A DNA stretch of 64,000 nt. It comes from Tetradesmus obliquus. Taxonomy: Eukaryota; Chlorophyta; Chlorophyceae; Sphaeropleales; Scenedesmaceae. Positions 1 through 64,000 of the stretch are shown here, one piece after another (the stretch's first letter is position 1; every line of letters begins with the position of its first letter). The translations under genes and the position numbers were made by a program. The notes under the pieces were generated by a model that worked only from the letters and a program-made list of their open reading frames with translations, was not told the origin of the DNA and did not search any database. The stretch covers positions 1-64,000 of the forward strand of contig CP126193.1 in NCBI GenBank assembly GCA_030272155.1, in the 5' to 3' direction.

Positions 1-363
1 CCCTAAACCCTAAACCCTAAACCCTAAACCCTAAACCCTAAACCCTAAACCCTAAACCCTAAACCCTAAACCCTAAACCCTAAACCCTAAACCCTAAACC
101 CTAAACCCTAAACCCTAAACCCTAAACCCTAAACCCTAAACCCTAAACCCTAAACCCTAAACCCTAAACCCTAAACCCTAAACCTAAAACCTAAAACCTA
201 AAACCTAAAACCTAAAACCTAAAACCTAAAACCTAAAACCTAAAACCTAAAAACTAAAACCTAAAACCTAAACCCTAACCCCTAACCCCTAAACCCTAAA
301 CCCTAAAAAACTAAAACCCTAAAAAACTAAAACCCTAAACCCTAAACCCTAAACCCTAAAAAC
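1..363. repeat. Telomere: CCCTAAA array with degenerate inner zone
   Basis: Bases 1 to about 182 are uninterrupted CCCTAAA units, which is TTTAGGG running toward the chromosome end. From about 183 to 270 the unit changes to CCTAAAA, and from about 270 to 363 it is a mixture of CCCTAAA, CCCCTAA and runs such as CCCTAAAAAACTAAAA. The array stops at 363/364, where the inverted repeat arm begins. The window therefore starts at a real chromosome end. The TTTAGGG form is the Arabidopsis type also found in many green algae; the eight-base Chlamydomonas form is not the main unit here. Confidence 0.98.
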
Positions 364-1024
364 CACGTAGCGCGGGCTGCATGCCATCTGCCTACAAACC
401 CTACCAGGTCACCTGCAGCACACAAATGGAGCAATTCCTTCAGGAGATGAGCAGGCAGAAGACAGATGAGAAATAAATTCCCGTTCAGCAATTTGTGCTC
501 CGGGCAGCTGGTAGGACTGCTGCTTGTCAGAAGTACAGCTGCAGCTGCAGCTGCAGCATCAGGGGTTGTTCAGACTGAGCCTGCCCAGCTGCTGTTACTC
601 TCGGCGACGGCAAGCCTGTTCCTGAGCGATCCTACAAAACCGTTTGAGTTCATCATAAAGTGGAAGTTTCGAGAACAACCAAGCGCTGCTAACCACCGAC
701 CGATCAACAAGTACAGCAGGCGAGGCTGTTGCAGCACAGCTGCGGAGGCTGATACGCAACCGCTGATACAAGCTTATTTATGTACGATATCACACTTTCA
801 GTAGCTGTATGTGCCTGATCAAGCTGGCAGAGCAAGTCAGGCGGGGTGAGTTTGACCCGGCTTGCGTTCTGTGAGACGTATCAGACGCTGATTATGCAAC
901 AGTGTTGTTGGTTAATGTAATATCAGCTGTCGCGTAGCGTCAACCTGCTGTGTTGGTAGGCGACCGTGGCGGATGCACCGAGATCGTGTCTGCCAGCAGC
1001 GCGTTGCTGTGATCAGATACCAGG
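364..1024 (-). repeat. Left arm of 661-bp inverted repeat; truncated copy of the oxidase gene start
   Basis: Every stretch compared is the reverse complement of 7410-8070 (position x pairs with 8434 - x), with no mismatch found. Read on the minus strand it is the region upstream of the multicopper oxidase gene followed by its start codon at 387-385 and the first eight codons, MACSPRYV, after which telomere repeat begins. The 112-residue ORF at 466-804 reappears unchanged at 7630-7968 on the other strand, so it is a duplicate and not evidence of coding. The inner edge at 1024/1025 lies at the start of a CAG-rich microsatellite. Confidence 0.95.
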
Positions 1025-1035
1025 CAGCAGCAGCC

Positions 1036-1079
<44 letters not shown>

Positions 1080-2289
1080 GAATCTGGTGTGAAAGTGAAC
1101 TTAAACAGCAGAGCTAATGCACACTTGTTTTTTTCTACTTGGCAGGGACTGCATGTGCAAACAGAACAGCGATACGCTCACACGGCTAGCATGTCACGTT
1201 GCTGAGGGAGCCGGACACTTGTACGCTGCTGCCAACTGCACATGCAGGTGCAGGGCGGCAGCAGCGCGGCTGCTGCTGACCAGGCACACCCTGCAGCAGG
1301 CTAGGCGGCTTGCCCCTAGGGGCCCGGCTGCACTGGCTGGCGCCAGGTCACATGGCAGTTTTCAGCATGCTGGTGACATGCTGATCACATGCCTTTGGGC
1401 GACAAGCAGCTACAGGAGCTGCACATCACCGGTCTTCAGAGGCTTTAGCTGGGCTTCTGCTCGCAGTCATTGCAGGGTTGTGTTGGAGCCCTGCATGCTG
1501 GCAGCGCAATGTTCACGTAAAGATGGCGGGTGCATTGGCCCTGCAAGTGCTAGTGGCAAATGCGTGTTTGCATATCAGCAGTGCAGACGCTAGTGTTGGT
1601 CCACTGCCCCAACTTGCGGCGTATGTTAATGTTGGCCCATATAACAAGTTTGCAGGTTCTTCACGGGCATCACAGTGTCACAACTACTTCGGATGTGCAG
1701 TGCACATCACAAACTGCCAAACTGTGTTGTCACAGCACGCACAACTCGCACCACCAACATGCAGCACGCTGCGGCAAGTCACATTCAGAGAGTTACATGG
1801 GTGGGCAGCACCAGAGGCCAGCATCACTCCAACGCATAAGCCAGCAGGATCATGTGCAGTAGCGCCGATGCCCAAGACACACAACACAGCACCAGACAAT
1901 GGTTGGTAGCCATGTATGGCTGCTTATCTGCACAGCATGGCTGCCAACCATCGTCTGGTGCTCACGGTCTGTGGCTGGAAGTTTCTCACAGTCTGTAGCT
2001 GGCACCTTCAATTGACCATGCTCACATGCTGCAGCCTTGTGCATACACCTACATCTCCACAAGTGATACACAGGGCGGCAAGAGCCAGCAGGCCGTCACA
2101 GGCTGCATTTCGTACATACCCACACATCACACGGCGCCGAAACATTACAAAAAATGATGATGATAAATGGACGTGATCCGACTATATTACTAAGTGTCAG
2201 CAGCCGCTCCGGCTGCAGCTCGCTTATACGTTCAGTAGCACAGCTTTCTATATTGGCTGCAAAACTGTCTGTACCGGCAGCGCCGCCGC
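1025..2289. other. Subtelomeric spacer with CAG microsatellite
   Basis: No supported gene. A (CAG)n-like tract lies at about 1025-1077, directly inside the left inverted-repeat arm. Short ORFs here look like low-complexity shadows. TTACA at about 2144-2149 reads TGTAA on the minus strand roughly 140 bp beyond the stop codon of the Ycf49-like gene, so it may be that gene's poly(A) signal. Confidence 0.6.
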
Positions 2290-3471
2290 CTATGCTGAGG
2301 ACTTCTCTGCCTGTGCCGCACTGTAGATCCTATATGCTGCCAGCCAGCAGGTGCAGTTGCCCACCACCGTGAGGAAGGCCTGCAACGCAACCAGGAAGTC
2401 CAGGCTGCAGCAGCAGGGGCAGCAGCAGCAGCAGCAGCAGCAGCGGCGGCAGCTGAGGAAGTGACAGAAGCACACTGTAAGGCACAGCAATCGCTGGAGT
2501 AACGCATGGAGTAACACAGGGAACGGAGCGGCTGCCGAACCTTGCTACAAGACCCAAATCACAAAGAAGAAGTAGCAGCAACAGCAGCAGCAGGAGCAGC
2601 AGCAGCAATGGCTGGTGCCAGCCAAACCTAAATGCACAGGCGGTCACTGCTCGTGGTCCTTTGCTGCGGCTCACACCCTACTGCCACGCCTGGGTCACAA
2701 GTATGCAGCTTTCAGCTTTGGCACAATCGTGGCTGGAATGCCCTTTCTTCCAGGTGACATCTGGGCGCCAACAGAGCGTATGTGCAGTCACTGCTGCGAG
2801 CACCTGCTACTGCTGCTACTGCTGCTGCCGCCGCCGCCGCTGCTGCTGCTGCTGCTGCTGACCTCAAGGCTGCCAACGTGCGGTGCTTGACAGTGTCTGC
2901 TATTACGACAGCATCCTGCAAACTCCACCATCAGCTGGTCTGGGCATGCAGCAGCAGGCGCGCTCGCAGCTACAAGCCACTCACTCTGGGCTGTTGTAGA
3001 AGAAGTGCCAGGTGCAGGCAGCCATGGCGCTGCCCAGGCATGGCATCATGGCCCAGGTCATGCCCTTCCAGCGAGGGTTGCCGGACACCTCCGCGTACTT
3101 CCACATCAGAGCCATGGCTGCCACCCACTCAGTCACTGAGCTGACGTGGATGGCCCAGGTGGGCAGCGACAGCGCATTGCCCGGCTCCATGCGGATGGCC
3201 ACGGCACTGGCTGCCTCTGGAGCATACGCCTGCAGTGCTGTCAGCGCCAGAACAGCCCCTGCTACTGTGCATGCTCCCTGCTGGTGCTCCTGTGGTGGTG
3301 CTGCTGCTGCTGCTGGTGCTGCTGCTGTGGTTGTGCGATCTGCTGCTGCTCCAGCGGTGCCCCGCTACTCCTGCATGATAGTTTTCTGCATTGCCGGATA
3401 TGGAATCGCGGTCGCAACGAGGGCACGCTGCTGCACGGGGAGCATTGAGAGGTGAATCGGGTGTGCAGCAT
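2290..3471 (-). CDS. Ycf49-like (DUF2499) membrane protein, plastid-targeted
   Basis: Two exons are clear on the minus strand. The upstream one ends at 2985 and encodes LSLPTWAIHVSSVTEWVAAM, then a segment with WKYAEVSGNPRWKG and CTWHFFYNSP. It ends CCAGA before GTGAGT. The last exon, 2404-2290, follows a CAG acceptor and encodes LDFLVALQAF, GNCTCWLAAYRIY and the stop. The joined product is the DUF2499/Ycf49 signature, a small membrane protein of cyanobacteria and plastids of unproven function. The N-terminus is unsettled: an ATG at 3471 opens a transit-peptide-like stretch (MLHTRFTSQCSPCSS), but a CAG-rich stretch separates it from a different frame that runs into the core (AGAVLALTALQAYAPEAAS), so a small intron or another start is needed. 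The gene lies inside the terminal inverted repeat. Confidence 0.82.
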
Positions 3472-4228
3472 CGCGAAACACACGGTGTGGTGTTAAGGAG
3501 TGGTCAGCAGAAACACAGTTGAATGCTTGAAATGTTTTCACACCAACATGCTGCCTTGCAAGTGCTGCATGCTGTCATTTCAGGCAGGCTGCCCCTGCCT
3601 CAGGGTTTGGTCAGCACGTACAGTTTGGGGTGAGAACGGGCTGACAAACTCCAATTTAGTGCAAAACTCAGATTTGGTGGCATCGGACGCCACCAGTTCT
3701 TGCGTTGGTCCCTCTGTCTGGCTACTACAGGCTGTGCAATGCAATCGCCATGCATCACCCTACTTGGGCAAGTGTAGCGTGCCACATCCTTGCCTGAACC
3801 GCCATTGAGAAGCCTTTAACTGCTATGTTACGCACAGATTCGCATCATCTTCCCCATGCTTGCTTGGCTTGTGGATTTTGTCCTTGAAACGCCACCATGA
3901 CCATGACTAGTCAGTACTGTACAGTACATTGTGCCACACTGTGGCTGCTGCTACATGTGTGCCACACTGTGGCTGCTGTGACAGCGCAGCTGTAGCATGC
4001 AGAACAGGTCCGCACTTGGCATGCATCCCGATGTGCCCCTGCACTTTTAGCATGCACACTGCAAACAGTGCCAGACACTTAGTGCCAGACACTGTGTAAC
4101 CTCAACGCCCTTGCAGTAAGACTGTCCCTATTCCGGAGTAGAGGGCAAGGTTGTAAGGAGCAGCAGTAACTCAACAACTCTCAGTGCTCCTTTCTGAAGG
4201 ACCAGGCCTGGTCCTGGTTGGCAACAAC

Positions 4229-4340
4229 CACTATGGTCACCGAGATGTCCAGCTGCATGTCCAGGCATGTCCAATGGCACCAAATCGTGTCCAGTTGGTG
4301 GGTTTGCATGTCCAGTTGCAGGTCACTGGACTGGCAGTCT
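4229..4340. repeat. ATGTCCAG-rich cluster, left member of an inverted pair
   Basis: The first 50 bp or so (4229-4278) are nearly the exact reverse complement of 6931-6980, with one difference noticed near the inner end. TGTCCAG/CTGGACA motifs recur through the rest of the segment. It sits inside the larger 661-bp inverted repeat but has a different centre of symmetry. Confidence 0.75.
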
Positions 4341-6825
4341 GCCTGCAACTGGACATGTGCTGCTGCTGATGCATTGTACGCTCGAAACCCGGCTGAAAAC
4401 GCCGCAAGTAGATGTTATTGCATGTATGCCGCTTATACTGTGTCACTGAACAGCAAGCACGTCAGCTGGCCAGCCCATGGGGCTTGCTGTAGGGTTTGTC
4501 GATATCACGTCCGCACCGGCTTGATATTCACACCAAAGTGTGCGAGATGGTAAAGTCTCTTCCTATTAATCAACAGTTATGGTGTCTTATGGCACGACAG
4601 TGCCTCACGGCGAAGATCAGCATGTCACTATAGCATTGCACCACTTCCCCTGCTGCCGAAGCAGCAGCCTTTCCAAAACCATCGTGTACATCAAATGAAA
4701 AACGTTTAACGGCTCACACAGCCCCATTGCGTAATGCAGCAAGGTATGTCATGTGTTAAAATACAAAATGGCCAGATGGCATACGCCGTGAACTGTTCAT
4801 CTAATGGCAAGCATACAGCTGCAAATGATGATCAAATGATCACTGCTGACACATTACAGCGATCGCACCTGTGTCGCGCACTGCAGCTGCGTTGCATATG
4901 GTGCACGGGGGCTGAAACAGACTGCGAGCGCGTGCCCACTGGCAGAGACCATCGCTGAAAGCGATCTTGAATAACAACAGATCAATGCGGTTATTGAGCG
5001 TTTGTCAGGCTGCAGATGCCTGCTCATTGAGCAGCAGCAGTCCTTGAAGCACTATGCAGCTGCAAGGTTGATCCTGCAGGACATCAATGCTGTAGAAAGC
5101 GCATGGAGCTGCTACTGCTTATCTTGATACTTTGATGACATGGTGAGCGACTCTTACCCAGATCAGCAGCGGCTGTAACGACAGCAACAGCCCTGCTGCT
5201 GCTAGGGCGCCCAGCTCACAGCAGCAGCAGCAGCAGCTACAGTTGCAGCAGTGCAGCAGTACTGCCGCAGGAATGATCACACCATCACCAGATCAAGATC
5301 AGTATCAGATGCAGCAGCATCAGCCGTGCTATGTCAGCTGTAGAGGCTGGGTGCATGCAGGCTGTCCACAGGTGCGTTGTGTGTTACCTGCGCTGCTGCT
5401 GCTGTGTGCAGGCTCCCGCCAGTTGCCCATCTCCCAGCATCACAGGTAGGTCAGAATAGAAAACAGGTAGAAGGTCACAGCTGCTGCCGCTGCTGCTACT
5501 GCTGCTGCTGCTGCTGTGAAGTGACAGCTCTCCCAATTAAGAGCATGTGGCTTGCTGTAGGGCTTGTCGTGATCATTCTTGGCAACGCGCACATGAACAT
5601 ACGCACGCAGCAGACAGCGTGCCCAGCAGGCCAGCAGTTGCATAATGTGAAACGTGCTTGCGACGCACTTCACACACACCATACTTGCTCGCAATGCCCC
5701 CCATGTGGTGTGCGCGCCACCCATCCAGCTGTTTCTCCCTGCGCGCATGGGTCCTACTTGATTGCAGTCAGCATGGCGCCACTGTATCTAGTGCAGCAGC
5801 AGACAGCCTGCTTGGAGACCGCATGTGCGATATATTGACTTGAGACCTCTGTTGGTGCGCAGACCTTCCCTGTAGGGACACAGGGGCCGACTGTCCGGCA
5901 GCGTGGCATGGCTGATGCACTTCCTGGTGAGCTTGAGCGGTGTATGGCAATGCAAGCAGTTTGCCTCATATGTGCGATTCAGCGGCAGCGATTATGTTGG
6001 TGCTTAAGACGCTGCTGCTCTGTAATGTTGCATGTAGTGGTACGTGGCGGGCGCCAATCAACGCGCAAATTTGCTTTTGTTTAAACGCCGGTCGGCCCAG
6101 ACCTTGATTAAGATAACGCCAACCTCAACAAGTGCCACATCCTACACTGCAGCATGCAAATCCAAGTGTAGCTGCTCTGTTTCTGCTGCACTGCTGCAGG
6201 GGTGTTCTTTGAAACAACCGCTACACTTGTGATCAATGCAGGCAGTGGCAGCCTGCTAACTCGCAGCTGCTGCCGGCTACGCAGACACCAGTGCGCGATC
6301 TGCAGCTGCTGGAACTTATATTTTTTCGTTGTCAGATGGTGGCATGCAGCAGTAGTGGCAGCTGGTGCATTGCTGTGCTGGCGCTGCCTGCAACAGGATG
6401 CACAGTAAATGCAGTTGCGCGTGTACTGCCATAGGCATAATCTGTACAAGTGGTAGAGACGCAGTCTCGTCAATGCAGTTCTTGGCAACTTTTCCGTGTG
6501 GTGTCCTCACTGCTTATGTTGTGATTGCAGCAGCTGGCCATGGGTGCCTTTGCTGTCATGCAGCAGCTGCGTGCTGTTGATGTTGTATGATTGCAGCAGC
6601 TGCCAGCTTCTGTTTGTGTTGCAGCAGCTACATGCTGATTGTGTTACAGCCCATGGGTCACTTGCGCACTTAGCAGTTGCAGCTGCAGTGACTTGGTACC
6701 AGGGGGTCGAGGGCGCCAACTCAAGCACCTCGACCTCGCTGTCCTGCCGCGAACACTTGTTTACTGCATCAAACACATTGAGATAATGGTAATATTGCAG
6801 TTTATGAAAATCCAGTTGCCGTGTC

Positions 6826-6980
6826 CAGTACCGTGTCCAGTCACCTACTCAATGTCCAGCAGCACACTGGACATGGCCATGTCCAGTCTCACACTGGACA
6901 TGCCATGTGGCATGTCCAGTTGCACACCATGCCACTGGACATGCCTGGACATGCAGCTGGACATCTCGGTGACCATAGTG
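6826..6980. repeat. CTGGACAT/ATGTCCAG cluster, right member of an inverted pair
   Basis: About ten copies of CTGGACA or its complement occur in 150 bp, several as facing pairs that could form small hairpins. The distal 50 bp (6931-6980) is the inverted partner of 4229-4278. No coding function is supported. Confidence 0.75.
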
Positions 6981-7409
6981 AACAGTCATCAATACTTTGC
7001 GGCAAAATACCAAGTAGATCGAAGTTGCTGCGAATTTACTAATAAATTGAAGTGATGAACGGCTGAACGGCCGTCAAGGCAGCTGAACAGAGACAGAAAT
7101 CAACAAGGATGTGTGGGCCCCGGGGTTCAACCCACTCAGGTTAAAATTTGATTTCAGCCAGCACTAGTGCTGGCAGCTCGACAGCGCGGAGCTGCTTATG
7201 AACAGTTGTTGTTGACGTATAAAACTCAACAAACTTCTTTTTCATTGTCGACTTCAATAACCAAGCCAGTCTGCAGCAGTGCAGGTCTCCTGGGTGCCGC
7301 ACCAGCGGCTGTCGTCCTTTGAAACCGATACCGTATGGCAACAGGGGCGCATAGGTCCGAGGCCTGCCTGCAGCAATACTTCAATTTCAAGGGTCGTCAT
7401 GCACATTTC

Positions 7410-8070
7410 CCTGGTATCTGATCACAGCAACGCGCTGCTGGCAGACACGATCTCGGTGCATCCGCCACGGTCGCCTACCAACACAGCAGGTTGACGCTAC
7501 GCGACAGCTGATATTACATTAACCAACAACACTGTTGCATAATCAGCGTCTGATACGTCTCACAGAACGCAAGCCGGGTCAAACTCACCCCGCCTGACTT
7601 GCTCTGCCAGCTTGATCAGGCACATACAGCTACTGAAAGTGTGATATCGTACATAAATAAGCTTGTATCAGCGGTTGCGTATCAGCCTCCGCAGCTGTGC
7701 TGCAACAGCCTCGCCTGCTGTACTTGTTGATCGGTCGGTGGTTAGCAGCGCTTGGTTGTTCTCGAAACTTCCACTTTATGATGAACTCAAACGGTTTTGT
7801 AGGATCGCTCAGGAACAGGCTTGCCGTCGCCGAGAGTAACAGCAGCTGGGCAGGCTCAGTCTGAACAACCCCTGATGCTGCAGCTGCAGCTGCAGCTGTA
7901 CTTCTGACAAGCAGCAGTCCTACCAGCTGCCCGGAGCACAAATTGCTGAACGGGAATTTATTTCTCATCTGTCTTCTGCCTGCTCATCTCCTGAAGGAAT
8001 TGCTCCATTTGTGTGCTGCAGGTGACCTGGTAGGGTTTGTAGGCAGATGGCATGCAGCCCGCGCTACGTG
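7410..8070 (+). repeat. Right arm of 661-bp inverted repeat; upstream region and first 8 codons of the oxidase gene
   Basis: This is the inverted partner of 364-1024. Its right edge, 8070, falls 24 nt into the coding sequence of the multicopper oxidase, so the arm carries the whole proximal upstream region, the ATG at 8047 and exactly eight codons. As this copy runs on into the intact gene it is the likely source copy, and the telomeric arm the derivative. Confidence 0.93.
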
Positions 8071-9023
8071 TGGGCAGTGACGCTCTTGCTGCTGCTGGAA
8101 GCAGCTCTGGTAAAAGCTCAAAGCAATGCAGGTGAGTGCAGGCCGCTGCTGTGTTGAGGTGCAGCACCGGCCAAGCACTCAGCTGTCAGGCAGTCTGCAG
8201 CTGTTGGTCTAGTCATGACGTGAGGCAAACACACCCGTCTTTCGGCTTTGCACCGCAACCCAGCAGTAGCCTAAAAGCAGCAGCTGATGGATGGCTATCC
8301 TCTTACATGCACTTTGCATTGAGGCCTGCTGAAGCATGGCATGGCAGATGCCAGTCGAGTTGTGTTGCGCCGGCTGACAGGGCCCTTGAACACGCTGACG
8401 CTGTCCTTGCACATCGTGTGATCACCATGCTAGTGTGCGTTATGTCAATGACACTCAAAAATGTCAATGACACGAAACTGCGAGTGCAAAATTTTTAGGG
8501 AAGGGCGTTTGATGAAACAGGGGGGGGGGGGGGGGGCATGGGTCGCCCTCCTTCTATCACACACTGTGCATGTGCTGCTGCTAACTGTAGCCGTCGCTGC
8601 ACTGTTGTCGCCGCTGGCCGTACAGCTGACTCGCTTGACTACTCGCTCACCAGCGCTACTGGCAAGGCCTCCAGCCCCAAGAAGCCAAAAAAGGGAGAAG
8701 CTGGGGTGAGCCGGCCGGCTGCAGCCTGCACACCAGCAGGCTGGCAGCGCTGCCTCACCTGCTGCCCCTGTGATCAGCTGAACACTTTTGATGCATCAAG
8801 TTTTGTCGTCGGTTGGTTCTGCTTGTCGTTGGATGGTTCTGCTTGATGCACAAGCAGCAAATGCAGACACAACGCCTTGCAGGCAGTGCAGCAGTTGATG
8901 TTAAGGTCTGCAGACCTTCAACGTTTGCAGATGTGTGTCAAACATTCACACGGCGCCCTGCCAATGCGCCGTTGCTGCTGCTGTGCCCTGCTGCTGCTTT
9001 GCCCTGCTGTATTCAACCGCCTC

Positions 9024-9102
<79 letters not shown>

Positions 9103-12100
9103 CATGTTGCTGCCGCTGCTGCTGCTGGTGCTGCTGACCTACAGTCAAAGTGTAAGCTGGACAAAGCAAACAAGAAGGGTGCCAAGGGTGATGAGTGCAA
9201 CGATGGGCTGACTTGCTGCAATGACCCACTCGTAAGTATTGCCAGGAATTAGATCTACATAAGACAGCACAGGTTTTGCACTGTCAAGTACAACGCTGCT
9301 GGCCTACCAAAGCCCGGTCCTTGAACATTGCTTTGCTGGGCATGCATCAGCTGCGTATGAAACTGGATGCACCCAGTGCAGAGCAGAAGCGTTTTGCACA
9401 GTGTCAGTCTTGATTTGCAGTGAACAGTTCCTCACACTTACACTGGCAGTGAGAGACATTGCTTGGACGCATATGGCCGCAGTGTGTTGCAGTGTGCGCT
9501 CGCACCCACCTGCGCTGCTAGAACTGTATTGAAACGGTGGCGGCGCTTGCAACGCACAGCAGCCCACATTGGTATGACTGAATGTGGTGCGCTGCCTGCA
9601 CTGCAGAACGATATTGGCAAGAACGGCAAGGACACAGACAAGAAAGACAAATACGTGAGCCCAACATAAGCAGGGGGGCTGTGATGCAATCAGCTGCAAT
9701 CCTCGACTTCTGACAGTGCAACGTGTTGCCTGGCAAGGGGCGCATGCACACAATGGTACCGTGCAATTGTTTGCCTGGCAAGGGGCGCATGAAGGCTTTT
9801 GAGGGCAGCATGTGCAGCAGGCCTTCACGGGGCTACCACGCACGACACCTAGCACCGCTGCTGTTGACCGTGCTGCAGACACGCAGCAAGTGGTACACAT
9901 TGTTCATTATGGGCTTGATCGGCAAATCAATCATGTGAAATCCACAGCATAACTTTGCCGCCACAGCATCATCGTTATTCTACATGAGGCAAGCGCCTTC
10001 TAATCTGCTGTTGTGCTGCCGCAGGGTGTATGTGCCGAGGACTGCAACAGCATCACGCCGCCATCACCAGCACCCATCCCCCCGCCAACACCAGGAGGCA
10101 TCCCTCCAGCAACCCCGCCCAGTCCCTCCCCGCCCCCACCCCTGCCGTCACCCTCACCATCGCCGGCACCGCCTGCATCACCCGCTGTGCGCCCCTCCAC
10201 AGCCCCCGCCCCAGGCGTGCCCCCTGAGGCCCCTCCGCCTGTCTACGTAAACGCGGCCGTGCTCAACCCTGCCTGTGTGGCCAAGTACCAGCTGCCGCTG
10301 CTGCTGCCGCCCATCATGCCCAAGCTGACAGGGGTGAGCTGCAGCGTGGTAAACAGTCACCGCAGTGTTGCATGCACCATGAGCAGCGTCGCTCCAATTA
10401 TAATGCTGCTTTGCGCACTGCACTGCAACACACCGCAGTGCACTGCAGGTGAACAAAGCTTCGTTGAAAAGCAGCAGCTATGCAGCTATGCAGCTATGCA
10501 GCTCGACAAAGGCACGCGCACAACTAGTCGACCAGCTGCCCATAGGCATCGCGCTGCTGCAACGCATTTCCTTCACCCAAGTACGCTAAGCACGTGTTGC
10601 GCAGTTGCTGACTGTCCAGCTTGGCTGGTTGAGCGTCTGGTGTGTGCTCTTTGGCGCAGGCTGCCAAGCTCAACCCACAGTATGACGAGGTGAGCCTGGC
10701 CTGGCTGCTGTGTCAACCAGCAGCAGCACTACGCCGTGCTTCGCTCAATTTATTGCATTTCCCAGGATCCACATCAACAAAAGCATTTGCCTTACCTGGT
10801 CAGAGAATTGGGATATGCAATGGTGTAACGGCAGTGAGAACCACTCCTTGGATGGAGCAGCACCCTTGCAGCTGGCGCATGCAGTACACCATGAGACCTG
10901 GCGCTCCACGCATGCGCTGCTGCTGGTGCTGCCTGCCAGCACAGCCCTGCAGCTGGTGATGCAGAGTGCCTGCATGCAGAGGCTATCGGCACACAACTGC
11001 CCAGAGTCTAATCCAGAATTTGCACGTGTTGCTGCATATGCACGCTGTTGATGCAGTACGAGATCAGTGCGCGTGAGATCATGCAGACGGTGCTGCCCAC
11101 AAGCAAGCCCGTCGACGCTCCGCCTGAGTGCGCCTCATACATCCCCACACCCCAAACCAAAGTATGGGCCTACGGCACTGTTGACGTCAGCGGCAGCACC
11201 ACACACAATTGGCCTTCATTCACCATCGAGGCGACGGTGAGCTCGTGTACAGGCTAGTGACGCAGCGGCCAGCAGCAGGCATGGTGTGGCGCACATGCAT
11301 GCCTCACTGCCTGCAGCGGCTTCTGCAGGTTCCTGGCCTTGCTGCAGGCGTGCACTGCTGATGCCGCCCTGCCTCAAGCAACAATGTTGCTGTGCGCTGC
11401 AGAGGTCCAAGCCGCTGCAGGTCAAGTGGGTGAACCAGCTGGTGGACGGCAGCGGGCGCTACTTGCAACACATGTTTGCTGACCAGCTGGAGCAGACGCT
11501 GCACTGGTGGGTGGCAGGCAGGCCTCACAGGCAGCTGCGTGTTGAAGGCGGTGTCCGTTGCTTGGCAGCATGACAATGAGCTTGGTGTAAGCGGCATACA
11601 CGAAGCAACAGTGGCAGTACTTCAAACTGAAATGTTTGGGCTTGCACATACCTTGGAAAGCTCTTGGTGCTGCTATGCACCAGTTGCTAGTGCAGCAATC
11701 GACACATGCGAGCATACCAGCTGCGACCTTCAGCCTGACTGCTGACAGTTGCACCTGCCCCCTTCAAATGATTCAGCTGGCCGCAACTGACCATCAACAC
11801 ATGTGTGTGAACATGTGTGTGCCTGCAGGGCCAACCCAGGGGTGAGGGCTGCAGCTCGACCAGCGAATGCGACACAGTGTAGCAGGCCGGCGTTGCACTG
11901 GTTGACCTGGGCCGGCCCTCTTCCGCTTTGACTGCAGCAGCAGTCTTGAAAACGCAGCTCAGCTTGCTGATGGCATTCAGTGCTTGCCCAACACAGCAGC
12001 ACACCAACTGTGAGCTGCAGCAGGCAATGACATGACAATGGCATGCGGCACCCTCGAGCATGCAGTAGCAGTGGAACATAGTCATGTACATTCCCCTTGA

Positions 12101-15100
12101 AACAAGCTCATCAAGCTGCTGCTGTCGCTGCTTGTTGCTGCAGAGGCTGGGTGGAATGACAGACCACTCTCCCTGCCATGGCTGCCCAGGGGCCGCATGC
12201 AACACTGCTGCATGCACGTGCGTCCCCTGCTGGTGCCAGCCACAGCCAATCACAGCCAAGTGTTGTACCTAGTTATGCATGTCTGCCAGCCAGCAGCATG
12301 CTGCAGCGCCAGCTGTGCAGCAAACACAACAAAACGGCTGTGCATGGTGACTGTATACAGTGCTGTAATCGCTTTTCTACTTCCTCCATCGGCAACCACC
12401 TTTTGAGTATGCACACCCTGGCCATGCAGTGCTGCCTAGACACGCAGCGCTTGCCACCATGCTTGAGGGTGATGCGCTGTGGCACCCAGCCGCTGCTGCC
12501 TGCTGCTGCTGCTGCTGCCCTGCAGCACTGCCGCCAGCACCAAGTACACCGGGCCGGTGCCGCTGGTGCCACACGTGCATGGCTCGCAGGGCGTGCGCGA
12601 TGACAGCGACGGCTACACGGAGGCTTGGTTCATGCCAGACGCCGTCAACGGTGCTAACTTTGCACAGGTGTGTCAGCAGAGAATCCAGTTTTGTGTAGTG
12701 TGTGCAGTGTAGCTGGATGTGTTGAGGTCTATGCATGCAGACTCAGCAGCCATTCACAGTAAAAGCCACCAAAGGCTGAGACATGTGTGCTGCTGTGGCT
12801 GTACAGAATGGCACTTGGCACGGCATCTTGAAGCAGCGGGCCCTGGTCACCAACCCCAGCCTGGCGTATGGGCCCGGCTATGTGACCTACAACTACCCTA
12901 CAGACCAGCGACCCACACAGCTGTGGTACCACGATCACTCGTGAGTCGCTCAGCATACACCATCTGCACCAGCCACTTCACCACACTGCAGATGGTTCGT
13001 CAAACATGAATAGGCCTTTAACTCAGGTTGGGATTGGTATCGCCAGTTGCAACAGGCTGCCGGCTTGCTATTGTACCAACCACAACAGCCAGGAAGATGG
13101 TGCCGCTGTTGTATAAAGCAGTGATCTCAACACTGGAGTACTCGGGCATGCCGTGTTGCGTCAAACAGCCTTTTGGCTCCACAGCTAGCTAGAAGCTACT
13201 TGCTGTAGCCAGCCAGTCAGCCAACGGTGCGATGCTTCTGCTGCTGCTCCGGTTGCTGCGTCTGTTGCTCCCACTGCTGCTGCTGCTGCATCAGGCTGGG
13301 CATCACGCGGCTGAACGTGTATGCCGGCCTGGCGGGCTTCTTCATGGTGCGAGACGCCTTCCCACAAAACAGCCCGGAGCTGCCAGGCCTGCCCTACCCC
13401 CCGCCAGGCAGGGTGGCCCCTGAGCTAGTTAGGGAGCTGCCGCTGGCAATCCAGGACCGCGCCTTTGACGTGAACAACCAGCTGTACTACCCCAAGCAGG
13501 ACAACTTGACGCTGCCGCCCGCAGACGCACTTCACCTGGGGCCTGTGCCGCCGACTTGGGTGCCAGGCAAGTGTCGATGGCCGTATGCACAGCTGGTTGA
13601 GGTGTGCCTAGCACAGCAGCTGTTACTCATAATCAAAACGTGCACCACTGTTGCCGCTATCGCACAGCACATCATGGGTTGACACCATGTGTTCAGGGCA
13701 CAAGACGGGGCCAAGCCCTTGCTCAGATCGACGGTTGTCACTCATGTTCACAACCTGCTGTTGCATGTTTGACCGCTGCGCAGAGTTCTCTGCGTCACTC
13801 CCAGACGGCAGTGATGCCACACTGATGACGGTCAACGGCCGCGTGGCACCCCGCCACGTGAGTGACGCACAGCTGGCAAGTGTGTCTGGCACATATGGCC
13901 TCTACTATGGCCCGGCATCTGTGCCAGAGATTGTGATGTGCTGTGGGCCCTGTCTTTTCTCATAAAACCTATTACGTGCATGTGCAGAAGTAGCCAGCAA
14001 GGTGCATGCTGCCTGAGCAATGTGCCTGTCATGTTGCTGCCCCCGTGCAGCCTGTGCTGCGGGAGCCGTACCGGCTGCGCATCCTCAACGGCTGCAACAG
14101 CAAGACGCTCATCATCTACTTCAGGTGCGCCGGCCAGCCCCACCCAGCAGCACCCTGAAGCAGCCACTCGCTTGCTCAGGTGCAGCCCGGCGACGTCCAG
14201 GCAGCTCAACTACGCTCAGCGTTAAACATGGTCAAAGTGCTTTGGCGCGTCATGCACAGACAGGTTGCCATGCTTTGATGCCTTTGGTCAACCGCGCACA
14301 AGCCAGCCGTGTGAGGCCATCATGCTGCGCGCCGCCAGTTGCACCGCACATTTCTTACAAGTGCCAGCACTGTGCTGACACCTGAACTTACATGCCTTGC
14401 AATGCCACCACAGCACGACGCAGCCGACGCTGGGGCAGCTGGTGGCGCCTGACTCGGCCAGCGTGCCCTTCTGGGTGGTGGGCAACGAGGGCGGCTTCTT
14501 GCCCTCCCTGGTGGGCCCCGTCACGCAGGTGCTGCTGGGGCCTGCAGAGCGCTACGACATCGTCATTGACTTCAGCGCAGTGGATGCAGGTGAGCCTCAG
14601 GCGTGGCAGGAACTGCAACCACCTGATGGTGATGCTGCCCAGCAGCCGTCTAGGAGCTGGGATGCATGCTGCATGTGTTTGCTAGCATGCCAAAACCTGA
14701 TTCAATGCAGGTCATTGTTAGCTGCTCTGCACAGCAATTTACCACTTCATCAGCATAGAACCCACCCTGGGAGCGGTGTGCGTGGCTTGCAGTGGCGCAG
14801 TAGGCAAATGCGTGCCTGGGCTCACACGTCACATGTCTTGTGTGCAGCTTCCAACAAGGTTTACTTGCTGAACAAGGGCCCAGGACTGCCTTACGATGGT
14901 GCAAATGTTGGCGACGGGACGACCATCCACATTGCTCAGGTGGGCAGCAGCAGCAGCAGCTGCACAGCAGCATACCTGCAGGTTCGTTTGCTTGCCAGTG
15001 AGCTCAGCCGATGCACTTGTAGCAGCCCTTTCAGTGAGTGAGTGAGTGAGTGACTACCCAGGCCGCTCTGCAGCTGCTGGGTAAGTTAAGGCTAAGAGGG

Positions 15101-17348
15101 TGTGTGTGGCCAGGGGCAGCGCCCCTGGGCTCCACACCCTCTACCTGTCCACTTGCGCCCTAGGGCACAAGCGGGGTGTATCGCTGTCGTGCGCTCATCT
15201 AAACCGTGGCTTTTTGCGGTGGTCTGTAGCCCTTTCAGTAATAGCCGGGAAAGCATGTGCTGTGCTGTGCTGTGCTGTGCTGTGCTGTGCTCACCAGGTG
15301 ATGCTACAGCCTGCTTCTCCGTAAACGCCCAATGCACGATGGACCAGGTGTAACACCCATAATACAATGCTGCTTCAAGCAGACGTTCTGCTGATCTGCC
15401 ACTGGTGCTGCCGCTTCCATGTCCTCAGGTCATGCTGTTTGACATCCAGCCAGCACCCGCAGTGAACCCACCATTCAATGCAACTGTGCGTGCAACACTG
15501 AGCAGTGCTATGCTGGCTAAGTTCAACAGCGCACCGACAACACTGCCGCCCGCAACAAAGACGCGTCAGGTATGCAAACCACATAGATGTCTGAGGTAGC
15601 AGCAGCAGCAGCAGCCGCAGCAGCCGCAGCAGCTATGTGTATGGCATGGCATGGCATTGCATCACCTTGACAAGGAGTTGCCAGTGTCAGACTTGCAGCA
15701 GCATGAAGGCTGCGCCACACCTGACTAGCCATGAAGGCTGCGCCACACCTGACTAGCCATGAAGGCTGCGCCACACCTGACTAGCCATGAAGGCTGCGCC
15801 ACACCTGACTAGCCATGAAGGCTGCGCCACACCTGACTAGCCATGAGTACTGGTGGGTTTCAAACTTCAACAAGCGCAGCAGTTTGTTTTCAGCATACAG
15901 CACGCTGTTGTCAAGGTTCACCATTGCAAACCTGACACAGTCTGACGTGCTGTATGCTCACAATGCCATGCAGCAGCCTGCCCTGTACACTGTGGTCACC
16001 CACTGGCTGATGCATCTGCTCATCTGCCATGCAATGCCACGCCATGCAGTTCACGCTGCTGGAGGAGTTTGGCACAAGCGGCAACCCCGCTGCGCAGTTC
16101 CTTGGCACCGTTGACAGCAGCAGCCCCGCCAACCTGCTGGGCATCAAGCAGCTGTGGATGAGCCCGGTGAGCGCCAGCCTGCATGCCACCAGCACAGCCA
16201 TGCCTTGCCCAGTGTGTTGCGGCTGCACGCCTCTGGTACTGCTGCTACAACGGTGTGTGGCATGACGCGCGATATCATTACCTTCTTGAGCGGCGCCCCG
16301 TCCCCCTTGTGCTACCGCATGCAGCACTGCCGGATGCAGCATTTGTTGATGCTGTGGTGGTGACACCTGGGCACCTCTGTTCACTGCATCCGCTTCTCAA
16401 GCCGGCTGTCTGTGTGGTGCTTTCACCTGCATGCGCTTGCGCAGGTCACTGCCCTCACTGCCCCCAACACAGTGGAGGAGTGGACCATCATCAACCTGAC
16501 AGCTGACGCCCACCCTATCCACATCCATGAATCTTATTTTGAGGTAGGTGGTGGGCTTAGCTGCAGCAGGCTGTACACTGCTAAGTTGCACCAACGCTGG
16601 CGAAGAACCGCCAGTGTGACATTGACATAATGCTAACTACGCATGCTGCAAACATGCCAATTCCAGTGGCGTTGCAAGCACAACACATGCCAGTATCGTT
16701 GCTATTGCCACTCTGTTAAGTTAAACAGTGCAAGAGCCACAGCACACCTGTGCAGGCCACCAGCTGAGCATCCAGCACTTGTCTTGCTCACCATGACGCC
16801 CCTCGCATCCCCCCCCCCCCCCCCCCCCCCCGCTGCAGGTCGTAAAACATGAGCTGGTGCAGATCAGCTCTTCGGGAGGCTTCAGCTTCACTGGCCGAGT
16901 TGGCCTGCCCGCCAACCTTCTGACTGGCCAGATCACCAGCACGCCATGCGGTGCAGCGCAGCAGTGCCTGGTGCAGAAGGACACCACGCTCATGCCGCCC
17001 GGCTACGCCACCACTGTGCGCCTGCGCACAGGTGGCAGGCCGGGCCTGTTTGTCTGGCACTGGTGAGAGCTGTGCAGCCGCTAACGGGCAGCAGCCGACC
17101 ATCTGTGCAGTGCATGACCTGGCATTTTGATTGTTGCACAGTCAACAAGCCTGGCCACCTAGAATGTATATCGTTTCAGTGCTCTATACTGTAGCTTTGG
17201 TTGTGATGCGCTTGTTCACCAATGCCATCTAGCCGCCCCTGTGGCATGCAGTGTGGTTCCTTCACCCTCAAGGTCAAGGACATCTGGATTTCTTGTGTCG
17301 TGCTGCTGATGGTTGAGCCCTTCACCGCTCCTCAGAGCCTCATGCGAC

Positions 17349-17412
<64 letters not shown>

Positions 17413-17541
17413 GCTGCTGCTGAAACATGTTTGTGCTGCAGCCACCTGCTGGAGCACGAGGACAATGAGATGATGCACCCCTACTGCATCGGCAACCCTG
17501 GCTACACCAACCCGCACACAAACATGCCCATGTGTGCTTGA
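8047..17541 (+). CDS. Secreted multicopper oxidase, CotA/LPR1 ferroxidase type
   Basis: Twenty-one exons join in frame to 853 residues: 8047-8131, 8626-8705, 9145-9231, 9607-9654, 10025-10333, 10660-10689, 11057-11236, 11403-11506, 11829-11841, 12545-12667, 12807-12940, 13295-13566, 13784-13857, 14051-14124, 14414-14589, 14848-14939, 15429-15569, 16050-16166, 16445-16543, 16839-17062, 17442-17541. A signal peptide (MACSPRYVWAVTLLLLLEAA) precedes Lys-rich and Cys-rich segments and a Pro/Ser-rich linker of the algal wall-glycoprotein kind. All four copper motifs are present: PHVHG (about residue 322), WYHDH (about 394), HPIHIH (about 736) and HCHLLEHEDNEMM (about 820), with the type 1 axial Met. 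DDSDGYTEAWF is typical of CotA-like oxidases, a group that includes plant LPR1 ferroxidases. Exon 9 is a 13-nt micro-exon whose following acceptor (AAG at 12544) is uncertain, and intron 12 begins with GC. The substrate is not shown by sequence; iron oxidation outside the cell is inferred from the family and from the VIT neighbour. Confidence 0.9.
8520..8537 (+). repeat. Poly-G tract in oxidase intron 1
   Basis: An uninterrupted G run of about 18 bases within intron 1 (8132-8625). Similar G runs occur near donors, and C runs near acceptors, in other introns of plus-strand genes in this window. Confidence 0.9.
9027..9135 (+). repeat. CTG microsatellite before oxidase exon 3
   Basis: Near-continuous CTG triplets with a few interruptions end about 10 bp before the acceptor of exon 3 at 9145. 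As a pyrimidine-rich tract it may serve the 3' splice site. It produces long poly-Leu, poly-Cys and poly-Ala shadow ORFs. Confidence 0.9.
15257..15290 (+). repeat. TGTGC pentanucleotide repeat in an oxidase intron
   Basis: About six tandem copies of TGTGC/GCTGT in intron 16 (14940-15428). A short GTGA tetranucleotide run lies upstream at about 15034-15052. Confidence 0.85.
15702..15841 (+). repeat. 28-bp minisatellite, five copies
   Basis: The unit begins CATGAAGGCTGCGCC and repeats at 15702, 15730, 15758, 15786 and 15814, with a partial sixth copy at 15842. The copies appear identical. The array lies in oxidase intron 17, between exons 15429-15569 and 16050-16166. Confidence 0.95.
17351..17421 (+). 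repeat. CTG microsatellite before the last oxidase exon
   Basis: More than 20 CTG triplets end 20 bp before the acceptor of the final exon at 17442, which supplies the HCH part of the type 1 copper motif. Confidence 0.9.
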
Positions 17542-19870
17542 GCAGCGCTGTCTTCCAGCACACCCTAAAGCCTGGAAGAGGCCTGCTGGTTGCGAGTTTG
17601 AAAGCCTGCCTTGATGCTTGTTAATAGTAAAGCTCTGTGACTGCAGCATCACAGTGCTGTGGAGTCCAGTTCTGGAACCTATTGCCACAGGCGTGCCAGA
17701 TGACGCCTGAGGAACCAGCTCTAACAGAAGCATTGCTCTGCTGCATGCTGGCAGCTTCCTGGCACATGGCGCGGTCAGCTGCTACTGATGTGCCTGCAGC
17801 CCATGCGTGTTGCCATGTGCACGGCAAAAACAAAAATTTGCTCTCAGCTTTCCTGGTTCAAGTTTGGAAGTTTGGAAGAAAGGATTTTGCATGTGCTCAC
17901 TTTCAGCCTGGTGCATGGTTTTGCTGGTGTTGCTGACCACGGCTGCAGCACTCAAAACAGCATGACGTTCACGCTTCACTGAGAACATGGTGCGACAGGG
18001 GTTCCTTTTGAGCGCTTGGTGGATGTGTGTTGTAGCGTAGTGTGGCAGGCAGAAGCTGCCAGCCTTCGCTGCTGGCGTACAGCGGCTACAGCTGCATGAA
18101 AGGCTGGCGGAGGCTGTGTTTGGGCGTAGCTGCGCTCTGCCGCACTATGCTTGCAGCATAGCAGAGCGCTGCACAGTGTCACGCCTGATGGCTTGCACAG
18201 CCTGCAGGATGTGTGCTTGCAATGTTGTGTGGATGGTGCAGCTCACATGCTGCCTGCTTGGGTCCTGTATTGACACCAGCTCGACGACAAACATGAGCCT
18301 TGCACCACTGTGCTTGAATGGCAAGTGTTGGGCTGAGTGCATCGCCTTGCACAGGAGTGGGGGCCTGGGGCATCGCCCAACATCTGAGCGCATGTGAAGT
18401 GCGGCAGGTTCTGGCGCACACCGTGTCATTGCAAGACATGACTGGCGCTCTCCTCACAACCATGGACATCAAGTGGGTATATGTTGTGACAGAGCGTGTG
18501 AGCAGCTTGTCATGCTGAGTTTGTGTGCTGCCGTGGTGTGACGTGCTGGGGCTTAACCAGCGTGCATATCATGGTGGTAGGCACTGCACAACTGCTGCAG
18601 AACATGGTGGCAGCAACACACAGGCTGTGTCCGCACAGCTGAGGAGCTCCAACGGCATCCAGGGTGCGCTAGCTGGCAGGTTGTAGGTCATAGAATTGTT
18701 CCCCTGGTCAAATTGTCCCATCATTTAGGCATCACAGGCGGACGCTTAGTGTATGCTGTGCTGATAGCAGCCACTTGCCACTGGCGTGACGCTAGTGCCG
18801 CATACACCTTGGTGTAAGCTGCACTGTGTCAAAAATTACAGCATGCTGCTGCACGGACGTATGTATGTTGTCCTCTTGGGGTTCTTTGACAGCACAGTCT
18901 TGTCTTTAACTCAGCAGTACACCTCTTGCCTCGCTTTTGCCACACATGTCATTACACACCCAGTGTTGTGCGTTGCCATGTGCTGCTCTCGGTCTGCATG
19001 GTCGGTATCCTAAAACGCGGGGTTGTGTTGTGCCTTGATGCGCATGCAGCATGCAACCATGTGATCTACTGGCTGCCAGCATTGATAAAGATGAATGTGA
19101 TGCCATGGGGTGCCTGCCAAATAAGCTGGTGGAGGGTCAGCATCGGGCAGCTGAGCACGCCAGCGGTCTTGCACAGTATGATATATACTCACACTGGCGT
19201 GTGCCCAGGGGCAAAGCATGGTTTGAAGCACGTTACATCTTTCTTGGAGCGCAGCTGTAAATGCGACAGCAGCTGTGTGTGACGTTGTTCGCCTTGCGTG
19301 AGCAATGCAATCTGGGCAGCTGTGAAATAGCTTCCTCCGAGGAGGCCTATGCAGCCAACAACATGCTTGCATGGCGACGCAAGATCGAGGATGCACTGTT
19401 GGCAGCTGCACAGAGATGAAAGGACAGCACCATGCCAGGCTGAGGTCAAGGCAGAGTGCACTCTGCCCAAATGTGTGGGCCCAGGCCTGTTTACTATTGC
19501 GCTAAAAGGATAGCTGCAACTGCATTTGCAGTGACATTTGAGTTAAAAGCAGGCTGCCAGGTGGACATGGGGCTGAAGCCTTATTAAGGTCATTGCATAT
19601 GCTTGTGTCTGCCTGGACACTGGCAAGCATGGCAGCTGACAACCAGCAGCACAGCTTCTGCTTCAACACAGCAGAGCACAGCAAGCACATGCAGCACCAG
19701 TAGTACTCTGCACGTGTTATGCTGCGGCGTTGGTTGCGCCACCATGGTCTGTCTTCATCAATGTATGCACAGCTGCACGGCGGTAAAGCATGTCAGGTTG
19801 GCTGATGCCTGACCAAACAGAAACGGGGGCCAGCTGCAGCTGTGCTGCAGTATGGCATGCATGCCAGTGT

Positions 19871-19925
19871 ATTCTGGTAAGATGGGCATGCACAAGCTAC
19901 TTGTGCATGCCCATCTTACCAGAAT
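19871..19925. repeat. Perfect 26-bp inverted repeat with 3-nt loop
   Basis: The arms 19871-19896 and 19900-19925 are exact reverse complements around the loop CTA. Each arm starts or ends with ATTCTGGTAAGATGGGCATG or its complement. Such a structure could be a hairpin RNA, a cruciform or the relic of a small foldback element. Nothing in the sequence shows transcription. Confidence 0.9.
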
Positions 19926-20430
19926 CACGGCGCTGCACCTTCAAGCGCCCCTGTTTTTACACGTCCATGGCCTGCGCTTGTTCCAAGAGGCTAGGCCACC
20001 TGTGCAGCCATTGCAGGCAGACACCGCTCATTCCTCAAGCCAATGCCGCTGCGTTTTCAGTGCAGATTTCCTGTATGTGACGAGCTGTGCAGTATGGTGT
20101 ACCACATTTTGGCCCATAATATAGTGTTTGTGGCTCATGGTTTCTGTAGCAAACTTCAGTGATGTGCGCCTGCCGGCACCGGCTTGCTGTAGAACGATCC
20201 AAGTGTTGCGATCAGCGTCACGCTGTTGTGCTGTTGGCTGCCAGCGCCGCAGTAGTGTTCCCAGGGGTGTTGTCGGCACTGGTCTCCGGCGCCTGCCTCA
20301 ATGGGAGTCTCTAGTGCAGCATGCGCAGGTTTGGCATACACTTGCGAGACTGTTGCAACTTGATTGCAATCAATTGATTGCTCCTAAAACCACCCGGGTG
20401 GGATGAGGGACGTCTTTAACAATCCACATT

Positions 20431-21261
20431 TTGTTTTTAGAGAGGAAAGTTACCTCTGGGTCCTGGCACCATCTTGGATGGTATGAGCCACAACAGTTGA
20501 ACACAGGTCTGAGACCAGAAAAGGAGAGTGAGCACCGTAAAACACACTGCACACCCTTGAGCACCAAATTTATCATTGAGGATGGACGGTTACATAACGG
20601 GTCACAACTTCACGACACCCGGCATGTTTTAAAGCAACGAAAATATCATGAGTGCTCTGTGGCATGCCACACATTAACCTGGCAGTGCTATCCTTCGCAT
20701 TGCACGAGTCATCAAATGCATCGCCGCTGCATGCAATTCCAGGTGTCTGTATGTACGCGTAAACAGAAGCCGCAATGGACAAAGATCTGCTCGATGAGCA
20801 GCACCCATCATGAGCCCGATGGACACAGTTGCATGTGGCCACACACAGCGATACATACCAAAAGAACCGGAGCACCATCACTCCCCATAGTCAACCATGC
20901 CAAGGGTATGGGACAGCTGCAGCTGTCTTGGCTTTACACTGCACAACACAGGGACATCACCCCGCAGTGGCTTGATGGGAGGCCAGGCGCAGCTCCACCA
21001 CTGTCACATGCATGCAGGCAGCACAGCTGCCAGATGCCTTACGAGAGCATGCTGTTGAACTCAAGTGCAGCCAGAACAAATGCGCAATTGCTACTTGCTT
21101 GCCTGCACCATGGCAAGCAAGCAAGCCTGCAGGTCAGTGTTGACACGACTGCCAACTTGCAGCGACAGAGTAGTCATCGGCATACTGCTACACACCACCC
21201 AGGATACGCCTACAGCATCCGCAATCAAACGAGATTCAGGTCCTTCAGCACACCAGCATAG
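20431..21261 (+). other. Unassigned 276-codon ORF
   Basis: An ORF rich in His, Ser, Thr and Gln, without a recognisable domain, signal or membrane segment. It lies antisense to the probable 3' UTR of the VIT gene. It is long for this interval, but its composition does not resemble the confirmed genes nearby and it is probably fortuitous. Confidence 0.2.
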
Positions 21262-21585
21262 CAGTCAGCACAACCCAGCACTGCGTCAGCAACCTCAGCT
21301 GCAACCACACGGCGAGATCCCCTCCCACCCCGCCAATAAAAAAAACACTGTGGTTCAGAACACAGCTCTGCTGTAATGTTGCAGCCACTACCACTGAGCT
21401 GGTCAGCAGTGCTGCCCAGGCGGGGTGCCCCACCTCGCTCCCCAAACCTGCTGGCTGCATCGCCACTCAGCACATTATCAGTGCCCACCGCCCATGCCTC
21501 GTCATAAGGCGCAGCATCAGCCACTAGCCATCATACAACAACAGCATTGCGCCAACTGCCATACACAGGTGCCATGCCTTAAGAA

Positions 21586-23446
21586 TTACGCTGGCGCGAC
21601 ATTGAAGGCATAGCCAATGCCAAAGGTGACGGCCATGGCCAGCCAGCCGCCTATCAGCACGCGCAGCGCGCCCTTGACCACGGTGGCACCCCCGAGGCTG
21701 GCGCCCAGCGCGCCAAACGCCAGCAGCGCCGCAGTGGTGGCCGCCGCCACCGCCATGATGCGTGTCTGCGCGTCCGGGATGAAGCTGCCTGCTGCCAGCG
21801 GCATGCCTGCGCCGAGTGAAAAGGCCAGCGCTGACGTGAGGCTGGCCTGCGGGCAGCAGCGGCAGCGGGAGCAGCAGGCAGGCAAGCAGGCGCCATCATG
21901 GTGAGCCCAGGTGCAAGTAGGTTACGCAGGGAGCAGTGAACTCAAGCAGCAAATGCCTAGTAACAGCAATGCGAGTAAACTGAGCGGGGCAACGCCGCAC
22001 CTGCCGTGGCATACGCGCATGTGCCCGCGAGCACATGCACACGTGCAGGCATGCATACAGCAACGTTTGCTGCAGCAGACGCTGCTGCTGCTGCTGTCGC
22101 CCGTTGCTGCATGCTGCCTTTGCTGTCAGCTGCTGCTCCCACCTGCAGCAGGTTGGCCAGCTCGTCCAGATCAATGCCCAGCTGCATGCAGGCAGATAGG
22201 CTGGCAAACATGGCACATCATACTGTGTTGTGTTGTTATGTTGGCCTCACCTGCAGCGGGTTGGCCAGCTCATCCAGGTCAATGCCCAGCTCATCGCGTG
22301 CATGCGCCCGCAGCACGTCCGTGGCCGTCAGCTGCTCCGCCACCTGGCGCGCCAGCTCCTCAGTCAGGCCGCGCTGCAGGCAGCAGCGCAGCACGCACAT
22401 ACAGAGCAAGGCGCGGGTGCAGAAGCAGCTATGTCAGCAGTAAGCTGGCGCACATGTGGGCATCAAGTACGGTAGAAAGCCGTACACACAGCCATGGAGA
22501 TTCTGCTTGTTGAATGCACTTTTCTTGACCGAGTGTGTGCCCTCACCCGCTCCCTGCAGAGAGCCTGCTGCCCCACACCACCCACCACACTAGACTACCA
22601 CGCCACCAGCCAGCCGCCTCACGCACCGCCACGTAGATGCCTGTCAGCTCTTGCAGCTCCCGCTGCCGTGCCTCCGGGCCCTTGAGCTGCTCCAGGCGCT
22701 CCTTCTCTATGTCTGCCTCCTCCGCGTCCTTCTGGCTGCTCACGCTGATGTACTCGCCTGCAGCGGCACAGCACACACGCCAGGAGCAAGGCATTGCAGC
22801 GCTGTGAGTGCAACTGGGCACGCGTGTGCGCCGTGAGTGCAACTGGGCACGCGTGTAAGCTGTGAGTGCAGCCCGCAGGAGACCGCTGCATGAAGCCAGC
22901 CTGAGAGCTGTATGCCCACGTGCCCACAGCACCCTGACACATACGGTTGCACTCACAGCACACCAACCCATCGACCTGGTTGTAAAAATATCATGCGCAT
23001 GCATGCGAGTGCGCCATGAGAAAGCTTCAGATGAGCAGCAGCTTGCAGCCCCGGAGATCATGCTGCATGGCGTGCACTTGATGCACAAGGTTGCCTGCGA
23101 TGCACCTGCAGTATGCTGTTACTGCCACTGCCACTGCTGCTGCTGGCACCCCTGCTATCATCTGCTGGTAGGCGCCGCTGCAAGTGCTGGCCAGCCTGCA
23201 GCAATCCTACGGCTGCATGCCCAGCCAGCCACGCACCGCACGCCATGCTGAGTGCGCCTGCCACCAGGCCAGCCACGCCAGACAGCTGCATCGTGCGCAG
23301 GTCGGTGGAGCCAGCGCCAACACCTGCACGCGCCAACAGCAACACAGGCGGGAGGGGACACACCTCATGAGGCAGGGCACGCACTGCACAGCCGTGGTGA
23401 TGTACGCAACGGTGGCAGAACTGCAGGGAACGCATGCTACAATAGC

Positions 23447-23515
<69 letters not shown>

Positions 23516-24241
23516 ATAGCGGCAGCAGCAGCAAAGAGCGGCAGCAGCTGCAGCAGCGCACACGCACACGCGTGGCCGACAGCGGTCGGCAGCTGCATCA
23601 GCTGCTGCACAAGTTGCTCCAGCAGTGCGCTGCCAGGCCAGCTCAAAGATATAGAATGTCCCATAGGATACACTTGTATACTGCTGTTGGCCACGCCAGC
23701 ATGCTGCCCATGATGTCTGCGCGTGTCTGCTGCTGCCTCGCACCAGGCCCACTCACCCAGCATCAAGCTGGCTACACTGACCAAGCCATCGTTGGCGCCA
23801 AGCACGAACGCGCGCAGCCTGCGATGGCATGACAGATAATGCTCAATTCTTGCCTGATGGTGAGCTGCTTGCTCCGTTCACAAAACTTGCTCAAAGGGCA
23901 CACAACAAACTACAACAGCAGGCTGTTGTTGCAGCAGTTGAGTGATTGCGCGTGGCTTGGACTGTTATGGCAGCATGTATATATGCCTCAAATGTAATAG
24001 CTGTGCGTACACTGGGTGAACACTCTACTGGTGGCACTTGCAGGCAAGCTGGGCGGGCTGATCGTGGCATGAGCTGTATCTCTCCACGCGGTGTGCTCTG
24101 TCTGCTCTGTCGGTTGTCTTGGCCTCACCATGGTGCACGGTGACTGTAGTGCACATGCTCATCGTGTTCTTGCTCTGACTGGCCATGGCCATCCAGCGGC
24201 TGCTGCAACGAGCTCTCCACATCATTCACTGTAGCAGCCAT
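21586..24241 (-). CDS. VIT1: Vacuolar iron/manganese transporter, VIT1/CCC1 family
   Basis: Six exons on the minus strand join in frame to 258 residues: 24241-24129, 23818-23757, 23323-23237, 22757-22627, 22373-22251, 21846-21586. The start at 24241 gives MAATVNDVESSLQQ. The family landmarks follow in order: HYSHRAPW, VLGANDGLVSVASLMLG (first membrane helix), AGLVAGALSMACGEYISVSS, a cytoplasmic acidic/charged segment (KDAEEADIEKERLEQ) that in this family binds metal with conserved Glu residues, ELGIDLDELANPLQ, and a C-terminal block with RVLIGGWLAMAVTFG. Length and order match VIT1 proteins, which export Fe2+ or Mn2+ from cytosol into the vacuole. A 39-nt exon-like copy in the last intron (22143-22181) could be spliced in without breaking the frame. 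Convergent with the oxidase gene. Confidence 0.93.
22143..22181 (-). other. Duplicated mini-exon in the last VIT intron
   Basis: This 39-nt segment encodes LGIDLDELANLLQ, nearly the same as the last 13 residues of VIT exon 5 (LGIDLDELANPLQ). It is flanked by GCAG and GTGGG, and both ends are phase 0, so inclusion would add 13 residues in frame. Two of the differences from exon 5 are synonymous (GAC/GAT swaps) and one changes Pro to Leu. Confidence 0.75.
23449..23515 (-). repeat. CTG/CAG microsatellite in VIT intron 2
   Basis: About 22 CAG triplets on the plus strand, read as CTG on the coding strand, in the intron between exons 23818-23757 and 23323-23237. Confidence 0.93.
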
Positions 24242-25361
24242 GCTGCTGTGCTGCTTCTGCTGCCTAGCCTGTTTCTGGCGCCTTTGCAGCCAGCCAGAGA
24301 GACGTGGGCGCTGTTAAAGAAAATATCCAAAGGTTTACGACAATCGCTCCTAAACTCTCAATATAATGCTGTTGACAGGCTGCTTGGCAAACTTGGCGAG
24401 TCTCGTGCGGGTCTCGTGTAAGCACACGCGGTGCACGGCTGTTGACTGCTTGCTAGGGACAGCGACCTCAGAAGAAATGTGTGGCTGCTATTCTCTTGAC
24501 AGGCCACATCGGACTTGCGCCTAGGGCTTGGGTGCAGTGCGCATATGACACCTAGCCTTGATCGTGAGTGATCGTGACTGCACTGCAGGGTTGACCACAG
24601 GTGCTTCAGCTGAGCCGCGTGACAGCTGCTGGCGCAGGTCGCATGGCAGAGATTGTGTCGATCAACAAACATGTTGGCCTAGCACCACACATACCGCCAG
24701 CCAATCAGCCAGCAAACCCATTGGACATTTTGCTAAGTGTGCCAGTGACGCAGGTGCACAAAAAAAATGCCTACATCATGGTTACATGTACATCAACAGC
24801 TGCAGTGCTGCTTGGGCCACAAATATGAACCACAGACCAACATTGAAAACGTAAACAGCAACCGACAGCAGTGCTGGCGGCGCGCAAGTGGTGTGACAGC
24901 TACCACACATACACGCCACGCCGGCTGTCTTCTGCGACCCGCACGGCTTTGGCTTCTGCCTACAGGCTTGATGACATTGCCTTGTCTACTGGAGTTGCAG
25001 CCACGCTACAGAGTTACTCCTACACGCTAACTGCCAGTAATGATGGTGTGGTCAGTGTCAAGGTCTCATGCCCACCAACAATATGAAACTCAGCCTTGAC
25101 AAGCCGGAATGGCATCCTGTGTGCACAGCAACAGAAACTGCACTGCGCTGCATCTGCTGCCAACAATTGTCACTGCTTACTCCCAGCGGACGAAACACAT
25201 CCAGCAGCCAAACGTGCACAGGCACAACCCCCATGAAGGAGTTCACCGCATCCTACTGCTGCTGCTGCAGTAGCGGCGGCTGCACAGAAGCATCAATGCA
25301 ATGCAAAGCACAACCACACGGTAATGAACTGCGGCATATCGGCAGCATGCGCAGCCTGCTG
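24242..25361. other. Intergenic region between VIT 5' end and RAB6 3' end
   Basis: About 1.1 kb. It should hold the VIT promoter and the RAB6 3' UTR, both genes being on the minus strand. No exon, RNA gene or clear element was recognised. Confidence 0.5.
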
Positions 25362-27598
<2,237 letters not shown>

Positions 27599-28113
27599 CG
27601 CTGCCCAGGGAGCTGCAGGACTGCAACCAGCTAGCAAGCTTGTGGCGTGTGCGCACGCTCGAAGCTTACAACGGAGCAGCAGCCCACAGTGGAAGTCTTA
27701 AAACCTTTCCAATCTCAAGTGTAGCTTGGCGCTGCTTAGCTGTGGGGAAAAGACAGAGCTGGCAGTGCCTACAGTTGAGCAGACGCACGACTCAGCGTTG
27801 ATTGCAACCGTGTGTCCAAACAACAAGCACGTACTGAAAGCTGCGTGTAGCTGGATCCCCGATTTGGTTTGTACCTTGTCAGTTGCAGTTGGGTTCACCG
27901 AGGGGTTCCTGGACACAGGAGTCCTCTGACAGTGGTAGCGCAGTGCTGAGGGTGAGATGTGTGTGGAACGCAAAGTATGATCATCTTAGTTATAGCAGGC
28001 TAAGTAGTTTATTCGCCTCGATCCCCCTGAGTGGTGACCTGTACATCTTTGCTGCTGAGCAGTGAGCCTACAGAGGTCGTGTTTAGCACTGCAGGGGTGC
28101 TTTCCTGCCAGCC
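27599..28113. promoter_or_regulatory. Divergent intergenic region, RAB6 / ASCC3
   Basis: Only 515 bp separate the RAB6 start codon (minus) from the proposed ASCC3 start codon (plus), so this region must hold both 5' UTRs and promoters. I see no obvious TATA box or repeated motif. It is called regulatory because of gene orientation, not because a motif was found. Confidence 0.5.
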
Positions 28114-46995
<18,882 letters not shown>

Positions 46996-49362
46996 TACAT
47001 ATACTCTCCCTACAGACCATGCCCCGCGAACTTTTTGGGTTTGCGTACGCCTTTTTGCAGCAAGCAATTAAATGTGGTGTGGCGAGAAGACAGAGTGCTT
47101 CACATTCGACTACCCTCCGGACTTGTGGTACAAGTGCTAAAAGTCGGCTAAAAGTCCCAGGGCACCGGCCTTCAAATCCTTGGGTCGCAGGCTCGACCCC
47201 CGGCGCCCTCGCTTGCTTGTCGCTTTCAGTTGTCCACGTCAGATGAAATTACTACTGAAAACTTGTTCGCAGTGAACTTCCGTAGTAAGCTTGTCATACC
47301 CGGGAATCCTTCGCGACTGTTTTGTGCAGCGAACGCGCGCCAGAGGGCCATTTCTGTCTTTTCAAACGACACCAATCACTTGACCTTGCTTGGAGCTATT
47401 ATCTGGGCGATTAACCTCAACATTGTTCGAAGTTGCTGATGCGTGGGGCCAGCCTAGGGCCGTTTTCCCCTCCTCGACACGGAACAGAAATTCCGTGATT
47501 CTGTTGTAGCTGAGGCACGGAAGCATTTGTAGCATGAAGTAATGCCGGAGGAAGTGCCAGCTAGCTTGCGCAGGCACGGAAGGCCGCTGCAAGTGCTGCA
47601 TCGAGGACTGGATCTGCCGATGTCGACACAGAAAAGGCGAGTCCGCCTGGCATATCACCCAGTAGCTATTGCGTGAGTTTTATTGGCTGGTGTGCTTCAT
47701 GCAGCAGCAGGCGCACTTGAAGCAGGTGCACCAGCAGCAGCAAGTGGAATTGCAGCAGACTGCACCCAGTGCCACTGCCAGGCTGGCAGCGGCAGGTGCA
47801 CTGGCAGCAGGTGCGCTGGCAGCAGACTGCACTGGCAGCAGACTGCACTGGCAGCAGACTGCACTGGCAGCAGCAGGTGCACTGATACATGCACTGGCAG
47901 CAGACTGCACGGGCAGCTGATTGCTGTAACTGAGCTGGCAGCACCACGCAGTCGCAGCAGTAGGTGCACCGGCTGCTGGCAGCTGTGTTGTCCACTGCCT
48001 GACCACTTGATTGATCTCTATAGTGCTCTACTATGGTGCGATTTTTTACATTGTCCATGCGCTGCTGTGCTGCGCTGCGGCTGCAGGCCAGTACTGGAAG
48101 TACTGGAGTGCCATCTACCTGCCCTTGGTGTGCGCTGCTGGCAACGAGCTAGCTCTGCAAAACGGAAGCAGCACCAACTAAAGCGACTGCAACGGCACCA
48201 CCAAGGGCATCCCTGGCCCGCCCAGCGCCTACGAAATGCTGCAGCAACGTGGGGTCCATGGATAGTGCAGGGCTCTCTGGTCAGCAAGTTGTGCGTTCAG
48301 AATGCTGCAAGCCGCTCTGCTGATTTTCGTTCGCTGTTCATTACAGTAAATGCAGCACTTGGTGTACACATGCATAGGCCCCTAATAGCCAAGCGCGCAT
48401 TTCAGTGGTTCCTGAATGGACTGAAGCAACCAGAACACATGAACTCATCCACTTCAACTGTTGACAGTGGTTGGCATTTGCTTCATGTTGCATTCAAGTG
48501 GCGTTTGACATTCAGTCACAGGTTCTTGGCAGCATGATTACACAGCTGCAATCGATTGACGGTGTTACACTTAAATGGTGTTTGGATGGTTGATGGTTGG
48601 AGTGTTGGGGATCATTAAACAGAGTTGTGGAGAATGCTTCATTTGGTGCCAGCATTGCTACTGCATCTGCCATTATCATGGTGGCAGCTTGATTGACAGA
48701 GTTGTGCTCACGGCCTGGCAGTTGCATGCGTTTCTTGTTGTTTACAAAAAAGGCATGGAACACCCTGTTTCGAGGTGTTTTGACAGCTGTGTGTGCCAAA
48801 TGCTGGCCGGCTGTCATCAGTGTAAATTTCACAAGGGCTGACTTTTTCGCTAAAAACTTTTAGGCTAAAAGTCTATTTTGCGACGGCTCCATATTGCCAA
48901 TCTTGGGTGAGTGCTTTGCAGGAAGTCGTCCACTTGGTACAAGGTGGCTTGCTGAACTGCCAGTGGTTGTCAGCAGCCATGACTTGTGAACTTCGCAGCA
49001 GCATGAATCAAACATCCTGGTTTGCGAGCACGTGTGCTTTGCTTCCCTTGCTACGCCCTAGCAGCACATGATTGTATGTGTCCTGTGACTTGCAGAGTTT
49101 TGGACTATCTGCTGCGTGTGAAGTCTGCAAAGATGCTGTACAGCACACTTTGAATCTGGAACCAGCAGGGATCATGTTGTGTTCCGTCACACTCTATCAT
49201 GGCTGGCTGTGTCATGACCAGCCCCTTGCCTTCAAGTTGGCAACTGGCGTGGATCTGCTTCAGTAGTACTGCTTGAACACACACAGATGCAGTCCAGAAC
49301 AGGAAGTACTGCTGCTGCTGCTGTTGCATGAAAAAACACTGTTGCCGCCGGGTTTGCGAGAC
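46996..49362. other. Intergenic region downstream of ASCC3
   Basis: About 2.4 kb between the ASCC3 stop and the retroelement nest. It holds the ASCC3 3' UTR; TGTAA at about 47926 is a candidate poly(A) signal. A perfect small hairpin, GGGTCG-CAGGCT-CGACCC, occurs near 47194-47211, close to a GGCACCGG octamer at about 47161. The 284-codon ORF at 47683-48537 matches no family I know. Confidence 0.45.
47813..47905 (+). repeat. Short tandem repeat based on GACTGCACTGGCAGCA
   Basis: An imperfect minisatellite of about 16-18 bp units, three near-perfect copies plus degenerate ones, rich in GGCAGCAGACTGCACT. It lies within the unassigned ORF downstream of ASCC3. Confidence 0.8.
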
Positions 49363-49723
49363 GAGGGGTTACACGGTGTGCACAGGCAACTACGTTGCAA
49401 CGAACACCCGAAAATCTGGAACGTCGCAGATGACTCAGCAAAACAGGCTGTCACTCAAGGAGAATCACCCCAGAAAGTCTCTCTGTGTGTGTAACTTGAC
49501 ATATGGCCTTGCAGGCAAAGCCGTCAGTCACAGCACACGCAGTGTTGATGCTAAACAAAGGCAGGACTAGTGTAAACAGTGTCAGTGACAGCAAGCTGCA
49601 CTTTATGCAGTGCAGCGGGCGGGCTGAACCCACAGAACAACACCCACCAGCAGAAACACAGCCTGGCAGGCGGTGGCCTGAGGCGACAAACTGGGCACTT
49701 TATGCAGTGCAGAGGGCAAGAGA
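49363..49723 (-). mobile_element. Family A retroelement fragment (copy A1)
   Basis: It matches the family A units at 60893-61629 nearly base for base. It starts with GGGGTTACACGGTGTGCACA, which on the minus strand is the 3' end with TGTAACCCC, and extends through the segment with TGACATATGGCCTTGCAGGC to about 49720. It contains no reading frame of its own. It stands about 11 kb from the other family A copies, at the low-coordinate edge of the nest. Confidence 0.85.
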
Positions 49724-49770
49724 GAGGTCTGTTACAGGGGTGGGCAAGCTATCGCCCTAGAGCGAGGGCG
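49724..49770 (-). mobile_element. Very short retroelement 3' stub
   Basis: GAGAGAGGTCTGTTACAGGG followed by GTGGGCAAGCTATCGCCCTA resembles only the last 45 bp or so of element C (57303 onward). It abuts the 3' end of B1, so it is probably a separate, extremely 5'-truncated insertion. Confidence 0.55.
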
Positions 49771-50496
49771 AGAGAGAGAAGCTTGTTACAGGAGAAGGCA
49801 AGCTAATCACCCGAGAGTGAGTCACTCGCCCTACTTTCAGCTCACATATCGTATGAACTCGATAGCAAGCCACAAGACGCCACCAAAGAAAACTCCAGAA
49901 GCGTCTCGCAGCCCCTATCTCCCCATAAACGGACATGTACATGCAGGGCAGCAAGTGCGAAATGCAGCACTGTAGAAGCACGAAAAGCAGCATGTGCTCC
50001 ACGCACCAGGCAAAAAGCGCACAGGGAGGGACAAGCATGGTCCAAACAGTAAGCGGGGTGCACCAAGGTGCTGCTCACCATAAATGTATGGCATGATTGC
50101 ATCAAGGCACTGCTGTACTCACCAGACTGCAGCAAGCAGGAGCATGCATAACTGACGCGGTGCACGACTGACAGGCAAATCAAAGCAAACTAAGGCAAAC
50201 TAAGGCAAACTAGGGCTCTGCTGCTTCTGCAATCCTTACTGCTGACAAGGACAGAAACATGCAGCACGGAAGAAAGAGCTGAGAAACCAGCGCTGCGACA
50301 CCCACCACATGCAACATGCCCTTGACAGAAACTGGAAAATCGACAACTGCTGACAGCACAACATGCAGAGGCAGGAAGGTCAACCAGAGCGGGGCGCCAG
50401 TACAATGCGCAGCTGCGCTGGATCAGAGCACAGAAACGGGTGATTGCCAGGCACCGCACCCGCCCAGTAGCGGGCGCTGCCTCTGTTGCCACAAAA

Positions 50497-52044
50497 TCAG
50501 CAAGCAACTCCCAAAAACCTTAACACCGCTTGCTGCTTAGCCTCCTGTAACATCTGCGCTACTAGCTGTTGTCGCTGTTGTTGTTGATGCAGCTGCTGCT
50601 GCTGCCGGCGCTGCTCTACCAGCTGATTATGCTGTTGCTGCGCAGCAGTGAGAGCTGCATGCTGTAGTGTATCAGTGATAAGCGCCTGGCCCACCGGCAG
50701 CGGCGGTGGCTGCTGCACGGCCAGGGCGGGCGGCGGGATGCTCAACTTATTAGCATGTCGTCTGCCAACATCCATGGCATTCAGAGCAGCTAGACAGACA
50801 ACCTTCCAAACGCCCCTGTGGAGCTTGGTAGGGCCAGCTGGCGGCTGCATCAACCAAACATGCCGCATAGCAAGCGGCGGGCGGCCTGCAGCCCGCGTGC
50901 ACCAAGCAGCAGGCAACTCAGACAGCACACTGTCAATCACTGCTACCGCAACAGGGCACTCCCAAAAATGATGAACCCAACCAGGACAGGCAGCGCCACA
51001 CATGCAAGTGTCACCCGACTTGTGCATACGCTGCGATGTCGGCAGGCCATCCATAATAAGCCGCCAGTACAACTCTTTGAAATAATTATCCCAGCGCATC
51101 TTCCAAAGCATGCTCTGGTTAGCTGCCACCCACTTCAAGCCATCAATCACTGCTGCTGGTGCAGCACCTGAGCCCAGCGCAGCCTGGACAAACCTAGTGC
51201 GCTTCTCACGGCGCTCAGCACGCAGCGGACCAAGCTGCAGTGAGGTGGCTTCACTAACAGACAATTTTGCAACAGGAACGGCCTTGCCTCGGACATTTTG
51301 CCAACCCAGCCGAGCCACCAACATGGCCTCAACTTGCTGTTCTGCTGCAGAAGGTATACATGGTGGGTCCGGCACAGCCGCAGGCGGCCAAGGCCGGTCT
51401 GCGGCAGGATGCTGCACAACAGGCAAAACAGCCATAGACCATGCAACGGGCAGTTTATCAACCAGGCCTTGCAAATCCTCAGCCTCGTTGTCAGCATTGC
51501 TGTAGTTGGAGCCGTAAGGCAGCAACGGGTGCGGCAACTGCTGCTGAACAACACGCTGAATGAGATACCACGCCCAAATAAGATCAGTCACAGTGCGAAG
51601 ACGCGGCCTGCATTTGCCGCCACGACACTCATGCTCCCTGCGCTTAGCGGGCACCGGCAGGCACTGCAGCCCGCCCGGCACAAACCCAAGCCCAGCTTGC
51701 AGGAAGGGGTTGGCAAACACTGGCGCCAAGCTGCACCAAGCCCCAGGCTCCAGCACTGGCGCGTCCTGCACAGCCTGCAACTGCTGTCGCAGCTGCTGCA
51801 TGTCTGACAGCTGCTGCGGATGCGGCAGGGGCAGCACAGGGGAGGGCGCGGCTGGTGCCAGCGCCTTCACATCACGGACTGGGCCCAGTGCTTGAAGACC
51901 AGCAATCATGCGGCGCAGCGGTGGGGGAGGGAGGGACTGCTGGGGAAACGCCTGTGGCAGGTCCATAGGCGTTTGCGTGTCTGAGCTGCTTGTACTGCTG
52001 TCAAACAGGGACAAGGGGCCCCACCACTTATGCTTGGAGCGCAA
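50497..52044 (-). pseudogene. B1 ORF2 C-terminal part with zinc-knuckle
   Basis: This 515-codon frame has the region after the reverse transcriptase. ELYWRLIMDGLPTSQRMH is followed by CMCGAACPGWVHHFWECPVA, a Cys-x-Cys...His-His...Cys pattern like the zf-RVT module of L1-type LINEs. A Gln-rich stretch follows. The frame ends early after QAVLRFLGVAC because a run of A is one base longer than in B2 and C, where the frame continues with FWELLADFVA. It belongs to the same ORF2 as the two upstream fragments. Confidence 0.85.
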
Positions 52045-52250
52045 CAGCGCCCGCCCAATGCGGATCCAGGGCAGCTCAGTGTCAGGCGGCGCGGTAGCAA
52101 ACTGCGCGCCCCACCAAGCATGCCGTGCACGTATGTGTTCAAGCTATGGCAAAGCACCAAAACACCCTTCAGCTAGCCTGCCCGCCAGCAGGCGAGCAGC
52201 TACACCAGTAAAACGCCGTTCGGTTGACGCAGGCGCCAACCCTCTATCCA

Positions 52251-53012
52251 CTAACTTCCCAACTGACGCAACAAGGTGCTGCCGATCAGCATCTGCCCGT
52301 ATATCTGAAATTCAGCTGCATACAACAGGGTGCTGACACCATACGCTGCGCTACCCATGCCTCTGCCAAACACAGACAATTGTGGTATGTGTGACAGCCG
52401 CGCAAGCGCGGCATCCACTGCAGCCAGCTTCTGACTCCAGTCTACAGGAGAGTCAGAGCCCACACACACACACAGCACATTGGCCTGCAGCACAGGACAG
52501 AAGGGCAGCACACCCGCTGCATGCTGCTGCGAGAGCGCTGTGTGCTGCTGCCGCGCAGCAGCACCTAGCAATAGTAACTTTGATTTATGCAGATTGAGCT
52601 GCTGCCCAGACGCGGCTGCCATAACCTGCATATGTAGCAAGAACTGTGGGACCTGTGCAGGTGACTGCAGGTAGACCTGCGTGTCATCCGCAAACTGTGT
52701 CGCTGACAATTTGATGCCTTGCACGCTGATGTCAATGCCTTTCGACTGCAAGAACCTCAGCAGGGCTTCACGAACAAACAGGTACAGCAGTGGAGACAAG
52801 GGGCACCCCTGCCGCACACCAGCATCAAACCTGCGCATGCCGGAAACAAAGCCATTCATGCAAGCACACGCATGCGTGTTAGTAAGCAACAGTTCCACCC
52901 ACTTGCAGAACCCTGGGCTTACACCCATAGCACTCATGACAGACAGCAGGAAAGGCCTGTCCAAGGCGTCGTATGCCTTGGCAAAATTCAGCAGCGCCGC
53001 CACCACTGTCAC
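52251..53012 (-). pseudogene. B1 ORF2 reverse transcriptase, catalytic half
   Basis: It encodes LLNFAKAYDALDRPFL, GVRQGCPLSPLLY and QFADDTQVYLQ, which are the finger and palm motifs of LINE reverse transcriptases including the catalytic FADD box. It overlaps the preceding fragment by four bases in another frame, showing a frameshift near 53010. A second frameshift ends it at 52251. The continuing homology (52250-52045) contains an in-frame TAG. Confidence 0.9.
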
Positions 53013-54628
53013 TGTCTGCCGCCACTGTCTGCTGGCAGCGCATGCAGCAGCAGCTGCACGGTGATGATGTTGTGCCCAATCTTGCGCTGTTTAATGAACG
53101 CTGTTTGGGTAGGGGAGATCGCCTGGTCCAGCACTTGCTGCAGGCGGGACGCCAGGATTCTCGCCAAGAGCCTGAAGTATGTGTTGAGCAGTGTGATAGG
53201 GCGGTAGTTGGCAGCCCGGGTAGCATCGCCAGCTTTGAAGATGCCAATCACCACACCATCCAAGAAGCCAGCTGGCGTCTGCCCCAGGGTGCCCACTGCT
53301 GTAAACACGCGCGCCAAGACCGGCGCAAACAGGTCCTTGCAATGCTTGTAAACTGCAACAGGCAAGCCATCCAACCCAGGCGACGTGTTGGGCTTGGAGT
53401 CGGACAGCGCCTTCAGAACTGCTTCTTCTGTAACTGTTGTGCTGCCATCTGCTGCTGCTGGCTGCCGAGGCAAGCTGGTGACGGCTGCGAGGATGGCAGC
53501 CTGGGCGGCTGGGTCCACTGTCGGCTGCGCACTCACACCAGCCCACTGCGTGATGGCCACCTTGGCGGGCCCTGCACCCTCCCACACATATGCGCCGGCC
53601 GCGCTGCGCAGAGCAACCACCTTCCGTGAGGTAGGAGACCGCTCCAGGGCACGCAGCTGCTCTGTGATGCAAGGGTTGGGCTGTTCGCCGCGGTGCAGCC
53701 ATTGCTGCCGCTGCAGGCGCTCGCTGCCTGTCCAAGCTGCCTGCTGCGCGGCGCGGAGCGCCGCTCGAGCAGCAGTCAGCGCTGCCATGGCTGTGCCGAT
53801 CTGCGGCTGGCCTGCTGCTGCGCCAAGCTGGGTGAGGGCATCCTGCACTTGCTGCTGGGCAGCAGCATAGGACGGCAGCGCCGTGTCAGCGCGCCATGCC
53901 TTGCGAATCTCCCGGCACTTGGCCAGCAGCCTCTGCTTGAAGCTAGGCCACCAGAGAAGGCGGGCAGGGTCGGATGCTGGCTCCCCCTGCAGCGCGACAA
54001 GCACCCATGCCTTCAGCTGGGCGCGGTGGGGCAGGCTGCTCCAGAAGTCCACACGGGCACGGGCAAGGCCAGGGCCAGTGGGTTTGGGGGGCTGCAGGGG
54101 AGCCAGCTCAAGCACCAGGGGGAAGTGGTCCGAAACACTGGAGGGAGCTGTGGCGCAGGACACCACGCTGGCGCGCAGTGCGCTGCCAACATAAGCTCGA
54201 TCCAGCCGCGCTACATGTCCAATCTGCGGGTTGCGCTGGATGAACGTGTAGCTGCGGCGCGTAGGGTGCAAGCACCGGTACGCATCAGCAGCACCAGGTG
54301 CCGCTGCTTGCCAAGCCCGCATGGACGGGGCGTCAGACGTGGTGGGCTGGCCGGCCAGGCAGCGTCTGTCAACAGCAGGATCATCCACAAAGTTCCAGTC
54401 GCCAATGAAGATGCTGTTGGCAGGATTGGCTGCCCAGAGCGGCGCCAGCGTATCTGCAATGTAGGTCTGACAGTCCACGGAGGCGTTGGGACAATAGACG
54501 TTAGCAAGATTGATAGTATGGCCACCCCACTTGAAGTGGAGCACCATCAAGCGGCCGCGGGCGTCCCTGTCGGCATCAGCCTCAGGCAGCACTTGCAGGG
54601 GCCCTCGGATACTAGCTGCCGCTGCCAC
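53009..54628 (-). pseudogene. B1 ORF2 endonuclease and reverse transcriptase N-terminal half
   Basis: The first third has apurinic-endonuclease features: INLANVYCPN, FIGDWNFVDDPAVDR and a C-terminal SDHFPLVLEL. The rest begins the reverse transcriptase: SPGLDGLPVAVYK, GIFKAGDATRAANYRPITLLN and the fingers segment ending LLHALPADSGGRQ, where the frameshift occurs. The first roughly 80-100 residues expected of the endonuclease, with the catalytic Asn and Glu, cannot be recognised upstream. That part is lost or too diverged. Confidence 0.88.
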
Positions 54629-54688
54629 AAGACGAGATTGCCAGCTGAGTAGGGGTGCAGGGGGTCAGTGTTGACGCAGTACTTGTAG

Positions 54689-55385
54689 TCAAACCCTGCA
54701 TGATGGGGCTGCTGCGTGGCAGCAGCCCGCTGAGCTGCTGCTGCATTCAGAGCCGTCATCACCTGCGCAACCCCGGCGGGCTGACTTGTGCTGTTGTTGT
54801 TGCTGCTGCTGCTGCTGCTGCTGGGGCTGCTGCTGCTGCTGGTGCTGCTGCTGTGGGCGCCGCTGCTGCTGGCGCCGGGCCTGGGGCTGCACCTGCGGCT
54901 GTGGTGGAGTAGAGAGGGGCTGCTGCTGCTGACGCTGCTGCTGCGCTGTACTGGTGGCTGCCCGGCGGGCCGCAGCCTGCCGCAGCGGCGTCGCCGCGGG
55001 CATATCAATATCGCTGTCGCTGTCACTGGCGGAGCCTGACCCTGCATCGCTCATGCTGGCATCTGACTCACTGTCTACAGGGGGCTGCTGCTGCCGCCGC
55101 TGCTGCTGCTGCTGCTGCTGCGGCGGCTGCCAAGGCTGCTGGGGCCGAGGCAGCACCGGCGGTGGCCGCCGCTTCTGCTGGCTTGTTGCGGGCCCCTGGG
55201 GCTTGGCGCGGGCGCGGCGGCCTGGCACGGCCGCGGCTTTGGCCGGCGCCTCAGCCTGAGCTGAAGGCCGGGCACCCATCGTGCCCTTTGCGCTCTTGGG
55301 CCGCGAGCCCACCAGAGCTTGGCCAGCAGCGCGCTTGGGGCGCAGGCTGCTGAGGCTGTCTGCAGCGGCGCCCGTGGCTGGCTGC

Positions 55386-55474
<89 letters not shown>

Positions 55475-56143
55475 GGCGCGTAGCTTGTACTGGCGCTGCT
55501 GGCGCTGTTGCCACGCGGGGAATGCGGGCGGCGCCGTAGGTGCTGTTGCGGCGGCTGCCGCTGTTGCTGCTGCTGCTGTGGCTGCAGTCTCGGCCGCAGG
55601 CTTGGCTGCAGGCGTGGCAGTAGGCTTGGCTGCAGGCTCGGCTGCAGGCTTGGCTGCAGGCTTGGCTGCTGGCTTGGCGGCAGGCTTGGCTGCTGGCTTG
55701 GCTGCTGGCTTGGCCGCTGGCTTGGCTGCCGGCAGGGCTGCTGGCGGGGCTGCTGGCTGCGCTGCTGCCTGGGCTGCTGGCGCGGCTGCTGCCTGGGCTG
55801 CTGGCGCGGCTGCTGCCGGGGCTGCTGGCGCGGCTGCTGCCTGCGCTGCTGGAGAGGCTGCTGGCGCGGCTGCTGGCGGGGCTGCTGTCTGCGCTGCTGC
55901 CTGGGCTGCTGGCGCGGCTACTGGCTGGGCCGCCGGCGCTGCCTCCGGCACTGCAGGTGGCGCGGCAGGGGGCGCAGCATCTGCTGCAGCTGCAGCCGGC
56001 AGGCCCGCCACCTGCTGCTGCTGTTGCACGCCACCGCTGCTGCGGCTCGGCGGCGCGCCGGCCGGGGCCGAAGGCGGCTGCTGCCGCTGCTGCACTGCGA
56101 GGGCTGGAGAGAGAGGGGTTACACTGGTGTACTCACGCGGCAT
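54689..56143 (-). CDS. B1 ORF1-like low-complexity protein
   Basis: An uninterrupted 484-codon frame upstream of ORF2, made almost wholly of Ala-Pro, Ala-Ala-Lys-Pro and Gln repeats, with a Gln run from a CTG/CAG microsatellite at about 55389-55470 and basic patches (SARRGCAGDD). Position and basic, low-complexity character suit a LINE ORF1 nucleic-acid-binding protein, but no zinc knuckle is seen. The first residues, MPREYTSVTPLS, come from the inserted 69-bp stub and not from B1, so the annotated start is an accident of that insertion. Confidence 0.55.
55389..55473 (-). repeat. CTG/CAG microsatellite inside LINE ORF1
   Basis: About 28 CTG triplets on the plus strand give a poly-Gln run in ORF1. 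The related sequence on either side is also CTG-rich. Confidence 0.93.
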
Positions 56144-56174
56144 ACGCCACCACTAACACCTGAAAGGATTTGAA
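56106..56174 (-). mobile_element. 69-bp family D 3' stub with 12-bp target duplication
   Basis: The insert begins GGAGAGAGAGGGGTTACACT and matches the 3' end of element D (59821-59886). It is flanked on both sides by ACTGCGAGGGCT (56094-56105 and 56175-56186), a clean target-site duplication. Only the last 69 bp of the element were integrated. Confidence 0.9.
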
Positions 56175-56260
56175 ACTGCGAGGGCTTTGTTTGTTTGTGT
56201 TTGTTACACATGGGGGCCAGGCAATTCCAGCCTCTTGAACTAGCATATCATACCAGCGGC

Positions 56261-57259
56261 AAGAGAGAGGCTTGTTACAGGAGAAGGCAAGCTATCACCC
56301 GAGAGTGAGTCACTCGCCCTACTTTCAGCTCACATATCGTATGAAATCGATAGCAAGCCACAAAACACCACCAAAGAAAACTCCAGAAGCGTCTCGCAGC
56401 CCCTATCTCCCCATAAACGAACATGTACATGCAGGGCAGCAAGTGCGAAATGCAGCACGAAAGGCAGCATGTGCTCCACGCACCAGGCAAAAAGCGCACA
56501 GGGAAGGACAAGCATGGTCCAAACAGTAAGCGGGGTGCACAAAGGTGCTGCTCACCATAAATGTATGGCATGATTGCATCAAGGCACTGCTGTACTCACC
56601 AGACTGCAGCAAGCAGGAGCATGCATAACTGACGCGGTGCACGACTGACAGGCAAATCAAAGCAAACTAAGGCAAACTAAGGCAAACTAGGGCTCTGCTG
56701 CTTCTGCAATCCTTTACTGCTGACAAGGACAGAAACATGCAGCACGGAGGAAAGAGCTGAGAAACCAGCGCTGCGACACCCACCACATGCAACATGCCCT
56801 TGACAGAAACTGGAAAATCGACAACTGCTGACAGCACAACATGCAGAGGCAGGAAGGTCAACCAGAGCGGGGCGTCAGTACAATGCGCAGCTGCGCTGGA
56901 TCAGAGCACAAAAACTTGTGATTGCCAGGCACCGCAACCCGCCAAGTAGCGGGTGCTGCCTCTGTTGCCACAAAATCAGCAAGCAACTCCCAAAACCTTG
57001 ACACCGCTTGCTGCTTAGCCTCCTGTAACATCTGCGCTACTAGCTGTTGTCGCTGTTGTTGTTGATGCAGCTGCTGCTGCTGCCGGCGCTGCTCTACCAG
57101 CTGATTATGCTGTTGCTGCGCAGCAGTGAGAGCTGCATGCTGTAGTGTATCAGTAATAAGCGCCTGGCCCGCCGGCAGCGGCGGTGGCTGCTGCACGGCC
57201 AGGGCGGGCGGCGGGATGCTCAGCTTATTAGCATGTCGTCTGCCAACATCCATGGCGGC
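56261..57259 (-). mobile_element. Non-LTR retrotransposon B2, 5'-truncated
   Basis: It is nearly identical over its length to the 3' kilobase of B1 (49771-50784). It breaks off at CCATGGCGGC where B1 continues CCATGGCATT into ORF2, the usual 5' truncation from incomplete reverse transcription. The frame on the minus strand from about 57256 to 56858 encodes the ORF2 end: MDVGRRHANKLS, Gln-rich segment, FWELLADFVATEA and a stop after LTPRSG. Here the A run that is one base too long in B1 is normal. Confidence 0.92.
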
Positions 57260-57302
57260 TGAAGAGGAAGAAGAGGGGTTACACGGTGTCATCCATGGCG
57301 GC
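57247..57302 (-). mobile_element. 30-bp family A stub with 13-bp target duplication
   Basis: CATCCATGGCGGC occurs at 57247-57259 and again at 57290-57302. Between them are 30 bp (57260-57289) containing GAAGAAGAGGGGTTACACGG, the terminal bases of family A. Before this insertion, elements B2 and C were directly adjacent. Confidence 0.9.
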
Positions 57303-59187
57303 AGAAGAGGTCTGTTACAGGGGGGGGCAAGCGATCACCCTAAAGTGAGTCACTTGCCCCTCTTTCAGTTCACGTATCATGAGAACCCGATAGCAAGCCA
57401 CAAGATGCAACCAAAGTAAAACTCCAGAGGCATCTTGCAGCCCCTATCTCCCCATAAACCAACAAGTACATGCAGTGCAGCATGTGCGAAGTGCAGCACG
57501 AAAAGCAGCAGGGTGCTCAAAGCACAGGGCACAAAACGCACAAGGGAAGGCAGGCATGGTCCAAACAGCAAGCGGGATGCACAATGGTGCTGCTTACCAT
57601 AGGTGTTTGGCATGATTGCACCAAGGCACTGCTGTACACACCAGACTGCAGCAAGCAGGAGCCCGCGGGACCGACAGGAGACACTGCATGTGACATGCAA
57701 ACTAAGGTGCTACTGCTTCTGCAACCCTCATGGCTGACAAGCATAGAAGCACGCAATGCGACACACAGAGCTGAAAAATCAAGCACGGTGACACACGACA
57801 TGCAACATGGCCTTGCCAGAAAGTGAAAATTGGACAACTACTGACAGCACATCACATAAAAGCAGGAAGGTCAACCAGAGCGGGGCGCCAGTACAATGCG
57901 CAGCTGTGCTAGATCAGAACGCAGAAACGGGTGATCTCCAGGCACCGCAACACGCCAATGAGCCGGCGCAGCCTCCATTGCCACAAAATCAGCAAGCAAC
58001 TCCCAAAACCGCAAAACCGCCTGCTGCTTCGCCTCCTGTAACACCTGCGCTATTAGTTGCTGTCGCTGTTGTTGTTGTTGCAGCTGCTGCTGCTGCCTAC
58101 GCTGCTCAACCAGCTGGTTATGCTGTTGCTGCGCAGCAGTGAGAGCTGCAGGCTGAAACACATCGGTAATAGGTACCTGCCATTGCGGCGGCGGCGCAGA
58201 TGGCCGCGGCGCGGCAGGCGCGGGCGGCGGAATGCGCAGATTGTTAGCCTGCCGTCTGCCAACATCCATGGCATTCAAAGCCGCTAAACAAACAACCCCC
58301 CAAACACGCTGGTGGAGCCGCTTAGGGCCGGGAGGCCGCTGCATCAACCAGACATGCCGCATAGCAAGCGGCGGGCGGCCTACAGCCCTTGTACACCATG
58401 TTGCAGGCAACGCAGACAGCAGGCTGTCAATCACCGCTACCGCAACCGGGCACTCCCAAAAATGGTGCACCAGACCAGGACACGCAGCGCCACACATGCA
58501 GGTATCATGCTGCTGGTGCATGCGCTCCGACGTAGGCAAGCCATCCATGACCAGCCGCCAATACGTCTCCGTGTACGCATTATCCCAGCGCATCTTCCAT
58601 AGTGCGCCCTGGGCGGCTGCCACACATTGCAAACCACGAGCCAACGCCTCGGGCGGGGCACCCGCACCGAGCGCAACACTGACAAACCTAGTGCGCCGCT
58701 CCTGGCGCTCAGCACGCAGGGGACCAAGCTGCAGTGAGGTAGCTTCACGAACAGACAATTGTGCAACAGACACCGTCTTGCCGCGATGATTCCGCCAGCC
58801 TAGCCTCGCCACCAACATGGCCTCAACATGCTGCTCTGCTGCAGAAGGCATACATGGCGGGTCTGGCACAGCTGCAGGCGGCCAGGGCCGGTCTGCTGCA
58901 GGATGCCGCACAACAGCCAAGGCAGCCCGATGCCACGGCATGGGCAGCAAGTTAACCAAGTCTGTCAAATCTGCCGATTCATTGTCTGCATTGCTGAAGT
59001 TGGAGCCGTACGGCAGCAATGGGTGTGGCAGCTGGTGCCGTGCAGCATGCTTGATGACATGCCAAGCGCGACAGAGATCGGCCACAGTGCGGATGCGTGG
59101 GCGACACTTGCCGCCAGAACATGCATGTGGCCCGCGCACAGAGGGCACGGGATGCATTTGCAGCCCACCGGGCACAAACCCAACCAT
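57303..59187 (-). mobile_element. Non-LTR retrotransposon C, 5'-truncated with open ORF2 end
   Basis: A relative of B1, clearly diverged from it, begins at the equivalent of VGFVPGGLQ in ORF2. Its frame stays open from about 59187 to the stop at 57871, with no frameshift. It includes the zinc pattern CMCGAACPGLVHHFWECPVA, a Gln-rich stretch and FWELLADFVAMEA to the end LAPRSG. The 3' UTR runs to TGTAACAGACCTCTTC at about 57306-57320. All of the reverse transcriptase is missing, so it cannot move by itself. Confidence 0.9.
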
Positions 59188-59189
59188 TG

Positions 59190-59812
59190 CATGTAAAAAG
59201 GAAGAAAGAAGATGAAGAAGAAAATGTAAAAGGGGATATTGCATTGCATTTGTTACACGGAGGCGGTCTCCCCAACCCCGCAGGGGCCAGGTACTGCCAG
59301 TCAAGCCAACACTCCGCCAAGTAAGCCCTCGTATCATAAGGACCAGTGGGTATTTGTCCAACCTCCAGTTCCCCACACCGCGGTAACATGCCACCGTAAA
59401 CGCAAGCATGCATGCAATACAAGCAGGCTAGCACATGGAATGCAGAAGCTGCCGGCATACAACGCTACGATCACCCGCATAAGCAAACTTAAAATAAATA
59501 CAGGTGTGCTTATGCCGCCTGACGCAAAAACAGGGTGATCCTCCTGAGTCGACCCACAGTTAGCTGCTGGTCGACAGGCTTGCAGAAGCCCCTGCAACAC
59601 TCACCTGCACAACATCTGGCAACACAACACACATGCAACACGAAGGTTGGCCAGGCCTAACTCAATAGACTCGACAACAACCAGTGACACTCGGGGCCGA
59701 AAGGCCTGGACTGCTGCAACCCGCACACAGAACCCCCGTCCCATCACAGCGTGCAGTGCCAAGGGTCCCTTGACACTACAACAACACCGCCCCCTAGCAG
59801 ACAACGACACCG
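59190..59812 (-). mobile_element. Probable retroelement fragment E
   Basis: Between C and D lie about 620 bp with no coding homology. On the minus strand it contains TGTAACAAATGC (59252-59263) followed by a CT-rich stretch including TTTTCTTCTTCATC, the same kind of 3' end as the other families. Its high-coordinate edge reads ACACCGGCCGG next to element D, close to the GGCACCGG target. The element type is inferred from position and tail only. Confidence 0.45.
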
Positions 59813-60553
59813 GCCGGGGGGAGAGAGGGGTTACACTGGTGTACTCACGCGGCATACGCCACCACTAACACCTGAAAGGATTTGAAGCTGCAGACAGCTC
59901 AGCTCGGGCTGTCACTCAAATGAGGTTCAACCCCATGAAAAACCTCTGTGTGTGAGATCAACTTTGGTCATGCACGCATAACCGTCTCTCCCATCACACG
60001 CAATTCTGGTGCAATCAAAAAGTTTTCGTGTCCGAACATGAATGCACTTTTCTAATCAGTGTCAGTGACAGCACACTATACATATTGCAGTACAGTACGG
60101 CAGGCTGAACTCAAGCCGCTGATTTGATTAGGCAAATCATGGCAAGGCAGCATTTTGAAGGCAGGCTGTCTGTTGAGGGTCAGTCATGGCTGCATGTTGC
60201 AGCAGACATGTAAGGATCCTACAACACCTGCCAAATGTGATAAGTATAGGAGGAGGATAGAGCATGCATAGACATGCATATGCACAGGTCTCATCTGCGG
60301 ATCACACGTAAGCCATTGCCACGTAACACAGTGTGCCAAGCAATAAACGGCTGTCGTGTGAGCAGGTGGTTTTTGTAACGACTAGGTACCCTAGCTGTAG
60401 CAGCAAAATCAGCAAGTACATCCCAAAAACTGCCAACTGCCGCTCGTACTGCTACTTGCTCCACAAGCACAGGCACGTTTAGCCTGTGGGACACTGCCCA
60501 TGCCACCCGGCGACCATGCTCAAATGCATGTATAGCTGCTATACAGACCATGT
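59813..60553 (-). mobile_element. Non-LTR retrotransposon D, 5'-truncated
   Basis: The 3' end reads, on the minus strand, CCAGTGTAACCCCTCTCTCC near 59821. The frame 60560-60291 encodes the tail of an ORF2: VCIAAIHAFEHGRR, SFWDVLADFAATARVPSRYK and a stop, related to FWELLADFVA in B and C but clearly another family. The 3' UTR shares TGTCAGTGACAGC and an AATGAGGTTCAACCCC-like block with family A. The element is cut off at CCGGCACCGG (60554-60563). Confidence 0.85.
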
Positions 60554-61671
60554 CCGGCACCGGAAAGAAGAGGGGTTACACGGTGTGCACAGGCAACTAC
60601 GTTGCAACGAACACCCGAAAACACAGGAAAACTGCAGGAAGCTCAGCACAGGCCGTCACTCATGTGAGGCCCAACCCCAGAGAAATGGCCCCCGTGTGTA
60701 AGTTTCGGCATATGGCCATGCTAGCACAGCCGCCTTCCTTACTCCACACAGTTCGCCCCCAGAAAATGTATCCTCATACGCGAAGTGGAAAATAAAGTGC
60801 TGCCAGCAGTGTCAGTGACGGCAAGCAATGCAGAGAGAACACAGGGCCGGCACCGGAAGAAGAAGAGGGGTTACACGGTGTGCCGGCACCGGAAGAAGAA
60901 GAGGGGTTACACGGTGTGCACAGGCAACTACGTTGCAACGAACACCCGAAAATCTGGAACGTCGCAGATGACTCAGCAAAACAGGCTGTCACTCAAGGAG
61001 ACTCACCCCAGAAAGTCTCTCTGTGTGTGTAACTTGACATATGGCCTTGCAGGCAAAGCCGTCAGCCACAGCACACGCAGTGTTGATGCTAAACAAAGGC
61101 AGGACTAGTGTAAACAGTGTCAGTGACAGCAAGCTGCACTTTATGCAGTGCAGCGGGCGGGCTGAACCCACAGAAACAACACCCACCAGCAGCAACACAG
61201 CCTGGCAGGCGGTGGTCTGAGCCGGCACCGGAAGAAGAAGGGTTACACGGTGTGCACAGGCAACTACGTTGCAACGAACACCCGAAAATCTGGAACGTCG
61301 CAGATGACTCAGCAAAACAGGCTGTCACTCAAGGAGACTCACCCCAGAAAGTCTCTCTGTGTGTGTAACTTGACATATGGCCTTGCAGGCAAAGCCGTCA
61401 GTCACAGCACACGCAGTGTTGATGCTAAACAAAGGCAGCCGGCACCGGAAGAAGAAGAGGGGTTACACGGTGTGCACAGGCAACTACGTTGCAACGAACA
61501 CCCGAAAATCTGGAACGTCGCAGACGACTCAGCAAAACAGGCTGTCACTCAAGGAGACTCACCCCAGAAAGTCTCTCTGTGTGTGTAACTTGACATATGG
61601 CCTTGCAGGCAAAGCCGTCAGTCACAGCAGCCGGCACCGGGAGAGAGGCTTGTTACAGGAGAAGGCACCGG
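60554..61671 (-). mobile_element. Serial array of family A fragments in a GGCACCGG target
   Basis: Units in order: A2 60564-60845 (diverged), A3 stub 60857-60881, A4 60893-61220, A5 61232-61437, A6 61449-61629, and a 23-bp B-type stub 61641-61663. They are separated by exact GCCGGCACCGG at 60846, 60882, 61221, 61438 and 61630, bounded by CCGGCACCGG at 60554 and GGCACCGG at 61664-61671. Each unit has the same 3' end (minus strand TGTAACCCCTCTTCTTCTTC, or TGTAACAAGC for the stub) but a different 5' cut-off. The 11-mer is therefore a target re-used and duplicated at each insertion, not part of the element. Confidence 0.88.
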
Positions 61672-61738
61672 GGTTTCGAAGCGTGGCCGTGTAAAACGGC
61701 AATTATATGGTGTAGATCTGGACGTTTCGCCGTCACCT

Positions 61739-61810
61739 GCGCCATTAGTGTAGTGGTTAACATATTCGCCTTCCAAGCGAAAGAGACGGGTTCGATTCCC
61801 GTATGGCGCA
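61739..61810 (+). tRNA. tRNA-Gly(UCC): tRNA-Gly, anticodon UCC
   Basis: A 72-nt cloverleaf. The acceptor arms GCGCCAT and ATGGCGC pair over seven bases with discriminator A. The D arm carries the A box (TAGTGTAGTGGTTAACA). The anticodon stem TTCGC/GCGAA encloses loop CTTCCAA, with anticodon TCC reading GGA. The T arm ACGGG/CCCGT carries GGTTCGATTCC as B box. There is no intron and no encoded CCA. The retroelement array ends 67 bp upstream. Confidence 0.98.
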
Positions 61811-61814
61811 AGCG

Positions 61815-61819
61815 TTTTT
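61815..61819 (+). terminator. Pol III terminator of tRNA-Gly
   Basis: A run of five T begins five bases after the tRNA 3' end, the usual RNA polymerase III stop. Confidence 0.9.
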
Positions 61820-62678
61820 GCTCATGATTCCTGTACATCTGCCTTTTTCTGCGTCAGGGCTGGCTACACGATCAACAAGTGACCTCTTCTCGTCCATGTG
61901 CTGTATGCCTGCATCAGCTGTACAGTACTACTGTGGGTGGAGGCAGAAGGAATGCCTGCAATCAGCCTGAGGGTGTCAACCTGATGGACGCACTGACATT
62001 CAGAGCACTGACAGGTCTAGCGGGCTAGCTCCTGGTCCAGTGTCTCCAACTGTTAACATGGAGGTAGCAGAGTTTTTCAGCCACTGTGTTTCACCTGGCC
62101 CCAGCATGCAGTGACCGCCGCTCTCATACTATGGTTGTATGGCAACGTTGCTGTGGCTCACTAAGCCGCTGAGTAACAGACATAGTATGTCTTTGACCTC
62201 GCCACACTCTTGCTTCTGTCAAAGGTAATGCGTTGAGTGTCTGGTTTGGTTTGAGGCTGCATGTACTGTTGAGAGCATGCTGTCACTGCGGCTGGCTGTG
62301 GAGAAGCACCAGCCACGTGCAGCAGCTGGGCGCATGCGCAGGCTTGCCCGCGTCTGACAGAGTCTCATGCTTGGCGCTAGCCCGGCTAGCATCAGGGGCC
62401 CTGATGGCGCCTGCGCATCGGTAAGCAGGCTCTTCTAAAGTCATGTCAAACTGCACAGTGGCTGCTGCACCATGGACTTCATTTGAGACAGGTATATATA
62501 CCGTCCGTTGTCACCTGTTACCTGAGTGTGACAATGCTGTCACTCAGTGGTGGGTGACATGTACAAGGGTACCTGTTTCTCAAGCGCTCAAGGACCAGCA
62601 CCGTTCCTGACACCCGGTTTTCAAAAGTCTTCAGTTGTAAAGTAAATCTGTTGTCTCTCTGCTGGTGTAATAGCTGCA
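61820..62678. other. Intergenic region upstream of the GTPase gene
   Basis: About 860 bp. It should contain the GTPase promoter. A 63-codon frame at 62233-62424 ends at a possible donor (GTAAGC) but begins without ATG and shows no homology, so I do not add it as an exon. ATATATAC at about 62493 is a TATA-like stretch 185 bp before the proposed start. Confidence 0.45.
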
Positions 62679-63117
62679 ATGCAGCAAGCCAGGCAGCTGC
62701 ATCCTCTGCACACGACACAACATCAACTCTTACCAGCACACGCTAGGCACATTCACCGCTCACTTGTGAGATTAAATGCAACACGGGGAAGCAATGGCAG
62801 CCGTCAGAGTGGCGCAGAGGCATCACGGGCGATGCAGCAGGCAACCCTACAGGACCAGGAGGCAGTAGGCCGTGCTCAGGTAGCAGACGCATCGTTTCAA
62901 GTCCACACGGTACAATGGTATCCTGGTCACATAGCGAAAGCGGAACGCCAGCTGAAGGAGCAGCTGAAGATGGTGGACGTGGTGCTGGAAGTCCGAGACG
63001 CCAGAATCCCGCACTCCACATGTCATCCACAGGTGCGACCCAGCTGCTGCCAAAGAGCTTTTAGATGCCGATACGAAGGCGTGTGAATGGCAGCAGCAGC
63101 GGTAGCACTATCCCATG

Positions 63118-63148
<31 letters not shown>

Positions 63149-63951
63149 GTTGTTGTTGGCTGCGCACAGCTGTAGAAATGTCATGCCTGTTCCTGAGCTC
63201 TTGTACAGTGCACCATGCCCTAACCTGTCAGCCTAAGGCAGCCTAGGCCCGCCTACCTGAAGATGCTACCGGCACCAGCGATACACAAAATATGCACAAG
63301 GGCGACAGGGATTGGCCATGCATCAAAAAGGCCTTCACTTTACACTGCTGCCCTTCACCTGCATCTCTGCTTTACACTGCTGCTTTGAAACTGGTGGGTG
63401 CTGCACCTCGCCTCGCTGCAGGTGCCATTGTGGATTGGCTCCAAGCCGCGGCTGGTGGTGATGAACAGGCAGGACATGATCGCACGCGCAGACAGGGCAG
63501 CGTGGGACAAGCACTTGACGGCAGAGGCAGCAGCAGCGCAGGCAGCAGCAGACGCCAAAGCAGCCGCAAAACGCAAAGCAGCAGCAGCGCGCGCTGCCGC
63601 AGCCGCAGATAGCGAGCAGCAGCATGCAGCGCAAGTGCAGCAGCAAGAGGAGGAGCAGCAGCAGCAGCAAGCCCAGCATGAGCCAGAGGATGCTGGGCCG
63701 CCGCCGCTGCCGCAGCAGGTGTTCTGGACTGACGGCAAGACCGGCTCAGGCGTGCACTCGCTGCGCCGCGCAGCGCTCAAGCTGAGCGACCACATCAACG
63801 CCAAGCGCGCGAAGCGCGGCCTGGCGCCCCGCCCGGTGCGCGCGGTCGTGATCGGCTTCCCCAACATTGGCAAGTCCGCACTCATCAACCGGCTGCTGGG
63901 GCGGCGCGTGGTAGAGAGCGCGGCGCGGCCCGGCGTGACGCGCGTGCTGAG
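62679..63951 (+). CDS. YlqF/DGP3-type circularly permuted GTPase, organelle-targeted (partial)
   Basis: Two exons are visible, 62679-63032 and 63422-63951. The second ends at a donor in phase 2, so the gene continues past the window. The first 75 residues ([18 protein letters not shown]...) look like an organellar targeting peptide. Then comes [20 protein letters not shown] with [14 protein letters not shown], the YlqF/RbgA N-terminal signature. The G motifs appear in the permuted order of this family: NRQD (G4, in place of NKxD, as in related proteins with NRED) before [16 protein letters not shown] (G1) and ARPGVTR (G3 region). These GTPases act in late assembly of the large ribosomal subunit; plant DGP3 is plastidial. 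An Ala/Gln/Glu-rich insert of about 75 residues separates G4 from G1. Confidence 0.88.
63119..63147 (+). repeat. CTG microsatellite in GTPase intron 1
   Basis: About nine CTG triplets in the intron between 63032 and 63422. Confidence 0.85.
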
Positions 63952-64000
63952 GTGCGCTGACATGGCAGCGTGCTGCTGGAGGTGCCCTTGCGCTGCTGCC

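Follow-up and report, generated by a model that had tools for sequence, protein, structure and literature searches.

Evidence for position-set antisense insertion of L1-type LINEs upstream of tRNA and 5S genes in the green alga Tetradesmus obliquus

In the genome of Tetradesmus obliquus, L1-type LINEs very probably insert in antisense orientation at a set place upstream of tRNA and 5S genes, the place being fixed by position, and one and the same site is re-used within each array; we give this reading a probability of about 0.87. Position, orientation, target duplications, the re-use of one site per array and the independence of the inserted units are all directly observed. The window analysed here is the whole stretch of 64,000 nucleotides at the start of contig C3, which opens with CCCTAAA telomere repeats, in an assembly of 104.66 Mb and 17 contigs. 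Between positions 60,553 and 61,671 of the window, six 5'-truncated LINE fragments lie head to tail on the minus strand, antisense to a plus-strand tRNA-Gly(UCC) gene. Read on the plus strand, each of the six units starts with a constant purine-rich end, which is the 3' end of the element read on the minus strand; the 5' truncation points all differ, and the unit lengths range from 23 to 328 bp. The array and its anchor are laid out as follows.

60553..60563, plus strand: outer left target copy TCCGGCACCGG
60564..60845, minus strand: unit 1, sub-family A2, 282 bp, of which 281 bp match a copy at C1:8.01 Mb exactly
60846..60856, plus strand: target copy GCCGGCACCGG
60857..60881, minus strand: unit 2, family A 3' tip, 25 bp
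60882..60892, plus strand: target copy GCCGGCACCGG
60893..61220, minus strand: unit 3, family A LINE fragment, 328 bp
61221..61231, plus strand: target copy GCCGGCACCGG
61232..61437, minus strand: unit 4, family A LINE fragment, 206 bp
61438..61448, plus strand: target copy GCCGGCACCGG
61449..61629, minus strand: unit 5, 181-bp LINE fragment of family A, with an exact match at C1:5.02 Mb
61630..61640, plus strand: target copy GCCGGCACCGG
61641..61663, minus strand: unit 6, 23-bp 3' tip of a family C LINE (BLAST match to C1)
61664..61671, plus strand: tRNA-proximal target copy GGCACCGG, 67 bp to the tRNA gene
61674..61681, plus strand: upstream box TTTCGAAG, with TTCGAA at 61675-61680, directly past the last target copy
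61738..61811, plus strand: tRNA-Gly(UCC), anchor of the stack (ARAGORN; Rfam RF00005, 70.9 bits at 61739-61810)

Unit 1 represents a diverged sub-family, A2 (called D in the original prediction), units 2 to 5 belong to family A, and unit 6 is the tip of family C, which confirms the earlier view of six or more truncated fragments from at least two families arranged head to tail. The same view held that one exact spacer separates each pair; this stands for the five separators, all of which are exact copies of GCCGGCACCGG. The outer copies read TCCGGCACCGG on the left and GGCACCGG on the right. The 11-mer GCCGGCACCGG occurs six times in the window, five of them within the array, where shuffles lead one to expect 0.06. 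The beginning of TCCGGCACCGG may belong to the end of the preceding element; a related element at locus L017 reads CATGTCCCA. The last target copy ends at 61671, and the predicted distance of 67 bp to the tRNA gene is reproduced with the start given by Rfam (61739), that given by ARAGORN (61738) making it 66 bp.

Units of the same orientation extend beyond the array as it was originally recognised, from 49.36 to 60.55 kb, and the far end of the stack lies 12.4 kb from the tRNA gene. The following features were recognised in this part.

49359..49700, minus strand: family A fragment at the far end of the stack, right boundary approximate, 12.4 kb from the tRNA gene
49770..56095, minus strand: long LINE of family C carrying frames for an endonuclease and an L1-type reverse transcriptase, boundaries approximate
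52251..53090, minus strand: open frame, reverse transcriptase core (Pfam RVT_1, E 3e-16; LINE-1 ORF2 protein 8sxt, E 1.8e-16)
53009..54664, minus strand: open frame that covers the endonuclease part and the beginning of the reverse transcriptase, with matches to solved structures
59817..60552, minus strand: family B LINE fragment with 3' end GGGGTTACACTGGTGTACTCACGCGGC, boundaries approximate, same orientation as the array

The best solved match of the frame at 53009..54664 is a LINE-1 ORF2 protein (E 3.7e-18, in the reverse transcriptase part), and N-terminal to it the frame matches the L1 endonuclease 2v0r (E 5e-05). Among solved structures, LINE-1 ORF2 proteins are the best for the family C reverse transcriptase, R2-type chains being weaker. 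Sub-threshold matches of the family C endonuclease are those to Pfam Exo_endo_phos (E 0.028) and to NCBIfam xth (E 2.3e-05), and zf-RVT (E 0.096) likewise falls short of its Pfam cut-off. Element copies terminate in a GAA/GA-rich tail without poly(A). As judged from their reverse transcriptase, endonuclease, 3'-end and target-duplication features, the elements are L1-like (APE type) non-LTR retrotransposons. Family A possesses its own ORF2, the C-terminal part of which shows 32% identity to that of family C over 303 columns; because these parts are only 32% identical, A and C are two deeply separated families, and together with B as a third, three 3'-end families share the same aim. Wherever they are located, copies of family A that have 1.8 kb in common show 98-99.9% identity, which suggests recent activity of this family. 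An extra 3'-end family (GAAGAAGAAGAAGATAGGGTGGATTGTACAGGGG) was observed at L037, L071 and L086, with a target duplication upstream of tRNA-Gly(GCC). Elsewhere in the window, at 41227-42306, an open frame resembles, by eye, a piece of a BRR2/ASCC3-type helicase.

The relation of the elements to tRNA genes was surveyed with a set of 62 genes, returned, without regard to elements, by an Rfam search in which 63 of 1714 candidates were scored, and the upstream flanks of all 62 were examined. Antisense elements are present within 330 bp upstream of 33 of the 62 genes (BLAST, E<=1e-6), or of 36 when matches to 3' tips are added, and sense elements are found at 0/62 by either count, which bears out the original proposal of tRNA-proximal integration. 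As controls, the 260 bp downstream contain elements at 4/42 genes (one antisense, three sense; 20 genes without a 260-bp flank were omitted), and window tiles outside the stack contain them in 0/155 cases. A few sense insertions downstream of tRNA genes were seen, at L048 (C1:4948344), L091 and L109. Junctions were tabulated for the 62 tRNA flanks, five tRNA genes near elements, one tRNA-Gly found by pattern and four occupied 5S genes. A repeated word of at least 7 bp connects the flank of the tip with the gene side for 37 of 53 tips, compared with 14% for shuffled flanks. In the tRNA rows, the duplicated word ends at -63 to -129 in 19 of 22 cases and at -140 to -169 in three (L096 at -140, L097 at -168 and L106 at -169), for which the program may perhaps have picked an inner repeat. 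Paralogous genes carry different words at a like position, as in L086 and L087 (both -110) or L077 (-66) and L078 (-68). The closest stand-in for an empty site is a pair of paralogues with the common flank GCTAAACCCTAAAACC, of which L116 is empty and L117 is occupied. The tRNA-like GGTTGGGTAGTTTAGT copies were considered as an untargeted control and dropped, 6 of 11 being occupied, as against 30 of the 51 remaining genes.

The 5S genes show the same arrangement. Six were found and five examined; at four of these five there is an antisense fragment accompanied by a target duplication, and the remaining gene has none. The duplicated words, TGCGCGCCC, TGTCGCGT, AGGCGCG and TCAAATCCGCCCT, end 61, 60, 60 and 60 bp before the gene, respectively, and they are mutually unrelated, the flanking letters also mostly differing. 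No insertion was found at the two U6 genes examined (0/2). For the genome-wide comparison, a list of 109 Pol III genes was assembled from Rfam tRNA, three of four A/B-box consensus patterns (TAGC, TAGT and TGGT), 5S and U6 genes, and is incomplete. Five chance-like matches and those already listed were removed from the 63 matches to the TAGC and TAGT patterns, and those not 53-56 bases long and those already listed from the 46 matches to the TGGT pattern. Seven near-identical tRNA-like A/B-box copies, TAGCTGAGGGGTGTATGTCACC (C5:2292127, C5:2294736, C5:4787143, C7:5817798, C12:697257, C12:822216 and C16:4271291), are perhaps a SINE family, and were retained in the list. The cluster test used 100 of 308 tips of family A, 67 of 67 of B and 100 of 208 of C2. 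Clusters within 10 kb of a listed Pol III gene number 18 of 41 for A (mean 1.0 and maximum 5 in 1000 random shifts), 10 of 42 for B (mean 0.9, maximum 4) and 15 of 47 for C2 (mean 1.3, maximum 6), which is 11-18 times the frequency in the shifted control. Other copies of the families are thus enriched near tRNA genes, the outcome by which the original prediction was to be checked. Among the tips within 10 kb, 90 of 105 lie upstream and antisense of the nearest listed gene and 15 break this rule; measured against the list of 62 tRNA genes, 32 of the 100 family A tips listed (of 308) lie within 10 kb, and all 32 are upstream and antisense. On C1, A and B elements form a pile of more than 80 kb (7.976-8.088 Mb), plus-oriented to the left of a plus-strand tRNA gene (8021931) and mostly minus-oriented to the right of a minus-strand one (8029850).

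With this incomplete gene list, 87 of 130 clusters have no listed gene within 10 kb (A 23/41, B 32/42, C2 32/47), and they possibly reflect off-target insertion, additional self-targeting or unannotated Pol III genes. By ARAGORN, a tRNA is present in 11 of 55 loci that extend 1.5 kb around A tips, and Rfam, applied to 20 of the loci without one, added one more. When eight gene-ward flanks (4.3-6 kb) of arrays lacking a listed tRNA were searched with both programs, three contained a tRNA, one contained a U4 pair and four contained nothing. The U4 snRNA genes of this pair (L074:3378-3775, C4:2.9366-2.9370 Mb) are inverted and are separated from a family A array by about 3.3-5.6 kb; given this distance of at least 3.3 kb and the opposed orientations of the two genes, the pair was not included among the targets. 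Another array end likewise lacks a tRNA; next to it, on the minus strand at L071:3835-3958 (C3:1.894 Mb), a hairpin-rich stretch is followed by GGATCGAACCC and TTTTT and is a candidate unannotated Pol III gene; its search against Rfam gave no family (one chance-like match, E 0.27), and its fold is unremarkable (z -1.59, with 13 of 200 shuffles equally good). Beside an array at L076:330-420 (C4:6.81 Mb), a tRNA-Ile(AAT)-like 3' half with a T-run was seen by eye and had been missed by ARAGORN and Rfam.

Each array is characterized by a word of its own. The genome contains 308 family A 3' ends (with up to two mismatches), and the words of other arrays include TGTGTGTGTAGT, ATGTTGTCAGC, CCCGTGCCGCT, CGGGCAAATT, ACACGCGCCC and more. 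The 205 distinct 3' tips compared came from window positions 48001-62500 and from the fetched loci, which had been picked for their family A copies or Pol III genes and from which six repeating the window were excluded. Of 124 pairs of neighbours, 89 have 7 bp or more of flank in common, compared with 6.9% of control pairs drawn across loci, and 68 have 9 bp or more in common, compared with 1.2%. Since neighbours share their own word far above the control, the arrays re-use their own site, in agreement with the earlier proposal of a site regenerated by each duplication. The gene-proximal word is also carried far outward. A test of distant tips began with 128 tips in 48 loci, of which 75 had a gene of the same orientation within 15 kb and a readable flank; of those more than 1 kb from the gene, 33 of 62 have 8 bp or more of their flank in common with the 330 bp beside it, compared with 8.1% for other genes. 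These matches include 14 of 33 that occur at no other gene's flank, and some whose words are simple (GTGTGTAG, ATTTTTTT) or partly element sequence (GGAGAAGGC). The word reaches 11.6 kb at C1:8021931 (seven tips, at 7.0-11.6 kb) and 3.8 kb at C1:374086.

Several other accounts of these patterns have to be weighed. 5'-truncated LINE copies with target duplications are the hallmark of target-primed reverse transcription, yet an array of similar units might also be built from one or two insertions by local tandem duplication or unequal exchange, a possibility suggested by the long near-identical stretches and the constant separator, and one that is hard to date when family A copies sharing 1.8 kb are so similar everywhere. 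We regard it as very unlikely, because several families and truncation points occur inside one array, the same pattern recurs with other words at many loci, and units 1 and 5 match far-off copies exactly, rather than their neighbours. Any two of units 3, 4 and 5 are distinguished by two positions, unit 5 thereby differing from both of the others, and units 3 and 4 each have one base absent from all other fetched copies, so that neither can be a simple duplicate of its counterpart. The distant exact matches and the differences among units 3 to 5 therefore point to separate insertions, and local duplication was rejected for units 1 and 5 on the basis of those matches and for unit 6 as a member of another family. 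This comparison agrees with the original reading of constant 3' ends, variable 5' ends and a duplicated spacer as independent target-primed events. That reading also made GGCACCGG the target which the families recognise, and tRNA proximity would then be secondary. The word does occur seven times in the array and 11 times in the window against 3.6 expected. However, GGCACCGG joined exactly to the 3' end GAAGAAGAAG was found by genome search in the window array only, and with two mismatches the combination occurs at 40 places, fewer than the 63 of a reversed control pattern; moreover, other arrays use unrelated words, and four 5S loci have four words at one position. A general role of GGCACCGG as the target was consequently rejected and retains hardly any credibility. 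The alternative raised alongside it, that the 11-mer is an internal part of a longer master element, is ruled out, as longer copies continue with other letters, for example GAGGCGACAAAC past the end of unit 3.

A DNA box upstream of the gene, such as GG-TTCGAA, might be targeted by the element itself without the Pol III machinery. TTCGAA is enriched at -140..-50, where it occurs in 14 of 62 tRNA flanks, as compared with 1/62 at -330..-150 and 1/42 downstream flanks, and at 9 of the 13 loci with both box and insertion, the window included, the word ends about 2-8 bp before it (by eye); of the exceptions, L092 and L148 are farther off, the word of L082 includes the box and L145 is ambiguous. Other recurrent boxes at -140..-50 are AATAACAC/TAACACTTTT (8/62) and the telomere-like TAAACCCTAAAA (4/62), both at 0/62 at -330..-150. 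On the other hand, 48 of 62 tRNA genes have no TTCGAA at -140..-50 and many of them are targeted, and the 5S positions agree though the flanking letters mostly differ, so that we consider targeting of the box itself unlikely. Slightly less likely still is that tRNA genes are incidental anchors of a self-targeting process, in which a first insertion arrives by chance and later elements favour the junctions or 3' tails of copies already in place, as Zepp of Chlorella reportedly does. It is favoured by the depth of the stacks, which are many units deep, and by the 87 of 130 clusters without a gene of the incomplete list within 10 kb; the set positions at unrelated tRNA and 5S genes and the strict orientation to the gene (0/62 sense) speak against it as the explanation, and self-targeting may exist in addition to the Pol III aim. 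Finally, insertion might occur anywhere, with copies surviving solely in safe places near tRNA genes, an argument which applies generally to gene-dense genomes. As the sole cause, selection would leave the repeated use of one site, the orientation and the 60-61 bp at four 5S genes unexplained, and it is highly improbable.

Insertion at a set position upstream of the gene thus remains the preferred reading, and a mechanism for it can be outlined. The Pol III initiation complex, once assembled at the gene, would serve as the docking site for the protein-RNA complex of the element, by way of TFIIIC/TFIIIB or an upstream-box factor, and would thereby fix where the element endonuclease nicks the sense strand of the gene. 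Reverse transcription would then be primed from the nicked 3' end, in the window right after CCGG and before GG-TTTCGAA, and cleavage of the second strand about 7-14 bp upstream would produce the target duplication, with early stops of reverse transcription giving rise to the 5' truncations. On this view, the place of the cut would depend on how far it lies from the gene or from the upstream box of the gene, and would be independent of its own letters. As the duplicate on the gene side would preserve the original spacing, the site would stay available for further insertions, and neither the gene nor the promoter close to it would be damaged. The next element could enter at the same place, its 5' end facing the gene, and would push older copies outward. 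At L086, an older element, which belongs to a different family and is also present in L071, supplies the duplicated word with its 5' end; at L072, an older family C copy does so. In both, the younger insertion is therefore nearer to the gene, and on these two loci, read by eye, stacks probably grow on the gene side. The target copies of the six window units fit growth on the gene side and on the far side alike.

Among green algae, Zepp of Chlorella is said to be a LINE forming nested stacks of 5'-truncated copies in telomeric or centromeric positions, and we know of no tRNA aim in that element. The stacks described here likewise consist of 5'-truncated copies; at many loci they are anchored at Pol III genes, and 87 of 130 clusters are without a gene of the incomplete list within 10 kb. 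In comparison with TRE3 of Dictyostelium, a few sense insertions downstream of tRNA genes occur here too, the main pattern being upstream. According to the portions of PMC5391098 and PMC5911963 drawn on here, TRE5-A, TRE5-B and TRE5-C of Dictyostelium discoideum are APE-type elements of the L1 clade with variable target duplications, and the insertion sites of TRE5-A lie upstream of the gene, at 40-54 bp for tRNA and at 37-42 bp for 5S; TRE5-A always has its 5' end toward the gene, forms tandems and needs the B box. As far as insertion features can be compared by description, the algal elements are alike in being APE-type, in lying upstream of tRNA and 5S genes with the 5' end toward the gene, in their variable duplications and in forming tandems at one gene. 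They differ in their distances, which are 60-61 bp at 5S genes and mostly 63-129 bp, depending on the gene, at tRNA genes, as well as in their three 3'-end families, extreme 5' truncation, one-site stacks of more than 10 kb and GAA/GA-rich tail without poly(A). TRE5 is further characterized by an ORF1 that binds TFIIIB. NLTR-B of Polysphondylium pallidum (39-64 bp) and NLTR-A of Dictyostelium purpureum (2-6 bp) are L1-clade elements found upstream of tRNA genes; they belong to another host group and, in the part of the source cited, are said to have an RNase H domain in place of a zinc finger (PMC5911963). Dewa, NeSL-1_TV, LIN15/LIN25_SM and the Dada DNA transposons, in the accounts excerpted from PMC3706591 and PMC4640811, also target small RNA genes, at defined sequences, whereas the letters at the cut here differ from gene to gene. 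Ty1 and Ty3 of yeast are similarly placed upstream of Pol III genes, via the transcription machinery according to the same portion of PMC5911963, but they are LTR elements with an integrase. The non-LTR elements aimed at Pol III genes that are listed in that portion of PMC5911963 all come from social amoebae, and the open-licence literature, as represented by the beginnings of abstracts and by passages of PMC12636532, PMC3706591, PMC4640811 and PMC6875170, yielded no algal or plant example of a Pol III-aimed LINE.

A wider generalization, to which we give even odds, is that several diverged LINE families share a position-measuring aim at TFIIIC-type genes (tRNA and 5S, not U6), cutting at a set distance whatever the letters and inserting on the gene side. 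Each targeted gene would then preserve its insertions as an archive in order, and where an array ends at no known gene, a Pol III gene may have escaped annotation. If a distant lineage thus provides a second case, a safe-haven aim would have evolved convergently, and in several families at once. The 60-61 bp at four 5S genes resembles a natural footprint of the transcription complex, and makes the way in which LINEs find their target directly testable, provided that the host can be grown in culture. For this alga, the finding explains the truncated LINE stacks which end at tRNA genes and may help in finding unannotated Pol III genes, with the tRNA or 5S gene as the anchor of a growing stack of dead LINE copies.
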